The position numbers and the translations under genes were made by a program. Below, in pieces: positions 1 through 63,896 of a stretch of DNA of 63,896 nt (the first letter of the stretch is position 1; the number at the start of each line of letters is the position of its first letter). The notes beneath the pieces were generated by a model. The model worked only from the letters and a program-made list of their open reading frames with translations. It ran no database searches and had not been told where the DNA came from. Source of the DNA: Pirellulales bacterium. Lineage in GTDB: Bacteria; Planctomycetota; Planctomycetia; Pirellulales; Thermoguttaceae. Location: contig JAFGDS010000099.1 in the NCBI GenBank assembly GCA_016931995.1, positions 1 through 63,896 of the forward strand, written 5' to 3'.

Positions 1-321
1 CAGGATTTGCCGCAACCGCTTGGCGTCTTCCGTGACTTGGCGGTCTCGCGCAAGCAGTCGGCCAACCACGGCGGCCATCTCGCGGGCTTCGACCGGCGAA
101 TCCTCGCCCGTCGCGCGGTAGTACATCCACCGCCCCTCCTTGCGGCTCTTCACCAACCGGGCCTGCTTGAGGATCGACATGTGCTTCGAGACCGTCGAAG
201 GAGCCAGCCCGAGCAACGCGACAATCTGGCAAACACAAAGTTCTTTAGGTCCGAGCACCATGAGCACCCGCACCCGATTCTCATCCGCCAGAGCCTTCAC
301 CACGGCCATTAGGTTCTGCAT
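1..321 (-). CDS. ArsR-family metal-sensing transcriptional repressor (partial)
   Basis: The product is a winged-helix repressor of the ArsR/SmtB family. It starts at the ATG at 321, with GGAGG about seven bases upstream, and runs off the left edge after 107 codons. The N-terminus (MQNLMAVVKALADENRVRVL) is typical of the family. An ELCVC motif follows, the kind of cysteine pair that binds arsenite or soft metals in ArsR/CadC proteins. Next comes a recognition helix around 'APSTVSKHMSILKQA' and a wing at 'RKEGRWMYYRA'. In known members metal binding releases the operator. No resistance gene is visible, because the sequence downstream lies outside the window. The inducer is inferred from the cysteines only. 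Confidence 0.9.
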   Translation of the reverse strand, partial: MQNLMAVVKALADENRVRVLMVLGPKELCVCQIVALLGLAPSTVSKHMSILKQARLVKSRKEGRWMYYRATGEDSPVEAREMAAVVGRLLARDRQVTEDAKRLRQIL

Positions 322-340
322 CGACCCGACCTCCGGCTTG

Positions 341-377
341 CTATAACTACATATCGCCATATAACGAAATATATCGT
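341..377 (-). promoter_or_regulatory. AT-rich promoter/operator region of the ArsR gene
   Basis: This is a short AT-rich island in GC-rich DNA just upstream of the ArsR gene. Read on the minus strand it has two direct copies of CGATAT about 14 bases apart, around TTTCGTTATATGG. Autoregulated ArsR proteins usually bind AT-rich dyads at such positions. No perfect dyad is present, so the operator call is tentative. Confidence 0.4.
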
Positions 378-830
378 CGAAATCGCTCGTGGTCAATCAC
401 GATTTCCGCTGAACTGCCAGACCATTGCCCCGTCCGGGTGGTTGCCGGCATTCCATGACCACTCAGAGCATCGGCAGTAGGTCGGACCTTTGCCGCCAGG
501 GCACTGTGTGGTAAAATGGGCGTGATAATCCGAACTGACGCCACTGGCGTCGAAAAACTGCTTCTCCACGAGTTGAACGTCCAAGCCGAGCACATCGACC
601 GGTGCTTGGTGCGGATCGAGCGTCAGTTGCCCGATCGGTATTTGTTCCCTGACGACACGCCGGGTGTTGAGCGTCCCAGGTCGCGGAAGGCTCGGTGGGA
701 TGACGCTGAGTAGGATAAATCACCCAGGTCGGACGCGATCTCCGGTCGTTTCGTGCGACGTTCGGCGCTCGGTCAGAATTGCCGCGTCGTTGTCTCCCAA
801 GGATGCCACCAAAAAATCCACGACCGAAAG
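378..830. other. Gene-poor stretch left of the IS1-like element
   Basis: No convincing gene is seen. A minus-strand frame stays open from about 711 down to a stop near 389, but it has no good start before an internal ATG at 593. Its translation (containing 'VLGLDVQLVEKQFFDASG') was not recognised. It may be a decayed fragment of a neighbouring gene. Confidence 0.35.
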
Positions 831-1533
831 TTCCCCTGGTGTCCTATTGCGATTGCGCTGATGGCGGCGTTGTGCCCGGACCGCGGCAAGCGTGGGGGCG
901 AAAACCTGTCGGTGTGCGATCGGTACGGAGCGAGGAAGCAATGGCGGATGCTCCGTTGCCGGACGCGCAAGGCGAGGTTTTCGGAGCGGAAGGGGACGCC
1001 GTTGTTCGGCTCGGACCTGCCCGAGGAGCAAGTCTTGGCGATTCTGGAGCACATTGCCGAAGGCTGCCCGAAGACCCGCGAGGTCCAGTTCGACGAGAAC
1101 CTGGAGGCGTTGGTCCAGGATTTCAAGGTGCGGACGCAAGGCCGGATGATGAACCTCATCACCAGCGACGAATACCAGCCTTGCCGGCAAACGATCTTGA
1201 AGGCCCACGGCAAGAAGGTCGCGCCGAAACGGACAGGAAAGCCGGGCCGCCCCAAGGCGTCCTACTACAGGCCACTGCGGGGTCCGCGATACGCAACGGT
1301 CCACAAGACCCACTGCTTCTCGAAAGGCTGGGATATCCATGACGCGGCGACCTACTTCACGATGTACACCTACAACTTCCGCTGGCCCGCGCGGACGCCG
1401 TGCAAGCGAAATCCCGACGGCCCCTGGCTCCCGCGGACTCCCGCCATGGCCGCCGGCCGGACCGATCGCGTCTGGCCCCTCCGGGAATGGCTGACCTTCC
1501 CTGCCGTGCAGTCATAATGGGACACCAGGAAAA
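831..1533. mobile_element. Decayed IS1-like insertion sequence with terminal inverted repeats
   Basis: The ends are imperfect 20-bp inverted repeats: TTCCCCTGGTGTCCTATTGC at 831-850, and at 1514-1533 a sequence whose complement reads TTTTCCTGGTGTCCCATTAT. They match at about 15 of 20 positions and share CCTGGTGTCC. Between them lies a transposase gene with internal deletions. The right end coincides with the point where an ECF sigma-factor reading frame stops, so the element appears to have inserted into that gene. The rest of the sigma gene was not recognised on the left side, which suggests a later deletion. Confidence 0.7.
861..1403 (+). pseudogene. IS1-like transposase with in-frame internal deletions
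   Basis: The translation begins with a shortened zinc-finger region (CPDRGKRGG, then RCRTRKARFSERKGTPLFGS) and 'LPEEQVLAILEHIAEG'. It then jumps to 'EVQFDENLEALVQDFK', skipping the helix-turn-helix and the segment around the first catalytic Asp. 'MNLITSDEYQPCRQTIL' and 'GKPGRPKASYYRPL' are kept. A second jump leads to 'HCFSKGWDIHDAATYFTMYT'. Compared with the remembered layout of IS1-like planctomycete transposases, at least two blocks are missing although the frame stays open. It cannot encode an active enzyme. Family assignment rests on motif memory, so IS1 versus a related family is uncertain. Confidence 0.65.
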
Positions 1534-1724
1534 TTCGAGCCCGGGAGGAAACGATCCGCGTTCTGCCAGACGGCCAGATTGGTCTCCTGCAGGACCTCGT
1601 CGGCGTCGGCCCGATTCGGCACCAGGGCGGCGATGTACCGGTTCAGCGCGCACTGATTCGCCGCCACAAGCTGGCCGAATGGTTCCTCGGGAGGGATCGC
1701 GGCGGCTTGGCGCGGTTCGGCCAT
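1534..1724 (-). pseudogene. ECF RNA polymerase sigma factor, truncated by an insertion sequence
   Basis: From the ATG at 1724 the translation contains 'FGQLVAANQCALNRYIAALV' and then 'PNRADADEVLQETNLAVWQ', the region 2 signature of planctomycete ECF sigma factors. It continues through 'NADRFLPGSNF' and loses similarity exactly at the right inverted repeat of the IS1-like element. Only about 63 residues of region 2 remain. Region 4, which binds the -35 box, is missing. The gene is therefore almost certainly inactive. Its regulon and any anti-sigma partner are unknown. Confidence 0.75.
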
Positions 1725-2086
1725 TACAACCTGTTCACGGACGCACGTGCGAACATGGGGAGTCCGACTTCAGATAACCCCATCTACCCCGCTTAAGGAT
1801 CCGCAATGCCTCTTCTTCTTACAGCAAGCGCGGCCGCCAATTCTTCCCCGAAAAACCGGCAAGATCGATGAATCCGATAGCATTCCATCGCTTTTGGGAC
1901 GGCTCGCTCCTCCGTTGGCGCCATGGCGAGCAATGAAAAGGAACCCTCTGGTAAAAAAGAACTTACGATGTGCGACTTCGGCCGGGGACGCGGGCTTGTC
2001 GGATTCTGGGTTGGGCTCTTAGAATAACCATATCGTGGCGTGCTTTCGCCGGACCCGTCCCCTTCCTTTCTCTTGATGCGGCAACA
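1725..2086. other. Intergenic stretch upstream of the DUF1573 gene
   Basis: No gene is recognised. The interval contains the divergent upstream regions of the broken sigma gene and the DUF1573 gene. A promoter candidate lies near its right end. Confidence 0.5.
1996..2025 (+). promoter_or_regulatory. Sigma70-like promoter for the DUF1573 gene
   Basis: TTGTCG (1996-2001) is followed after 18 bases by TAGAAT (2020-2025). The predicted start of transcription leaves a leader of about 55 bases before the ATG at 2087. Confidence 0.45.
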
Positions 2087-3277
2087 ATGAGGTCTCTGTT
2101 TGTGCTCGTGGGCGTCGCGCTGGTCGGAACCGGCTCGGGGATTGCCTGGGGATACCTCCAGCAGCGGGTAGCCTTGGGGCCCAGCCGGCTACCCATCGAG
2201 CGGATGCTGGCCGGGGGCTCGACGTCCAGCGGAGTCCACGGCGACACGGCCGCCACCCCCAAGATCGAGGTGGTCGAGAGCGTCTTCGACTTCGGCGTGA
2301 TGGACAGCCGCGAGAAGGGGGAGCACGAGTTCACGATCAGGAACGTAGGCCAAGCCGTACTTCTGTTGCACGAGGCAGGCACAAGCTGTCGCTGCGCACT
2401 GGGGGAACTGAAGAAACGGGCCTTGTATCCCGGCGAATCGACCAAACTGACTCTGACGTGGACGGCCGCCGAGTATTTCGGTCCGTTCGAACAAACCGCG
2501 CGGCTCGACACGACCGACCCCGCCCAGCCGGTCGTCACGCTGAAGGTCAAGGGCCGAATTACCAGTCCGCTTCGGGCGGCGCCGCCCGAGTTGGTCTTCA
2601 CCCGGCTCTCGGTCGATCAGGCGGCCCAGGGCGAGACTTGCCTTTTTGCCTACTCCGCCAAAGACCTCCAAGCCGAGGGGTTCGAACTGCTCGACAAGGA
2701 CACCGCGGCGTTCTTCGAGGTCGGCTTCTTCCCCCTGGAGAAGGAGCAAATCGCGGCGGAGCCGGACGCCCAAAGCGGGGTCCGAGTCGAGGTGGCCGTA
2801 AAACCTGGCTTGCCTCAGGGGACGTTTGAACAGACAATCCGCGTCAAGACAAACCTCGCCGCGGCGCCGACGGTGGACATCGTGGTCAAGGGGCGGGTGG
2901 GAAGCGACATCTCGGTCCTGGGGCGGGGGTGGAACGAACGCAAGGCGCTCATCGACCTGGGATTGATCGACGGCGCGGAAGGCGCCCGGCAACAGTTCAG
3001 GCTTGTGGTCCGCGGGCCGTATCGCCGCGAGGTCGCCTTCGAGATCCTCGACGTTCATCCCAGGGGACTGCTGGAGGCGGAATTGGGCAAGCCCACCGAG
3101 ATCAATCAAGGAGTGGCCGTGCAGACTCCCCTGTTGGTCCGCGTTATCGAGGGGGGGAAGTCCGCCAATTACCTGGGCGCGAAGCAGGGTGATATCGGCT
3201 ACATACTTTTGGGCGCCACCCATCCGCACGTTCGCGAATTGAAGATCCCCGTTCGCTTCGCGGTCAAGGGAACGTGA
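2087..3277 (+). CDS. Membrane-anchored DUF1573 protein
   Basis: A 396-residue protein with an N-terminal hydrophobic segment (MRSLFVLVGVALVGTGSGIA, residues 1-20) that acts as a signal or anchor. A DUF1573 Ig-like domain follows at about residues 60-165, with 'FDFGVMDSREKGEHEFTIRN' and the cysteine motif TSCRCALG typical of this family. The remainder looks like further beta-sandwich repeats ending in PVRFAVKGT. An upstream in-frame ATG at 1970 would place 39 extra residues before the signal, so 2087 is preferred. DUF1573 proteins are exported and of unknown biochemical role. The next gene, 133 bp downstream on the same strand, encodes a multiheme lipoprotein, so the pair may act together at the cell surface. 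Confidence 0.85.
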   Translation: MRSLFVLVGVALVGTGSGIAWGYLQQRVALGPSRLPIERMLAGGSTSSGVHGDTAATPKIEVVESVFDFGVMDSREKGEHEFTIRNVGQAVLLLHEAGTSCRCALGELKKRALYPGESTKLTLTWTAAEYFGPFEQTARLDTTDPAQPVVTLKVKGRITSPLRAAPPELVFTRLSVDQAAQGETCLFAYSAKDLQAEGFELLDKDTAAFFEVGFFPLEKEQIAAEPDAQSGVRVEVAVKPGLPQGTFEQTIRVKTNLAAAPTVDIVVKGRVGSDISVLGRGWNERKALIDLGLIDGAEGARQQFRLVVRGPYRREVAFEILDVHPRGLLEAELGKPTEINQGVAVQTPLLVRVIEGGKSANYLGAKQGDIGYILLGATHPHVRELKIPVRFAVKGT

Positions 3278-3310
3278 CGTGGCGTGGTCCGGATTGGCGG
3301 AGGCATGCTT

Positions 3311-3365
3311 TCCTCTCCCGGGAGGAGAGGGGCGACAATAGAGGATTGCTCCCACGAAGGGAGCA
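3311..3365. repeat. Palindromic intergenic repeat (CTCTCCC/GGGAGAGG family) and hairpin
   Basis: It has two inverted repeats: TCCTCTCCCGGGAGGAGAGG at the left, and TGCTCCC-ACGAA-GGGAGCA at 3347-3365. Related GGGAGAGG palindromes recur near 16.3, 20.65, 27.05 and 36.4 kb. The second hairpin lies between the DUF1573 and cytochrome genes and could attenuate transcription. Confidence 0.6.
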
Positions 3366-3410
3366 GACAAGGATTGGGTCCGTTTTCGGAAGTCACTCAG
3401 GAAGAGTCCC

Positions 3411-5372
3411 ATGCGAAACGTGTTGTTGGTTCGGGCCGTCGCGACCGCCGGTCTGGTCGCCTTGTTTCTGGCGGGCTGTTCGCCCTCGAAGGACGAAGAG
3501 AGGACGCCTGGCGAGCCGCCAGCCAATTCGTCGAGCGATCCGGCCCTTGATCCCGTCGGGCTCAGCCCGCCCTCGGCGACCCCGGACCCGTTGGCGCCGC
3601 CGGCGATGGACATGCCGGAACCGCCCTCCGATCCCGGCGCGGCGGCGGAAGGAACGTCGCCGGGCATGCGGCCCAACCCGCTCCGCCGGGACGAGGGTTC
3701 TGGAGCGTCGGGTAACCCGATGCGCGGCGTTGGACCCACCGCGCCGGATACCGCTCTTCCGCCGCCCACGACGCTGCCGCCCACGATGCCGCCTGCAGGG
3801 GACCCGTTTCGCGGCGGTCCCGCGCCCGCCGGCGCCCCTGGGCAAGAGCCTTCGTTGCCTGCTCCGCCCGTGATCGCGCCGCCGGCGGAGCCGACGCCGC
3901 CGACGGTGGCGCCGCCGTCGGACAGGCCGGGGCAGGAGACCGTCGTTCCTTCGGACGCGGCGGTCGCGGGCTCCAAGGGCGAGGTCTTCGATCCGATCAA
4001 GGAGAACGGTCCCATCTTTGTCGATTGGCCCAAGCCGATTTTGGCCATCGTCGCCACGGGCCGGGAGGACGGTTACATGGAGCCGTGCGGGTGCGCGGGG
4101 CTCGACCGGATGAAGGGCGGCCATCAGCGGCGGCATGCGATGATTGAGTGGCTCCGTCAAATGGGCTGGCCCACGGTGTGCGTGGACGTGGGCGGGCTGA
4201 GCAAGGGCTACGGACGCCAGACCGAGATCAAGTTCTACTTCACGGTCGAGGCCATGCGCAAAATCGGTTACGACGCGATTGGCTTCGGCAAGAACGACCT
4301 GCGGCTGCCCGCCGGCGAGTTGGTCGCCGCCGCCACCGATCCGAGCCCCTTCTTGTCGGCCAACGTCGGCCTTTTGGGATTCGAGGCCCAAACGACCGCC
4401 CGAAGCCGCATCGTCGAGCGCAACGGAATCAAGGTGGGCGTGACCTCGGTGCTGGGCAAGTCGTTCCACGACCAGATCAACAACCAGGAGATCGAGCTGG
4501 CCGATCCGGCCGCGGCGCTCGCGGAGGTCTTGCCCGAGCTGCGGCGGAAGTGCAATCTCCTCATCCTCCTGGCGTACGCGACGAAGGAAGAGTCGATTGC
4601 GTTGGCGAAGCAGTTTCCGGATTTTGGGCTGGTGGTCACGTCGGGCGGGCCCAGCGAACCCCCGTCCACGGCCCAGCGGATCGAGGGCACGCAATCGCTC
4701 CTGATCGAAGTCGGCGAGAAAGGCGCCAACGCGGTGGTGTTGGGACTGTACGACGACCCGAAGATGCCGCTGCGCTATCAGCGGGTGCCGCTAGATTCCC
4801 GCTTCGCCAACTCGCCCGCCATGAAACGGTTCATGACGCTCTATCAGGATCAGCTCCGCGCCGAGGGGCTCGAAGGGCTCGCCATCAAGCCAGTTTCCCA
4901 TCCGCAGGTCAACCCGAACGGCGGCTTCGTCGGCTCGGCCAAGTGCAAGGACTGCCACGAGGAGTCGTACGCGGTGTGGAAAAAGTCGGGCCACGCCAAG
5001 GCGTGGGAGACGCTCAAGAAGAACGATCCGCCGCGCGACGCCGACCCCGAGTGCATCAGTTGCCACGTGGTCGGCTGGCATCCCACGCAGTATTTTCCCT
5101 ACAAGACCGGCTTTCTGAGCGAAGCGCAAACGCCCCATCTCATCGACACCGGCTGCGAGACGTGCCACGGCCCCGGCGAGGCCCACTGCAAGGCCGAGGA
5201 GGGCGGCGACCTGGCACTGCAGGAAAAGCTGCAAAAGGCCATGGTGGTGACCAAGGCCGAGTCGCAGACGAACCACGCCAAGTGGTGCCAGAATTGCCAC
5301 GACGTGGACAACAGCCCGGAATTCAACTTCGAGACCTACTGGCCGAAGGTGGAACACTACGAAGAGGAGTAG
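3411..5372 (+). CDS. Lipoprotein with 5'-nucleotidase-like and tetraheme cytochrome c domains
   Basis: A 653-residue lipoprotein: the signal peptide ends in a lipobox (LFLAGC, Cys at about residue 23). A Pro/Ala-rich linker extends to about residue 190. A domain at about 200-490 resembles the metallophosphoesterase/5'-nucleotidase fold and opens with 'IVATGREDGYMEPCGCAGLD'. The C-terminus carries four CxxCH heme sites (CKDCH, CISCH, CETCH, CQNCH) between residues 505 and 640, similar to cytochrome c554-type modules. CAGGAAGAG lies before the ATG. This fusion is known from planctomycetes, but its substrate is not established. Heme attachment implies an exported location. It probably acts in periplasmic electron transfer; the nucleotidase domain may be non-catalytic. 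Confidence 0.85.
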   Translation: MRNVLLVRAVATAGLVALFLAGCSPSKDEERTPGEPPANSSSDPALDPVGLSPPSATPDPLAPPAMDMPEPPSDPGAAAEGTSPGMRPNPLRRDEGSGASGNPMRGVGPTAPDTALPPPTTLPPTMPPAGDPFRGGPAPAGAPGQEPSLPAPPVIAPPAEPTPPTVAPPSDRPGQETVVPSDAAVAGSKGEVFDPIKENGPIFVDWPKPILAIVATGREDGYMEPCGCAGLDRMKGGHQRRHAMIEWLRQMGWPTVCVDVGGLSKGYGRQTEIKFYFTVEAMRKIGYDAIGFGKNDLRLPAGELVAAATDPSPFLSANVGLLGFEAQTTARSRIVERNGIKVGVTSVLGKSFHDQINNQEIELADPAAALAEVLPELRRKCNLLILLAYATKEESIALAKQFPDFGLVVTSGGPSEPPSTAQRIEGTQSLLIEVGEKGANAVVLGLYDDPKMPLRYQRVPLDSRFANSPAMKRFMTLYQDQLRAEGLEGLAIKPVSHPQVNPNGGFVGSAKCKDCHEESYAVWKKSGHAKAWETLKKNDPPRDADPECISCHVVGWHPTQYFPYKTGFLSEAQTPHLIDTGCETCHGPGEAHCKAEEGGDLALQEKLQKAMVVTKAESQTNHAKWCQNCHDVDNSPEFNFETYWPKVEHYEEE

Positions 5373-5504
5373 GTGGTAGGCAGTTTGGGTTGACGGTCAT
5401 CCCAAGAGCCGCTTGTGGCTTCGCGGACGCACGCGCATGCCGCCGGTTTCGCCCATGTGCGAAGGCGCGCCACGGAGTCCGCCCATGCGTGCGAAAAGGC
5501 GACG

Positions 5505-7934
5505 TTACAAGTTGGATTCGGAGAGACTCACCCTGGCCGCTTCGTGTTGGGCTCGATGGGGGGCGGCAACGGCCGGGGTAAACTGAACCACCTCGCCTCG
5601 CGGGAGCCGCCAGAACCAGCGGCCCGCCGGCCCGGCCAGAAGCGCCGGCAGGAGCACCAGGTTGCCGATCGACGAGATCGTCAGCATGGTGAACATGAGA
5701 ATGCCGAACCGCTGCGTGGGCACGAACGAGCTCAGGGAGAACGCGGAGAGTCCCAGCCCGATCACGGCCCAACTCTGAAAGATCGCCCGCGCGCAGTCGC
5801 CGTAGGCGAACATGATGGAGTCGGCGCGGTTCATGCCTTGCCGTTGGCCGCGCCGGCACCAGAGCATGAAGTGGATGGCGTCGTCCACGGTGACGCCCAT
5901 GGCCACGGCGGGCACCATGACCGTGCCGGTATCGACGACGATGCCCGCCAGCCCCATGGCGCCGAAGACGACGACGAGCGGGAACACGCTGGGGAGCATC
6001 AAAAGGATGCCGGACGACCAGTTCCGCATGAGCAGCACGATCGCCACGACGATCAGGACCAGATCGCCCGCAAAGCCCAGTTTCAGGCCGTCCATAAGCG
6101 AGTGCTGCGCCTTGTACACCAGCGGGACGATGCCCGTGTATTCCGCGGAGATCCCGTCGACGCCCCGGTCGCGATACGCCTTGAGAATGGGTTCGACCAC
6201 CTTGCGGACGTCGCCCAGAAAGACCTCGTAGTCCAGGTCCGTCAGCGCGCCGACCCGGGCGCTCAATCGCCAGAGTTGTTCGGAACCTTCCTCGGACCAG
6301 TAGTCGTCGAGCGACTTCCGGTTGCGCTCCAGGAGCGAGTTCCAGGCCGCCCGCTCTCCCAGGCTAACGCGATCGGGAACCTCCGGCGCGAACGTCGAGG
6401 CGGCCAGCGTGCTGCCGACGTCGTCCATCGACGCCACGGCCTGCTGGACCTGATCGACCAGGTGCAGTTGCTCGGCGAGACCCAGCCGGCACTTCTTCTC
6501 GTCCACCCTAAGGACAATCTCGACGGGCACGAGCGGCCCGAGATGCTCTTCCAGCCAGGCGTAGTCGTGAATGATCCGGGCGCTGGGCGAGAACATGCGC
6601 ATGAGCTTCACAGAGGTTGTCACCTGCATGACTCCCACGAAGCCTGCGCCCATCATGACGAAAAACGCCGCGGTGACCAGGCCGTTGCGGCGGATGATCC
6701 AGCGGCCCATCCACGCCCAGCCGCCCAGACCGCCGACCGAGCCGTCCGGGTTGGGCAGCGCGCGTCGCCGCTGGGGACGCCAGAGTTCCAGCAGGGCGGG
6801 CATATACGTCATGAGCATCACGAAGGCGATCACGACGCCCAGGGCGGAATAGATGCCGAACATTTTGATGGGCATCAGTTCACTGATGGCCAGCGATGCC
6901 AGCCCGATGCCCGTGGTGCCCGTGGCCAGCGCCAGCGGCAGCCACGCATGCGCGACGGCCCGGTCCGCGGCGTTGGCGATGCCGGCCTCGTTGGTGGCGT
7001 CGCCGTAGTAATTGGCCAGGTGGATCGCCCCGGAGATGGCCGCCACGAACACGAGCGCCGGCATGGTCAGCAAGATGGCGTTCATTGCCGAGCCGGAGAA
7101 CCAAACCATGGCGAGGCTCGCGCCCGCGCTGAACACGCCGGTGGAGAACACGACCACGGTGAGCTTCCAGCTTCTAAGCGACCACCACGAAAGCCCGACG
7201 CCCAACACGCCGCACGAGCAGACCAGGATCATCAGCGACCGCTCGCCTTCCACGTCGATGGCGACGTTGTCAACGGGCGGTCCTCCGAGGTGGAGCTGAT
7301 CTCGCGTGAGGCCGCATTCCTGTTTGGCCGTGTCGTAAACGTGGTTGACGGCGGCGTGGAAGAAGGCGCGGCTGGCCGCCTGGCCGGGACGCCCCTCCGG
7401 CTTCCACGTCTCCATGGCCTTGGACGAGACCGTGAGCAGCAGGCACGTCTGTTGTCCGTCCGGTCCGATCACCGATTCGGCGAGCCGCGCCCGCGCCGCC
7501 TCGCGCGACATGCCGCGGGCGCGCATGAGCCGATCGAGCAACTTCTGGCCGGAGGTGACCTGGCGGAAGAAGTAGGGGCGGTTCTCCGCGGCCGCCTCGT
7601 CCAGCTCGGCCTGGAGGGCGGCGGTGAGCTTCCGCACGTCGGGGCTGTCGAGCGTGCAGCCCTCCCAACTGGCCACGATGAAGGCGTCGCCCTCGAAGTG
7701 TTTCCAATACCAGTTGAACGTGGCGGTTTCCTCGTAGGCGGCGGGCAGCCACGACTTGACGTCGTTTTGGTTGCTCCACAGGGCCCGCATACTGCCGACG
7801 TAGATCAGCGGCAAAAGAAACGCGACGACCGCGAGGATCGCCAAACCGCGGCGTCGGAAGAACCCGGGCCGTTCGTCGGCCTTTGGGCTGACCATCATGT
7901 TCGCGTGCCTCAACCTCGGACCGGGCGCCCGCAT
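5505..7934 (-). CDS. RND superfamily MMPL-type exporter
   Basis: An 809-residue integral membrane protein. The ATG at 7934 has a strong AAGGAGG six bases upstream and is preferred over the ATG pair twelve codons later. One transmembrane helix (AILAVVAFLLPLIYVGSM) precedes a large extracytoplasmic domain. Two helix bundles follow, separated by a second extracytoplasmic domain, as in MMPL/RND exporters. The last bundle contains 'VMVPAVAMGVTVDDAIHFML', the conserved RND helix with acidic residues used for proton coupling. Such proteins export lipids or hydrophobic compounds; here the cargo is unknown. It follows the STAS and RsbW-like genes on the same strand, with 132 bp between, and may be their regulatory neighbour. 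Confidence 0.88.
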   Translation of the reverse strand: MRAPGPRLRHANMMVSPKADERPGFFRRRGLAILAVVAFLLPLIYVGSMRALWSNQNDVKSWLPAAYEETATFNWYWKHFEGDAFIVASWEGCTLDSPDVRKLTAALQAELDEAAAENRPYFFRQVTSGQKLLDRLMRARGMSREAARARLAESVIGPDGQQTCLLLTVSSKAMETWKPEGRPGQAASRAFFHAAVNHVYDTAKQECGLTRDQLHLGGPPVDNVAIDVEGERSLMILVCSCGVLGVGLSWWSLRSWKLTVVVFSTGVFSAGASLAMVWFSGSAMNAILLTMPALVFVAAISGAIHLANYYGDATNEAGIANAADRAVAHAWLPLALATGTTGIGLASLAISELMPIKMFGIYSALGVVIAFVMLMTYMPALLELWRPQRRRALPNPDGSVGGLGGWAWMGRWIIRRNGLVTAAFFVMMGAGFVGVMQVTTSVKLMRMFSPSARIIHDYAWLEEHLGPLVPVEIVLRVDEKKCRLGLAEQLHLVDQVQQAVASMDDVGSTLAASTFAPEVPDRVSLGERAAWNSLLERNRKSLDDYWSEEGSEQLWRLSARVGALTDLDYEVFLGDVRKVVEPILKAYRDRGVDGISAEYTGIVPLVYKAQHSLMDGLKLGFAGDLVLIVVAIVLLMRNWSSGILLMLPSVFPLVVVFGAMGLAGIVVDTGTVMVPAVAMGVTVDDAIHFMLWCRRGQRQGMNRADSIMFAYGDCARAIFQSWAVIGLGLSAFSLSSFVPTQRFGILMFTMLTISSIGNLVLLPALLAGPAGRWFWRLPRGEVVQFTPAVAAPHRAQHEAARVSLSESNL

Positions 7935-8066
7935 CGAGAGCCTCCTTGCACCCCAACGCCGCTCGCCTTCCGGGTGAGGGGATTTGGAGGAACTAATCCT
8001 ATTATCGTATCGTTTACGGTCCGCTAATGATAGGGCGACCGATGATACGGCGACGAGGCGGAAAGG

Positions 8067-8498
8067 TTATTCGTCGCACGGGGTGCGGCGTTTTTCGAGC
8101 CGCACGCAGTTACCCCGCTCGTTGAACTGGACGCGGTCCATGAAGTTCCGCATGAGCATGACGCCCCGTCCCCCGGGGTGACTCACTCTACACTCGTCGG
8201 TGGGGTCCGGCACGGCGGCGGGGTCAAAGCCCTTGCCTTCGTCGGCCACCTCGATCTCGAGCCAGTCTGGCGACATGCGGCAAGTGACGTGGATGTGCTT
8301 GTTCGGATCGAGCCGGTTGCCGTGCGTGACGGCGTTGACCATCGCCTCGTCCAAGGCGAGATGGACGCTGAACAGATCGCGTTTGCTCCAGTTCCGATCG
8401 AGGAGCTGTTGGAGGATTTCCCGGCGAACCGGGCCGATAGCCCCGATTTCGCTGGGGACCACGTGGTCGTATTGCCAGATCCACGGTGGTTCGGACAT
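8067..8498 (-). CDS. RsbW/SpoIIAB-like anti-sigma factor kinase
   Basis: A 143-residue GHKL ATPase of the anti-sigma type. The N box is DEAMVNAVTHGNR, the first G box VADEGKGFDP and the second 'HPGGRGVMLMRNFMD', all in the expected order. In the family such kinases bind a sigma factor and phosphorylate a STAS antagonist. The STAS gene lies 49 bp upstream on the same strand, so the two probably form a partner-switching pair. No cognate sigma factor or PP2C phosphatase is present nearby; the target may be encoded elsewhere or may not be a sigma factor. Confidence 0.9.
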   Translation of the reverse strand: MSEPPWIWQYDHVVPSEIGAIGPVRREILQQLLDRNWSKRDLFSVHLALDEAMVNAVTHGNRLDPNKHIHVTCRMSPDWLEIEVADEGKGFDPAAVPDPTDECRVSHPGGRGVMLMRNFMDRVQFNERGNCVRLEKRRTPCDE

Positions 8499-8547
8499 GG
8501 CCTGCCAGGGCGTCGAACGACGCGAGCCGCGGGGTGGTCAACGGACC

Positions 8548-8901
8548 CTAGAACGCGGCCAGGGCGTCGGCCTCGTTTTCCTTGATGTCGAAGACGCGGT
8601 TGAGCTTCGTGATGACGAAGACCTCGAAGATCTCCGGCTGGATGCAGCAGAGCCGGAGCGTCCCGCCGGCCGCCTTGACCTTCTTGTCCAGGGTGATCAG
8701 CTTGCCCAACGCCGCGCTGGAGAGAAACTCGACGGACGCGAAGTTCAAGAGCAGTCGTGCGCGGTTTTCAACCTCCACGAGCCGGGCGAGTTCCCGGCCC
8801 AACTCCTGGATGTTCAGGTCGTCGAGGATCTTCTGATCGCGGAAGCGAACGACCGTCACGTCGCCGACCTCATTAACCTCCAACCGCCGGTATTCGGCCA
8901 T
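8548..8901 (-). CDS. STAS-domain anti-sigma factor antagonist (RsbV/SpoIIAA-like)
   Basis: A 117-residue single STAS domain protein. The ATG at 8901 (MAEYRRLEVNEVGDVTVVRF) has CAGGAG seven bases upstream and fits the usual family length; an upstream ATG at 9012 would add a 37-residue tail. The phosphorylatable serine site is 'EFLSSAALGKLITLDKKV'. In partner switching the unphosphorylated form sequesters the RsbW-like kinase encoded just downstream. It is the first gene of a minus-strand group STAS, kinase, RND exporter. Confidence 0.9.
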   Translation of the reverse strand: MAEYRRLEVNEVGDVTVVRFRDQKILDDLNIQELGRELARLVEVENRARLLLNFASVEFLSSAALGKLITLDKKVKAAGGTLRLCCIQPEIFEVFVITKLNRVFDIKENEADALAAF

Positions 8902-9180
8902 GGGACCACTCCTGAAAACACCCAGACCCCGACCAACCCACAAGGGGTATCGATAACGGAACGTAGCCACGAACACGCGAGCTTCCACTGCGGGGTACAT
9001 GCATGTACCCACTTTTGAGGGGTCAACCCAGCGGTGGAGCGCTCACTCACCCCATCATAGGGCCCGTGCCGGGGGTGTCAAGAAGGCCGGCGGCAGCGGA
9101 GGGACCCCAAGTCTCTCCGCCGGCGCCCGCCAGTCCTGGGTCATCGCCACGGCAAACATGCACCGGGAAAGAAACGTTTT
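8902..9180. other. Divergent intergenic region between the STAS group and the esterase operon
   Basis: No gene is seen. It holds an 18-bp perfect palindrome at 8993-9010, about 90 bp upstream of the STAS start. Confidence 0.5.
8993..9010. promoter_or_regulatory. 18-bp perfect palindrome (operator candidate)
   Basis: GGGTACATGCATGTACCC is its own reverse complement over 18 bases without a loop. It lies between two divergent transcription units, the STAS group on the left and the esterase-GH127 operon on the right, which suits a dimeric regulator binding site. The regulator is unknown. Confidence 0.5.
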
Positions 9181-9208
9181 TTGACGCGGCGCGCGGCGCC
9201 GCTACAAT
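9181..9208 (+). promoter_or_regulatory. Sigma70-like promoter of the esterase-GH127 operon
   Basis: TTGACG (9181-9186), a 16-base spacer and TACAAT (9203-9208) make a near-consensus promoter. Transcription would begin near 9215, giving a leader of about 42 bases to the ATG at 9257, or almost none to the ATG at 9218. Confidence 0.6.
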
Positions 9209-9256
9209 GAACGGCTAATGATACTCGCGGCGCGTCGAGTGACGGGGGATGTGGCC

Positions 9257-10096
9257 ATGGGAAACGGTAAATACTCACCGTGCGGGAATAGTATTGGAGC
9301 CACCTTGAACCGCGTCGGCGCTGTCCTTATTGTATTGGTCGCGTTCGGCCTGTGTGTCGCGCGGGCCGCCGATATCCGCCGCATCTCGCTGGAGGGCAAG
9401 GAGGGCGCGCCCGCGCCCGCGGCGGAGCCGGGCAAGGACGGCATCGACCGCATCCAGAAGGTCGAAACGCCGGCGCTGGAGCTTTTCCCGACGGCGCGGA
9501 AGCCCGCTCGCGGCGCCATCCTGGTCTGCCCCGGCGGCGGGTACCATATCCTCGCAATCAACCACGAGGGTTATTTCGTCGCGAAGAAACTGAATGAGTT
9601 CGGCTACGACGTGGCGATTCTGCTCTATCGCGTCAGCGCCGGCGACCAAACCCGCGAGCTGGCGATTGCCGACGCGAAGGCCGCCCTCGCGCTGCTGCAA
9701 AAGCGCGGCGGTGAATTCGGGCTGGACACCAAGAAGATTGGCGTGATGGGTTTCTCGGCCGGCGGGCATCTCGCGGCCCGGCTCACACATGAGACGGCGG
9801 AGGGCGCGCCGCCGGATTTCGCGATCCTCATGTATCCGGCCTACCTGGAGCGGGATGGCAAGGTGCTCGACGAAGTCGCGCCGGTGAAGACCCCCGCCTT
9901 CGTCTACGTCGCGGGCGACGACCCGTACGCCCCCAGCGCCGTCGCGTATGCCGAAGCGTGCCAGGCGGCCAAGGTTCCGTGCGATTTCACCAAGACCCAG
10001 CGCGGCGGTCACGGCTTCGGCCTCAAACCGGTCCTTCCTCCGGACGTGAAGGACTGGCCCGACAAGCTGCGCGGATTCCTTGATGCCATGAAGTGA
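9257..10096 (+). CDS. Exported alpha/beta-hydrolase (acetyl esterase-like)
   Basis: A 279-residue hydrolase with a signal sequence (VGAVLIVLVAFGLCVARAAD). 'AILVCPGGGYHILAINHEG' is the oxyanion-hole region. The nucleophile elbow is GFSAGGH, with Ser in GxSxG. A late aspartate ('YVAGDDPYAP') and histidine ('QRGGHGFGL') complete the likely triad. This pattern fits the acetylxylan or carbohydrate esterase-like BD-FAE group. The start at 9257 follows GGGGGAT and gives a shorter basic N-region; the ATG at 9218 is possible. The GH127 gene begins only 7 bp after the stop, so the two are co-transcribed and probably act on the same plant-derived or algal sugar chain, removing acyl groups before glycosidic cleavage. 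Confidence 0.85.
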   Translation: MGNGKYSPCGNSIGATLNRVGAVLIVLVAFGLCVARAADIRRISLEGKEGAPAPAAEPGKDGIDRIQKVETPALELFPTARKPARGAILVCPGGGYHILAINHEGYFVAKKLNEFGYDVAILLYRVSAGDQTRELAIADAKAALALLQKRGGEFGLDTKKIGVMGFSAGGHLAARLTHETAEGAPPDFAILMYPAYLERDGKVLDEVAPVKTPAFVYVAGDDPYAPSAVAYAEACQAAKVPCDFTKTQRGGHGFGLKPVLPPDVKDWPDKLRGFLDAMK

Positions 10097-10103
10097 GATA
10101 CGG

Positions 10104-11999
10104 ATGACGGCCGCACGAAATGAGAGACCGCGATGGAGGTGCATCGTAGCCGTGAGCTTGGTCGTTCTGGGGACGGCGTGTCCGCGGCGTCTGGCGGCGG
10201 GGGATCATTGTCTCGCGCCGGTTGATCCGGCCGAGGTCAAGGTCGGCGGCGAAATCGGCCGACGCATCGACGTCACGATCGACAACAATCTCCTGGCGAT
10301 CGACGTCGACAGGGACTTCCTCGAGCGGTTTCGCGGGAAGCAAGCCATCGCACGGTCGGGACACCCGGATCGTTACGTCGGGCTGGGCAAGCTCATCGAT
10401 GCCGCCGTGACCTTCGCCGCGCACACCCAGAACCCCGGAGTCATCAAGCTGAAAGACTACCTGGTCGGCGAATTGATCAAAACCCAGCTTCCCGACGGCT
10501 ACATGGGCATATTCCAGCCGGAACATCGCGTGTTCGCGCTGTGGGACTTGCACGAAATGGTCTACCTGATTCACGGGCTGGTCGCCGATTTTGAACACTT
10601 TGGCAACAAGGCATCGCTCGAATCGGCGCGGAGGTTGGCCAACTACATCATTGAGCGCCGCGCGGCCACCGGGGAACCACGGAGCGTCGGGAAGCTGAAT
10701 ACCGAGCGGGCTTTCCTCCGTCTCCATCGGGCGACCGAAGACAAGAAGTACCTCGACTATGCGGTGGACGGGATGGATCTGCGGAATTGGGACCAACCGG
10801 TCGGGGGCCACGCGTACACGTTCATGAACGTCTGCCTTGCCCAACTCGATCTTTACGACATCGCGCCGGACGAGAGCTTGCTCCGCCAGAGCAGGAAGGT
10901 TGTGGACTTCCTTACGGCTCGCGACGGCTTGCTCGTCAATGGCACGTGCAGCAGCGGGGAAGGATTCCACGGCGACCAGCGGACCACGGGCACGGTGGGG
11001 GAAACCTGCGCCACGGCCTATCTGATTCGCCTGCTCCACGCGATGCTCCGCATCGAGGGCGCGTCGGCCCACGGCGATATCATGGAGCGGGCGATCTACA
11101 ACGCGCTTTTCGCCGCGCAAATGCCCGACGGACGCCGCCTGCGCTACTTCACGCCGCTCGAGGGCAAGCGACCGGTGTATGAGTGGGACACCTATTGCTG
11201 TCCAAACAACTACCGGCGCATTGTCGCCGAGCTTCCCCAGATGATCTACTACCGTTCCTCCGACGGCGGCGCGACGGTGAACCTCTATACGGAATCGTCG
11301 GCGCGTGTGGCGCTCGACGAGGGCGTCGCGCTCGACGTGCGGCAGGAGACCGATTACCCCAACTCGGGCCAGGTCACGATTCACGTCGATCCGTCGCGTC
11401 CAGCCGATTTTCCCTTGCGACTGCGCATTCCGGCGTGGTGCGAAAAGCCGTCGGTGAGCATCAATGGAAAGCAGCTTGACCGGCCGGTCCAGCGAGGCGT
11501 CTTCTTCACGGTTTCGCGGCAGTGGAAGCCGGGCGACCGGGTGGAACTCGACATGCCCATGACGTGGCGGTTGGTCCACGGCCGGAAGTCGCAAGACGGA
11601 CGCGTGGCCGTGATGCGGGGCCCCATGCTCTTCTGCCTGGCTCCGCGGCGGATCGCGGCAACGGACTCGCCGCGGACGGCGGATCGGCCTTTGGCCGAAC
11701 GCAACGCTCCGAACGAGGGTCTCGCGGCCAGGTCGCAATCCGCCACGGTCATGAGGGACCTCCGGCTCGATCCACGGAGCTTGGGCGAGCCGGTCCATGA
11801 TGCGACGGTTCGCCCCGACGGCCTGGCGTGCCCGGTGCGCGCGTGGAGTCCCGGGAAGCCCGCGACCGAGCCTCCCGATCTGAGCCTCCGGTTGACCGAG
11901 TTCGCCGATCCCGCCGGCGAGGCGACGTACTTCCGCGTGCCCGACGCCGCGAGCGCGGTCGACGACGAGTTGGTTCGCGGCGAGTCATCCACTCGTTAG
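10104..11999 (+). CDS. Glycoside hydrolase family 127 (beta-L-arabinofuranosidase-like)
   Basis: A 631-residue exported enzyme with an N-terminal signal (VAVSLVVLGTACPRRLAAGD). The (alpha/alpha)6 barrel spans roughly residues 40-420. GETCATAY and YCCPNN carry the Glu-x-Cys and Cys-Cys residues that bind zinc in characterised GH127 enzymes, where one cysteine is the nucleophile. Beta-sandwich domains follow, with 'LRLRIPAWCEKPSVSINGK'. The length matches the family. The last 120 residues, rich in Pro and Arg, are less conserved. Substrate specificity cannot be read from sequence, since GH127 members act on several furanosides. The esterase gene upstream supports a role in degrading substituted polysaccharides. 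Confidence 0.88.
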   Translation: MTAARNERPRWRCIVAVSLVVLGTACPRRLAAGDHCLAPVDPAEVKVGGEIGRRIDVTIDNNLLAIDVDRDFLERFRGKQAIARSGHPDRYVGLGKLIDAAVTFAAHTQNPGVIKLKDYLVGELIKTQLPDGYMGIFQPEHRVFALWDLHEMVYLIHGLVADFEHFGNKASLESARRLANYIIERRAATGEPRSVGKLNTERAFLRLHRATEDKKYLDYAVDGMDLRNWDQPVGGHAYTFMNVCLAQLDLYDIAPDESLLRQSRKVVDFLTARDGLLVNGTCSSGEGFHGDQRTTGTVGETCATAYLIRLLHAMLRIEGASAHGDIMERAIYNALFAAQMPDGRRLRYFTPLEGKRPVYEWDTYCCPNNYRRIVAELPQMIYYRSSDGGATVNLYTESSARVALDEGVALDVRQETDYPNSGQVTIHVDPSRPADFPLRLRIPAWCEKPSVSINGKQLDRPVQRGVFFTVSRQWKPGDRVELDMPMTWRLVHGRKSQDGRVAVMRGPMLFCLAPRRIAATDSPRTADRPLAERNAPNEGLAARSQSATVMRDLRLDPRSLGEPVHDATVRPDGLACPVRAWSPGKPATEPPDLSLRLTEFADPAGEATYFRVPDAASAVDDELVRGESSTR

Positions 12000-12105
12000 A
12001 ATAGATTGCGGATTAGCGTGGCTTCTTGGGCGCCATGCCCGCGCTGCGCTCACGTGCCTTGTATCGTCGCGTGTTGGGGACTTCTTCGTCAACGCTCCGC
12101 TCGAG

Positions 12106-13809
12106 TCAGAGACAGTCGTGGTGTTCGCGTACCCCGGAAACGGTCCAGCGATTGGGGAGAGCGAGGTCCCTGGCCGGTCGCGAGTTGCTTGAAGAGCGGG
12201 CCTTGCCGGCTTGACGCTTGGCGAGCACATCGGCGGCGCCCATGCACAGGTAGGCGCACGCCGTCTTCGAGGTCAGTTCGCCTAGCCATTGATGGAGTTC
12301 CGTCTCGCGGCCCAGTTCCACCATGGTTTGACCGACGATCCGGAACGCCCCGACTTCGTTTGGGCCGTCGCCGATCTTCCGCAGCAAGTTTTTTGCCTCA
12401 TCGAGCTGTCCGGCGCGAAGCAGGGCGGAGGCCACCTTGCCCATTGCCCGATCCTTGCCGAGCGGCTCGGTAATCAGTTCGGCGACCTCGAGCCCCGATT
12501 TCACGTCGCCCGATTTGATCAGACCGGCGGCGACGTCGGCCGCCGCGGACGACTGTCCGTAACCCTGTTTCAGTTGGGCAAGCGTGGTCCGCGCGCCGTG
12601 GAAATCGCCCGCGTCGATTTCCGATGCCACGAGCGCGGGAACCAGCATCAATTTGAGGAGGCCCGATTCGTCGGGAAGCTCGGCAATGGCCTTTCGGGCC
12701 CGCGCAGTCCGCCGCAGGCTGCCCTCGCGATCGCCCTTGGCAGCCAAGAGCTTGGCGGTCGCGAGGTAGTTCGCCTGCGCCTTGGCGATCAACCCTGCGT
12801 CGTCGAACACGCCGAACTTGGACTTCTGCGCCGGGCGTGGAGAGGCCTTGACAATCTCGACCATCGACTCGATGGCTGCCTCGGCGGCCGCAACGTCTCC
12901 CGCGGCGACAAGCTCGGCGAAAAGCAAGTCGTAAAGCGCCAGCTTCTCTTCGCGGGTTGTCGCCTTTTCGACGCGCGACCGAAGGACTTGGGCGTTTTGC
13001 TTCTTCGCCATATTGGCCGTGATTTGTGCGCGGGCGGTCGCCTGAAGCGTCGCATCGGAGATGCGGTCCGCGAACGAGCCTGCCTCGGCGGCACGACCGG
13101 CCTTGACCAGCGCCTTGACGAGATGGTCGTACGCGCGATCCTGGAGTTTCGTGTCGGTCAGCTTTGCGGCGAGCTTCTGGGCCTCGTCGATTCGCAATGC
13201 GTCGGCGCAGGCGTTGGCCATGACCGACCAGCCCGACTGCTCCCAGCTCGGCGGAAGATGCTTTTTGACAATGTCGCGGGCCATTTCCAGTTTGCCCTGC
13301 CCGGCAAGCGTTGCGGCGATGTCCTGAAAGGCGGCATTGCGATGGAATTCGTGCGGGATTCGTCCCGCCAGCGAAATCGCCTGGGCCGGTTGTCCCAGTT
13401 CGAGGTGCCTTCGGATCACGTCGAAGAAACTCGTGTTTCCCGGCAACAGGGTGATTTCCCCGGCCTCTTGAAGCTGGGTTTGGCAGGCGTTGTCGTCGCC
13501 GCTGGCTTCGTACTGCTTCGCCAAGAATACGTGGGCATAGATGCACAACTGCGGATTGTTGATGGACCGTATCGACGCCCGTGCCCCCTCGAAGTCGCCG
13601 GCGAAGCCTTGGACATAAACGAGTTCGTAGTGTGCCTTGCCTCGCGCGTCAGCATCGGTGATGCCATCGGCAAAATGGACGGCCTGATCGCGCCACCAGC
13701 CGGCCGATCGGAGTTGCCCCGGCTGGACGGCCGGCGCCGGCTCGGCCGCGTGTGTGGGAGAAACCATCGCCAACGTGCCCAGCGTGAGGAGCCTCGCGAC
13801 GAGTCGCAT
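12106..13809 (-). CDS. Exported helical-repeat (TPR-like) protein of unknown function
   Basis: A 567-residue protein. The ATG at 13809 has GGAGG upstream and opens a signal peptide ending THAAEP. The rest is almost all alpha-helical, made of Ala/Leu-rich helical pairs of about 35 residues such as 'DRAYDHLVKALVKAGRAAEA' and 'VASALLRAGQLDEAKNLLRK', in the manner of TPR or SEL1-like solenoids. No catalytic motif is seen. TPR-like exported proteins usually scaffold other proteins. The C-terminal 30 residues after 'LAKRQAGKA' are low-complexity and may be readthrough. It lies 188 bp downstream of the DUF11 gene on the same strand. Confidence 0.75.
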   Translation of the reverse strand: MRLVARLLTLGTLAMVSPTHAAEPAPAVQPGQLRSAGWWRDQAVHFADGITDADARGKAHYELVYVQGFAGDFEGARASIRSINNPQLCIYAHVFLAKQYEASGDDNACQTQLQEAGEITLLPGNTSFFDVIRRHLELGQPAQAISLAGRIPHEFHRNAAFQDIAATLAGQGKLEMARDIVKKHLPPSWEQSGWSVMANACADALRIDEAQKLAAKLTDTKLQDRAYDHLVKALVKAGRAAEAGSFADRISDATLQATARAQITANMAKKQNAQVLRSRVEKATTREEKLALYDLLFAELVAAGDVAAAEAAIESMVEIVKASPRPAQKSKFGVFDDAGLIAKAQANYLATAKLLAAKGDREGSLRRTARARKAIAELPDESGLLKLMLVPALVASEIDAGDFHGARTTLAQLKQGYGQSSAAADVAAGLIKSGDVKSGLEVAELITEPLGKDRAMGKVASALLRAGQLDEAKNLLRKIGDGPNEVGAFRIVGQTMVELGRETELHQWLGELTSKTACAYLCMGAADVLAKRQAGKARSSSNSRPARDLALPNRWTVSGVREHHDCL

Positions 13810-13996
13810 GGTCGTATCCTCCAGGTTACGCGTCCCTCGGCCGCGGGAGGGTGTGAGAATACCGTCGCGGCGAACCGCACTTCGCAAGAGGCGTCACCCG
13901 TGGGCCGATATAACGCGGCAGGTCCAGAATCCTGGAAACCCCAGGGAGGAGGGGAGCGGCAGCGCCGCCGGACCGCCCCGCGTTCCCGCATTCCAT

Positions 13997-15202
13997 TTAC
14001 CGCACGCGGCAGCGGAAGCGGATGATGCCGCCTTGGTTGACGGGCAGGGGGTCGGTGATCTCCCAGCGGAGCACCGTCGAGCCGGCGTCGTTGGGTTGGG
14101 TGGAGAACGTGGCCGGGAGGTTGCACTGGGCGCTTTCGGGCACGTACTCCAACCGCGTGGCCAGGTTGTCGACGATCGTGACGTTGCCGATCAACTGGTT
14201 GCCCACGTTGTCGAAACGGAGGGTGAAGTCCACCGGTTCGCCCGGCTTGGCCAGTTGGGTCGAAGCCACCTTGATGATCCGCAATCGCGGATGCGCCGGG
14301 GCTTCTTCCACGCCGAAGACGGTGTGGGCGTTCTGGACGCCCACCTCGGCCGCGGCCGACTGGTGATCGAGGATCACTTGCACGGCCTGATTGTCGGTCC
14401 AGACAATCGCGGCGGCGATGCCTTCGGCCAGCCGCGCGGTCTCCTTCTGATTCACGTGGCCGAAGCGGATGGCGTCGCAGCTTTCGAACGCCATGAAAGC
14501 GTCCTGGAAACTCCGCGGGCCCAGGGCGGTCGACAGGGCCCCGTCGCCGAGCTTGCCCTGATAGATGACCGGCGGCTGGGCGGCCAGATGTTGGCCCGGC
14601 TGAATGTTTTGCGTGCCGTGGGCCACCTCTTGGACGTCGTCGTAGCGCACCAAGCCAGTGGGCTGGCGGACGTCGCCGGGTCCGGTCGCACGCTCGTTCT
14701 GCACGACGGAGGTCACCTTGCGGACCGCGCCGAATCGCGGGGCATACAGATGCACCGGGTTGGAGGGCGTAACGACCGTTTGGCCGTCGAGCGTGTCGAA
14801 ATGCGCGATCGTGTCTTCGGCGTCCAGGCCGCGGACCGTCCAATCGGGCGCAACGGTCACCGCCAGGCCGCGGTCGCCGCCATCGGCGAGGTACTCGTCC
14901 TCGGGCCATGGCCGTCGGATGCCTGGCGGGGCCCAAGGTCCGGCGGGAGCGCCGGGCGCGGGCTCGGCCACGTGCATTCCTTCCGGCGCGAAGCCCACGA
15001 GACCGGCGCCGGGGTTCTGCGGTTGCGCCGCCATGCCGGCCCATGCCTCGCGGGGCAGGGCAGGGGGGGCCGACCGATCCAGGTCGGCCGTCCGCGGCGC
15101 GCGGCAGGCGCAGAGGATCAGGGTGCATGCGGCGACCATCGTCAGCCGCCACAGCCCGGGCAGCCACTCGACGTTCAATTGTCTTGGCAAGGCGCGGTGC
15201 AT
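13997..15202 (-). CDS. DUF11-domain exported protein
   Basis: A 401-residue protein. It starts at the ATG at 15202, with AAGGAAT upstream. A lipoprotein-like signal (LTMVAACTLILCACRAPR) is followed by a Pro-rich region to about residue 110. A middle region of unknown fold comes next. The last 120 residues form a DUF11 beta-sandwich repeat ('KPGEPVDFTLRFDNVGNQLI', 'VTIVDNLATRLEYVPESAQC', 'LPVNQGGIIRFRCRVR'). DUF11 repeats are common in cell-surface proteins. The gene starts 10 bp after the stop of the upstream gene, so they are co-transcribed. It contains GGCAGGGG motif copies at 14043 and 15059. Confidence 0.85.
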   Translation of the reverse strand: MHRALPRQLNVEWLPGLWRLTMVAACTLILCACRAPRTADLDRSAPPALPREAWAGMAAQPQNPGAGLVGFAPEGMHVAEPAPGAPAGPWAPPGIRRPWPEDEYLADGGDRGLAVTVAPDWTVRGLDAEDTIAHFDTLDGQTVVTPSNPVHLYAPRFGAVRKVTSVVQNERATGPGDVRQPTGLVRYDDVQEVAHGTQNIQPGQHLAAQPPVIYQGKLGDGALSTALGPRSFQDAFMAFESCDAIRFGHVNQKETARLAEGIAAAIVWTDNQAVQVILDHQSAAAEVGVQNAHTVFGVEEAPAHPRLRIIKVASTQLAKPGEPVDFTLRFDNVGNQLIGNVTIVDNLATRLEYVPESAQCNLPATFSTQPNDAGSTVLRWEITDPLPVNQGGIIRFRCRVR

Positions 15203-15212
15203 GGCGGATTCC

Positions 15213-16127
15213 TTACTCGGCGACAACCCGAAGGCGGCGCGGCGCCGGCGGCGGGGGCAGACGTTTGGCCACTTCGCCCGTCGGGGCAGGGCAGGGGGGC
15301 GCGGCCGCGCCCGAGGGCGGCGCGGGCAACGCCGGCGGGATCGGGTCCGCTTCAAACGGCGGGCAGCCGAAGAGGAATTGTTCGTCCGAGCCCTGCCCGG
15401 ATTCGGGCACGCGGGCGCCTATTCGCAGGATGGCCACGGGGCGGCCCAGGCCGTCGGCCACGGCCAGCGGATCGTCGCCCGGCTTGGCTTCAAACCACGG
15501 TTGGCCGTGGGTGTCCTCGGCGATGGGCACGGCGCGGAAGGGGTCTTCGAGGTAGATCACGCGCGTGACGAATTTGCCGTCCGCGGCCAGCCGCAGGTCT
15601 TCGGCCGTCAATTCGATGGCGATCGCGAACCGCCACGTCTGATCGGCCGGCGCGTAGAGCCGATCGATCACTTCGATCGTGGGGAAGACCTCCAGACCGG
15701 GCGCGAGGGGGATATTCGTCACGCGGAGCCGGTAGACCTGGCCGATCAACAACCCGACGCGCAGGGGCGCGGGCGCGCTCGGCTGGAACTGGCCGTCGCT
15801 GGCCAGCGAGACCGAGGCCCCCGTGGGGGCCTTGATCTCGACCGGCTGGAAGAACCCGTGCAATGGTCCGCCCCGCTGGAGTTGCAGACCGCCAATCGCT
15901 CCCGGTGGCATCACCCCCTGGTGCAGGTAATGGACCTCGGGTTGTTGCGCTTGCGCCATTTGCGCGAGGCACAAACACCCGAGAACCAAGACCGCCATCC
16001 TGCCGGCAACTCGTAGGTGACCGACCAAGCGCCGTGTCGCCAGGCAGCGGAGCACATGGACCATTGTCACGGATTGCGAGGTTCGTGGAGAAGGGAAACG
16101 TAGGAGAAGGTTTGGGCGAAGGTTCAT
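15213..16127 (-). CDS. Exported protein related to its neighbour at 16374-17504
   Basis: A 304-residue protein. The ATG at 16127 has GAGG upstream; internal ATGs at 16064 or 15998 would leave the signal peptide (MAVLVLGCLCLAQMAQAQ) nearer the start. The core 'GQVYRLRVTNIPLAPGLEVF', 'IELTAEDLRLAADGKFVTRV' and 'IYLEDPFRAVPIAEDT' matches, segment by segment, 'GCIYRLKLTNIGVSRAGVEL', 'VQLTEEDLDQVLTGNYVTKV' and 'IYLPDPEFQELALAGVETL' in the next gene upstream. The two are therefore paralogs. The C-terminus is Pro-rich. The function is unknown. Such genes accompany DUF11 genes in planctomycetes, and here the DUF11 gene starts 10 bp downstream. Confidence 0.8.
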   Translation of the reverse strand: MNLRPNLLLRFPSPRTSQSVTMVHVLRCLATRRLVGHLRVAGRMAVLVLGCLCLAQMAQAQQPEVHYLHQGVMPPGAIGGLQLQRGGPLHGFFQPVEIKAPTGASVSLASDGQFQPSAPAPLRVGLLIGQVYRLRVTNIPLAPGLEVFPTIEVIDRLYAPADQTWRFAIAIELTAEDLRLAADGKFVTRVIYLEDPFRAVPIAEDTHGQPWFEAKPGDDPLAVADGLGRPVAILRIGARVPESGQGSDEQFLFGCPPFEADPIPPALPAPPSGAAAPPCPAPTGEVAKRLPPPPAPRRLRVVAE

Positions 16128-16173
16128 GGTACCTCGCGGGACCTTGCTGTCTTCACGTCATCCCGAGCGGCAC

Positions 16174-16242
16174 GTCATCCTGAGCGAAGCGAAGGATCTC
16201 GGTGATGTCGCACGGGACGCGAGATGCTTCGCTCGGCATGAC
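16174..16242. repeat. Dispersed hairpin repeat, GTCATCCTGAGCGAAGCGAA family
   Basis: One arm reads GTCATCCTGAGCGAAGCGAA and the other ends GCTTCGCTCGGCATGAC, so the element can fold into a long hairpin. Related copies lie at 50370, 53879, 55277 and (half) 61662. Confidence 0.75.
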
Positions 16243-16284
16243 TGTTTCGTTGGGTTCGTTTTGACCGGATGTAGATCCCGGGTG

Positions 16285-16362
16285 CCCTCACCCCCGACCC
16301 CTCTCCCAAAGGGAGAGGGGAGTAGTATTGTCCACCCGCTCTCGCAAAGGGCGAGGGGAGTT
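16285..16362. repeat. Intergenic repeat with GGGAGAGGGG palindromes
   Basis: Two inverted repeats, CCTCTCCCAAAGGGAGAGG and CTCTCGCAAAGGGCGAG, follow one another between the stop at 16374 and the start at 16127 of the paralogous pair. Confidence 0.65.
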
Positions 16363-16373
16363 GTGTTCGCGTG

Positions 16374-17504
16374 TTAGTAACCGTTGTATTCACAGGGCTC
16401 GCCTTCGCAGGGCTCGCCTTCGCAGGGCACGCCCTCTTCGCACGGCTCGCCGTAGTCGTTGGGATCGATCGCGCGCTCGTACGTATTCGTGGCCGGCTGG
16501 CGGAACAACCCCAGGCCCGGCCGAGCAGTCTCGACGATCCGCACACGGTCCGCCGGCTTGGGATAGCTCAGGCCAGGACGCTGCTTCACGTCGATCTCGA
16601 CCTTGCGCGTGGGCTCGGGGATGCGCACGGACGTGTGGTTCTTGATCACGTGCTTCTGCAGACCGGCCGGCACTCCCAACGGCACGTGTGGCGGGCCGGG
16701 CAGACCGATGGGGGTGCCGCTCATGGGCATGCCGTATTCGGGGCCCGTCACGCCGGAGATGTAGTTCTGCGGAACCGTGCCGCCGCCCATGGCCATAGCC
16801 ATGCCACCTTCGCACGGCGCGCCGTACGAAGCGGGTGTTACGCCGCCGGACTCGACCGGTTCGCCGGGAATCTCGAGGTCCTTGTTGCCCAGCCGGACGA
16901 TCGCCAGGATCGCGCCGCGGCGATCGGCCTCGGCGATGGGGTCCACGCCCGGGTCGAGCCGCGTGCTGACCAGCGTTTCGACGCCGGCCAGGGCCAGCTC
17001 CTGGAATTCCGGATCGGGCAGGTAGATCACCTTCGTGACGTAGTTGCCCGTGAGCACCTGGTCCAGGTCCTCCTCGGTGAGTTGGACGGGGATGGCGTTG
17101 TGGGCGAGGAAGGCGCTGGTGCGCGGCATGGCCGGGGCGACCTCAAGCGTCGGATACAATTCGACGCCCGCCCGGCTGACGCCGATATTCGTGAGTTTCA
17201 GCCGGTAGATGCAGCCCTGGTCGAAGTTGTATCGGCCCGGGCAAACCAACGGCTCGGAATCGAACTGGCCTGCCATCGATACGTCCCACGCGACCACCAT
17301 GCCGTCGGGTCCGGCAAAGAGGACCTGCGACGACTGATTGGGCGCGGGCATGCCGGTCGGGCAGGTGAGCACGCCGGGCCCGGGGCCATCCACGCCGGGG
17401 CCGGGGTGCATCAGCATCGGCGCCGGCGGAAGGTTGTTCTTGACCGCGCCCCTGCACCCGGCAAGCACCACGGCAACCATCGAAACCGCCACTACGTATT
17501 TCAT
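16374..17504 (-). CDS. Lipoprotein paralogous to 15213-16127, with a Cys-Glu-Pro repeat tail
   Basis: A 376-residue lipoprotein (lipobox VVLAGC, Cys at residue 17). The ATG at 17504 follows a strong AAGGAGG. A Pro/Gly/Met-rich region precedes the core shared with the next gene ('YRLKLTNIGVSRAGVELYPT', 'IPVQLTEEDLDQVLTGNYVT'). The C-terminus is unusual: after NDYGEP it repeats CEEGVPCEGEPCEGEPCE and ends YNGY. The repeated cysteines could form disulfides or bind metal in the envelope. It is the first of three minus-strand genes with the paralog and the DUF11 protein. The function is unknown. Confidence 0.82.
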   Translation of the reverse strand: MKYVVAVSMVAVVLAGCRGAVKNNLPPAPMLMHPGPGVDGPGPGVLTCPTGMPAPNQSSQVLFAGPDGMVVAWDVSMAGQFDSEPLVCPGRYNFDQGCIYRLKLTNIGVSRAGVELYPTLEVAPAMPRTSAFLAHNAIPVQLTEEDLDQVLTGNYVTKVIYLPDPEFQELALAGVETLVSTRLDPGVDPIAEADRRGAILAIVRLGNKDLEIPGEPVESGGVTPASYGAPCEGGMAMAMGGGTVPQNYISGVTGPEYGMPMSGTPIGLPGPPHVPLGVPAGLQKHVIKNHTSVRIPEPTRKVEIDVKQRPGLSYPKPADRVRIVETARPGLGLFRQPATNTYERAIDPNDYGEPCEEGVPCEGEPCEGEPCEYNGY

Positions 17505-17794
17505 AGGTGTCCCCCCTCCTTACCGCCCGATCCGCCTTCCGGGACGACCGACCCGTTGCGTGCGAGCGTGGGTATCATCGGCTCAAACGTCCGTGAGCAA
17601 ACTATCCTGACCGGCCACGCCGCGGACGATTGGCGTGGACCACGTGGGAAGCCCGCCCTACAATACGCGAACCGTCCGACACGCTGTCCGGCGGGGTCCG
17701 CGGACCGCGCGCGGGTCGCGAGGCGATGCTTCTGAGGTGTATTGGTCGGCGTGGTACAACACGATTCTTTGGCAAATCCGGCAAAACCCCTAAA

Positions 17795-18797
<1,003 letters not shown>

Positions 18798-18925
18798 AGG
18801 GGCCATCGCGTGTTTCCGCGTTCCAACCTTAAGGGCCGCTTGCGGCTTCGCACGGCAAAGCGCTACGCTCTTGCCTGCAAAAAGTCCCCTCGATCATCAA
18901 CGCATCGACGGATAGCGGAGGCCGC

Positions 18926-19402
18926 ATGATCGCGTGCGTCCAACGGGTAAGCCGGGCCAAGGTCTCTGTGGGTGGCGAGGTCTGTGGCCAGATCGAGCGG
19001 GGGCTCCTCGTGCTGCTGGGCGTGGCCCAATCCGACACCGAGTCGGACGCGCGGCGACTGGCCGAGAAGATCGCCGGCTTGCGGATCTTCGAGGACGCGG
19101 ACGGCCAGATGAATCGCGCCCTGGCCGAGGTCGGCGGCGCCATGCTCGTGGTGAGCCAGTTCACGCTTCTGGGCGAATGCCGCAAGGGCCGGCGTCCCAG
19201 TTTTTCGAGAGCCGCCGAGCCGACAATGGCCGAAGCGCTCTACGAGGTTTTCGTCCGCGCGGCGGCCGCCTCGGGCATCGACGTGGCCACCGGTCGATTC
19301 CGCCAACACATGGACGTCGAGCTCGTCAACGACGGTCCCGTCACGTTGCTTTTGGATACGGTCGACCTAAATCGCCCTCGCCGGCGGAAAAGCGAGAACT
19401 GA
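18926..19402 (+). CDS. dtd: D-aminoacyl-tRNA deacylase
   Basis: A 158-residue cytosolic enzyme that hydrolyses D-amino acids from mischarged tRNA and so protects translation from D-residues. Family motifs are complete: '[20 protein letters not shown]' at the start, [17 protein letters not shown] in the middle, and '[15 protein letters not shown]' near the C-terminus, the Asn-x-x-Pro-x-Thr region that holds the cross-subunit Gly-Pro site. The length is slightly above the usual 145-150 because of a basic tail. The glycosyltransferase gene starts 8 bp after its stop, so the two are co-transcribed, a link that looks organisational rather than functional. Confidence 0.95.
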
Positions 19403-19410
19403 GGTCCCTC

Positions 19411-20625
19411 ATGCGCATCGCCCACGTTATTACCCGACTCATGCTCGGAGGAGCGCAAGAGAACACGGTGTTGGAGTGCGGGGACCTGATGCGGGAGCAC
19501 GGCGACAACGTGCTGCTGGTCACGGGTCCGCCGGGCGAGCACGAGGGCGATTTGTTGCCGTGGGCAAGGGCAGGGGGGGTGCCGCTTCAGATCGTGCCCG
19601 AACTGCAGCGGGCGATTCATCCGTGGCGCGACGCGGCGGCCTACCGGAAGATCAAGGCCCGGCTGCGCGACTTCCAGCCGGACGTGGTTCACACGCACAG
19701 CGCGAAGGCGGGCATCCTGGGCCGCGCGGCCGCGTGGAAACTGGGCGTGCCGGCGATCGTGCACACGGTGCACGGCGCCCCGTTCCATCCGTACCAGGGC
19801 AGGGGGGCGAGACGGGTTTTTCGGGCGTGCGAGCGTTGGGCGGCGCGGCGGTGTCACGCGATGGTGAGCGTGGCCGACGCCATGACCGATTTGCTCGTCG
19901 AAGCCGGCGTGGCCCCGCGCGACAAATTCACCACGGTCTACAGCGGCATGGAAGTCGAGCCCTTCCTCGCGTCCGCCATCCACCGCCGACGCGTCCGGGA
20001 GGAACTGGGCTATGGGTCCGAACACGTCGTCGTGGGCAAGGTCGCCCGGCTGTTTCACCTCAAAGGGCACGAATACCTGATCCGCGCGGCTGGCCGCGTG
20101 GTCAAACGGCGCCCCAACGTGCGATTCCTCCTGGTCGGCAGCGGCATCCTGCACGATCAACTAACGCGGCAGATCGCCGAGGCCGGACTGACGGACTATT
20201 TCCGCTTTGCCGGGCTGGTCCCGCGCGACCGCATGCCCGAGATGCTCGCGGCGATGGATATGGTCGTCCACGCGAGCCTTCGCGAGGGTCTGGCCCGGGT
20301 GTTGCCGCAGGCGCTGTTGGCCGGCAAGCCCGTGGTCAGCTACGACATCGACGGCGCCCGCGAGGTGGTGCTGCCGGAGGTGACGGGCATTCTTCTCCCG
20401 CCCCAGAGCGTCGAGCCGCTGGCCGAGGCGATCGAGCGGCTGGCGTCGGACCGGGAGATGCGCGTCCGGCTTGGCGAGGAGGGCCGACGGCGGTGCCGCG
20501 ACGTGTTTTGCCATCGCCGGATGACCGCGCAGCTCCGGCAACTGTACGCCCGGCTGCTGAAATCCCACGCAAGGAACGCCTCCAAGGCGGCGCGCTCCCA
20601 CAGGCGGGAGAGAGGGCGAAAGTGA
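19411..20625 (+). CDS. Glycosyltransferase family 4
   Basis: A 404-residue GT-B glycosyltransferase. The ATG at 19411 begins 'MRIAHVITRLMLGGAQENTV', the GT4 N-terminal strand and Gly-rich loop; GAGG overlapping the dtd stop is the likely ribosome site. Acceptor-side motifs include THSAKAGILGR and HTVHGAPFHPYQ. The donor site contains GKVARLFHLKGHEYLI and 'HASLREGLARVLPQALLAGK', where the second acidic residue of the EX7E motif is Gln, as remembered for this subfamily. It probably adds a sugar to a lipid-linked or surface glycan at the cytoplasmic membrane. Donor and acceptor are unknown. The C-terminal 20 residues are basic and probably not part of the fold. Confidence 0.9.
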   Translation: MRIAHVITRLMLGGAQENTVLECGDLMREHGDNVLLVTGPPGEHEGDLLPWARAGGVPLQIVPELQRAIHPWRDAAAYRKIKARLRDFQPDVVHTHSAKAGILGRAAAWKLGVPAIVHTVHGAPFHPYQGRGARRVFRACERWAARRCHAMVSVADAMTDLLVEAGVAPRDKFTTVYSGMEVEPFLASAIHRRRVREELGYGSEHVVVGKVARLFHLKGHEYLIRAAGRVVKRRPNVRFLLVGSGILHDQLTRQIAEAGLTDYFRFAGLVPRDRMPEMLAAMDMVVHASLREGLARVLPQALLAGKPVVSYDIDGAREVVLPEVTGILLPPQSVEPLAEAIERLASDREMRVRLGEEGRRRCRDVFCHRRMTAQLRQLYARLLKSHARNASKAARSHRRERGRK

Positions 20626-20638
20626 GTGAATCCCTCTG

Positions 20639-20757
20639 CTCCCCTTTCCCGCGGGCGGGAGAGGAGTCGGGGGTGAGGAGATGCCATGACGGAGCCGACG
20701 TACCGATCAACTCCCGGGATGCTCTTACCCCAACCCTCGCCCGGGGGGAAATGGGAC
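20639..20757. repeat. GGGAGAGG-type palindromic intergenic repeats
   Basis: CTTTCCCGCGGGCGGGAGAGG and, about 90 bases later, ACCCTCGCCCGGGGGGAAATG belong to the same repeat class as those at 16.3 and 27.05 kb. They lie between the glycosyltransferase and kinase genes. Confidence 0.5.
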
Positions 20758-20871
20758 AGCGGCTTTCGTTCCCTCCGAATGGGTGCAATTGCTCCAGCGG
20801 TGGCGTTTGGGTAAACTAAAGCACGATATGGTGGGACCGGCTCCCGCCGACGCATTCCCCCAGCGAGATTC

Positions 20872-21753
20872 GTGTCATTGGCCAGGGCGACTCCGGGCTA
20901 CATCGGCCCGTTCCGACTGTTGAACGTCGTGAATACGGGCCAGACCAGCCGGATCTGGCAGGCGTACGACGATTCGGAGAACAAGATGTTCGGTCTGAAG
21001 GTCCTCTTGGAGGACTTTCGCCGAAACAAGGAACACCTGGCTTTTTTGAAGCAAGAGTGGCTCGTCGGGGGGAATCTGGACCACGATCGGATCATCCGGA
21101 TTCACTCCTATGCCGTGGACAGGGGGAATCCGTATCTTGCGATGGAGTGGTTTCCCTCGCCGAATCTTAAGTACCGGATGCGCTACGATTACGATCGGAT
21201 CGAACCCCTCATTCCTCGGATTATTGAACAAATGTGCGAGGCGCTTGGCTATCTGCACGGCCAGGGTTGGGTGCATCGCGACGTCAAGCCGGACAACTTC
21301 CTTGTGGGCGAGGATGGCAGCATAAAACTGATCGATTTTGCCCTGGCGCACCGCATGAAGGGAGGGTTCTCCAAGCTGCTGGGGGGCCGTTCCAAGATCC
21401 AGGGGACGCGGAGCTACATGTCGCCCGAGCAGATTCGCGGCGGCGCGGTGGACGGGCGATCGGACCTTTATAGCTTGGGTTGCACGGTCTTCGAGCTGTT
21501 GGGCCAGAAGCTCCCGTTCACGGGGTCCACGGCGCAAGAGTTACTTATGAAGCATCTTAGGTCTGCTCCGCCCCCGCTGGAAAGCGCCAACCGGAACGTC
21601 ACACCCGAGTTCGGCGAACTGATCCGTCGGACCATGGCGAAGCAGCCGGCGAGCCGGCCCAAGTCCATCGAGGATTTCCTTACCGAGGTCCGGATGACCA
21701 GGATCTTCCGTAAAGCCCCCAAACAGGCGGGGAGCAAGGAGGATAAAAAGTAG
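20872..21753 (+). CDS. Serine/threonine protein kinase with a DFA motif
   Basis: A 293-residue single-domain Hanks-type kinase starting at GTG. It has a divergent glycine loop (NTGQTSRIW), the ATP-binding lysine in FGLKVL, a catalytic loop HRDVKPDNF and an activation segment ending YMSPEQIRGG. The magnesium motif is DFA (KLIDFALAH) instead of DFG. 'DGRSDLYSLGCTVFELLGQK' and a late RPKS complete the C-lobe. No sensor domain or transmembrane helix is present, unlike PknB-type kinases. DFG variants can remain active, so activity is open. accA starts 172 bp downstream, with no evident functional link. Confidence 0.9.
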   Translation: MSLARATPGYIGPFRLLNVVNTGQTSRIWQAYDDSENKMFGLKVLLEDFRRNKEHLAFLKQEWLVGGNLDHDRIIRIHSYAVDRGNPYLAMEWFPSPNLKYRMRYDYDRIEPLIPRIIEQMCEALGYLHGQGWVHRDVKPDNFLVGEDGSIKLIDFALAHRMKGGFSKLLGGRSKIQGTRSYMSPEQIRGGAVDGRSDLYSLGCTVFELLGQKLPFTGSTAQELLMKHLRSAPPPLESANRNVTPEFGELIRRTMAKQPASRPKSIEDFLTEVRMTRIFRKAPKQAGSKEDKK

Positions 21754-21925
21754 GAGGCGCGGGCACTTGCGGTATGAACCCGGCCGAGTTTTTTCTGGTT
21801 CTTCCGCGCGGGTCGGGTGGGGAAGATTGGACGCGGGTGCCGACCAGAAGATGGAGAGGCTTTTCGGCGAAACCCCTCTTTTGGTTGGGCGGTCGTGCGG
21901 CGATAGGAACGTTTTAGGCGACGAT

Positions 21926-22984
21926 ATGGCTAGCGGCGAACATCGGCTTTCGTTTGAACAACCCATCTACGAGCTCGAAGCGCGGTTGGAGAAGCTCGAA
22001 CGGCTCGCGCCGCAGACGCCGGAGACCAGTGGCGAGCTTCGCCGGCTCCGGCGGGAGCTGACCGCGCGGAAGAAAGAGATCTACGGCAATCTCAAGCCCA
22101 GCGAGACGGTCCAGGTCGCCCGGCATCCCAATCGGCCGATGACCACCGACTACTTCGAGCTGGCGTTTGACGAATTCGTCGAACTGCACGGCGACCGGAC
22201 GTTTGGCGACGATCGGGCGCTGCGGACCGGCTGGGCCAAACTGGACACGTTCCGGGTGTTGGCCGTCGGACATCAGAAAGGCAAGACGCTCAAGGAGCGA
22301 ACCGACTGTTATTATGGCTGCGCCCATCCCGAGGGCTACCGCAAGGCCATGGCCAAGATGCGGCTGGCCGCGAAATTCCACCTGCCGGTGATCTGTTTCA
22401 TCGACACGCCGGGCGCCTATCCGGGCATTGGCGCGGAAGAGCGCGGCCAGGCCTGGGTGATCGCCAGCTCCATGTACGAAATGTCGCGGTTGCCCACGCC
22501 AATCATCTGCGTCGTGATCGGCGAGGGCGGATCGGGCGGAGCGCTGGGCATCGGCGTCGGCGACCGGATCGCCATGCTGGAGCATTCCTATTATTCCGTC
22601 ATCAGTCCGGAGGGATGCGCGGGCATCCTCTGGCGAAGCCACACCTTCAAGGACCAAGCCGCCAACGCGCTGAAGCTCACGTCGAAGGACCTACCGGGTT
22701 TGGGCGTCGTGGACGACGTGATCCACGAGCCGCTCGGCGGCGCCCATCGCAATCCGGTGCTGATGGCCAATCGTCTGAAGGTGTATTTGCGCAACCAGCT
22801 TCGGCAGTTGGTCGGCCGGCCGCTGGACGAGCTGCTTCAGACGCGTTACGAGAAGTTCCGACGGATGGGCGTTTTCCTGGAAGGCCAGCCGCCGGCGCCG
22901 GCGGACCCGCCCGAGCCGCCGCGCAAGGGCGGCCCGCACGAGCCGGTCGGAATCGCGCGAAACAACTCGATCGACCCCGTGTGA
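21926..22984 (+). CDS. accA: Acetyl-CoA carboxylase carboxyltransferase subunit alpha
   Basis: A 352-residue protein that, with the beta subunit AccD, moves the carboxyl group from carboxybiotin to acetyl-CoA, the first committed step of fatty-acid synthesis. The start at 21926 (MASGEHRLSFEQPIYELEAR) matches the family's N-terminus; earlier in-frame ATGs at 21767 and 21851 would add a poor leader. Core motifs are 'IDTPGAYPGIGAEERGQAW', GEGGSGGALGIGVGDRI and SPEGCAGILWR. The last 50 residues are a Pro-rich extension. accD, accB and accC are not in the window. Confidence 0.95.
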   Translation: MASGEHRLSFEQPIYELEARLEKLERLAPQTPETSGELRRLRRELTARKKEIYGNLKPSETVQVARHPNRPMTTDYFELAFDEFVELHGDRTFGDDRALRTGWAKLDTFRVLAVGHQKGKTLKERTDCYYGCAHPEGYRKAMAKMRLAAKFHLPVICFIDTPGAYPGIGAEERGQAWVIASSMYEMSRLPTPIICVVIGEGGSGGALGIGVGDRIAMLEHSYYSVISPEGCAGILWRSHTFKDQAANALKLTSKDLPGLGVVDDVIHEPLGGAHRNPVLMANRLKVYLRNQLRQLVGRPLDELLQTRYEKFRRMGVFLEGQPPAPADPPEPPRKGGPHEPVGIARNNSIDPV

Positions 22985-23071
22985 AATGAGCCGCTTGCGG
23001 CTTCGCGACAACGAGCGCCCGCGCGGAATCCGCGAAGGGCGGGCTAGTCTTGCCCTGGGAGAATTCTCGGC

Positions 23072-23974
23072 ATGAGTGAAGGCTTCAACCGGACGCCGGC
23101 CCCATCGCGCGGCGCGCCCGAGGCGCGTTGTTGCCGTGGGGCGGCCTCGGGCGGCCCGGCCCGGGGGATCGGCGCGAGCCTGCGCCGCATTGCCGTGGCG
23201 GTCCTGGTGGTCGCGATGGTGGGCGCCATCGGCGTGGCCGCGTGGCTTTTCGGGCCGGGGCTCTTTGAAGGCGCGGCGCGCGAAGCCGAGGCCAAGGCCG
23301 CCGCCAGGCTCCTCGAAAAGGGCGTCTTGCTCATCCTCGCGCCCGACGACAAATCCTTCGCGCCGGGCGCCCCGAAGTACCCTTCGTCCGTTCATCTCCA
23401 GAACAAAGACGTCGACGACGAAACCGTCGAGCTGATTGGCGACTGCTTCCACCTCACGTCGGTCCATTTTGGCGAAACCAACCTCAACGACAAGCAGATG
23501 GAGCAACTGGCCCGGTTACCCGATCTCACGTCGATCGTGATCAGCAATACCCAGGTCACCGACGAAGGGCTTCGGCGCCTCGCCGGCCTGCGGAGGCTCG
23601 AGTCGCTCATGGCCACGCACACGAACATCACCGACGCGGGCTTGGCGCATCTGGAAGGCATCGGCAGCCTGGCGATCCTCGACCTTTCGTACACGCGGGT
23701 GACGGACGCCGGCATGAAGCACCTGCTGCCGCTCGATAGGCTCAGTTGGCTGTTGCTTCAGGGCACGGCCTTGACGGACGACGGGCTTCGGCAGCTTAAA
23801 GGCATGAAGAAGCTCGGCCGGCTGACCATTCTGGGCACGCGCGTGACGCCGGAGGGCGTCAAGGAGCTGACCGACGCCTTGCCCCAGCTCACCGTGGAGC
23901 ATGGCCCCGCGCCGAAGCCGGCCGCTGCCCCGGACCAGCCGCCGCCGGCCGAGGCCGAGCCGAAGCAACCGTAG
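23072..23974 (+). CDS. Membrane-anchored leucine-rich repeat protein
   Basis: A 300-residue protein with a Gly/Pro-rich N-terminus, one transmembrane helix at about 38-60 (IAVAVLVVAMVGAIGVAAWL) and five or six leucine-rich repeats at about 105-275. The repeats have the VTDEGLRRLAGLRRLESL pattern (VTDAG-type, common in planctomycetes). The C-terminus is a Pro/Ala-rich tail. The repeats should lie outside the cytoplasmic membrane and mediate protein contacts. Nothing in the sequence shows a ligand. It stands alone between accA and the convergent cvpA-like gene. Confidence 0.85.
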   Translation: MSEGFNRTPAPSRGAPEARCCRGAASGGPARGIGASLRRIAVAVLVVAMVGAIGVAAWLFGPGLFEGAAREAEAKAAARLLEKGVLLILAPDDKSFAPGAPKYPSSVHLQNKDVDDETVELIGDCFHLTSVHFGETNLNDKQMEQLARLPDLTSIVISNTQVTDEGLRRLAGLRRLESLMATHTNITDAGLAHLEGIGSLAILDLSYTRVTDAGMKHLLPLDRLSWLLLQGTALTDDGLRQLKGMKKLGRLTILGTRVTPEGVKELTDALPQLTVEHGPAPKPAAAPDQPPPAEAEPKQP

Positions 23975-24341
23975 CGGACCGGGATTTTCGTCCGTCGGCC
24001 TTCCCGCAACGTCCGATAATGTTTCTTATGTTCGGTCAAAGGGACAAAAACCTTCGGGAAAACGCTGCTCCGTTCCCGGACGCCCGGCCGGCTCGCCGCG
24101 TCCGATCGACGTCCCTTGCCCTTCGGTTCCGCGCGCCGGCCGGTGCGCCGCCAAGAGGAGCGCCGTCGGCCGCGAAAGATATATTTGCACTGCCATCCAG
24201 ATCGTCCGCGCGGCAGCGGATGGCTGACGCCGAGCTGGGTTTGGGATATGCCCGAGGCGGCTTATTCCCGGTTGAGCCCCCCTACCCCGTCGCCGTGGAA
24301 GGCACGCCGAGGCATCGTTGAGACGCCGCCTCACATCCCCT
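23975..24341. other. Convergent intergenic region, no gene recognised
   Basis: The LRR gene and the minus-strand CvpA-family gene converge here. Only a weak stem near the right end (CCCTC-TAGC-GAGGG) is seen, placed directly at the stop of the CvpA-family gene. Confidence 0.45.
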
Positions 24342-25103
24342 CTAGCGAGGGGGCGCGAGGCGGTGCTCGGTTTCCTTCCGCAAGGACTCGAGCTTCCGGT
24401 CCACCTCGTCGGCCAATCGATCGACCTGATTGTCGGCCTCGCGCCGAAGGCGGTCGGTCCCGCGATCCAGTCCGCCTTGGACGTCGTCCATCACGGCGTC
24501 GCCAAGCCGGCGGGTTTCCGTCTCCGCGGGGGACTGTCTCATGCTATCCAACAGCGTGTTTTCGGCGGGCGGCGTGCTCGGGTCCAGCTTGCGGTCGAGT
24601 TCCTCGATGTATTCGCCCAGCACGCTGGTGACTTCCTCCGGCAATACGGGCGTGGCGCGCTGGACGACCACGGCGATAATCCGTCCGGAGCGCGTCTCGA
24701 GCACCACCTGCCGGGCGCGTTCCGAGAGCGTGACGGCGAAGAAGGTGATGACGATGCACAGGAGAACGCCCTTGGCCAGGCCGAACAGCGCGCCGATCTG
24801 CCGGTCGAACTCCTTCAGCCGCACCCGATCAATCGCGCCGGCGACCAGGCGGAAGACCAGCCAGATGGCCAGCGCCGTGAGGAGATAGACCACGAGCATC
24901 GTGAGGAACCGATGCCAGGGCTTTTCGACGCCGATCCACGAGGCGGCCTCGGGACCGAGCCGAAACGCGGCCACCGCGCTGAGCACCAGCGAGGCCAGCG
25001 AGGCAAGCTGCCAGGCCATGCCTTTCCAGAAGCCGAACAGGACCGTGCCCGCCAGAACGGCCAGCATGAAGATGTCGTAAGGTTGCAGGCCGATGCTGGA
25101 CAT
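24342..25103 (-). CDS. CvpA-family membrane protein
   Basis: A 253-residue protein. The ATG at 25103 opens MSSIGLQPYDIFMLAVL and four predicted transmembrane helices follow within the first 150 residues, the CvpA/colicin V production family layout ('GFWKGMAWQLASLASLVLSA', 'IGALFGLAKGVLLCIVITFF'). A helical, charged cytoplasmic or periplasmic tail of 100 residues ('DRLRREADNQVDRLADEVDR') could form a coiled coil. The family is widespread and linked to envelope stability, but its mechanism is not established. The tail is longer than in classical CvpA. Confidence 0.85.
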   Translation of the reverse strand: MSSIGLQPYDIFMLAVLAGTVLFGFWKGMAWQLASLASLVLSAVAAFRLGPEAASWIGVEKPWHRFLTMLVVYLLTALAIWLVFRLVAGAIDRVRLKEFDRQIGALFGLAKGVLLCIVITFFAVTLSERARQVVLETRSGRIIAVVVQRATPVLPEEVTSVLGEYIEELDRKLDPSTPPAENTLLDSMRQSPAETETRRLGDAVMDDVQGGLDRGTDRLRREADNQVDRLADEVDRKLESLRKETEHRLAPPR

Positions 25104-25106
25104 GGC

Positions 25107-25162
25107 GGGATTCGGGGATCGGGACTCGGGGTTCGGGATTCGGGGATCGGGACTCGGGGATC
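25107..25162. repeat. Heptanucleotide tandem repeat GGGATTC/GGGGATC
   Basis: Eight consecutive 7-base units (GGGATTC, GGGGATC, GGGACTC, GGGGTTC, then the first three again and GGGGATC) start 4 bp upstream of the CvpA-family start codon, where they replace any visible ribosome-binding site. Further GTCGGAAG-like units follow on the other strand to about 25187. Confidence 0.85.
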
Positions 25163-25192
25163 GTTCCGACTTCCGGCTTCCGACCTCGAACA

Positions 25193-25210
25193 CCGCTTGC
25201 GGCTTCGCAA
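25193..25210. repeat. Short repeat GCTTGCGGCTTCGC
   Basis: This belongs to a family with the core (GCC)GCTTGCGGCTTCGC. Other copies are near 5405, 18837, 22987, 43312 and 55213, all between genes or at gene ends. Confidence 0.6.
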
Positions 25211-25388
25211 CAAGGCGTTCAGGACGCGCCGAGAAGTATACCCCCGGCCCGATTTCGAGCGAAGGGCAATCGGGGGCAGGGGGTGGGGGCTGGCGTGCCC
25301 GGGCGAAGGGGATTGTCCCCCGTTGTCGCCTTTGTCGCGCGAAAACTGCTCTTGGCCCGGGGGGCAATCTGGGGTATGGGTAGTGGCC

Positions 25389-26180
25389 ATGGCGGATTTC
25401 AAGACGCACATTGCCACGAGCACGCTCTTGGGCCTGGGCTATGGGGCCGGCGCGCATTATTGGTTCGACGTGCCGGTGACCACGTCCGTCCTGGCCGGGG
25501 GACTCTGCGCGGTTTCCGGCATGTTGCCCGACCTGGACAGCGGGCCGGGCCGGCCCTTGCGCGAGAGCATGGCCTTCGCCGCGGCCGTGGTCTCGATGAT
25601 GCTCATCGACCGGTTCGAGCAGCTTGGCCTGGGCACGGAGATGATCGTGCTGGCCGGGGCCGGCGTGTATCTCACCATCCGCTTCGGCTTGGCCGCGCTG
25701 CTGCGCCGCTACACGACCCATCGCGGCATGTTCCACAGCCTGCCGGCCGCGCTGATTGCCGGCGAGGTGGCCTTTCTGCTCGTTTCGGGCGACGTGCGGC
25801 TGCGCCTGTACAAGGCCGGCGCGGTCGTGTTGGGCTACGTGAGCCACCTGGTGCTCGACGAGCTTTACAGCATCGAGTGGTACCGCGGCCGCATCCGGTT
25901 CAAGCAGTCCTTCGGCACCGGCCTTAAGGTGCTCGGGCATCACTGGTGGCCGAATGTCTCGACGTACGCGAAGCTGGCCCTGTTGACCTGGGTCGTCGTT
26001 CAGGAGCCCGGCTGGATGGACCGCGTCCGCCAGCAGCGCCAGGCTCTGCAGGCCGGCCAGCCGGCCGCGAGCGCCGAGCACCACTCGACGCCCGGCCAAC
26101 CGGCCACGTCTCCCTCCTCCCACCCCGGCGAATCGCCCGTCGCGGAGATCACGCGGAAGATTTCCGAGTGGTTTGAGTAG
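25389..26180 (+). CDS. DUF457 (YdjM-like) membrane-bound metal-dependent hydrolase
   Basis: A 263-residue polytopic membrane protein. Metal-ligand motifs of the DUF457/YdjM family are present: HIATSTLLGLGYG near the start, GMLPDLDSGPG, THRGMFHSLPAAL, and GYVSHLVLDELYS. Four to five hydrophobic helices carry them. The last 60 residues are a Pro/Ser-rich cytoplasmic tail. Family members are inner-membrane proteins thought to hydrolyse a lipid-linked or other membrane substrate, but none is well characterised in this phylum. The start is the ATG at 25389, without a clear ribosome-binding site. Confidence 0.85.
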   Translation: MADFKTHIATSTLLGLGYGAGAHYWFDVPVTTSVLAGGLCAVSGMLPDLDSGPGRPLRESMAFAAAVVSMMLIDRFEQLGLGTEMIVLAGAGVYLTIRFGLAALLRRYTTHRGMFHSLPAALIAGEVAFLLVSGDVRLRLYKAGAVVLGYVSHLVLDELYSIEWYRGRIRFKQSFGTGLKVLGHHWWPNVSTYAKLALLTWVVVQEPGWMDRVRQQRQALQAGQPAASAEHHSTPGQPATSPSSHPGESPVAEITRKISEWFE

Positions 26181-26282
26181 GGCGAGGAAACCGCCCGGGG
26201 CCTTCTCCTGGACGGCGGCCTGTCGGCGAGGATATGCTGTATCTTGAAAGGTGCTCCTCCCCCATCGCTTGATATGGTCACC

Positions 26283-26834
26283 ATGGACATCAACCCCTAT
26301 CAGTCGCCCGACTACTTCGAGGTTGTCCCAGCAAACTGCGCCGTGCCGGAGAGCGCGCCACGCGTTGACGGAAGGTGTCTTGTCGTCCGATCCGGCACAG
26401 TTCTCCCGCCGGTGTGCGTCAAGACGAACCAGCCGGTGTCGAATGACGAAGTGGTGCGGCAGGATTTCTATTGGTGCTCCCCGTGGGTCCTGCTTTTGAT
26501 TTTTGTGAATCTGCTTGTCTTGCTCATCGCATACCTGATTGCCCGCAAGAAATGCGCGCTGTTGTTTGGTCTTCAGCGGACCATTCGGCGACGGTATCGG
26601 CGACGCCTGTTGATCAAGATCACGGTGATGGTCGTTTCATTTGTCGGTTGTTTCTATGCCGGCGCCGCGGACGCTCCCGTGCTCATTGTCATCGCGCTTT
26701 GCGTATTTGCTGGCGCCTTGATCTCATTATGCATCGGGCAATCGCCGCTGAAGATCAGGAAGCACCGCGATGGGTGGTTCTGGGTGCAGGGCTGCTGCGT
26801 CGACTACCTGACGGCGATTCAGCAGGCCGAGTGA
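26283..26834 (+). CDS. Planctomycete membrane protein with NPYQSP start
   Basis: A 183-residue protein beginning MDINPYQSPDY, an N-terminal signature seen in many planctomycete membrane proteins. A pair of transmembrane helices (VLLLIFVNLLVLLIAYLIA, and a second pair around residues 115-155) follows. The C-terminus reads RDGWFWVQGCCVDYL. The ATG at 26283 is preferred over 26244 because of this signature. The function is unknown. Codon use is less GC-biased than that of its neighbours. Confidence 0.75.
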   Translation: MDINPYQSPDYFEVVPANCAVPESAPRVDGRCLVVRSGTVLPPVCVKTNQPVSNDEVVRQDFYWCSPWVLLLIFVNLLVLLIAYLIARKKCALLFGLQRTIRRRYRRRLLIKITVMVVSFVGCFYAGAADAPVLIVIALCVFAGALISLCIGQSPLKIRKHRDGWFWVQGCCVDYLTAIQQAE

Positions 26835-27105
26835 CCATCTTCGCCGTGAATGTCGATCGCCAGTCATCTTTCGATAAGCGCCCCTTTTTCGTCCTTTCGC
26901 GCTTTCGTGATCCTTCTTCCAGCAAACCGTCGCCGAGTGATTCGGGCGCGAATGGGCTTGGGATGGTCGATCGAGGGGAATCACAAGAACAGGAAAGGAC
27001 GAGAGCACGAAAAGATTCCCTCACCCCCGGCCCCTCTCCCGCAAGCGGGAGAGGGGAGAGATGGTTGTCCCGGTCTGCTCTCCCGCGAGCGGGAGAGGGG
27101 AGAAA
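26835..27105. other. Repeat-filled gap between the NPYQSP gene and the TonB receptor
   Basis: It holds inverted sequences related to AAAGGACGA-GCACGAAA: TTTTTCGTCCTTTCGCGCTTTCG near 26886 and, about 100 bases on, GGAAAGGACGAGAGCACGAAA. Two GGGAGAGG hairpins follow (27017-27104). Confidence 0.6.
27017..27104. repeat. Tandem CTCTCCCGC-GCGGGAGAG hairpins at the TonB receptor stop codon
   Basis: CTCTCCCGCAAGCGGGAGAG and CTCTCCCGCGAGCGGGAGAG are near-perfect hairpins beginning directly after the minus-strand stop at 27106. They may serve as a terminator between convergent units, although no T-run follows. Confidence 0.65.
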
Positions 27106-29559
27106 TCAGAACTTGCCGTCGATGCCGAAGAGCACGGAGAAGCCGGGCTCGGGCATGAAGACGGGGCGACCGGCGGAGTTCATGATCGCCACCGAGCCGG
27201 GTTCGCTGTAGTACGTGTCCAGCAGATTCTCCAGCGACAGCGATAGGCGGACGTTCTCGCGCCAGCGGTAGTAGCCGCGCAGATCGAACACGACGAAGCC
27301 CGGCGAGGGCACCTCGGCGATGCTCGCGGCCACCTCGTGCTGGGCGTTGACCAGCCGGGTGACGAACTCGACGCGCCACCGGTCGTTTTCCGGATCGAAG
27401 ACGCGGAGGCTGATGGAGCCGTTGAGCGGATAGATGTTCGGCAGCGACTCGGCGCCGGGGATCGAGACGAACGTACCGTCCAAGGCGGTGTCCGTGCCCG
27501 CGTCGAGGAATTTCACGCGGCTTAGATTCCTGCCTTGCGTATAGGACACGCATCCGAAGAGCGAGACGCCGCGGCGGAGTTCCAGTTCGCCGAACAGATC
27601 GCAGCCCCAGAGCATGGCCAGGCGGATATTCGTGTTCTGGTACGAGGCGTTCACGGTGTCGCCGTTTTCCTCGGGCCAGCCCATATCGTCACGGAACGCG
27701 GGATCGAAGTACTGGAAGTCGCGGCCCAGGTAGTGGTAGTGGTATCCGGCGTCGTAGTACACCCAATCGGTCCAGGCCGGCACGGCCATGATGTAGTCCC
27801 AAATGGTGGAGTAGTATCCGCGCGCGCCGTAACGGAGCGGCTTGCGCTCGCAAGTCATGCCCAGGTCGAATTGCCAGTTCTTCTCCGGCTTCAGGATGGA
27901 GAGTCCGTTGATTTCGCTATTGCCGACTCGCGCGTAGGGGACGAAGGGTTCGTCGAAGTAGAGTTCGGCCAGGTCCGGCGCCCGCATGGCGAAACCCGTG
28001 CCCCAATGCAGGGTGTCCGTGTCGTTGAGCTTCTGTTTGGCCTGGATGTAGGCCATGCCGAGGGTGTAGGACGGCGCGTGGAAGCCGGGTTGATAAAAGA
28101 AAAACGAATCGGGGTCCAGATGGGTGATCACGGGGTCGCCGCGGTCCAGCGAGGTCGTGGCGTAATCCACGCGGCCGCCGATCGACACGGTGAGCCGGTC
28201 GCTAACGGGCAGATCGAGGTTCGTCAGGGCCCCGATATCGTCCCTTTGCGAGAGGGGAAGTCCGAAGTAGTTGCCGTGGAAGACCTCCGCTCCGTCGCCA
28301 TCGACGGAGTATTCCTGGTAGCGCTGTCGGTACTGCCGCCAATCGACGCCAACGGTCCACTGCGCCGCGTCGGCGTCGCCGAACGTCCGCAGGGCGCGGA
28401 TGCCCGTCGAGACGTTGTGTCCGCTGCCGATCGTGTTGACGGGCAGCGCCCAGTAGGCAATCGTCATGAACTCGCGGTAGAAGCTCTGTTGCTTGGACGA
28501 TTGCGCGGCGTCGCCGTGGAAGAACGTCTCCTGGTGCCAGGTTTGTAGCACGAACTGCTGGGGGCCGTCGGGATCGTCTTGCACAACATACCGGAGGTTG
28601 AACTGGTTGTTGGCCGAGTTCTCGGGATCGTAGATGATGCCGGGCATCTCGACGTTGTTCATCTCGGTGTGCAGCATGTCGAAGTCGAGCCGGGCGGTCG
28701 GCCCCAGGTCGTAGCTCAATGAGAACATGCCGTCCCACCGTTCGAAGCTGGTGGGCACGAGGAAATCGCCCGAGCGTCCGCCCGAGCGGTAGTCGTTGCC
28801 CGTCCGCACGCCGTAGGTGCAGTACATGCCCCAGTTCCTTGCCCCGGCCCAAACGTTTTCGCGGGCGTACATGACCTGGCCGTTGCTGGCGTAGTTGAAG
28901 TAGGTCGAGCTGTGGCCGTGCGGATGCGCGTAGCGCTTGGCGCCGAGGAGATCGACGTTGATGAAGGCGAAGCCGGGGCCATGGAGCGACGAATACGGCC
29001 CTTCAATGACCGTGATTTCCTCGATCACGCCGGGGTCGATCTGGCTCAAAAGCGAGTCGAGATCCTGGATCGACTTCCGCTGGGTCATGCCGTTGGCGCT
29101 GGCGGCAAGCTGCGAGGAGTTGTAGCCGCGCACGCGCGGGTCGGTGGTGATGCCCGACAGACGCCGCCCGCTGACGCTGGGTATCTGTTTGAGCAGATCG
29201 CCCGTGCTCGTGGCCTTGGTGAAATCGGCCTGTTGCGAACTGAGCGTGCTCGACGCGCTACTGGAGGCGCCGGACATGTTGCCCGGAGCGATGGACACGC
29301 GGGCCAAGCTATCCACGTCCTTCTCGGCCAGGTCCAGAAGGGCATCGAGATCGGCGGCGGCGTTGGGGGTCGGCGCGTCCTTCGTGGCGGCGGAATCGGC
29401 CGCGGGGGAAGGCGCGGCCGAAGCCGGCGGTGCCGCGGGCAGCGCGCCCTGGGAGGACGCGGTTCCCGCGAGAGCGACCGTCAACAACAACGACACGGCG
29501 ACGAGGAGCGGGCCTCGCACGCGACCGGCGCATTGAAAAACGTGTCCGGAAGGCGCCAT
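27106..29559 (-). CDS. TonB-dependent outer-membrane receptor
   Basis: An 817-residue outer-membrane protein. The ATG at 29559 precedes a signal peptide (LLVAVSLLLTVALAGTASS); an ATG at 29676 would add 39 residues. An Ala/Pro-rich linker and a plug domain follow ('TSTGDLLKQIPSVSGRR', RVRGYNSSQLAASANG, IEEITVIEGPYSSLHG). A 22-strand type beta-barrel ends in the terminal phenylalanine (GIDGKF) used for barrel assembly. Aromatic and Asn/Asp-rich barrel strands are typical. The substrate is unknown; siderophores, cobalamin or glycans are all possible. No SusD-like partner or TonB/ExbBD genes are adjacent. Confidence 0.88.
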   Translation of the reverse strand: MAPSGHVFQCAGRVRGPLLVAVSLLLTVALAGTASSQGALPAAPPASAAPSPAADSAATKDAPTPNAAADLDALLDLAEKDVDSLARVSIAPGNMSGASSSASSTLSSQQADFTKATSTGDLLKQIPSVSGRRLSGITTDPRVRGYNSSQLAASANGMTQRKSIQDLDSLLSQIDPGVIEEITVIEGPYSSLHGPGFAFINVDLLGAKRYAHPHGHSSTYFNYASNGQVMYARENVWAGARNWGMYCTYGVRTGNDYRSGGRSGDFLVPTSFERWDGMFSLSYDLGPTARLDFDMLHTEMNNVEMPGIIYDPENSANNQFNLRYVVQDDPDGPQQFVLQTWHQETFFHGDAAQSSKQQSFYREFMTIAYWALPVNTIGSGHNVSTGIRALRTFGDADAAQWTVGVDWRQYRQRYQEYSVDGDGAEVFHGNYFGLPLSQRDDIGALTNLDLPVSDRLTVSIGGRVDYATTSLDRGDPVITHLDPDSFFFYQPGFHAPSYTLGMAYIQAKQKLNDTDTLHWGTGFAMRAPDLAELYFDEPFVPYARVGNSEINGLSILKPEKNWQFDLGMTCERKPLRYGARGYYSTIWDYIMAVPAWTDWVYYDAGYHYHYLGRDFQYFDPAFRDDMGWPEENGDTVNASYQNTNIRLAMLWGCDLFGELELRRGVSLFGCVSYTQGRNLSRVKFLDAGTDTALDGTFVSIPGAESLPNIYPLNGSISLRVFDPENDRWRVEFVTRLVNAQHEVAASIAEVPSPGFVVFDLRGYYRWRENVRLSLSLENLLDTYYSEPGSVAIMNSAGRPVFMPEPGFSVLFGIDGKF

Positions 29560-29811
29560 CCATGGCCACCAGATCGGGACTGCGGGTACGTCGGACGAAG
29601 GCGGGAGACGACGGGAGGGATCGGGGCGCAATGCGTCCCGTGGATAGCACCCGCCATCTTCCTTTTGCTTCGACACGCAGCGTAGCGGTGTTGAGGATTT
29701 GTTGTTTCGGGCAATATGTAGTGCCCGCGGGCAGCCCGCAGTGTTTGCCCAGCATTCCCAAAGCCACGCCGAAGGCGGCGGATTCTCGGGGCGCCCCCCT
29801 GCCCTGCCCCG

Positions 29812-31215
29812 TCAAGGCGTGTCGTAGATGCTCTTGAGCTTCCCGTTGCGGCGGTTCCAGAGGGTCTTGGCCGGGTCGTGGTTGGGATTGGGCGTGGGCA
29901 TTTGGGCGTCCACGGAGCGACGCCAGTCGGCGAGTTTGTCGCGCATCTGGCGGGCCGTTTCGGGCATCGCGTCGGCTAGGTCGCGCTTCTCGCCGAGGTC
30001 GTCCTTCAGGTTGAAAAGCAGCAGACGCCCGTCCTCGTAGAACTCGATCAGCTTGAGGTCGCCCTGGCGGATCGCGCCGCAGGGCGGCTGGAGATGGTTG
30101 CTGTAGTGGGGATAGTGCCAGTAGATGGCGTCACGCTGGAGCGTGCCCTGCTGTTTCAAGAGCGGCGCGAGGCTCTCGCCGTCCACGGTCCGCGGCGGGG
30201 TCCCGGCCATCTCGAGGATCGTCGGGAAGAAGTCCACGCTGATAACCGGCTCGTCGCAGACGGCGCCGCCCTGGATCACGCCGGGCCACTTGACGATCAT
30301 CGGCACCCGGATCCCGCCCTCGAAGATCTTGCCCTTGTCGCCCCGCAAGGGTACGGGCCGGCTGAATTGGGCCAAGGGGCCGTTGTCGGACATGAAGAAG
30401 ACGATCGTCCGGTCGTCGATGCCCCACTTCTCGAGTCGGTCGAGCACGCGGCCGACGCTCTCGTCCACGCTGTCGATCATGCCGGCGTAGACGGGGTCGT
30501 GCTGCGGCGCGTCGGGATCGACCTTCGGCCGGTACTTCGCGATTCGGTCCTCCTTGGCCTCGACCGGGTTGTGCACCGCGTAATGCGGCAGGTAGAGGAA
30601 GAACGGCCGGTCGTGGTGGGCGTCGATGAACTGGATCGCTTCGTCGGTGAGCCGGTCGGTCAGATACTCGCCGGCAGCGCCGTCGAGCTTCGGCACGCGG
30701 TAGGGCCAGAACATGGTCCCGTGGTGGCCGGCCGCCGAGCCGGCGACGTTCAGGTCGAAGCCGTGATTGGTCGGGAGCGATCCCATGCCGCCGAGGTGCC
30801 ACTTGCCGATCGACGCCGAGGCGTAGCCCAAGGGCGCAAGCGCCTCGGCCAGGGTCGTCGTCTCGTGCGGCAAGTGTTGGTTGATCTTGGGGGTTTGCAG
30901 TTGGGCGAACGGCTCCCGGCGGCCGGGCAGGTAATCGGTCAGGTGGAGCCGAGCGGGGTACTGCCCGGTGAGGATGCTCGCGCGGGTGGGCGAACAGACG
31001 TGGCAGGCCGCATAGGCGTTGGTGAACCGCATTCCGTCCGCGGCCAGCCGGTCGATCCGCGGCGTTTCGTACAGTTTGCTGCCGAAGCATTCCAGTCCGC
31101 GCCAGCCCATGTCGTCGATCAGAATGAAGACGAAGTTCGGTTTCGGCTCGGCGGCGAGCAACGAGGGGGCGAAGAGGCCCAGCGCGAGGAGGCAGGCGAG
31201 AAAGGATCGTTTCAT
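29812..31215 (-). CDS. Exported type I sulfatase
   Basis: A 467-residue sulfatase. The ATG at 31215 has AAGGAA upstream and opens a signal peptide (FLACLLALGLFAPSLLAAEP). The metal-binding start 'NFVFILIDDMGWRGLECFGS' is followed by CSPTRASILTGQ, the C-x-P-x-R site whose cysteine is converted to formylglycine by a separate enzyme. 'ASIGKWHLGG' and 'FFMSDNGPLAQF' supply further active-site residues. Type I sulfatases release sulfate from sulfated glycans, and planctomycetes encode many. The natural substrate is unknown. It lies between the TonB receptor and a DUF1559 protein on the same strand. Confidence 0.92.
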   Translation of the reverse strand: MKRSFLACLLALGLFAPSLLAAEPKPNFVFILIDDMGWRGLECFGSKLYETPRIDRLAADGMRFTNAYAACHVCSPTRASILTGQYPARLHLTDYLPGRREPFAQLQTPKINQHLPHETTTLAEALAPLGYASASIGKWHLGGMGSLPTNHGFDLNVAGSAAGHHGTMFWPYRVPKLDGAAGEYLTDRLTDEAIQFIDAHHDRPFFLYLPHYAVHNPVEAKEDRIAKYRPKVDPDAPQHDPVYAGMIDSVDESVGRVLDRLEKWGIDDRTIVFFMSDNGPLAQFSRPVPLRGDKGKIFEGGIRVPMIVKWPGVIQGGAVCDEPVISVDFFPTILEMAGTPPRTVDGESLAPLLKQQGTLQRDAIYWHYPHYSNHLQPPCGAIRQGDLKLIEFYEDGRLLLFNLKDDLGEKRDLADAMPETARQMRDKLADWRRSVDAQMPTPNPNHDPAKTLWNRRNGKLKSIYDTP

Positions 31216-31265
31216 GGCGTGATCGTTCCTTATTGACCGCCGCGCGGCCAATGATCCAGGCCGCC

Positions 31266-31331
31266 GTGTGCCACTGGCCCTGCCAGTGCTTGTCCGGCCA
31301 GACTGTGGACACACTGGCAGAGCCAGTGGCA
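31266..31331. repeat. Dispersed palindromic repeat, GTGCCACTGGC family
   Basis: GTGCCACTGGCCCTGCCAGTG and, inverted, CACTGGCAGAGCCAGTGGCAC enclose a short spacer upstream of the sulfatase. Related copies lie near 36427, 45664, 50452, 60336 and 60493. Confidence 0.75.
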
Positions 31332-31354
31332 CCCGACGAATTCTCCCTTGCCGC

Positions 31355-31452
31355 GAAGGGGGCAGTCCCATGTTCGCGGCGAATGTGGCTGATTCCCAAG
31401 AACGCGTCCTCCGCGCCGCGAAAATTGGGGCGCCCCCCTGCCCTGCCCCGTT
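31355..31452. repeat. Composite intergenic repeat GGGGGCAGTCCC ... CCCCTGCCCTGCCCC
   Basis: The order of blocks (GGGGGCAGTCCC, then GCGAAAATTGGGGC, then CCCCCCTGCCCTGCCCCG) is shared with 39572-39633. It lies between the DUF1559 gene and the sulfatase and carries one polar motif copy. Confidence 0.65.
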
Positions 31453-31481
31453 CGGGACGGGTGGCGGCACGGGCGACATTG

Positions 31482-33923
31482 TCACTGCTCGAACAAGTCG
31501 GATATCGTTGGCGGCTCGCGCCCGGCGTGGGTGAACAGGGCCTTGAGCGTGGCGGCGTCGATCTCGGCCGAAAAGCGGCGCACGCTGCCGTCGGCCATCG
31601 CCGCGAGGAACCCGCCGGGCCGCAGGCCGACCAGCCCGGCGATGGGGTTGGTCTTGTCCGGCGTGAAATCGTCCGGCTTGGTCCAGGGCACGGCCCGTTC
31701 GTCAGCGACCTCGACCACCATGATCGTGTACGACGAGCCGTCGCGGATGTCGTATAGCCCCCTGCCCTTGGTCGGGCCGAATACGTACTCATCGCCTGTC
31801 ACGGCGAGGTAATTCGTTTTGCCCTGGGCGGCCGCCTTGCTGCCGGGGGCCTTGAAGACCTCGGGCATCCGGGCCGCGACCTTCAGGTTGTTCTCGCTGT
31901 CCCAGGGCTCGTCGAAGTTGTACTCTTCGTAAAGCTCCATCTCTTCGAGAAACGGCAGCACGAGCACGCGCCAGCTCACGGGCGGTTGGCCGGGCTTCTG
32001 CGAGCCCGCGGCCGCCGGAAAGGTCTTCCGGGCGTCGTGGTGGTTGTGCAGCGCCAGGGCGATTTGCTTGAGGTTGTTCATGGACACGTTTTGCTGCGTG
32101 GGCAGATGGCCCAGATCCAAGCCGCCCGGCGCGCCCAGCGGCATGAGCCAAACCACCGCGAGCGGGCCGCCGCAGCCAACCGGCAGCGTCCGCCGGCTCT
32201 CGATCACAATGCCCGCGTCGGTCCGACGGACGCCCACGACCGTGGGCTGCAAATGCCGCCCGATCGTTGGGGCCGAGGGCAGCAGCGTGATATCGGCGGG
32301 CAGTCCCTCCCGGCCGAATCCGCTCATGGCCATTTGGACGACCAGCCGCGCGATCGGGTAGGCGATCTTGAACAGCTCGGGCGTATCGACATAGGCCACG
32401 GCCATGGGCGACTCGTCGCCGGCAAACCGCGCGGCGACGTCGGGCACGTCGGCCAGCGAATCGGCCCCGGCCGCGCGGCTCAGGTACGACTTGACGTTCT
32501 GCGGAAACAGGGCCACGACCAGCTCCTTCTCGGTGATGCACCACGCCGGGGCGAATGGCATCGCCTCGCCGAACGACTTCACGTGGAAGATCGTTTGGCC
32601 CGCGAACTTGGATTGGCCTATGGCAATCGCGCTTCGGCCGCGACCTTCGCCGGTCATTTGGCCGGCCGTTCCGCCCAACAAGGCGCTCATCACCAGCTTG
32701 CCGTTGGCCGCCACCAGGCGGTCGCGGTCGCGGAGATTGACCACGGCGGTCATGCCGGTGAGGATCAGGCCGCCCTCGGTGGGCGAGTTGTACACCCGCC
32801 ACGCGTCGCCGACCGACGCGAACACGTCGCGCGAGATGTTGATTTTCATTTGCTCTTCAAACTGGCCCACGGCGCCGAGCAGTTCGTCGCGTCCGCGGGG
32901 CTCCGCGCGGCCCACCATGTCGAGCACTTCCTTGTAGCCCTTGGCCAGATCGAGCCGAACGGCCGCGGCCAGCGAGGCATCTTTGGGGATGACGGCCAAG
33001 TCGTCCTTGGTCAAGGGCTCCGCGGCGAACACCGACAAGATCCCCTTCAAATCTCCCTCGACCTTGATCTGCGTCTTGCTGATGCAGCCGGTGTCGTCCA
33101 GACCGGTGACGTGGGCGACCGACGCAATGTTGGCCAGGCCGAGAACGTCCAGCATTTCGCGAACGTCGCGGTGCATCGGCGAACCAGCCGCCGCGAAGAC
33201 CCCCGCGACGTTGACGTAGGCCACGCTGGACGGGCGCGGGACGACAAGCTGCTGGCGGAGCTGGGCGAGCCAGGCGGGCGGCTCCTTCTTGCCGCGCTCC
33301 ACGATTTGGTCGGCTTCGCCCTCGCCCATGCCGAGGATCAGGTACTTGCCCTTGATCGCCCACTCGGCCACGAGGCCGTCCATGTCCAGCGGCAGCCGGC
33401 GCCAGGTCGCTGTGTCGGAGGGCGCCGCCGCCCTTCCCTGGGTCATCGCCTGCTCGATCTTGACCAGCGCCTGCTGAACGTCCGCGGTCTTGTCGCCCAG
33501 GTTGACGATCGCTCCGGCGCGAAGTCCGCCCGGGCCGGCGGCTGGGTCGAGCTTCGCGACGTACACGGCGGCCGGATGCGTGAGCACGGTCTTGACCACG
33601 GTGGCGACCGGATCGACCAGGGCCGCCGCTTGCGGGTCGTTTTTGGTCCCCTGCCGCACGGCGGCGATGACGAGTGTCTCCAGTTGGGCGAGGCATTCCT
33701 GGACTTCCTTCTCGGCGAGGAGTTGCTCCGTGTGGTTGGGGCTGGCCGGGTCGGGCTGGGCCATGCCGGACCAACTCAGATAGAAGACGCATTGCTCCGG
33801 GGCCACGCGGCTCATCACGGGGTCTTCTGGTCCCGGCGGAATGCCCAGCGGAACCCCTGCCCCGCTGCCCATGGCCAACAAAATCACCAGCTCCCACACG
33901 CCCGGAAAGATCGAGTACGCCAT
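31482..33923 (-). CDS. Large DUF1559-type protein
   Basis: An 813-residue protein starting at the ATG at 33923, with GGGAGG seven bases upstream. An N-terminal hydrophobic stretch (VWELVILLAMGSGAGVPLGI) suggests export. The first 560 residues are an alpha/beta region of unknown fold. The C-terminal 220 residues are a DUF1559-like domain: 'NNLKQIALALHNHHDARKTF', 'VLPFLEEMELYEEYNFDEPW' and GGFLAAMADGSVRRFS. DUF1559 is almost confined to planctomycetes and usually follows a prepilin-like N-terminal helix, which is absent here. This is therefore the fused, non-pilin form. The function is unknown. Confidence 0.85.
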   Translation of the reverse strand: MAYSIFPGVWELVILLAMGSGAGVPLGIPPGPEDPVMSRVAPEQCVFYLSWSGMAQPDPASPNHTEQLLAEKEVQECLAQLETLVIAAVRQGTKNDPQAAALVDPVATVVKTVLTHPAAVYVAKLDPAAGPGGLRAGAIVNLGDKTADVQQALVKIEQAMTQGRAAAPSDTATWRRLPLDMDGLVAEWAIKGKYLILGMGEGEADQIVERGKKEPPAWLAQLRQQLVVPRPSSVAYVNVAGVFAAAGSPMHRDVREMLDVLGLANIASVAHVTGLDDTGCISKTQIKVEGDLKGILSVFAAEPLTKDDLAVIPKDASLAAAVRLDLAKGYKEVLDMVGRAEPRGRDELLGAVGQFEEQMKINISRDVFASVGDAWRVYNSPTEGGLILTGMTAVVNLRDRDRLVAANGKLVMSALLGGTAGQMTGEGRGRSAIAIGQSKFAGQTIFHVKSFGEAMPFAPAWCITEKELVVALFPQNVKSYLSRAAGADSLADVPDVAARFAGDESPMAVAYVDTPELFKIAYPIARLVVQMAMSGFGREGLPADITLLPSAPTIGRHLQPTVVGVRRTDAGIVIESRRTLPVGCGGPLAVVWLMPLGAPGGLDLGHLPTQQNVSMNNLKQIALALHNHHDARKTFPAAAGSQKPGQPPVSWRVLVLPFLEEMELYEEYNFDEPWDSENNLKVAARMPEVFKAPGSKAAAQGKTNYLAVTGDEYVFGPTKGRGLYDIRDGSSYTIMVVEVADERAVPWTKPDDFTPDKTNPIAGLVGLRPGGFLAAMADGSVRRFSAEIDAATLKALFTHAGREPPTISDLFEQ

Positions 33924-34151
33924 GGTTTGACCTCCCAATCGAGGATGGGCGAATGCCTTCGCCCGTAGTCCACCAGAAACCCACGCTCCCGTCAATAAGT
34001 TGGGGAGGGGAAAAGCTGGCCGTGCCCGGTTGGGCGTGATTCCGACGAGGATCCAACGGACCGCCTGGCCGCTGGGTCGGAAATACCTATACTGGGGGGG
34101 TGAATTGACGGTTTCCGGTTGCCTTTTGTCGCGGTCCGCGCGATTGGGTGA

Positions 34152-34179
34152 TTGACAAACGGGCGTCACCCAGTAGACT
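34152..34179 (+). promoter_or_regulatory. Sigma70-like promoter of the PEP-CTERM gene
   Basis: TTGACA (34152-34157), a 16-base spacer and TAGACT (34174-34179) lie about 80 bases upstream of the ATG. The -35 box matches the consensus fully. Confidence 0.5.
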
Positions 34180-34259
34180 AGACATTCTGAATTCTCCATT
34201 TTGGGGATGTTCTCAGATCGGCACCGTTTGCCACGGCACACCTAGCAAGGGAGGGTACT

Positions 34260-34985
34260 ATGCACGGCAAGCTCAGAGTGGGCCTCGCGCTGGTCGCGAT
34301 CCTGGCCCTGACCGCCACCAGCGCGGTCGCCAGCACGTTCTACGAGGACTTCGACTCGTACACCGAGGTCCAGATGCACGGTCAAGGCGGCTGGAAGGGT
34401 TGGGACAACGACCCGGCTTGGGGAGCGCCCCGTTCGACGGCGGTCTCCGTGAGCCCCGATTATTCGGTCGAGATCGGTGGCAACGCCGACCTGGTGCACG
34501 AGTTCGACTCGGTCGGTGGTCTCTGGAAGTTCACCGCAATGCAGTACGTTCCCGGCAACGCCACGACGGGCGAGAACTTCTTCATCCTGTTGAACCTGTA
34601 CAGCGACGGGGGAGACAAGGCGTGGTCCGTGCAGTCGCGAGCCCGCCTGAACACGAACGAATTCGTCTCGGACAACGGCTACGGCGAGTTCAAGACGGCC
34701 CTGGTCCGCGACCAATGGGTCGAGTTGAAGTATATCATCGACCTGGACGCCAACAACGTCAAGGAATACTACAACGGCAGCTTGCTGGCCGAGTTCCCGT
34801 GGTACGACACGACCAATGCCGCTGCCCACGGCGCGATCGAGGCCATCGACCTGTTTGGCAACGGCGCTCCGTCGGTGTATTACGACAACATCAATCTGGA
34901 ACGGATTCCCGAGCCGGGCACGGTCGTCATGCTCCTCGGCGCCGGTCTGGCGTTGCTGGCCGTTGGCCTTCGCCGGAAGGGCTGA
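34260..34985 (+). CDS. PEP-CTERM exported protein
   Basis: A 241-residue protein with GGGAGG before the ATG and a signal peptide (VGLALVAILALTATSAVAST). The middle is a beta-sandwich, lectin/LamG-like in strand pattern ('YEDFDSYTEVQMHGQGGWKG', 'WVELKYIIDLDANNVKEYYN'). The C-terminus is a complete PEP-CTERM sorting signal: IPEPGTVVMLLGAGLALLAV followed by a basic tail. In the known system an exosortase cleaves at PEP and the protein is delivered to the surface or exopolysaccharide. No exosortase is in the window. A strong terminator follows. Confidence 0.9.
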   Translation: MHGKLRVGLALVAILALTATSAVASTFYEDFDSYTEVQMHGQGGWKGWDNDPAWGAPRSTAVSVSPDYSVEIGGNADLVHEFDSVGGLWKFTAMQYVPGNATTGENFFILLNLYSDGGDKAWSVQSRARLNTNEFVSDNGYGEFKTALVRDQWVELKYIIDLDANNVKEYYNGSLLAEFPWYDTTNAAAHGAIEAIDLFGNGAPSVYYDNINLERIPEPGTVVMLLGAGLALLAVGLRRKG

Positions 34986-35048
34986 TTTCGATACGTGGGC
35001 TCCCGGTCGCCTAACAACGATTTCGGAGCCCTTTGATTGTCGATAACC

Positions 35049-35090
35049 AACGAGGCAAGTCCGATCCCAACCGGTCGGGCTTGCCTCGTT
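35049..35090 (+). terminator. Rho-independent-type terminator after the PEP-CTERM gene
   Basis: An 11-bp perfect stem (AACGAGGCAAG / CTTGCCTCGTT) encloses a 20-base loop with an inner CCGA/TCGG pairing. It is followed by CTATTTGATC, a partial T-tract. Confidence 0.8.
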
Positions 35091-35130
35091 CTATTTGATC
35101 GCCGCGCGAGATATAAAACCGCAGATGATT

Positions 35131-35160
35131 CTCGCGCGGAGGCGCGGAGACGCAGAGACT
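35131..35160. repeat. Inverted-repeat arm CGCGGAGGCGCGGAGACGCA (left copy)
   Basis: The complement of this stretch recurs at 35936-35964 with about 28 of 29 bases matching, so the two copies frame the gene at 35345-35905. A third partial copy follows at 35985-36007. Confidence 0.8.
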
Positions 35161-35344
35161 TGATTCCGAACCAGGACCGCCCGATAATCCCGTAGGTCAG
35201 CTATGCCTGACAACACCAACGCAAGATGCCCTCAACTGGATTCGTCCGGCACAGGGCGGTTCGCCAGACGTTTGCTCCAAGTAGGCAATCGACAATGTCG
35301 CAAGACCTTTTCAAGTCCGCGAGTCAGATGGCCAGGCGATTCCC

Positions 35345-35905
35345 ATGAAGACGACACATTGGGATTACTATCGGGTACTCGTGGATGACATTGACCGCAT
35401 CTCTCGATACGTTGAAATTGTCCCTGACAATTTCGCGGTCTACTCAATCGAATTGGTGCGCATGATATTGGCCGCGGGATCCGAGGTGGATGTCGTTGCC
35501 AAGCGATTGTGCCAGGCATCTATGCCGCCGGTCTCCGCAAACAACATCAATGAGTACCGCTCTGTGTTGTGCGAGAAGTATCCAGGACTTCCGGGGATTA
35601 AGGCCACCATGCCACGTCATGGCTACGAGTTCGTGCCCTGGGAGGAATGGGCAAACGGCGAGAACCCCGCGTGGTGGCGCGCCTACAATTCGGTCAAACA
35701 CCAGCGCGACCAATGTTTTGCACAGGCCAATCTCAAGAACACCATTGACACCATCGCTGGTTTGTGCGTCCTTGTCACGTATCTCTACAAGGATGTCTTC
35801 GAGACGACGGTGATGCCGACTCCAATGCTTTTCGTTTCAGCGGAATACAAGGCGAACCCTCAAATCCTCTTTGGAAACCGATACAAATTGCCGGATTTCG
35901 TGTGA
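35345..35905 (+). CDS. Uncharacterised protein, possibly HEPN-like, framed by inverted repeats
   Basis: A 186-residue soluble protein, MKTTHWDYYRVLVDDIDRIS at the start, without signal peptide or membrane segments. The C-terminal half is helical: WWRAYNSVKHQRDQCFAQAN, then 'LKNTIDTIAGLCVLVTYLYK'. The arrangement of an aromatic, Asn, Lys-His and Arg on one helix followed by a long helix recalls HEPN-type or abortive-infection-like helical bundles, but this is only a resemblance. Its GC content looks lower than that of its neighbours. Inverted copies of a 29-bp repeat lie on both sides, which suggests it arrived as a cassette. No function can be assigned. Confidence 0.7.
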   Translation: MKTTHWDYYRVLVDDIDRISRYVEIVPDNFAVYSIELVRMILAAGSEVDVVAKRLCQASMPPVSANNINEYRSVLCEKYPGLPGIKATMPRHGYEFVPWEEWANGENPAWWRAYNSVKHQRDQCFAQANLKNTIDTIAGLCVLVTYLYKDVFETTVMPTPMLFVSAEYKANPQILFGNRYKLPDFV

Positions 35906-35935
35906 CCTCTCGCCGGGGCGCGAATTTCACGAGTC

Positions 35936-36007
35936 TGTCTCTGCGTCTCCGCGCCTCCGCGCGATATCGAAAACGTTGGACGATGCTCGCGCGGAGACGC
36001 CGAGATT
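35936..36007. repeat. Inverted-repeat arm TCTCTGCGTCTCCGCGCCTC (right copies)
   Basis: The first copy (35936-35964) is the reverse complement of 35131-35160. A second, shorter copy in the opposite sense (GCTCGCGCGGAGACGC) lies at 35985-36007. Confidence 0.8.
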
Positions 36008-36037
36008 TGAGGTGCCTCGAAGGGGACAGTCCCCGGC

Positions 36038-36322
36038 TCATCCCTTGCCCATCATCGCGTCGAATTCCTGCACGGTGACGGCCGGCGACGTGGCGAACGC
36101 GATGGCGAGCTTCTTCGAGAGGGCGATCGAGGCTTTCATCGCTTGCTTGACGTCGGGGAAGTCGACCACCAGCGTGATGTCCTTCTTGCCGAGCGTGACG
36201 TAGCCCGACTCCAGTTTGCCCTTGTGCTCCTTGATGATCGAGACGGCTTGCTTCGTGCGGGCCGCGCTGATTTTGGCGATGCCCTCGGGCAGATACGTGC
36301 CGACCATGAGGAACGTGGCCAT
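36038..36322 (-). CDS. GYD-domain protein
   Basis: A 94-residue protein. The ATG at 36322 has AAGGAG upstream. The sequence MATFLMVGTYLPEGIAKISA with 'LESGYVTLGKKDITLVVDFP' and 'KASIALSKKLAIAFATSPAV' matches the GYD family, small dimeric alpha/beta proteins with a ferredoxin-like fold. Their role is unknown, although the fold suggests ligand binding. It is the gene downstream of truA in the same direction. Confidence 0.85.
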   Translation of the reverse strand: MATFLMVGTYLPEGIAKISAARTKQAVSIIKEHKGKLESGYVTLGKKDITLVVDFPDVKQAMKASIALSKKLAIAFATSPAVTVQEFDAMMGKG

Positions 36323-36375
36323 GATGGTTTCTCCTTTTTGGGGGTGATGGAACGGAAGAACGACTGCCAGCATAT

Positions 36376-36462
36376 CTCCCCTTGCCCGCTTGCGGGAGAG
36401 GGGGTGCACGGTGAGGACTCCCGCAGTTCCCTGTGCCGCACTGGCATAGCCAGTGGCACACG
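36376..36462. repeat. GGGAGAGG-type and CACTGGC-type repeats
   Basis: CTTGCCCGCTTGCGGGAGAGG is followed by GCACTGGCATAGCCAGTGGCAC, a short member of the family at 31266. Both sit between truA and the GYD gene. Confidence 0.65.
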
Positions 36463-36478
36463 GAGCGGCACTCGCCGC

Positions 36479-37228
36479 TCACCCGTACCGCACCCAAAGC
36501 AGTATGAGTCCATGCGGTGGCGCGGTGGGTCCGGCGGCCGCGCGGTCGGTGGCTTCGAGGACGTGGCGGACCCAGTCCGGCTCGCGGGCGCCGCGGCCCA
36601 CCTCGACGAGCGTGCCGACAATGGCGCGGACCATGTTGTAGAGAAACCCGTCGGCTTCAACCTCGATCCGGATCCAGTCGCCCTGCCCTGCCCCGGTCCG
36701 CTCGACGAGAATGTCGCGGATGGTGCGGACGCTGGTTGCGCGGGGGGCCCCGCTCGACTCGAAGCTCCGGAAGTCGTGCCGGCCCAGGAGCGACTGGGCC
36801 GCTTGGCGCATCGCGTCGTCGTCCAGCCGCGAGGGATAGTGCCACGAGTAGGCCCGGGCGAAGACGTCGCGCACGGGGCCATCGTGGATCACATAGCGGT
36901 AGCGTTTGGCCACGGCGTCGCGGATCGGATGAAAGTCCTCGGGCGCCTCGGCCACGTCGAGCACGGCGACGTCGCGGGGCAGCTCGGCGTTCAGGGCCCG
37001 CTGGAGCGTCGGCGCGTCGAGCCGGCAGGCGGCGCGGACGCTCGCCACCTGCCCGGCGGCATGCACGCCCGCGTCGGTCCGGCCGCTGGCCACCGCGCGG
37101 ACCGCCTCGCCGGTGATTCGCCCGATCGCGTCTTCGAGCACGCCCTGCACCGTCCTGGCGCCCGGCTGCGTCTGCCAGCCGGCGAAGTCCGTCCCGTCGT
37201 AGGCCAGGGTGAGCTTGAGGGTGCGCAT
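36479..37228 (-). CDS. truA: tRNA pseudouridine(38-40) synthase
   Basis: A 249-residue enzyme that isomerises uridines 38-40 in the tRNA anticodon arm. The ATG at 37228 (MRTLKLTLAYDGTDFAGWQT) fits family starts; an ATG at 37264 would add 12 residues. The catalytic Asp lies in ASGRTDAGVHA. 'HDFRSFESSGAP', 'RIEVEADGFLYNMVRAIVGT' and the tail GPTAPPHGLILLWVRYG are conserved. The gene lies 57 bp downstream of the TIR pair. It holds a C-rich/G-rich motif run at about 36684 (TGAGQGDW). Confidence 0.95.
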   Translation of the reverse strand: MRTLKLTLAYDGTDFAGWQTQPGARTVQGVLEDAIGRITGEAVRAVASGRTDAGVHAAGQVASVRAACRLDAPTLQRALNAELPRDVAVLDVAEAPEDFHPIRDAVAKRYRYVIHDGPVRDVFARAYSWHYPSRLDDDAMRQAAQSLLGRHDFRSFESSGAPRATSVRTIRDILVERTGAGQGDWIRIEVEADGFLYNMVRAIVGTLVEVGRGAREPDWVRHVLEATDRAAAGPTAPPHGLILLWVRYG

Positions 37229-37285
37229 CGGCCGAGGAAAACCTTGCGGCTCTGAAACGGACAACGGCCCAGCGACGGGCTCACG

Positions 37286-37894
37286 TCATGCGCGGCGTCG
37301 GCGCAGCAGCCCTTTCATGCGCAAGAAGAAGAGTTCTCGGGCGAGTTGCCGCACAGGAACGTGCGTGCCGCCGCGAGCGTTGAATCGTTGGGCCAAATCC
37401 TCCATTGCCGCCGGATCCATCACGAGCTTGTCGACGGGCGTCCCCAACTCAGCATAGAGACGAGCAAGAAGCGCGCGATCTTCCTCGGAAAGACTCTTCT
37501 CGCTTTGCTTCACAGAATGCGCAAGATCGTCAATCCGTGAGACCGGATAGACTGAGGAATCCGAAAGATTCTGCAAATAGCCAGGCAGGCGGGAGCCAGC
37601 GGGGCCCGTGTTGACTACATAAATGGGTTTGTTCCACGCGAGGGCCGCACCCAACTCAACGCCCATGTTTGCGGACGTGACGTGGCGGGGATCGATCACC
37701 GCAACGACGACTTGGCTTTCGGCCATCGCACGCCGCAATACATCGCCGATAGATTCGCCGGGAGTCAACGCGGTTGCGGCGTTGAACACGCTAAGCCCTG
37801 CATTCCGCAGCGCGCGCTCCACCATCGCGCCCGGCTCTGCCTCCGCGAAGGAACACGACAGGAATACGTCATACATCGCCGTTTGAACCGTCAT
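37286..37894 (-). CDS. TIR-domain protein (second gene of a TIR pair)
   Basis: A 202-residue protein. The N-terminal 120 residues are TIR-like: strand A MYDVFLSCSFAEAE, 'MVERALRNAGLSVFNAATAL' as helix A and strand B, 'MAESQVVVAVIDPRHVTSAN', then MGVELGAALAWNKPIYVVNT. The Glu of GVELGAAL sits where the NADase glutamate lies in TIR enzymes. The C-terminal 80 residues, ending in a basic RRRRA, are helical and unrecognised. Its start overlaps the previous stop by 4 nt (ATGA), so the two are translationally coupled. TIR proteins in bacteria often cleave NAD or make signalling nucleotides in defence. A nucleoside deoxyribosyltransferase-like fold is an alternative. Confidence 0.78.
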   Translation of the reverse strand: MTVQTAMYDVFLSCSFAEAEPGAMVERALRNAGLSVFNAATALTPGESIGDVLRRAMAESQVVVAVIDPRHVTSANMGVELGAALAWNKPIYVVNTGPAGSRLPGYLQNLSDSSVYPVSRIDDLAHSVKQSEKSLSEEDRALLARLYAELGTPVDKLVMDPAAMEDLAQRFNARGGTHVPVRQLARELFFLRMKGLLRRRRA

Positions 37895-38337
37895 GGCACG
37901 TGCCTCTCGACGCGTCGTCTGAGCTCTCTCAGGTAGTCATCAAGATCATTTATCGGAATGGCTTTCTTCGAGGCGATCATATCCGGAATGGTATCGACGC
38001 CGACATGGCACAACACGGCTGTGATTCGCGAGCGTTGGCGTCTGCCCCAGGCCGCTCCCACTTCGAGCAACACCCACGGACGGCCGATCGAATCCGGCGT
38101 CAACAACACAACCATCTCGTTTGACCGAATGATCTCCTGACGAATACGCGCGGGGATGTCGTCGCCGCCGTCGATGTCGCGATCGTCCCGAAACGTGGCA
38201 GCGCCGCTCTGCTCGATCTTCTCGCAGAGCGTCTTGGCCAGCCACTTGTCCGCCGTCGCGTGACTGACGAATACGCGATACCGGCCCGATTCAATCGGTG
38301 GTGTCGTTCCCCGATGCTGGCGTCGCGGCTTCCCCAT
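37891..38337 (-). CDS. TIR-domain protein (first gene of a TIR pair)
   Basis: A 148-residue protein that is almost all TIR domain. 'YRVFVSHATADKWLAKTLCE' is strand A and helix A, 'SGAATFRDDRDIDGGDDIPA' covers the BB loop, RSNEMVVLLTPDSIGRPWVL strand C, and LLEVGAAWGRRQRSRITAVL contains the expected catalytic Glu after a Trp. The start at 38337 lies inside the likely transcription start region; an earlier ATG at 38409 lies upstream of the promoter and is unlikely. The second TIR gene overlaps its stop. No effector, sensor domain or transmembrane helix is attached. It may act as an NADase alone or as an activating partner of the second protein. Confidence 0.85.
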   Translation of the reverse strand: MGKPRRQHRGTTPPIESGRYRVFVSHATADKWLAKTLCEKIEQSGAATFRDDRDIDGGDDIPARIRQEIIRSNEMVVLLTPDSIGRPWVLLEVGAAWGRRQRSRITAVLCHVGVDTIPDMIASKKAIPINDLDDYLRELRRRVERHVP

Positions 38338-38346
38338 AACCGAAGT

Positions 38347-38375
38347 ATTGTACCCTCTTACGCCAGCGGGGTCAA
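38347..38375 (-). promoter_or_regulatory. Near-consensus promoter of the TIR pair
   Basis: Read on the minus strand, TTGACC (38375-38370), a 17-base spacer and TACAAT (38352-38347) form a good sigma70-type promoter. Transcription would begin about 3 bases before the ATG at 38337, which implies an almost leaderless message. Confidence 0.65.
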
Positions 38376-38439
38376 TTCGCACGGCTTGGGCGGGGGCGGG
38401 GCCCCCCAACGGCCCCGCGAAGGGCGACCGCGTTCCGGT

Positions 38440-39444
38440 CTAGCGTTTGGCCGCCAGCACTTCGGCAATCTGCACCGCGTTGGTGGCGGCGCCTTTGCGG
38501 AGGTTGTCGCTGACGCACCAGAAGGCCAGGCCGTTGGGGCTGGAGATGTCCTCGCGGATCCGCCCGATGAACACCTCGTCGCGCTCGTCGCAATTGATCG
38601 GCATCGGGTAGATCTTCTTGTCCAGATCGTCCATCACGACGATGCCGGGCGTGGCGGCGAAAAGCCGGCGGGCCTCGTCCACCGTGATCTTCTTCTCCGT
38701 CTCGACCAGGATGCTCTCGCTGTGGCAGTTTGTCACCGGCACGCGGACGCACGTGGGACAGACCTGAATCGTGTCGTCCTCGAACATCTTTTGCGTTTCG
38801 AGGACCATCTTCATTTCTTCCGACGTGTAGCCCTTGTGCTTCGGCGAGCCGATCTGCGGCATCACGTTGAAGGCGATCGGGTGGGCGAACAACTCGTACT
38901 GGAAGTCCTCGCCGGCGAGCTTCGCCCGGGTGCCCCGCTCCAGGTCGCGGCTGCCGGCCAGGCCCGCGCCGCTGGTGGCCTGATACGTGCTGACCACCAC
39001 GCGGCGGACGCGGCCGGCGTCGTGCAGCGGCTTCATCGCGAGGACCATTTGCGTGGTCGAACAGTTCGGGCTGGCGATGATACCCTGATGGCGGTCGATC
39101 GCGTGCGGGTTCACCTCGGGGATGACTAGCGGCACTTTGGGGTCCATCCGCCAATAGCCGCTTTCGTCCACCACGATGCAGCCCCGGCGGACGGCGTCGG
39201 GGATGAAGTCGCGGGCCACCTCATCCGGCGTGCTGCTGATGGCCAGTTCGACGCCGTCGAACGCCTCGGGCCGAAGCTCCTCGACCGTGTAGGTCTGGCC
39301 GGCGAACGTGAGCTGCGTGCCCGCCGAACGGCTCGACGCGAGGAATTTGAACGCGCCGGCCTGAAACGCGCGGGCTTCGAGCAGTTGGCGGATAATCGTT
39401 CCCACGGCGCCGGTGGCGCCTACGACGGCAACGGATTTGAACAC
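38440..39444 (-). CDS. asd: Aspartate-semialdehyde dehydrogenase
   Basis: A 334-residue enzyme that reduces aspartyl phosphate to aspartate semialdehyde for lysine, threonine, methionine and diaminopimelate synthesis. Translation probably starts at the GTG at 39444 (FKSVAVVGATGAVGTII, the Rossmann glycine loop), with GGGAG seven bases upstream; the ATG at 39519 would add 25 residues. The catalytic Cys is in ASPNCSTTQMV, the substrate site in QATSGAG and the active-site His in 'RVPVTNCHSESILVETEK'. The length and motifs fit the bacterial family. Confidence 0.95.
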   Translation of the reverse strand: MFKSVAVVGATGAVGTIIRQLLEARAFQAGAFKFLASSRSAGTQLTFAGQTYTVEELRPEAFDGVELAISSTPDEVARDFIPDAVRRGCIVVDESGYWRMDPKVPLVIPEVNPHAIDRHQGIIASPNCSTTQMVLAMKPLHDAGRVRRVVVSTYQATSGAGLAGSRDLERGTRAKLAGEDFQYELFAHPIAFNVMPQIGSPKHKGYTSEEMKMVLETQKMFEDDTIQVCPTCVRVPVTNCHSESILVETEKKITVDEARRLFAATPGIVVMDDLDKKIYPMPINCDERDEVFIGRIREDISSPNGLAFWCVSDNLRKGAATNAVQIAEVLAAKR

Positions 39445-39571
39445 GGAGGGGGCTCCCAGGGGATGGGTGGGCGAATGGTGGAAGGACGCATTATAAGCAG
39501 GAGGACGGTTGGGCAACAATGGTTCACCCCCCCTGCCCTGGCCTGGGGATAGGTGTCAACGTCGGGTCAAA

Positions 39572-39633
39572 GGGGGACAGTCCCGTTTTCACTGGCGCGA
39601 AAACTGGGGCAGTCCCCTGCCCTGCCCCGGTGG
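39572..39633. repeat. Composite intergenic repeat GGGGGACAGTCCC ... CCCCTGCCCTGCCCC
   Basis: Its block order matches 31355-31452. Another short relative (AGGGGACAGTCCCC) lies at 36016. It sits upstream of asd and downstream of the TIGR03000 gene. Confidence 0.65.
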
Positions 39634-39666
39634 CTGTCTTGCGTTGCGTGAGTCCAAGAAACAACG

Positions 39667-39699
39667 GGCCCCCGCGGGGGTCTCGCCGCCGCGGGGGCC
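39667..39699 (-). terminator. Strong hairpin after the TIGR03000 gene
   Basis: GGCCCCCGCGG pairs perfectly with CCGCGGGGGCC across an 11-base loop. On the minus strand it lies about 28 bases after the stop and is followed by GTTGTTTCTTGG, only a weak T-tract. Confidence 0.6.
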
Positions 39700-39726
39700 T
39701 GACTCTTGTCTCAAATCGGACAACGC

Positions 39727-40509
39727 TTACTGGCCCATGGCCACGTTGTTCACCGGCTGGCGGTTGAAGCCGAAGGCAACGCCCTCGCTGTCGCCGGCCA
39801 TCAGGTACACGGTCTGCGTCTCCTCGGCAATCCGGCCGTCGCGGACCAGCTCGGCGCGGACCTCGTACTTGTAAGTCAAGCCGGGCTCGAGGCCGTAGGA
39901 CACGTAGCGACGGCGGCTGCCGATGCTCTTTGTCTCCACGCCGTTAATGAAGACCTTCGCCTTGGCCGGCACCCAGATGGTCAGAAGACCGCTGTTGGCG
40001 GCCGACGGAGTCATCGTCGTCGGGAGAAGCGTGTCCGTGGGCGGCTCGGGCATCTGGACTGGCGGGGGCGCGTCCGGACCGGGCGCGGGAGCGGGCGCGG
40101 GCTTGGCCGCCTCGACCGAGCCTGGCGCCGGCGCCGGGGTGGGCTGCATCGCGCCGCCCTCGACGGGCATGGCCTGATCGCACGCGCTGACGACCGTGTC
40201 GCAGCACGAGGTGTAGCACGGGTCGCAGCAGATGTTCCATCCGCAGCCGCCGGCGTAGTACCAGCGATACGGCCCGAAGAGGAGCCGGCGCACCGGACCG
40301 GGCCGATAGCCCAGGTACCACCCGCCGCACGGATCGCAGCAGGAGGTATAGCAACACGAGGTGTAGCACGGCGTGTAACACGACGCGTACGAATAGGAAA
40401 CCGGCGAGCAGCAGCCCCACCACGTGGCCTCGGCCTGCGATGCCGTGAATCCCAGGGCCGCCACGGCGACCACGCCAACAAACAGGTATTTGTGATTCAA
40501 TCGGACCAT
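39727..40509 (-). CDS. Cys-rich exported protein with a TIGR03000 domain
   Basis: A 260-residue protein with a signal peptide (YLFVGVVAVAALGFTASQAEA). An N-terminal Cys/Tyr/Ser-rich stretch of about 90 residues follows (repeated CYTSCC and CCDPC), then a Pro/Ala linker. The C-terminal domain is TIGR03000: 'LLTIWVPAKAKVFINGVETK', 'RRRYVSYGLEPGLTYKYEVR' and ETQTVYLMAGD. This domain is largely confined to planctomycetes and has no known activity. The cysteine density suggests disulfide cross-linking in the proteinaceous envelope, which is inference. The gene stands alone, with a hairpin downstream. Confidence 0.88.
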   Translation of the reverse strand: MVRLNHKYLFVGVVAVAALGFTASQAEATWWGCCSPVSYSYASCYTPCYTSCCYTSCCDPCGGWYLGYRPGPVRRLLFGPYRWYYAGGCGWNICCDPCYTSCCDTVVSACDQAMPVEGGAMQPTPAPAPGSVEAAKPAPAPAPGPDAPPPVQMPEPPTDTLLPTTMTPSAANSGLLTIWVPAKAKVFINGVETKSIGSRRRYVSYGLEPGLTYKYEVRAELVRDGRIAEETQTVYLMAGDSEGVAFGFNRQPVNNVAMGQ

Positions 40510-40943
40510 GAAACGGTTGCTCCTTCTTCCAACAAGGGCTTTCTTGGGCCTCCCCTACGACCCTGTAACATACCAATCGTAGCACACAATTCAAGTAGGC
40601 TGGGCAGGTGGAGGTGAGCCCGTAAAGTGTAGCAAAAAAGGGAGATATGCCGGCGGGGCTTGCTCGTGGCGGCTCCGTGTGGCGAACGTCGGCCTTTTCC
40701 AAGCTTTCGGCTTGAAGCCAAGCCCCCCACGCGAGGAATACCCTGAGTCCTCGACCTTGTAGCACAGCCGCCCTCGGCTGTGCTGGGCAATGCACACAGC
40801 CGGGGGCGGCCGTGCCACGGGGCGCGACAGTCCTGGGGGATAGAGGAATAGGCGGATTGACCTGCCAACAGGTATAATCCATCGCTTGCGGCGGAATAAC
40901 CCTATCGGGGTATGAATACACGCGACCGCGCCGGCTTGCGCCC
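40510..40943. other. Divergent intergenic region with CAGCCG-type repeat
   Basis: No gene is seen. An inverted repeat (CACAGCCGCCCTCGGCTGTG, then GCACACAGCCGGGGGCGGCCGTGCC) spans about 40757-40825. TATAAT at 40873-40878 is a perfect -10 box for the RodA-like gene, but no well-spaced -35 box was found. Confidence 0.5.
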
Positions 40944-42101
40944 GTGACCGAGATCCTTTCCTGGGCAAGACGATTCTCCTGGCCGCTGGCGGGTTCGGCC
41001 ATCGCGTTGGTCGCTCTTGGGTGCGTGGGGATCCAGCACTACAGCGACTTCGTAGGGCTGGGACCGGGGATGCTCCGGCGACAGCTCGTTTGGGCGGGCC
41101 TGGGGCTGATCGTCATGGTCGGCGCGACGATGGTTTCCTACCGGCTGTTTTGCCGGTGGAGCTACGCGCTGTTCTTCGTGACGTTGGGATTGCTGGTGGC
41201 GGTGTACTTTTTCCCGCCGCTGAACAATGCGCGGCGGTGGATCCACATCGGTCCTTTCACGTTCCAGCCGTCGGAGCTGGCCAAGGTGGTCTACGTGCTG
41301 GCCCTGGCGCGGTACTTGATGTACCGGAGCGATCACCGACGTTTGCTTGGGTTGCTCGTGCCGCTGGGGCTCACCTTAGTGCCCGTGTTCCTGGTGCTCC
41401 GCGAGCCGGACCTGGGCACGGCGATGGTGTTTTTGCCGGTGTTTCTGGCCGTCGTGTTCGCGGCCGGGGCGCGGTGGCGCGATTTCCTGGTTTTGGTCCT
41501 GGCGGGCATGCTGGCCATGCCGGTGTTGTGGACGCAGATGAGCCGGGAGCAGCGTTCGCGGGTGACGTCGGTTTTGCACCAGACTGGTCCAACCGACGCG
41601 CCGCGCGACGACACGTTCCAGTTGCATCGGGCGAAGCAGATGTTGGCCCTGGGCGGCACGTGGGGGAGCTGGTGGACGGGCCCGACGGTCGAGGACCCGG
41701 CGGCGTACCGTTTGCCCGAGGCCCGCAGCGACTTCATCTTCTGCGTGCTGGGCGAGCGTTTTGGCCTGCCGGGGTTGGCGGTGGTGCTGCTGTTGTACGT
41801 GGTGATCGTATGGCGCGGCGCGATCATCGCCTCCGCGACGCGCGAGCCATTTGGGCGGCTGCTCGCGACCGGGGCGATGGCGCTGGTGGCCGTCGAGGTG
41901 GTGATCAACACGGCGATGACGGTTGGGCTGCTGCCGACGACCGGCCTGTCGCTGCCGCTGGTAAGCCACGGCGGCTCGGGTCTTGTGGCCCACGCGATGC
42001 TGCTGGGCCTGGTGCTCAACGTTGGGCTGCGGCCGAGTTACGAGGTGGCCGACGAGCCGTTCCGGTACGCCGTCGAGCGGCGCGGCCCAGGCCGCGCCTG
42101 A
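40944..42101 (+). CDS. SEDS-family peptidoglycan glycosyltransferase (RodA/FtsW)
   Basis: A 385-residue polytopic protein starting at GTG. About ten transmembrane helices and the family signatures 'FTFQPSELAKVVYVLALARY', VLREPDLGTAMVFLPV and LLPTTGLSLPLVSHGGSGLV are present. SEDS proteins polymerise lipid II into glycan strands with a partner class B penicillin-binding protein. No such partner is adjacent. RodA and FtsW cannot be separated by sequence reading alone. Its presence suggests peptidoglycan synthesis in this organism. Confidence 0.92.
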   Translation: MTEILSWARRFSWPLAGSAIALVALGCVGIQHYSDFVGLGPGMLRRQLVWAGLGLIVMVGATMVSYRLFCRWSYALFFVTLGLLVAVYFFPPLNNARRWIHIGPFTFQPSELAKVVYVLALARYLMYRSDHRRLLGLLVPLGLTLVPVFLVLREPDLGTAMVFLPVFLAVVFAAGARWRDFLVLVLAGMLAMPVLWTQMSREQRSRVTSVLHQTGPTDAPRDDTFQLHRAKQMLALGGTWGSWWTGPTVEDPAAYRLPEARSDFIFCVLGERFGLPGLAVVLLLYVVIVWRGAIIASATREPFGRLLATGAMALVAVEVVINTAMTVGLLPTTGLSLPLVSHGGSGLVAHAMLLGLVLNVGLRPSYEVADEPFRYAVERRGPGRA

Positions 42102-42323
42102 CGACGGGGCCGCGCCGCTGGCTTGTCCGGAGCGTCCAGGCGCCGGGGATGGCGCCGGTTGCGCGGATCGTGCGGGTTGTCTGGGGCTGCTGGGGCGCGG
42201 CCGTTTGCCCCGCTATCTCTCGTGGCGTAGGCTTGCCTAGGCGGGGCTTTCCGGAGCCCCAACGCGCATGCACGGGGTTTCTTGCGCATCCCTCATTTTC
42301 CTCGCTTGCGAGTGACCGGGCCG

Positions 42324-43268
42324 ATGACGACGCACCCATTCTCGGAGGTGGACCTGAAGAAAATCCTCAACGTGGGGCAGTTGCCGGCCATGCCGCAAAG
42401 CGCCGTGAGTCTCTTGAACTTGTCTCGCGATTCCAACAGCGGGCCCGCCGAGTACGCCATCGCGATCGAGGCCGACCCGGGCTTGACGGTGCAGATCCTG
42501 CGGTTCGTGAATTCGTCGTATTTCGGATTCCGCAACGAGATCTCCAACGTCCGGCAGGCGATCACGCTGGTGGGCGTGCGGACGATCAAAAATTTCGCGC
42601 TGTATAGCGCGGTGTTCAGCATGATTCCCAACCCGAAGTGCGGGCCGTTCGACCTGCGGAAGCTCTGGCAGGACTCATTGCGGCGCGGGCTGTTCGCGCG
42701 TCGGATGGGCAAGGTGTTGGGCATGCGCGAGGCGGAGGAACCCTTTGCCGCGGCGCTGTTGCAGGACATGGCCGTCCCGCTTCTGGCGAAGGAGGTGCCC
42801 GACGCCTACGCCACGCTCTTCGGCGCCCGGAGCGACGCGCAGAGCAAGATTCGCCTTTCGCGTCTGGAGGAGCACGTCTTTGGCTGGACCCACGCCGAGG
42901 CGGCGGGCATCGTTGCCCGGCAATGGGACCTGCCCGAGGCGTTCGCCGTCTTGATCGAGGATCATCTCAACGTGGAGTGTTGGGCGGCGCACGCCGACAG
43001 CGAGCCGGGCAAGCTGGCCGTGTCGCTCTCGGCGCTGTTGCCGACCACGGGCGACCCCGCCTGGCCCGAGTTCTCTCTGTTCGAGCGGCACTACCAGAAG
43101 GTAGTGCCCAGCGGCGGGCCCACCATCGACGAGATCCTGGCGGACGTGGATCGGGAATTCGCGGACTTCGCCCCCGTGTTGAAAATCGCTCTGACGAGCC
43201 AGACGCTCAGCGACCGTCTGCACGAGATCACCGGTCAGCCGGCCGCCGCGCCGGCGGCATCGGTCTAG
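42324..43268 (+). CDS. HDOD-domain signalling protein
   Basis: A 314-residue cytosolic protein. The ATG at 42324 is preferred over a TTG at 42282. The HDOD domain spans about residues 10-210: 'LPAMPQSAVSLLNLSRDSNS', 'EADPGLTVQILRFVNSSYFG' and FRNEISNVRQAITLVGVRTI. It is a helical relative of HD phosphohydrolases without the complete metal site. The C-terminal 100 residues are helical. HDOD proteins take part in bacterial signalling and DNA-related regulation, with no fixed substrate. The gene is 222 bp downstream of the SEDS gene in the same direction. Confidence 0.9.
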   Translation: MTTHPFSEVDLKKILNVGQLPAMPQSAVSLLNLSRDSNSGPAEYAIAIEADPGLTVQILRFVNSSYFGFRNEISNVRQAITLVGVRTIKNFALYSAVFSMIPNPKCGPFDLRKLWQDSLRRGLFARRMGKVLGMREAEEPFAAALLQDMAVPLLAKEVPDAYATLFGARSDAQSKIRLSRLEEHVFGWTHAEAAGIVARQWDLPEAFAVLIEDHLNVECWAAHADSEPGKLAVSLSALLPTTGDPAWPEFSLFERHYQKVVPSGGPTIDEILADVDREFADFAPVLKIALTSQTLSDRLHEITGQPAAAPAASV

Positions 43269-43542
43269 CGCGTCGTCCACGGAGTCCGTGGCGGCATTCT
43301 TTTTTGCGAAGCCGCAAGCGGCCGGTCGCGGCTTCGCAACGACAACCGATCGCCCAGAATTGTCCCCCTCCCCGGCTCGGCGGGAGGCTTGCCCCAGGCG
43401 CGAACCGCCCGCCGTCCACTTTTCATCCGGGGGGCAGACGCCGCCGCCCAGTGGCGGTACAATGGTTCCATTGCGTCCGCGCCCCGTTCGCGAGCCCTCG
43501 CCGGCCCGCTTTCGCCCTTGATTCGCAGAAGGAGCACCGAGC

Positions 43543-45639
43543 ATGTTTCACCGCCCCCTCATCTTTGTCTTGGCCGTGGCCGTTCTTCTGGCATGGGGTT
43601 CATTCGGGGCCACGGCGCCGGCGGCGCGGGCCGACGATCCGCCGGCCGTTGCCCAGAAGGCCGATCCGCGGCCGGCCGCGGACGAGAAGAAGGATGCCAC
43701 GACGGAAGACAAGAAGGCGGACGAGAAGAAGGAGACCAAGACGGCCAAACCGTCGGTCCTCTCGAAGCTGCTCAAAAAGGCCACGGCCAAGGCCCAGGGC
43801 GCGACCGACGAAGCCAAACCGGTCGAGGAGCCCAAGCCCGAGCCGAAGAAGGACGACGCGAAACAGCCGGCGCCGAAGCAAGCCGAGCCGGCCAAGGATG
43901 AAGGCAAGACGCAAGCCGACGAGAAGAAGGAAGGCGAGACGCCCAAGCCAGACGACAAGAAGGCGGAGGCCAAGAAGCGGGTTCTCGTGGTGCGGATCGC
44001 GCTGCGGGGTTCCTATCCGGAAGGCCCCACCACGGCCGGGCCGTTTGGCGAGATGGAAACCTCGTTGTCCTCGCTGTTGAAGAAGTTCGAGCAGGTGGCC
44101 GAGGACGAGAAGATCGCGGCCGTCGTGCTCGAAGTGGACGAGGCGGACGTCGGCGGCGGCAAGGTGCACGAGATCCGCGAGGCGATCGCGCGGGTGCGCA
44201 AGGCGGGCAAGCCCATCTACGCCATGCTCACCGCCGCCGAGGGCGGGCAATACCTCATCGCCTGCGCGTGCGACGAGATCGTGATGACGCCCTCCGGCGT
44301 GCTCGTCATTCCGGGCGTCCGGGCCGACGTGATGTTTTACAAGGGCCTGCTGGACAAGATCGGCGTCAAGGCCGACATGCTCCAGATGGGCAAGTACAAG
44401 GGCGCCGGCGAGCCCTACACCCGCTCCGGCATGAGCCCCGCCCTGCGCGAGAGCTTCGAGGCCGTCGTCGACGATGGCTACAAGCGGCTCGTCGATACGG
44501 TGGCCAAGGACCGCAAGCTCGAGGACTACCAGGTCAAGACGTACATCGACCAGGGGCTGTTCACCGCGGCCGAGGCCAAGAAAGTCCGGCTGATCGACCA
44601 GGTGCTCTACGTCGACGAATTCCTGACGAGCCTCAAAAAGCGGCTCGGGGCCGACGAGCTCGGCCTGGTGACCAAGTACAAGAGCCAAAGCCGCGAGGAA
44701 GACTTCTCCGGCATGGCGGGCATGATGAAGCTCTTGCAGATCATGATGGGCGGCAAGCCGACGGCGACGACCAGCCGAAACAAAAAGATCGCCGTGATCT
44801 ACGCGGTCGGGCCGATCGTCCAGGGCAAGAGCAGCTCGAGCCTCTTCGGCGAGAGCGTGCTGGGTTCGACAACCATGGTCGAGGCCCTGCGCGACGCGGA
44901 CAAGGACCCCACGGTGCAGGCGATTGTACTGCGAGTGGACAGCCCCGGCGGATCGGCCATCGCCAGCGACCTGATCTGGCGCGAGACCGTGCGGATCAAG
45001 AAGCCGATCATCGCCAGCATGGGCGACGTGGCCGGAAGCGGCGGATACTACATCTCGGTCGGCGCGGACACGATCTTCGCCGAGCCGAGCACCCTGACCG
45101 GCTCCATCGGCGTGATCGGCGGCAAGCTGGCCATCGAAGGGCTCTACAAGAAGCTGGGCCTTACGACCGAGACCGTCAGCCGCGGGAAGAACAGCGGCCT
45201 GTTCTCCTCCGAGAAGCCCTTCACCCCCAGCGAACGCGAAGCCTTGCAGGCCATGATGCGGGAAACGTATCGCCAATTCGTCATGAAGTCGGCCCAGGGA
45301 CGCAAGATGTCGTACCAGAAGCTCGACGAGCTTGCCCAGGGACGCATCTACACGGGCAACATGGCCGTGGCCAACGGCCTGGTCGACCGGATCGGCACGC
45401 TGGCCGACGCCGTGGCCGAGGCGAAGAAAGCCGCCGGGTTGAAAGCCGATGAAAAGGTCGATCTGCTGATCCTGCCGCAGCCCAGGTCGATCTTCGAGCA
45501 GCTCTTCGGCGATCCCTCGGCGACGACCGAGGGCCGCCTGGCCGGGCTGGTCCCGCCGTTGGCGCAGGCGCGGGTGCTCAAGCGGCTCTTCGTCGAGCGC
45601 GTCGTCACGATGATGCCCTGCCTGGTGGAGTTAAAATAG
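43543..45639 (+). CDS. sppA: Signal peptide peptidase SppA, long form
   Basis: A 698-residue exported serine protease. The signal peptide (IFVLAVAVLLAWGSFG) is followed by a 120-residue Lys/Glu/Ala linker. Two ClpP-like domains come next. The first has the catalytic-lysine region MGKYKGAGEPYTRSGMSP and the second the nucleophile GDVAGSGGYYISVG. SppA degrades cleaved signal peptides in or at the membrane. The long charged linker is longer than in the E. coli protein. A TACAAT box is at 43458, but no good -35 box was seen. Confidence 0.93.
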   Translation: MFHRPLIFVLAVAVLLAWGSFGATAPAARADDPPAVAQKADPRPAADEKKDATTEDKKADEKKETKTAKPSVLSKLLKKATAKAQGATDEAKPVEEPKPEPKKDDAKQPAPKQAEPAKDEGKTQADEKKEGETPKPDDKKAEAKKRVLVVRIALRGSYPEGPTTAGPFGEMETSLSSLLKKFEQVAEDEKIAAVVLEVDEADVGGGKVHEIREAIARVRKAGKPIYAMLTAAEGGQYLIACACDEIVMTPSGVLVIPGVRADVMFYKGLLDKIGVKADMLQMGKYKGAGEPYTRSGMSPALRESFEAVVDDGYKRLVDTVAKDRKLEDYQVKTYIDQGLFTAAEAKKVRLIDQVLYVDEFLTSLKKRLGADELGLVTKYKSQSREEDFSGMAGMMKLLQIMMGGKPTATTSRNKKIAVIYAVGPIVQGKSSSSLFGESVLGSTTMVEALRDADKDPTVQAIVLRVDSPGGSAIASDLIWRETVRIKKPIIASMGDVAGSGGYYISVGADTIFAEPSTLTGSIGVIGGKLAIEGLYKKLGLTTETVSRGKNSGLFSSEKPFTPSEREALQAMMRETYRQFVMKSAQGRKMSYQKLDELAQGRIYTGNMAVANGLVDRIGTLADAVAEAKKAAGLKADEKVDLLILPQPRSIFEQLFGDPSATTEGRLAGLVPPLAQARVLKRLFVERVVTMMPCLVELK

Positions 45640-45663
45640 GCTGACCGGATCCGACGGCGCAGT

Positions 45664-45792
45664 GGGTGCCACTGGCTTCGCCAGTGCGTGCAAGCGTGTG
45701 CCACTGGCTTCGCCAGTGCCGTGCCCTGCGCGCCAGACGCACTGGCGGAGCCAGTGGCACACAACTCCTGGTGGAGCCAGTGGCACACGGGG
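45664..45792. repeat. Cluster of CACTGGC-family repeats
   Basis: At least five units of GCCACTGGCTTCGCCAGTGC or the inverse (GCACTGGCGGAGCCAGTGGC) lie in tandem between sppA and the next gene. Each unit can form a hairpin. Confidence 0.8.
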
Positions 45793-45855
45793 TGTCACCG
45801 ATACGCGGAACTGGCCACCAATTCCAGACCTTCCTTCACGGGGCATGGGACTACG

Positions 45856-48800
45856 ATGCGACGTCTCGCCGGCCTTGTCGTGCTCTTGGGCGTGGTTTTT
45901 GGCGGGGTGCTGCTCGAGGGGGCGCAGCCGCCCTTGGCCGAGCCGTGGGACTACGCCGACGCGATGAAGGCGGTCGCCGCGCGGGGAACTGGCCGGGCCG
46001 GCGTCGTGTTGCACGTTGGCGACTCGATCACCCACGCCAACCCCTACGGCCAATGGGCCCGCTACGGCCGGGGGCAATCGGCCGAGGACAAGGACGCGCT
46101 GGGTTGGATGCACCGCGGCGCGGACGACGCCTCGGACGGCTGGTGGCTGTGCCGATTCGATCATCCCGGCGGCGGCCGTTCCTACACGGCCACCGGCGGC
46201 GTTACCGCGGAAGGAATGCTCGCCGGGGGACACAACGGACTGCCCTCGTTGGCCGACATGCTCGACCGGTATCGTCCCCAGGCGGTCGTCTACATGCTGG
46301 GCACGAACGACGCCTCGGCGTCCCGGCCGGTCGCGGCCTTCGAGGCGGACATGGTCACGGCGGTGGACGCGATGCTCGACCGGGGCGTCGTCTGCATCCT
46401 CTCGACCATTCCGCCCCATCCGCGCAAACAGAAGCTGGCCGCCGAGTATAACGAGGCGCTCCGCAAGATCGCCCGCGACCGGCGGCTGCCCTTGATCGAC
46501 TACGAGAAGGAGATCCTCCAGCGGCGTCCGCACGATTGGAACGGCACGCTGATGAACCCCAACGATCCGCACCCGAGCGCGGGCTCGGGCCAGGTCGATT
46601 CCGCGAGCTTGCCGACGGACGAGAACCTCCGCACGAGCGGCTATCTGTTGCGGGGCTGGCTGTCGGTGAAGAAGCTCGTGGAAGTGAAGCGTCGGGTGTT
46701 CGACGAGATTCCCGCTCGGCCGGGACCACCCGAACCGGTGGCGCCGTTGGAGGTTCCGCCGGCCGCGAAAACCACCCCCGCCGCGCCCCCGGCACAGCCA
46801 CCGGCGGATGCGCCCCAAGCCGCGCCGGCGCCGAACCCGCCGCCGCGAGTTCCGACCGCTCCCGCTTCATCCCCAACGGCGCCGAACGAACCGTCGGGCC
46901 AGCGCGTGCGCTTGCCCATCACCCGCGACACGTGGTTTTCCGAAGTGGGCCAGGAACGGGATTGCAACCTGGGCGGGGCGGACCGGCTGAAGCTCAAGTC
47001 GATCCAGGAGATGTCCGTGGTGGATTTCGATCCCGCGCCGCTTCGAGGGCGGGTGATCCGCTCGGCCGTGCTGTGCGTTCGCGATCGCCAAGAGGTCCTG
47101 CGGCGGGTCACCGTGGGCACGTTTGGCGCGGAGTGGGTCGAAGGCACGTCGACGAGCTACGCCCCGCAGCAGGGCAGCTCCTCATTCAATGCCCGGCGGC
47201 ATCCCGACGTGCCTTGGGCCCAGCCAGCGAGCGACCTCACGGCGGTCGTCCTCGGTCAAGGCGGAACGCTTTGGCGCATGGTCGACGCCACGCCGCCGGA
47301 TGCCAACGGCTGGCAGCGGATCCCGGTGGATCCGCTGGTGGTGGCCGCGCGCGTGGCCGGCACGAGCCATGGGCTCTTCCTGTTCGACGACACGGGCTCG
47401 GAGTGGTCGCGCGAGGGCGAGAAGTACACGTTTCGCCACATGCCCAACCGGTTCGTGTGCAGCCGCGAGGCGGGCCCGGACTCGGCGCCGTACCTGGACG
47501 TGTGGTTGGGCGAGCCGGACAACGAGCCGCCGCCCGCGCCGGCGGGATTCGTTGTGGACCTCGACGGCTGTCCGGCGGGCGAGGCGGAGGTTTCGTGGAT
47601 CACCCCGGTGGACGAAGGGCCGGCGGGAACCGTGGGGTTCCTCGTCGACGCCGACGGTACCCCCCTGCCCCGCTACCTGATCCCGCCGGCCGGTCGCCCG
47701 AGCGGACGCGTGACGATGCGGCTGCGCGATCTGGCCGTCTGCCAGCCGGGGGCGAGCGTGCGGCTGGCGGTCCGCGCGGTCGATGCGACGGGCAACGTGT
47801 CTCCGCCGGGCGAACACACGGTGAGGTTGTCCGACGCCAAACCCCGATGGCTCGACACGCCGCGTCCGAAGCCTTTCGCGCCCAGCGGGCCCCTGCCCCG
47901 CCTGGGCGAGACGCGGGTGGCCGTGATCGACGCGTTGGACAAGGTCCAGCCGCTCACCGGCCGGATGATCCCCGAGCAGCCGGCCGAGTATCTCCAGGCC
48001 AACCACCTCTGGGACGCGGGCAAACGGCGGATCCGGCTGGCCGCGGCGGGCAACGAGTTCGTTGCATTTCAGGTGCTTTTGGACGGGCCGACGACAAACG
48101 TTGAACCGAGCCTCACGTTCACCGGCGCCGGCCGCGGGATCCACGTCGCGTTTGCCTGGTACCGCCCGGTCGAGACCGACGCGGGTCCCTTGCCCGATCC
48201 GCTCGTGCCGTTGGACGCGCCGGACGACGCGACGAACGCGCCGCGGCGGAGTCTGTACGTCGAGCTGTACGTGCCGCACGAGGCCGCGCCGGGCGATTGC
48301 GAGGGCAAGCTGACGCTTCGCGCCGGCGAGGCAACGTTGGAGCTGGACGTGCTCCTGACCGTGTGGCGTTTCGTCCTGCCGGATCGTTTGAGCTTCTTGC
48401 CCGAGATGAACTGCTACGGACTGCCGGCCAACGAGCGGGACTACTATCGCCTGGCGCACCGGCATCGGACGGTGCTCAACCGCGTGCCGTATTCCCACGC
48501 GGGCCGGGTGGCCGACGGCTGCGCGCCGGCGTGGGACGGAGAGAACCTGGACTGGACGGCATGGGATCGGCGGTACGGGCCGCTCTTGGACGGCTCCGCC
48601 ACGGCTGATCTGCCGCGGCGGGGCGTGCCGATCGAGTGTTTCTATTTACCCTTGCACGAAAACTGGCCCTGTCCCATGGAAGGCCATTACCGCGACAGCT
48701 ACTGGGCCGACGTGGCGTTTTCGCCCGACTACCGGCCGACGTTCGTCGAGGTCGCGCGGCGGATGACCGAGCACTTCAAGAGCCGCGGCTGGAACGACAC

Positions 48801-50343
48801 GCTCTTTCAGTTTTATCTGAACAACAAGAGCCACTACAAACGCGACGGCTGGTCGCGGGCGAGCTCGCCCTGGGTGCTCGACGAGCCGATGGATTTCCAG
48901 GATTTCTGGGCGCTGCGGTTCTTTGGCGAGGCGTTTCACGAAGGCGTCCGCCGCGCGTTGGGCGGGTCGGCCGGCCCGCGGATGCTCTTCCGCTGCGACA
49001 TCTCGCGTCCCCAGTGGCAACGCGACGCGCTGGACCACGTGCTCGACTACAACGTGGTGGGCGGCGGGCCCTTCCGGCGGTACCACCGCGCGGTGGCCGA
49101 CCGTCAGCGGGCCTTTGGCCAGATCGTGCTCGACTACGGCACGACCAACGCGGTTGACCAAAGCAACATGCAGCCGGTCGGATGGTGCCTCGACTCGTGG
49201 TCGCTCGGCTCCCGCGGCGTGCTGCCCTGGCAGACGATCGGCAACGCCCAGTCCTGGACCAAGGGCGACGCGCTGGCGCTCTTCTATCCCGGCGAGCCGA
49301 TTGGCCAAGCCGAGCCGGTCCCGTCGATCCGGCTGAAGGCGTATTGCCGCGGGCAGCAGGACGTGGAATACATGACGCTTCTGGCCGACGTGCTCCGCGC
49401 GCCGGCGTGGCAGGTGGGCCAGGGGCTGCGGGGGGCCCTGCGACTGGCGGGCGAGCGCTGCGGCACGGGTTTCACCGCCGGCGAGGACGCCGGCGCGATG
49501 CACTACGCCGCGCTGCGCCCGCGGGACGTTTGGGCCGTGCGGACGCAGGCGGCCCAGGCGATCGACGCCGCCGCGCCGAAGCCGCGCGACCGGCTCGTTT
49601 CATGGGATACGCCGCCGCGCGATCCGGCGGCCGGCGCGCCGGCCTACGTGGCCGGGCGGATGCCGTCGGCGGGCGAAGCGTTGACGCCGTCCGACCCACA
49701 GGCACCGCACGAAACCGACGCGTCGCCGCCACGGGCCGCCGCGGCGCGGGTGATTCAGGGCCGCGACGTGGTCGTCGACACGATCATCGACCCGACCGAG
49801 CCGGATCGCAACTTCGGCCGTGAGGCCCGCGACAACCGCCTCAAGCGGACCCACGCGTGCAACGCCATGCTGCTGCGGTTCGATCTGGAGGGCGCGGGCA
49901 TCCCGGCCGGCGCGCGGGTCCAGTGGGCCGAGGTGGTCGTGTACGTCTGGGACCCCAGTTCTCAAGGCCAAACGAAACTCTGCGCCTTCGAGATGAAGAC
50001 GCCGTGGCGGGCCGCCGAGGCCACGTGGAACCGGCCGGCCCAAGGCCAGACGTGGCGCGGCGGCGAGGCGTTTGCATTCGGCGAGGACACGGGCGAGTCG
50101 CTGGCGCACGTGGTGGTCGCGCCCGACGCGGGCGGCGACGTGGCCGATCCGCCGATCGAATACCGCCTCGACGTGACCGAACTCGTCCGCGCCTGGCTGG
50201 ACCGCAAGACGCCCAACAACGGCGTGGCAATCGCGCCGGCGATCGACCGCGCGGTGGACGACGGCCACCAAACCCGCATGCAGGTGCTCGCCTCGGAGGC
50301 CCAGCCGGAGCGGTTCACGCCCAAGCTGGAGATCGGCTTGTGA
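45856..50343 (+). CDS. Giant exported SGNH hydrolase/DUF4091-like glycosidase with DNRLRE domains
   Basis: A 1495-residue protein. The ATG at 45856 opens a signal peptide (LAGLVVLLGVVFGGVLLEGA). An SGNH/GDSL hydrolase follows at about 40-280 (Ser in HVGDSITHANP, 'VVYMLGTNDASASR'), then an Ala/Pro linker. A DNRLRE-type beta domain spans about 350-560 ('RDTWFSEVGQERDCNLGG', 'NGWQRIPVDPLVVAARVAG'). A central DUF4091-like region covers roughly 730-1260 ('FLPEMNCYGLPANERDYYRL', 'LPWQTIGNAQSWTKGDALAL'). A second DNRLRE domain closes it ('DTIIDPTEPDRNFGREARDN', 'TELVRAWLDRKTPNNGVAIA'). It probably removes acyl groups and cleaves glycans outside the cell; the substrate is unknown. Confidence 0.8.
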   Translation: MRRLAGLVVLLGVVFGGVLLEGAQPPLAEPWDYADAMKAVAARGTGRAGVVLHVGDSITHANPYGQWARYGRGQSAEDKDALGWMHRGADDASDGWWLCRFDHPGGGRSYTATGGVTAEGMLAGGHNGLPSLADMLDRYRPQAVVYMLGTNDASASRPVAAFEADMVTAVDAMLDRGVVCILSTIPPHPRKQKLAAEYNEALRKIARDRRLPLIDYEKEILQRRPHDWNGTLMNPNDPHPSAGSGQVDSASLPTDENLRTSGYLLRGWLSVKKLVEVKRRVFDEIPARPGPPEPVAPLEVPPAAKTTPAAPPAQPPADAPQAAPAPNPPPRVPTAPASSPTAPNEPSGQRVRLPITRDTWFSEVGQERDCNLGGADRLKLKSIQEMSVVDFDPAPLRGRVIRSAVLCVRDRQEVLRRVTVGTFGAEWVEGTSTSYAPQQGSSSFNARRHPDVPWAQPASDLTAVVLGQGGTLWRMVDATPPDANGWQRIPVDPLVVAARVAGTSHGLFLFDDTGSEWSREGEKYTFRHMPNRFVCSREAGPDSAPYLDVWLGEPDNEPPPAPAGFVVDLDGCPAGEAEVSWITPVDEGPAGTVGFLVDADGTPLPRYLIPPAGRPSGRVTMRLRDLAVCQPGASVRLAVRAVDATGNVSPPGEHTVRLSDAKPRWLDTPRPKPFAPSGPLPRLGETRVAVIDALDKVQPLTGRMIPEQPAEYLQANHLWDAGKRRIRLAAAGNEFVAFQVLLDGPTTNVEPSLTFTGAGRGIHVAFAWYRPVETDAGPLPDPLVPLDAPDDATNAPRRSLYVELYVPHEAAPGDCEGKLTLRAGEATLELDVLLTVWRFVLPDRLSFLPEMNCYGLPANERDYYRLAHRHRTVLNRVPYSHAGRVADGCAPAWDGENLDWTAWDRRYGPLLDGSATADLPRRGVPIECFYLPLHENWPCPMEGHYRDSYWADVAFSPDYRPTFVEVARRMTEHFKSRGWNDTLFQFYLNNKSHYKRDGWSRASSPWVLDEPMDFQDFWALRFFGEAFHEGVRRALGGSAGPRMLFRCDISRPQWQRDALDHVLDYNVVGGGPFRRYHRAVADRQRAFGQIVLDYGTTNAVDQSNMQPVGWCLDSWSLGSRGVLPWQTIGNAQSWTKGDALALFYPGEPIGQAEPVPSIRLKAYCRGQQDVEYMTLLADVLRAPAWQVGQGLRGALRLAGERCGTGFTAGEDAGAMHYAALRPRDVWAVRTQAAQAIDAAAPKPRDRLVSWDTPPRDPAAGAPAYVAGRMPSAGEALTPSDPQAPHETDASPPRAAAARVIQGRDVVVDTIIDPTEPDRNFGREARDNRLKRTHACNAMLLRFDLEGAGIPAGARVQWAEVVVYVWDPSSQGQTKLCAFEMKTPWRAAEATWNRPAQGQTWRGGEAFAFGEDTGESLAHVVVAPDAGGDVADPPIEYRLDVTELVRAWLDRKTPNNGVAIAPAIDRAVDDGHQTRMQVLASEAQPERFTPKLEIGL

Positions 50344-50369
50344 CGGGGCACGGAACGGCCCACCAACTC

Positions 50370-50439
50370 GTCATCTTGAGCGAAGCGAAGGATCTCGTTG
50401 CCAACAAGGAAGGAGATTCTTCGCTGCGCTCGGAATGAC
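50370..50439. repeat. Dispersed hairpin repeat, GTCATCCTGAGCGAAGCGAA family
   Basis: Opening GTCATCTTGAGCGAAGCGAA and closing CTTCGCTGCGCTCGGAATGAC frame a 70-bp element after the giant gene. Confidence 0.75.
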
Positions 50440-50451
50440 GGACGTTGCGCA

Positions 50452-50520
50452 AGTGCCACTGGCTTTGCCAGTGCGTAATGGGCTCTGGTTCACGGCACTG
50501 GCGGAGCCAGTGGCACTCGG
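50452..50520. repeat. CACTGGC-family repeat between the giant gene and purM
   Basis: GTGCCACTGGCTTTGCCAGTGC and GCACTGGCGGAGCCAGTGGCAC form a head-to-head pair about 20 bases apart. Confidence 0.8.
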
Positions 50521-50556
50521 CATTACCAGACCCCCCTCACGAAGATCCGATCTCTC

Positions 50557-51591
50557 CTACACCATGCGTCCGATGGGCCAGCTCGGCAAGCCGCGGCGGG
50601 CAAGCTGCTGCTGGATGCTCTCGGCGTAAAAGGGGCTTACCACCAGGACCAACCCAATGCCCATGTTGAACACCTGGGCCATCTCGTCGTCGTCCACCTG
50701 GCCCAGTCGGGCAAGCCAGGTGAACACGGGCGGGACCGGCCAACTGCCGCGGTCGATCTCCGCGCGGACGCCGGAGGGCACGATCCGATCGAGGTTCTCC
50801 TTCAATCCGCCGCCGGTGACGTGGGCGATGCCGTGCACCACGTTTTTCACCTTGTAGTGGCCGAGCACCTGGCGGACCGCGCGGGCGTAGATCCGCGTGG
50901 GCGTGAGCAACGCCTCGCCCACCGTCCGACCCAGCTCCTCGACGAAGTCGCCCACCGAAAGGCCGGCGGCCTCGAAGACGATCTTGCGGGCCAGGCTGTA
51001 TCCATTGGAGTGAAGACCGCTTGAGGCAACGCCCAAAATCGCGTCGCCGGGGACGATCGCCTGACCGGTGATGACGTGCCTGCGTTCGACCACGCCGACG
51101 CAGAATCCGGCCAGGTCGTAGTCGCCCTCGCCGTACACGTCGGGCAGGATCGCCGTTTCGCCGCCCAACAGGGCACAGTCGCATTGCAGGCAGCCGTCGG
51201 TCACGCCGCGGACGATCTGTTCGAGCAGCTCGGGGTCGTCTTTCGGCATGGCGACGTAATCGAGGAAGAACAGCGGCTCGGCCCCACAGCAGATGGCGTC
51301 GTTGACGCTCATGGCCACCAGGTCGATGCCCACCGTGTGGTGAACGCCCATCGCCGAGGCCACCTTCAGCTTGGTGCCCACGCCGTCGGTGCAGGAGACC
51401 AGGACGGGTTCTTCATACCGCCGGGCAAACAGCGGGTGGGCGAAATCGAGCTGGAACAGGCCAGCAAACCCCCCGTCAAGCCGTATCACGCGGGGGGTTT
51501 GGGTGCGACCTATCAGGCGGGGAAGCCGCGCCATCGCCGCCCGGTACGCGTCCAGGTCCACGCCCGCGTCTTTGTACGTCAATTTGGCCAT
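50557..51591 (-). CDS. purM: Phosphoribosylformylglycinamidine cyclo-ligase
   Basis: A 344-residue enzyme that closes the imidazole ring of aminoimidazole ribotide, the fifth step of purine synthesis. The ATG at 51591 begins [20 protein letters not shown]. The substrate- and ATP-site motifs are [16 protein letters not shown], '[20 protein letters not shown]' and [17 protein letters not shown]. '[18 protein letters not shown]' and '[12 protein letters not shown]' complete the C-lobe. The length and order fit the family. Other purine genes are not in the window. Confidence 0.95.
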
Positions 51592-51903
51592 GCACCCATC
51601 GTACCGTTTGGCGGGCCGGACCTCAATAAACCCGGGCGGTAGGCGGTAGGCAGTGGGTGTTGGGCATTTCATGAGTGGCGGTCGCCGTACCATGGCCATA
51701 TACACCATCTTGCCACGGGCGATTGCTTGACACCGCCCGGCGGGCCGGTAATACTTCGATGTATACGCTCCGGGGGGCATTTCCCTACCTACGTTGCCCG
51801 TGTGGCCCCGCCCTGTGTTGGTGTGCCGTTGCCGTCGCGACGGTACGCGCCGCGCCCCCGCGGATCGAGTTTCGCATTCCCGCAGAGTAAGGAGTTGTCG
51901 CCG
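51592..51903. other. Divergent region between purM and the c-prime cytochrome gene
   Basis: No gene is seen. It holds GGTAGGCGGTAGGCAG (heptamer-like) at about 51638, and a promoter candidate for the cytochrome gene. Confidence 0.5.
51727..51754 (+). promoter_or_regulatory. Promoter candidate for the cytochrome c-prime/URO-D operon
   Basis: TTGACA (51727-51732), a 16-base spacer and TAATAC (51749-51754). The -35 box is perfect, the -10 box weak. Confidence 0.35.
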
Positions 51904-52674
51904 ATGAGACCGTCCCCTTGGCTTGCCGTGTTTTTCGCAATCGCTGTACTGCTGCCGACGGTGGCCCGGGCCGACGTGCCCGAGGCGCCGAAGGTCTCGA
52001 CGTTTGCCCCGGCCAAGGATCTGGCGGGCCAGGTGCCCAAGTACCTGGAGGACCTGACCGAGGCGGTGGCCACCGAGCAGGACTACAACGACGGCAAGGA
52101 GAAGCTGGCCAAGGACGCCAACACGCTGATCGTGATCGTGCTGGCCCTGGGCATGCACGACGAGGCGAACGACTACAAGGCGGCGGCGCCGGCCCTGATC
52201 GAGGCGGCCCAGCAGTTGGCCGCGGCGCGGGACTACGCGGCGGCCAAGGCGGGCGTCGAGGCCGTCGAGAAGGCCGCGACCAGCAAGGACGGCGGCGACC
52301 TGAAGTGGGAGAAGGCGGCCGTCCTGCGCGAGCTCATGCTGGCCGTGCCCACGATCAACACGAAGCTGAAGCGCTACATCCGCGGGACCCGGTTCAAGCG
52401 GATGGCGAACGAGTCGGCCGGTTGCGCGGCGGTTTTGGCGGCCATTGCGCAGGCTTCCTTGCCGCACGTCGGCGACACGACCCTGCCGAACGAGTCGGCC
52501 CGGTGGTACAAGGAATGCGAAGAAATGCGCGCGGCCGCGGCGGAGGTGAACGCGGCGATCCGCGCCGGCGATCAGGCGGCCACGACCAAGGCGATCGAGC
52601 GGCTCAACAAGAGCTGCGAATCGTGCCACGAGGTGTTCAAGCCCGACGCCAAGATGCCCGACGAAGAAGAATGA
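51904..52674 (+). CDS. Exported cytochrome c-prime-like monoheme protein
   Basis: A 256-residue protein with AAGGAG before the ATG and a signal peptide ([19 protein letters not shown]). The body is helical and Ala/Lys-rich, with one heme site, CESCHEVFK, near the C-terminus, which is the cytochrome c-prime layout. It is about twice the usual length, so it may contain two helical bundles, the first without heme. C-prime cytochromes bind NO or transfer electrons in the periplasm. Its stop overlaps the start of the URO-D-family gene by 4 nt (ATGA). Confidence 0.8.
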
Positions 52675-53846
52675 CCGGACGCGAGCGGTTCCTCGGGACG
52701 CTCCAGGGGCAGACGCCGGACCGCGTCCCCGTGACACTGTTCATTCAGGATCAGGGCCATTTCCTGACGCAGGTCTATCCAGACCTGGACCCCCACGCTC
52801 ACGAATCGCTTCAACTAGCGGTCGTCGAGTTCCAACGCTCGCTGGGCGTGGACGTTTTTGTACGTCTGCTCTTTGGCGTGAATGATCCGCTCGGTATCCA
52901 TTGCGGCGGGCTGAACGTCTCCGACCAGACCGAGAACTGGGAAGTCCGCACCAAGAAGAGCCACCAAGGGAACACGACCGTCTATCGCTCGACGATCCGC
53001 ACGCCCGGCGGTACGCTCGAACAGGACTTTTCGATCAACGAAGCCCGTCCGAAGACGTTCATGTACGGCTGCACGCGCAAGCCGATCCAGACGCCGGCCG
53101 ACTTGGACTTGGCCATCACCTACGAGCCGCCGCTGGCGTCGCCCGAGAGAGCGGCGCGGATTCGCGAGCGCGTCCAGCGGATCAAACAGGCGGTGGGCGA
53201 GGACGGCATCGTCGGCACGTGGAGCCCGCACGGACCGTTCAACAACGCGTCTCTGCTGGTGACCGAAGAGACGATCTATAGTCTCTTCCTGACGGACTAT
53301 GACTTCTATGTCAAGTTGATGAACTTCGCCATGACGCGGGTGCTCGACTACGCGATGGCGATGGACGCGGCGGGCGTGGACGTCCATTGCGTCGGCGGCA
53401 ACGTGCCCGGCGGATTTGTGGGCAAGGCGTGCTACGACAAGTACATTTTGCCGTTCGAGAGGCAGTATATCGAAGCGATTCAGCGCAACGGCACGCCGGC
53501 GATGTACCACAACTGCGGACAGATCATGAACCTGGTCGAGTCGTACAAGGCCCTCGGCGCCCGCGTGGTCGAACCCTTTTCCCCCCCGCCGCTGGGCGAC
53601 GCCGACCTCGCCCGGGCGAAAGAGATTGTCGCGGGCGCGTACGTCATGGTCGGCGGCGTGGACCAAGTGAACGTCCTCCAAAAGGGCACGATCGACGAGG
53701 TGAAGCGCAAGACCGAGGAGACGATCACCGCGGGCAAGCCCGGCGGAAAGTTCATCCTTCAGTCCGCGGATTTCCTCGAATACGGCACGCCGATCGAGAA
53801 TCTCGAAGCGTACGTCGAGACGGCGATGGAGCACGCCGCGTATTAG
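52671..53846 (+). CDS. Uroporphyrinogen decarboxylase-family protein
   Basis: A 391-residue TIM-barrel protein. The start overlaps the cytochrome stop (ATGA). The N-terminus [20 protein letters not shown] is typical of the URO-D superfamily, and [20 protein letters not shown] and [20 protein letters not shown] match its later strands. True HemE begins with an arginine-rich propionate-binding motif that is not seen here, so a corrinoid methyltransferase-like or other role is more likely than heme synthesis. Coupling to a cytochrome is suggestive but unexplained. Confidence 0.85.
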
Positions 53847-53878
53847 AGCCTATCCCAGAACCCTCACCCAGACGACGC

Positions 53879-53947
53879 GTCATCCTGAGCGAAGCGAAGG
53901 ATCTCGTTGGCGTCAAAGTTGAGATGCTTCGCTTCGCTCAGCATGAC
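53879..53947. repeat. Dispersed hairpin repeat, GTCATCCTGAGCGAAGCGAA family
   Basis: GTCATCCTGAGCGAAGCGAA and CTTCGCTTCGCTCAGCATGAC pair over most of their length, in the convergent gap between the URO-D gene and argJ. Confidence 0.8.
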
Positions 53948-53995
53948 GATGTTGTCCGGGTTCTCGGATAGGCTCTCAGACAGATGGTGGAATGC

Positions 53996-55189
53996 TCAGG
54001 TATGATAATCCGCGTTGAGGCGGACGTATTCGGCCGTCAGATCGGTGGTCCAGAATCGGATCGACGCGGCGCCTTCGCCAAACCGAAGATCGACGTGAAC
54101 GTCGCGCTGGGCGCGGATCGAGGCGGACACGGCCGCCGCGTCGAAATCGACGGGAGCGCCACTGTCAAACAGCAGCGTTCCGTTCACCCGCAGGCTGATC
54201 CGGTCGGGATCGAGCGGCACGCCGGCGTATCCGGCGGCCGAGACGATCCGGCCCCAATTCGGGTCCGCCCCGGCGATGGCGGTTTTCACCAGGGCGCTTT
54301 CGGCCACGGTCTTGGCGATCTTCCTCGCGTCGGCCTTGGTGGCGCAGCCGGCGACGTCGAGCGTGACGAGGTGGGTAACGCCCTCGCCGTCGGCGGGAAT
54401 CGCCCGGGCAAGCTCGCCGCAGACTTCGCCCAGGGCGTTTTGAAACTTCGCCAGCGCGGAGCCGGCAAGCGGCTCGCCGCCGGCCGCGCCATTGGCTAGC
54501 AACAGGACGGTGTCGTTGGTGCTCGTGTGACCCTCGACGCTGATGCAGTTGAACGAGTCGTCCACGGCGGCGGTCAGCGCGTCTTGAGCCGTCTGGGGCG
54601 AAAGCAGCGCGTCGGAAAGCACGAGGCCCAGCAGCGTGGCCATGTTCGGGCCGATCATCGCCGCGCCCTTGGCGAAGCCGGTCACGCGGATCTCGCGCCC
54701 GTCCACGGCAACCACGCGGCTGGCGATCTTCGGCACGGTGTCGGTGGTGAGGATGCCTCGGGCGGCGGATTCGAGATTCCGGGGCGACGCGCCGAGCTTG
54801 ACCGCGGCGGCGGCGATGCCTTGCTCGATCTTGTCCATCGGCAGGAAATGGCCGATCACGCCGGTGGACATGACCAGGGCCTCCTCGGGCGCGGCCCCGC
54901 AGACGGCGGCGGCCAGGGCGGCCATCCGCCGGGCGTCGTCCATCCCCCGCTCGCCCGTGCAGGCGTTCGCGTTGCCCGAGTTGATCACCACCGCGCGGAT
55001 CCGATCGCTTGGCGTTCGCTGGCGATCGAGGGCCACCGGCGCGGCGTGGACGAGGTTTTGCGTGTACACGCCCGCGGCCACGGCGGGCGTTTCCGATTCG
55101 ACCAGCGTCAGGTCGGGTTTCTCGGGGTTCGTCTTCAACCGGCAATGCACGCCGGCCATCCGGAATCCGCGGGGGATTTCATGGGACAT
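53996..55189 (-). CDS. argJ: Bifunctional glutamate N-acetyltransferase/ornithine acetyltransferase
   Basis: A 397-residue enzyme that moves the acetyl group from N-acetylornithine to glutamate in the cyclic arginine pathway. The self-cleavage and nucleophile site is 'FAKGAAMIGPNMATLLGLVL', with the Thr in MATLL, so the precursor should split into alpha and beta chains. SVEGHTSTNDTVLLLANG and the tail 'EYVRLNADYHT' are conserved. argC, another arginine gene, lies 198 bp upstream in the same direction. argB and argD are not present. Confidence 0.95.
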   Translation of the reverse strand: MSHEIPRGFRMAGVHCRLKTNPEKPDLTLVESETPAVAAGVYTQNLVHAAPVALDRQRTPSDRIRAVVINSGNANACTGERGMDDARRMAALAAAVCGAAPEEALVMSTGVIGHFLPMDKIEQGIAAAAVKLGASPRNLESAARGILTTDTVPKIASRVVAVDGREIRVTGFAKGAAMIGPNMATLLGLVLSDALLSPQTAQDALTAAVDDSFNCISVEGHTSTNDTVLLLANGAAGGEPLAGSALAKFQNALGEVCGELARAIPADGEGVTHLVTLDVAGCATKADARKIAKTVAESALVKTAIAGADPNWGRIVSAAGYAGVPLDPDRISLRVNGTLLFDSGAPVDFDAAAVSASIRAQRDVHVDLRFGEGAASIRFWTTDLTAEYVRLNADYHT

Positions 55190-55276
55190 AATCGTCGTTC
55201 ATCCAAAAGAAACAAGCCGCTTGCGGCTTCGCAGTAAAACGAATCGCCTGCTTCGAGACTGAATTCACCTTTCCAC

Positions 55277-55348
55277 GTCATCCTGAGCGAAGCGAAGGAT
55301 CTCATCAACGATGAACGAATCGAGATGTTTCGCTGCGCTCAGCATGAC
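55277..55348. repeat. Dispersed hairpin repeat, GTCATCCTGAGCGAAGCGAA family
   Basis: GTCATCCTGAGCGAAGCGAA and CGCTGCGCTCAGCATGAC, 72 bp in all, lie between argC and argJ. A GCCGCTTGCGGCTTCGC copy precedes it at 55213. Confidence 0.8.
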
Positions 55349-55387
55349 GAGGTTGTTCGGCGTTCTCGGTACGTGTCCAGATCGACT

Positions 55388-56395
55388 TCACAGCGCCGTC
55401 GTCTCCGGGTGCCCGTACATCAAATTGAAGTTCTGCACGGCCGCGCCCGAGGCGCCCTTGACGAGGTTATCCAGGCAGCTTATCGCGAGCACGCGGTCGC
55501 GGACGATCCGCGCCGTCACGTCGCAGAAGTTCGTTCCCACGGAGTCTTTCGTGCCCGGCAGATGGTTCACCACGCGGACAAACGGCTCGTCGGCGTAGAA
55601 CTCGCGAAACACGTCCAGAAGCTTCTCCTCGGTCAGCGGGCCGATGGGCCGGGCGTAGGCCGTTGTGAGAATGCCGCGGTCCATGGGCACGAGATGCGGC
55701 GTGAAGATCACTTCGACCGGCGCGCCGGCCGCCGTGCCAAGAATCTGCTCGATCTCGGGCGTGTGGCGATGGCGGCCAATGTTATAGGCCGAAATGCTCT
55801 CGTTGCACTCGGTGTAGAGAGTGGTCAGCTTGGGCGTGCGGCCCGCGCCGGAGACACCGCTTTTCGAGTCGATAATGATGTCGGTGGGCTCGACCAGCCC
55901 GGCCTTCAACAGCGGCGCGAGCGCCAAAATGGCCGACGTGGGGTAGCAGCCCGGATTGGCCACCAGCGGGGCGTCGGGGATGTCCTCGCGGAACAACTCG
56001 GGCAGGCCGTAGACGACGTGGCCCAGCCGGTCCGGGTCGGCGTGCTTCTCGCCGTACCATTGGGCGAAAACCTCGGGGCTGTTCAGGCGGTAATCGGCGC
56101 TGAAATCGACCACGCGGCAGCCGGCCGCCAATAGATGGGGCACCAGCGAGGCGGTCACGCCGTGAGGCAAGCAACTGAACACGCATTCGGCTCGAGCGGC
56201 CACCTCCGCGGGTCCCATGTTTTCGAGGCACAGGTCGAGCCGGCCGCTCAAGGACGGGTGGATCATGGCCACGTGGGGATTGCCCTCCTGGCGGCTCGTC
56301 AGGGCGACGATCTGGGCCCCCGGATGGCGCAGCAGGATCTTGATTAGCTCCACCGCGGTGTAGCCCGTGGCCCCGAGTATGGCGATTCGCGTCAT
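55388..56395 (-). CDS. argC: N-acetyl-gamma-glutamyl-phosphate reductase
   Basis: A 335-residue enzyme that reduces N-acetylglutamyl phosphate, the third arginine step. The ATG at 56395 opens [20 protein letters not shown], the NADP-binding loop. The catalytic Cys is in [30 protein letters not shown] and the His of [15 protein letters not shown] are conserved. [16 protein letters not shown] lies near the C-terminus. The product feeds the pathway that uses ArgJ, encoded next on the same strand. Confidence 0.95.
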
Positions 56396-56510
56396 GGCAT
56401 TGTCCCCATTTGGATGGCGGCGACGAGTCGCCGCATTCCAAGGATCATACCCTGGTGGGCCCCTGCCCGCCAAGGGCGGGCCGTTCCTTGTGGGACGCGC
56501 CAGGTCGGCT

Positions 56511-57179
56511 TCAGGTTCGCGCGGCGTCCTCGATGGCGCCGTCGCGCATGAGGATGACCTGCTGGGCAACGGCCGTGGCGGCCTCGTCGTGGGTGACCAG
56601 GAGGACCGTCCCGCCTTGGCGATGGTAATCGGCCAGGATGGCCATGACCTCCGAGGCGTTGTCTGGGTCGAGGTTGCCGGTCGGCTCGTCGGCCAGCAGG
56701 ACGGCGGGCTGGTTGACCATCGCCCGAGCAATGGCCGTCCGCTGCCGCTCGCCGGCGCTGAGTTCGGCCGGCCGGTGCCCCCGCCGCCTGGCCAGGCCGA
56801 AGCGGCTGAGGAGTTCCACGGCCCGCCGGACGCCGTCGGCGCGGTGCTCGGGCGAGACCGCGGCCACAACGTTTTCCAGCACCGTCAGATACGGCAGCAG
56901 ATGGAACATCTGGAAGACAAATCCGATCGTCCGGGCGCGAAACCGCGCCTTGCCGCCGGGCGAGAGGGCCGCGAGATCCTCGCCGGCGACGACCGCCCGA
57001 CCGGAGGTGGGCGAACCCAGGGCGCCGACGATCGACAGGAGCGTCGATTTACCGCACCCGCTGGGTCCGCGGATCGCCACGAACCGCCCTCGCGGAACTT
57101 CAAGATTCACGCCCACCAGCGCGTGGACCAGCCCGTCGGCTCTCGGGTAGACTTTCGCGATGTGGTCGAGTTGGATCAT
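56511..57179 (-). CDS. ABC transporter ATP-binding protein (LolD/MacB type)
   Basis: A 222-residue ATPase. Walker A is [14 protein letters not shown], the signature [17 protein letters not shown], Walker [14 protein letters not shown] and the switch His VTHDEAAT. '[18 protein letters not shown]' is the Q-loop segment of the LolD/MacB/FtsE-type group. No permease gene is adjacent, which is unusual, because these ATPases normally lie beside a FtsX- or MacB-like permease. It lies upstream of argC on the same strand. Confidence 0.92.
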
Positions 57180-57485
57180 GTCGCCGCAAACGCTGCTTGG
57201 CCGACAAACCGTTCAGTATAGCCGTGGCAGCCCGCCTGGGCTACCGACGGGGGCAGCGGGTAGTGGTACAGTATCACGCCCCTGTCAGTGAAAACTGACG
57301 GATTCTGCGGTTTTCTAGGCCGCGACGAATCGCACTCCGACTACCCATTGGTTGGGTAGCAATCTTTGATGCAAAGTTTTAGGATCACCACGGTCTTGAC
57401 GATTGGTGCAAGACGGGTACGTTTGATTGGGATGCGGATTTTGCGGTATCGTTCCGGAGGTTCCTATGACTGACAAGTCGGACGG
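57180..57485. other. Gap left of the IS66 element
   Basis: No gene is recognised. The base composition is more AT-rich to the right of 57300. If the IS66 element had cut the gene at 58550-58852, the lost part could lie here on the minus strand, but no matching frame was found. Confidence 0.4.
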
Positions 57486-58549
57486 GTAACAGTTTAGCCG
57501 TTTGAAGTTGATCTTTGTGATTTTGAGGGGATGCGTTATGACATTGGGCACACACAGGGCAGCAGGCGGCCAATGCCATGACGACGAGCGGTGTTCTCGA
57601 TTTTGCGTTGGGACCGGACTTGACGGCCGAGGAGGCGCGGGCGATTTACGCGCGGGGCAAGGAGGCGGTCATCTTCGCGCTTTGGGAACTGGCCTCGCGG
57701 TTGCGGCGGTCGCGGGGCCAGTGCGCGTCGGTCAGTTCGCCGGCCACGCCCTCGGGGATGAAGCCGATTCACCAAAAGCCCAACACGCCGCGGCGCCGCA
57801 AAAAGCCGGGCCAAAAGGCGGGGCACGAGGGGACGCGGCGGCCGCGGCCATTGGCTGTGGTGCTTCACCACGCCGCGTCTGACTTGCTACCTGATCGACC
57901 GTCGTCGCGGCCGGCCCGTGGTGGCGCGATTTTTCCGCAAGGCGTTTCGCGGCACGCTGGTCAGCGATTTCTGGGGGCCGTACAACGCGGTGGTCTGCTC
58001 GGCGCGTCAGGTCTGTTTGGCGCACTTGCTGCGCGACCTGGAACACGTCGAGCGTTACAAGAGCCCCTCGCCCGAATGGCCGGAATTCGCCAAGAAACTG
58101 CGGCGATTGATCCGCGACGCCATCCGCCTGAGCCGCTGGGCCGACCGGACGTCGCCGGAATACGTCCGTCGGCGGGATCGACTGCACGCGCGGCTCGACG
58201 CATTGATGGCCACGCCGTGGAACGATAAACAAGCCCGGCGGTTGTTGAAACGTTTTCGTCGTCATCGCGCCGACCTGTTCACGTTTCTCGACAACCCGGC
58301 CGTGCCTTTCGACAACAACGCGGCCGAACGGGCAATCCGCCCGGCAGTCGTTATCCGCAAGAACAGCCACGGCAACCGGAGCGAGTGCGGCGCCGATACG
58401 CAGGCGGTGTTGATGAGCGTCTATCGGACGTTGAAACAACGCGGTCACGATCCCCTCAAAACAATCACCAATGCCTTGGCCGAATACCTGAAAACCGGAA
58501 TACTCCCCAGCCTACCGCCGTAAACACTTCAATCCGCTAAGCTGTTACG
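57486..58549. mobile_element. IS66-family element with inverted ends, internally deleted
   Basis: The ends are 23-bp inverted repeats: GTAACAGTTTAGCCGTTTGA at 57486 and, reversed at 58549, GTAACAGCTTAGCGGATTGA (19 of 23 bases match over the full arms). The 1064-bp element is about half the usual IS66 length. It contains the two ends of a transposase gene joined by a frame-changing deletion. No accessory tnpA/tnpB genes remain. The flanks TCGGACGG and GGTGGGGG do not form a target duplication. Confidence 0.8.
57578..58523 (+). pseudogene. IS66 transposase, internal deletion and frameshift
   Basis: The first part (MTTSGVLDFALGPDLTAEEA, then 'PNTPRRRKKPGQKAGHEGTR') is the IS66 N-terminal helix and linker. 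At about 57853 the frame jumps to 'WLWCFTTPRLTCYLIDRRRG', followed by 'RKAFRGTLVSDFWGPYNAV' and 'DNNAAERAIRPAVVIRKNSH', the DDE-domain end with its last acidic residue. The piece with the zinc cluster and first Asp is missing, so no active transposase can be made. The second part alone forms an open frame from 57918 but has no good start. Confidence 0.8.
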
Positions 58550-58852
58550 GTGGGGGAAGTCGCTGCTTTCGGGGTCGAGGCCGGCCAGGTCGAGTCCCTC
58601 GGAAAGTGCGACCTGCTCGGCGACCGTCTTTCGACTCGCCAGGTCACGGGCAACGCGGAAAAGAACCTCCCGCGTCTCATCGAGGTTCTTGCCTTGCGAC
58701 TCGGCGCGGAACGCTTGAAGCGTTTCGTTGCCCAGCCAACCCGCGGCCACAAGGAAGAGGGCCCGCGGATCTTGGGTCAACGCCAGGGTCGAGCCGACGC
58801 CTGCCAACGCGGCAGGGATTGCACCGAAGACTCGTAGCAACACGTCTTTCAT
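58529..58852 (-). pseudogene. Small unknown gene, 3' end replaced by the IS66 element
   Basis: The ATG at 58852 opens MKDVLLRVFGAIPAALAGVG, one hydrophobic helix pair ('STLALTQDPRALFLVAAGWL'), then a polar helical stretch ending 'LSEGLDLAGLDPESSDFPH'. The last seven codons and the stop lie inside the IS66 end, so the original C-terminus is gone. About 100 residues of native sequence remain. It was not recognised. The short membrane N-terminus with a helical domain recalls sensor or effector N-termini, but this is a guess. Confidence 0.55.
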
Positions 58853-59108
58853 GGACGACGCCCCTCTCATCGCACGATGACTCTGCCATGCCACCATCCC
58901 CCCGCAGGGGCGTCAACCGGCCAATAGGATGGGCAATGTGAGATCGCGGGGGGCAAACCGTCACTCAGTTTGAACCGCACACCGCTGAACCCGAACCAGC
59001 GACCTTCGGACTCAGTAACCGAAGATCCGTGGTTCCCTCAGCGGCGGGCCACACGCCAAGCCGCTGGCCGGCTTGACCCTGTCGGATTCCGGCGCGGGCT
59101 CCCAAGGC

Positions 59109-60263
59109 TCACCGTGAGCGAAGCGACGCGGCGCGTGTCAGCTCGCGCAACGCTTTGTCCGCGCGGTTGGCGGCCAGATGGGTGGCGGCGCGATCGAGAG
59201 ACGTCGCTTGTTCGGCGGTGAAGGGCACGGCTTCGCCGGGCGGCGGCGGCTCGGGTACGAGACGGCGGGAGATCGCCGCCAACAGCGACTCGACGCCCTC
59301 GCCCGTCACGGCCACGGTGGCCAAGCCCGGCGGACCGTCGGCCGGCATCGGCGCCAGATCGGTCTTGTTCCACGCGATAAGCGAACGGTTCGCCTCCCGG
59401 CCGACAACGCACGCGCGAGAGAGTCCCGGCCGCGCGGCGTCGAGCACCCAGACCACCAGATCGGCCGCTTCAATCCGATCCTGGGCGAGGTGCACCCCCG
59501 CCCGTTCCACGGGATCGCCGCCCGGACGAAGCCCCGCCGTATCGCTCAGCTCGACCGGCCAGCCGTCGATGGCCGCAGTCGCGCGGACCACGTCGCGGGT
59601 GGTACCTGGCGTGGGATGCACGATCGCGCGCCGGTAGCCCATCAAGGCGTTCATTAGGCTGCTTTTGCCGACGTTGGCCGCGCCGGCCAGGACGACCCGC
59701 CACGGCTCGACGAGATGCCGGCCCAGCACGGCACGCCCCCGCAGCAGCGCGAGCCGCGACTGCGCGGTCGCTATCTGGCCGCCTTCGAGCGCGGCGCGGA
59801 GGGCGTCCCATGCCCGGCGAAGCGCCCCGTTATACTGGTCGAGCAGGATCCCCGCCGAACGTGCGGTGGGGGCCTTGGCCAGGGCCACCGCGGCGTCGGC
59901 CCGAAGCGGGTCGGGCTCGTCCAGGGCAATCCAATCCGCCCAGGACGAGGATTTTGCTCCGCGGCGAACGAGTGCCCGCTCGAGTCGGGCGACGGCCGCC
60001 GCGCCGCCGTGGCCGTCGAGCTCGACCCGATCGTCCGCGATCCGCCGGGCAACCAGCGGCTCGCCGGGCACGCCCTCCTGGACGAATCGGCCCACCACGA
60101 TCCGGTCGCTCGGGGCTTCGGCGAGCCGCCGGCCCGAGTTGGCCACGAATACCGCCTCGACCAGCTCGACCGCCCTCGGCCCCGCCACCAGCAGCGCGGC
60201 AATGGCCCCGCGCCCGGCGGGCGTGAGCGGGACGACCAGGGGCAAGCGGGGTTCGTTGGTCAT
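59109..60263 (-). CDS. MnmE-like GTPase lacking the C-terminal Cys motif
   Basis: A 384-residue protein with MnmE/TrmE layout. The N-terminal domain ('LVVPLTPAGRGAIAALLVAG') is followed by helices and a G domain at about 200-320: G1 GAANVGKSSLM, G2 TPGTTRDVV, G3 DTAGLR, G4 NKTD. The family's C-terminus normally ends in a C-[IL]-GK motif whose cysteine is needed for tRNA wobble-uridine modification; here the protein stops at LTRAASLRSR without it. The length is also about 65 residues short of MnmE. It may be a diverged paralog or have a different role. MnmG is not in the window. Confidence 0.82.
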   Translation of the reverse strand: MTNEPRLPLVVPLTPAGRGAIAALLVAGPRAVELVEAVFVANSGRRLAEAPSDRIVVGRFVQEGVPGEPLVARRIADDRVELDGHGGAAAVARLERALVRRGAKSSSWADWIALDEPDPLRADAAVALAKAPTARSAGILLDQYNGALRRAWDALRAALEGGQIATAQSRLALLRGRAVLGRHLVEPWRVVLAGAANVGKSSLMNALMGYRRAIVHPTPGTTRDVVRATAAIDGWPVELSDTAGLRPGGDPVERAGVHLAQDRIEAADLVVWVLDAARPGLSRACVVGREANRSLIAWNKTDLAPMPADGPPGLATVAVTGEGVESLLAAISRRLVPEPPPPGEAVPFTAEQATSLDRAATHLAANRADKALRELTRAASLRSR

Positions 60264-60335
60264 GCGGGGGAGCGTCGTCCGGCTGCTAGTGTAGTGATTC
60301 CGAATTATGGGATCGTACTGAAAGCCGTCTTTTGA

Positions 60336-60412
60336 GTGCCACTGGCTCTGCCAGTGCGAGTCGTCGTGGGGAATCACGTGATATCCCACACTGGCGGAGC
60401 CCGTGGCACTCA
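60336..60412. repeat. CACTGGC-family repeat pair
   Basis: GTGCCACTGGCTCTGCCAGTGC and, after about 35 bases, CACTGGCGGAGCCCGTGGCAC face each other. Confidence 0.8.
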
Positions 60413-60449
60413 CTGAATAAGCCCCCAACAGCGTGAATCACCGCACTAG

Positions 60450-60477
60450 TTGTCGCGGGGTGTCCGCCGGCTACAAT
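60450..60477 (+). promoter_or_regulatory. Promoter candidate of the GH130 gene
   Basis: TTGTCG (60450-60455), a 16-base spacer and TACAAT (60472-60477). The following leader of about 130 bases contains the second CACTGGC repeat pair, so the repeat would be transcribed. Confidence 0.5.
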
Positions 60478-60492
60478 GGGGCCACGTCACCC

Positions 60493-60560
60493 GTGTGCCA
60501 CTGGCTCTGCCAGTGCTCAAACCGGGGTATTACACGGCACTGGCGGAGCCAGTGGCACTC
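60493..60560. repeat. CACTGGC-family repeat pair inside the GH130 leader
   Basis: GTGCCACTGGCTCTGCCAGTGC and GCACTGGCGGAGCCAGTGGCAC are exact or near-exact inverses about 24 bases apart. Confidence 0.8.
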
Positions 60561-60615
60561 AGCGACGCACGAGACGGGCCATCTGCCTCTTTTTTCCACA
60601 CGGGCGGCTACCATT

Positions 60616-61620
60616 ATGACACACCCCGCGGCTCTCGGAGACCCCCTGCCCCATATCCCCTGGGAAGACAAGCCAGCGGGATGTTTGGACGTCCTCTGGC
60701 GCTACTCCGGCAACCCGGTGCTCCCCCGCAACCCCATGCCGGGCATCCAGGGGATTTACAACAGCGCCGTAGTGCCTTTCGATGGCGGATTCGCCGGCGT
60801 CTTCCGCACGGAATCGAAGAACCGCTATCCCCATCTGCACGCCGGCCGCGGCCCGGACGGAATCCGTTGGCGGATCGAACCCGAGCCCCTCCGCTTCGAC
60901 GAGGACGACACGGGGGCCAACCACGCGGCCTACGCCTACGACCCGCGGGTGTGCCGGATCGACGGGACATATTACGTCACGTGGTGCAGCGGGCACAACG
61001 GGCCGACGATCGGCATCGCCCAGACGCGGGACTTCCGGCGGTTCCGCCGGCTAGAGAACGCCTTCTTGCCCTTCAACCGCAACGGCGTGCTTTTCCCTCG
61101 CAAGGTCGGGGGCAATTACCTGATGCTCAGCCGCCCGAGCGACGACGGCCACACGCCTTTTGGCGACATCTACCTGAGCCAGAGCCCCGACATGTGCCAT
61201 TGGGGCCGCCATCGCCGGGTGATGGGGCGCGGCGGCGACGAGCACGGGCAGTGGTGGCAGCGGACCAAGATCGGCGCGGGGCCCATCCCCATCGAGACGA
61301 CCGAAGGCTGGCTCCTGATCTACCACGGCGTGATGGACACGTGCAACGGGTTCGTCTACAGCGTCGGCGCGGCCCTGCTCGACCTGGACGAGCCCTGGAA
61401 GGTTCTTTACCGGACCAACCAGCACCTGCAAACGCCCGAGGCGGACTACGAGGTCTGCGGCCACGTGCCCAACGTGGTCTTCCCCTGCGCCGCGCTGTGC
61501 GACCCGCCGACCGGCCGGCTGGCCATCTACTACGGCGCGGCCGACACCTGCTCGTGCCTGGCGTTTGCCCGCGTGGAGGAACTCATCGCGTTTACCAAAG
61601 CCCATTCGAAGGTGTTCTAA
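60616..61620 (+). CDS. Glycoside hydrolase/phosphorylase family 130
   Basis: A 334-residue cytosolic protein (no signal peptide) with a five-bladed propeller pattern. GH130 landmarks include YSGNPVLPRNPMPGIQGIYN, 'FNRNGVLFPRKVGGNYLMLS', 'TKIGAGPIPIETTEGWLLIY' and 'FPCAALCDPPTGRLAIYYGA'. Family members phosphorolyse or hydrolyse beta-mannosides such as mannosyl-N-acetylglucosamine or mannooligosaccharides. The exact specificity is not readable. The SSS symporter 252 bp downstream on the same strand would be a natural importer for its sugar, an inference from order. Confidence 0.9.
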   Translation: MTHPAALGDPLPHIPWEDKPAGCLDVLWRYSGNPVLPRNPMPGIQGIYNSAVVPFDGGFAGVFRTESKNRYPHLHAGRGPDGIRWRIEPEPLRFDEDDTGANHAAYAYDPRVCRIDGTYYVTWCSGHNGPTIGIAQTRDFRRFRRLENAFLPFNRNGVLFPRKVGGNYLMLSRPSDDGHTPFGDIYLSQSPDMCHWGRHRRVMGRGGDEHGQWWQRTKIGAGPIPIETTEGWLLIYHGVMDTCNGFVYSVGAALLDLDEPWKVLYRTNQHLQTPEADYEVCGHVPNVVFPCAALCDPPTGRLAIYYGAADTCSCLAFARVEELIAFTKAHSKVF

Positions 61621-61661
61621 CGTTGCCGCGATAACGCGACGCCACATTATCTGGATAGACG

Positions 61662-61802
61662 GTCATCCTGAGCGCGGCGAAGGATCTCATGGTTAAAGGA
61701 AGAGACCGCGGATAAACGCGGATGCACGCGGATGACCGGCGATAGATTGATGACGTCTGCCTTTTCCTGTTATCTGCGTACATCCGCGTTCATCCGCGGT
61801 TC
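61662..61802. repeat. Two dispersed repeats: GTCATCCTGAGCG half-copy and CCGCGGATAAACGCGGA hairpin
   Basis: A half-copy GTCATCCTGAGCGCGGCGAA is followed by a long imperfect inverted repeat with arms ACCGCGGATAAACGCGGATG (from 61705) and CATCCGCGTTCATCCGCGGT (to 61800). It lies between the GH130 gene and the symporter. Confidence 0.75.
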
Positions 61803-61872
61803 CTTCACGTTTTTATTCGCCGCCCATCCCGGCGACGATTGTGTTCGCGCGGCTCTTTGACTGGAGGTTCCC

Positions 61873-63726
61873 GTGCAACTCCATCCGATCGACGTCGTCA
61901 TCGTCGTCGCCTATCTCGTGGCCGTTGTCGCGGCCGGGTTGGTGGTCTCGCGCTGGGCGAAGCACAACATCGACGCCTACTTCCTCGGTGGAAAGACCAT
62001 CCCGTGGTACTACCTCGGCGTGGCCAACGCCTCGGGCATGTTCGACATCACCGGCACGTCGTGGATGGTCGTCATTCTGTTCCTCTATGGACTTAAAAGC
62101 GCCTGGATCCCCTGGCTTTGGCCGACGTTCAATCAGGTCTTCCTGATGGTGTACCTGTCGGTGTGGCTGCGCCGCTCGGGCGTGATGACCGGGGCCGAGT
62201 GGATCCGCACCCGCTTCGGCGACCGCGCCGGCGGCGAGCTCTCGCACCTGAGCGTCGTCCTCTTCGCCCTCGTGAGCGTGATCGCCTTCCAGGCCTACGC
62301 CTTCAAGCCGATCGGCACGTTCTCGGTGACCTTTTTCCAGTGGGGGCTCACGGCGAACCAATACGCCTTGCTCTTCACCGGCGTGACGACCCTCTACGTC
62401 ATCGCCGGCGGCATGTACAGCGTCGTGGTGACGGACCTCTTGCAGTTCGCCATCATGGCCGTCGCCTGCGTGTTGGTCGCCGCGGTGGCCATGACGCACG
62501 TCGGCCCCGAGGCAATCGCCGCGGCGACGCCCGAGGGCTGGGGCGACCTCTTCTTCGGCTGGACGCTCGATCTGGACTGGTCGGGCCATTTCGAGCCCGC
62601 GGCCGACGAGGTCCACGCGCAAGGGTATTCCCTCTTCGGCGCGTTCTTCATGTTGATCCTCCTCAAGGGCATCCTCAACAGCATGGCGGGCCCCAACCCC
62701 AACTACGACATGCAGAAGATCCTCTCGACGCGCAGCCCCCGCGAAGCCGCGCTGATGAGCTTCTGCTCGTCCGCCGTGCTCTTCGTCCCGAGGTATCTCC
62801 TCATCGCCGGCGTCACGGTGCTCGCGCTGGCCTGCTACACCAGCGCGCCGGACATGATTCCCCCCAAGGACGGCGGCGGGCGCGACTTCGAGTTCATCCT
62901 GCCCTATGTCCTCGGCCACCGGCTCGCGCCCGGCGTGGTCGGGCTGACGCTCGCCGGCCTCCTGGCCGCGTTCATGAGCACGTTCAGTTGCACCGTGAAC
63001 GCCGGGGCGTCCTATGCCGTTAACGACGTCTACAAACGGTACATCCGGCCCGACGCCTCGCCGCGGCACTACGTCTGGGCAAGCTACATCGCCTCGATCG
63101 CCGTGGTGGTCATCGGCATTTTCTTCGGCCTCTACGTCGAATCGATCGACGCGATCCTCAAATGGATCACCGTCGGGCTGGGCTCCGGTTACATCGCCTC
63201 GAACGTGCTCAAGTGGTACTGGTGGCGGTTCAACGGTTACGGCTACTTCGCCGGCATGATCTCGGGCATCGCCGCGGCCACGTTCTTCGAAAAGGCCCTG
63301 GAGCTGGCCGCGCCGGACTGGTGCGCGTGGTTCGCCCAGCGCGCCGACCATTTCCCCCTGGTGATCGCCATCTTCCCCCTCGTGTTGGTTCTCAGCACGG
63401 TCGCCGCCGTCGTCACCAGCCTATGCACCGAGCCGGACGACGAGGAGGTGCTCAAATCGTTCTACCGCCGGGTCCGCCCCTGGGGCTTCTGGGGACCAAT
63501 CCACGCGAAGGTCGCCGCCGAGGACCCCGCGTTCCGCAAGAACACGGATTTACCCCGCGACGCGGTCAACGTCGTGGTGGGCACGATCTGGCAGATGGGC
63601 CTGATCGTCGCGCCGATCTACCTGGTGATCCGCGACTGGCCCGCCCTGGCCGCGTCCGTGGTCGTCATCGCGGCCACCTCGGTCTTTCTGAAGGTCAACT
63701 GGTACAACAAGCTCGAAGAGGAATGA
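61873..63726 (+). CDS. Sodium/solute symporter (SSS family)
   Basis: A 617-residue membrane protein starting at GTG, with GGAGG six bases upstream. About 14 transmembrane helices follow the SSS order: 'VVIVVAYLVAVVAAGLVVS', YFLGGKTIPWYYLGVANASG, TALYVIAGGM-like 'TTLYVIAGGMYSVVVTDLLQ', and 'GLTLAGLLAAFMSTFSCTVN', which holds the Na2-site Ser region. SSS proteins take up sugars, acids or amino acids with Na+. The substrate is unknown; the neighbouring GH130 gene points to a sugar. The truncated yjbQ begins at the base after its stop codon. Confidence 0.93.
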   Translation: MQLHPIDVVIVVAYLVAVVAAGLVVSRWAKHNIDAYFLGGKTIPWYYLGVANASGMFDITGTSWMVVILFLYGLKSAWIPWLWPTFNQVFLMVYLSVWLRRSGVMTGAEWIRTRFGDRAGGELSHLSVVLFALVSVIAFQAYAFKPIGTFSVTFFQWGLTANQYALLFTGVTTLYVIAGGMYSVVVTDLLQFAIMAVACVLVAAVAMTHVGPEAIAAATPEGWGDLFFGWTLDLDWSGHFEPAADEVHAQGYSLFGAFFMLILLKGILNSMAGPNPNYDMQKILSTRSPREAALMSFCSSAVLFVPRYLLIAGVTVLALACYTSAPDMIPPKDGGGRDFEFILPYVLGHRLAPGVVGLTLAGLLAAFMSTFSCTVNAGASYAVNDVYKRYIRPDASPRHYVWASYIASIAVVVIGIFFGLYVESIDAILKWITVGLGSGYIASNVLKWYWWRFNGYGYFAGMISGIAAATFFEKALELAAPDWCAWFAQRADHFPLVIAIFPLVLVLSTVAAVVTSLCTEPDDEEVLKSFYRRVRPWGFWGPIHAKVAAEDPAFRKNTDLPRDAVNVVVGTIWQMGLIVAPIYLVIRDWPALAASVVVIAATSVFLKVNWYNKLEEE

Positions 63727-63828
63727 ATGAAATCCCACACGGAATACCTGACGCTCAACGTCCCCAAGCGGATGGACTTCCGCGGGGGTTCGGTAGCCGA
63801 GTCGTTTTCGGGGGCGTTCGTTGAGTAG
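63727..63828 (+). pseudogene. YjbQ-family (secondary thiamine-phosphate synthase) gene, truncated by IS30
   Basis: The start codon directly follows the symporter stop (TGAATG). The translation MKSHTEYLTLNVPKRMDF is the exact N-terminal type of YjbQ/UPF0047 proteins, which are usually 130-140 residues. From about 63776 the sequence changes to the reverse complement of an IS30 transposase end, and the frame stops after 33 residues. The catalytic region is lost. Confidence 0.75.
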
Positions 63829-63896
63829 TTGTTCCGCGCGGGCCACCGCGTGGCGACTGATCCGCGCGAAGTCGGTTCCTTTGGGAAAGAACTGCC
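63776..63896 (-). mobile_element. IS30-family transposase fragment, C-terminal end
   Basis: Read on the minus strand from the right edge, the translation is QFFPKGTDFARISRHAVARA followed by EQLLNERPRKRLGYRTPAEV, the hallmark C-terminus of IS30-family transposases. The gene begins outside the window. It has no stop of its own before it merges with yjbQ, so its 3' end also seems lost. Confidence 0.8.

Follow-up and report, generated by a model that had tools for sequence, protein, structure and literature searches.

Several described systems resemble parts of the arrangement reported here. In REPIN/RAYT systems, the gene of a DNA-cutting enzyme lies between inverted repeats, and hairpin doublets of the same repeats (PMC3116915) are dispersed through the genome. 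The CGTC-type REPs described in PMC3733652 have stems of 8–9 bp and loops of 4–5 nt. In the 23S rRNA of Coxiella, the IVS is a stem-forming element holding one small ORF of the S23 family, with heptamer repeats before it (PMC4990558). Lastly, MITEs are short inverted-repeat elements, and two MITE copies around a gene can form a composite.

We analyzed a window of 63,896 nucleotides from a Pirellulales bacterium (contig JAFGDS010000099.1), in which a single gene is framed by two copies of a hairpin repeat, here called H. Like REPIN/RAYT systems, the source genome has hairpin doublets of an inverted repeat (18 H hairpins) and enzyme genes between repeats of the same type. The enzyme, however, belongs to the PD-(D/E)XK family (GxxExxY, PF13366) and is not a Y1 tyrosine transposase, and the arms are tandem arrays of 8–9-nt units. 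The likeness to the Coxiella IVS consists of one small ORF, a stem-forming element, and short repeats, and S23-family genes proved to be likewise framed; the protein differs and the unit mostly does. That IVS lies within rRNA and is excised by RNase III, whereas such excision is not known for GxxExxY. The likeness to MITEs lies in short elements with inverted repeats, including two derived from a larger one by internal deletion, and in the pair of hairpin copies around a gene. In contrast to MITE composites, no transposase is known for H-type elements, and both hairpins have the same orientation, the left one truncated.

The reading we favor, with somewhat better than even confidence, is that an HEPN-like gene, acquired horizontally and probably directed against phages, is framed by two same-orientation copies of a dispersed MITE-like hairpin whose arms are of the kind found at the ends of GxxExxY elements. 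These parts are known in kind (MITE/REPIN-like hairpins, a PD-(D/E)XK nuclease, and an HEPN-like gene). The family name GxxExxY appears in PMC8934634 and PMC12085832; we found no description of its pairing with cognate inverted arrays in the open-access literature searched, and one may exist outside it.

Layout of the framed locus and dispersal of its hairpin

The gene is enclosed by a perfect inverted repeat (35132–35159 against 35937–35964; 28 nt, 100% complementary, spacing 777 nt), slightly better than the roughly one mismatch claimed in an earlier note on this DNA. That note had also placed one gene between the arms, and the only long plausible ORF there is indeed 35345–35905 (+), of 186 aa, which the remaining listed ORFs overlap. 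At up to two mismatches the core of the arm has five matches in the window, all inside the frame, a number reached by 0 of 100 shuffles. Both arms are parts of longer hairpins, at 35102–35160 on the left and 35937–36005 on the right. In direct orientation the two hairpins show 78% agreement over 49 nt, which makes the layout hairpin–gene–hairpin, with the two in the same orientation; the left hairpin lacks most of its outer arm, and the right is complete. The framed unit starts directly after the terminator-like hairpin of an upstream PEP-CTERM gene. The features are as follows.

35049–35090 (+): intrinsic-terminator-like hairpin after the upstream PEP-CTERM gene, 18 pairs, loop of 6, from a consensus scan only
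35102–35160 (+): left hairpin repeat (H), with a truncated outer arm at about 35102–35111, a loop, and a complete inner arm at 35132–35159
35132–35159 (+): left inner arm, 28 nt, identical in inverted orientation to 35937–35964
35160–35188 (+): sigma-70-like promoter inside the frame, TTGATT-17-GATAAT, 9/12, a consensus match only
35191–35211 (+): small palindrome of GTAG type, a second dispersed repeat that lies beside several H hairpins
35345–35905 (+): gene for a 186-aa protein, probably of HEPN fold, PHROG 19461 family
35937–36005 (no strand assigned): right hairpin repeat (H), complete, with inner arm 35937–35964 (−), a 22-nt loop, and outer arm 35987–36005 (+)

Copies of the GTAG-type palindrome (CCGTAGGTCAGGC..GCCTGAC) accompany H hairpins or arms at five sites, never more than about 100 nt away (L070 4150, L075 5068, L084 3925, L086 4083, and window 35191). 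The window copy was found by edit-distance search; a mismatch-only pattern has no match in the window.

Both hairpins are intergenic and able to fold, and the right one has convergent genes on its two sides, which would suit immobile elements that serve chiefly as signals for transcription or RNA processing where genes end. Their folding, though, exceeds that of shuffled sequence only mildly (z −1.3 right, −2.1 left), the terminator scan lists none at either hairpin, and relatives of the arms are multi-copy elements with unrelated flanks. We consider a purely signaling role improbable. An Rfam search of 34.0–38.5 kb of the window gave no match up to E 1.

The repeat is dispersed through the source genome. 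In the 5.43-Mb sequence the arm core has 73 matches at up to one mismatch, against 11 for a reversed-pattern control, and we collected 48 arms, which were drawn from 35 stretches plus the window and form 35 sites. As the window arms belong to this dispersed family, they form part of a hairpin–gene–hairpin layout and not a private pair. Of the 35 sites, 21 are solitary. The view of the earlier note that the repeats are mobile in kind is borne out. The earlier note had set against itself the case of a repeat present in hundreds of copies unrelated to cargo, with the gene at the same place in all relatives. The copies do mostly lack cargo, but they number in the tens, and the gene is not conserved in place.

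Eighteen H hairpins extracted from the genome are tail to tail, with arms of about 27 nt and loops of 17–24 nt; compact head-to-head palindromes occur at three sites in two stretches. The sites are clustered, with eight gaps of at most 2 kb where a mean of 0.44 is expected, a count reached in 0 of 20,000 simulations on a site list compiled by hand. Close groups of H enclose two GxxExxY genes (PF13366), the window gene, a DUF1559 gene (PF07596), a lutB-like gene with LUD and LutB_C domains, and two ORFs without a Pfam match.

These doublets resemble REPINs (PMC3116915), and the genome has seven Y1_Tnp matches. Ordinary REP/REPIN sequences moved by RAYTs (Y1 tyrosine transposases) could then have framed the gene by the coincidence of two insertions, and the GTAG-type palindrome beside five H sites, the window included, would suit this explanation. 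The clustering of sites speaks against coincidence, however, and the flanks of the seven Y1_Tnp matches (up to 1.5 kb per side, some shorter) hold a single weak 15-nt arm match and no full arm. Furthermore, arms of about 27 nt and loops of about 20 nt do not fit the CGTC-REP shape of PMC3733652 (stem 8–9 bp, loop 4–5 nt, CGTC end), and arms of the same type flank GxxExxY genes. A RAYT origin therefore seems unlikely to us, and we retain the reading of a MITE-like hairpin with arms of the GxxExxY kind.

A second class of arm, CACCACGGAGRCACGGAG, is also present in the genome, often followed by a ACCACRGATGAACACGGAT-like array, so that two unit types stand side by side (L058, L059, L062, L066, L068, L071–L073, L076, L079, L081, and L088).

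GxxExxY nuclease genes and their inverted arrays

The source genome has seven PF13366 matches, counted as six genes, each with some short-period unit repeated in inverted orientation on its two sides. H-type arms, built from the 8–9-nt unit ending in AG, flank two of them, C46 and C28. They face inward at C46, as around the window gene, and outward at C28, where the nuclease gene is placed where the loop of an H hairpin would be; this suggests that H is a gene-less form of the C28-type layout. The window gene itself is not a GxxExxY gene, and its product has no match in Pfam (up to E 1), NCBIfam, or PADLOC.

Arms of this general kind accompany GxxExxY genes well beyond the source genome. PF13366 is found in 55 of 119 sampled genomes of the phylum, and 32 of 36 loci (35 genes, as L102 and L103 overlap; best-scoring matches, not a random draw) have a flank inverted repeat scoring at least 13. 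Among 155 displaced control places, the 99th percentile is 12.5 and the maximum 13, equal to the threshold, and 12 GYD loci reach at most 12. Control slices around the repeat sites of the source genome (n = 470) have a 99th percentile of 13 and a top score of 28, because those stretches contain frames. In GTDB contigs from many phyla, archaea included, inverted arrays surround 60 of 77 GxxExxY loci against 3 of 401 control places; these loci are the best 80 of at least 581, all found via G-x-G-L-type patterns, less three dropped for short flanks. The unit of the frames is 8–9 nt long. ParE toxin genes, which are also small and sporadic, were framed in 0 of 30 cases.

The GxxExxY protein has an intact D...ExK...Q catalytic set, with D69, E79, K81, and Q93 invariant in 23 sequences. 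Its model (pLDDT 91) has a PD-(D/E)XK fold and best matches SSO0001 (4ic1; Z 9.4, rmsd 4.6 over 108), which we take to be a Cas4-type protein. Further structure matches are mostly restriction-endonuclease-like, exonuclease, and resolvase chains, with human Rep15 among them (Z 6.9).

Nuclease subtype and unit type go together. Loci of the G-x-G-L subtype have a unit ending in AG in 80 cases, AT in 2, and an unclassified one in 1, and those of the G-x-G-F subtype have AT in 11, AG in 5, and unclassified units in 5; in 75 of the 80 framed G-x-G-L loci with the AG unit, the arms face inward. No frame was found at 31 of the 137 analyzed loci (24 G-x-G-L and 7 G-x-G-F). The comparison began with 176 loci, 60 of them hand-picked from listed matches, of which 36 were lost because the gene motif was not found and 3 were too short. 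The Fisher P value of 3e-9 overstates the evidence because the loci are related.

Repeat load also varies with the nuclease. CRCRGAGRCRCRGAG-type repeats, for which we found no explanation in the open-access literature searched, are present in 66 of the 119 sampled genomes. At least five AG-unit copies occur in 31 of 55 genomes with PF13366 and in 7 of 64 without it (P 9e-8), and the contrast is weaker for at least one copy (37 of 55 against 29 of 64; P 0.013); in this census the reversed-pattern control also matches three-unit arrays. Both the seven genomes with at least five repeats without PF13366 and the 18 of 55 with PF13366 and no AG-unit copy count against our favored explanation. We would expect these 18 to be the genomes that have the AT-unit subtype only.

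Several elements recur within a genome. Assembly G037 holds a longer copy, with a nuclease frame matched by PF13366, and two copies that share an internal deletion; each of the three lies on a contig of its own, and their flanks are unrelated. Alignment of the two short copies stops after 290 bases. Since two copies with the same deletion lie in unrelated flanks, framed GxxExxY units move. Near the gene start, 34 nt that are present in the deleted copies are missing from the longer one (L422), and the assembly, with 8% contamination, is split into 660 contigs. Short elements bounded by inverted arms, of insufficient length for the nuclease gene, also recur with unrelated flanks in G044 and G004; in G004 the shared part runs beyond the arms. 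The short elements of G044 (L428–L435), a genome with 712 array matches, lie between CACGGAG arrays, and most ends carry an extra outer hairpin of the CTTCGCCTTCGGCGAAG type.

A plausible mechanism would have the GxxExxY nuclease cut at or beside its cognate arrays, with copying repair or excision after cutting spreading both the nuclease gene and gene-less hairpins. Two such hairpins may then have landed on either side of the window gene, or brought it in as a composite unit. A nuclease link would give the CRCRGAGRCRCRGAG-type repeats an owner, a family with an intact catalytic set. REPIN-like systems would also gain an enzyme other than RAYT, and GxxExxY a predicted DNA target open to testing.

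The framing extends to S23 four-helix genes (PF05635), which in genomes of the phylum have inverted arrays of many different short units at 20 of 29 loci (L296–L325; 30 loci, one dropped). The units are about 7 nt by eye and mostly differ from that of the window, one locus (L312) having an AG-type unit. A broader possibility, which we raise with considerable doubt, is that GxxExxY nucleases and S23 four-helix proteins each drive an undescribed class of mobile element. Each class would have one gene between inverted short-unit arrays, unit and enzyme co-evolving, and gene-less, REPIN-like parasitic hairpins alongside, and the window unit would be a nuclease-class composite with anti-phage HEPN-like cargo.

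The framed gene, its relatives, and its predicted product

The gene has a G+C content of 0.524; slices of 561 nt across the window give 0.655 (sd 0.037), and none of the 634 is as low. The foreign look that the earlier note ascribed to the gene is borne out. Its relatives are carried by viruses and plasmids. We found them in 5 other genomes among 392 of the phylum, at 57 viral-contig loci, some near-identical, in 13 plasmid records, and in 3 phage records, two of them of the same phage. PHROG 19461 (function unknown), a family found in prophages and plasmids, is matched by 31 of 35 family members. On plasmids, neighbors of the gene include BrnT/BrnA, an AbiEii-type gene, and integrases. The homologue in Salmonella phage SEN8 (26% identity, E 9e-5) lies between cos and the portal gene (gpQ), the same place as the anti-phage gene hotspot of E. 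coli P2-like phages described in PMC9122126. The gene looks to have been imported from the accessory pool of viruses and plasmids. A single-protein scan of GTDB contigs with the window gene as query gave no relative, and the family profile has no match among PDB sequences.

The source genome has one copy of the gene. No homologue was found in the two same-family genomes searched, nor beside truA or the GYD gene in the stretches of relatives examined. Elsewhere, homologues were framed at 0 of 44 tested loci (62 available), some flanks reaching contig ends. Under other flank limits one homologue (L040) scores 12, without a repeat-like arm. Immediately upstream of the homologue in G388 lies an AT-richer array (CCACAGAGGACACAGAGA), while downstream the contig ends.

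We also considered that the framed unit, 28-bp inner arms plus gene, is a single-gene cassette whose transposition depends on a GxxExxY nuclease that works in trans on the inner arms. These arms match each other exactly and differ from every other collected arm, and only 11 of 1128 arm pairs, theirs among them, are identical over 27 nt, while the directly equivalent parts of the two hairpins agree only at 78%; their inverted identity is thus not simple shared descent of two hairpins. They face inward, as at 75 of the 80 framed G-x-G-L loci with the AG unit, and the unit is self-contained, with its own promoter-like site, a foreign composition, and arms of a mobile kind. On the other hand, the gene is present once, its homologues are unframed, and ordinary genes are enclosed too. 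Of its flanks only asd–truA is syntenic in relatives, and no target duplication or syntenic empty site was seen for the framed gene. We therefore hold the small mobile or cassette unit proposed in the earlier note to be doubtful, since the arms are not private, other groups enclose other genes, and 0 of 44 homologues are framed. The hairpin–gene–hairpin reading that we favor must also accommodate the unframed homologues and the enclosure of ordinary genes such as lutB.

The AlphaFold2 model of the framed protein (pLDDT 87.2) is confident except in the last 20 residues. Of the 19 best VIA-align rows (Z 9.2 to 6.2), nine are titled HEPN or HepT, two Csm6, and five uncharacterized, and the other three (1jog, 7bxo, and 5yep) are presumably HEPN-type structures. 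Csm6 matches with Z 9.2 and rmsd 3.0 over 121, and HepT chains with Z 7.8–8.3 and rmsd 3.1–4.3 over 120–134 residues. Row 20 is unrelated at Z 5.0. Helical bundles easily attain Z values such as these. Because Foldseek alone gave nothing significant despite these rows (best E 0.66), we grade the HEPN fold, which the earlier note had proposed from a helix motif, as probable.

Canonical HEPN RNases of the HepT, Csm6, and RnlA type have a conserved R-x4-6-H active-site motif. In this family M1, P98, W110, Y114, K118, and H119 are invariant in 35 sequences, and E47, N115, and R121 are nearly so, giving the conserved motif Y-x3-K-H-x-R (Y114-x4-H119-x-R121 with K118). The canonical motif is not conserved here: R112 would give R-x6-H, yet five homologues have K, K, D, D, and Q at this position. 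The motif of HepT from PDB titles is R102-x4-H107-x-Y109, and relative to it R and Y appear to be exchanged when the two are aligned by spacing rather than by superposed coordinates. A further difference from HepT/MntA, besides Y-x3-K-H-x-R in place of R-x4-6-H(-x-Y), is that no nucleotidyltransferase domain was found among the neighboring products searched. The framed gene represents an HEPN-like family that is unnamed and phage-borne, has a rearranged active-site motif, and probably serves against phages; its product could act as a toxin-like effector that stops the infected cell.

Two TIR-domain genes (PF13676) lie nearby, between asd and truA (window 37286–38340, −). Of the 14 relatives with a match to each of asd and truA, 11 have the two matches just 13–152 nt apart and no TIR match. 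The short gap suggests that the TIR pair was inserted and that relatives have the empty site, and the neighborhood that the earlier note had pointed to is a variable one.
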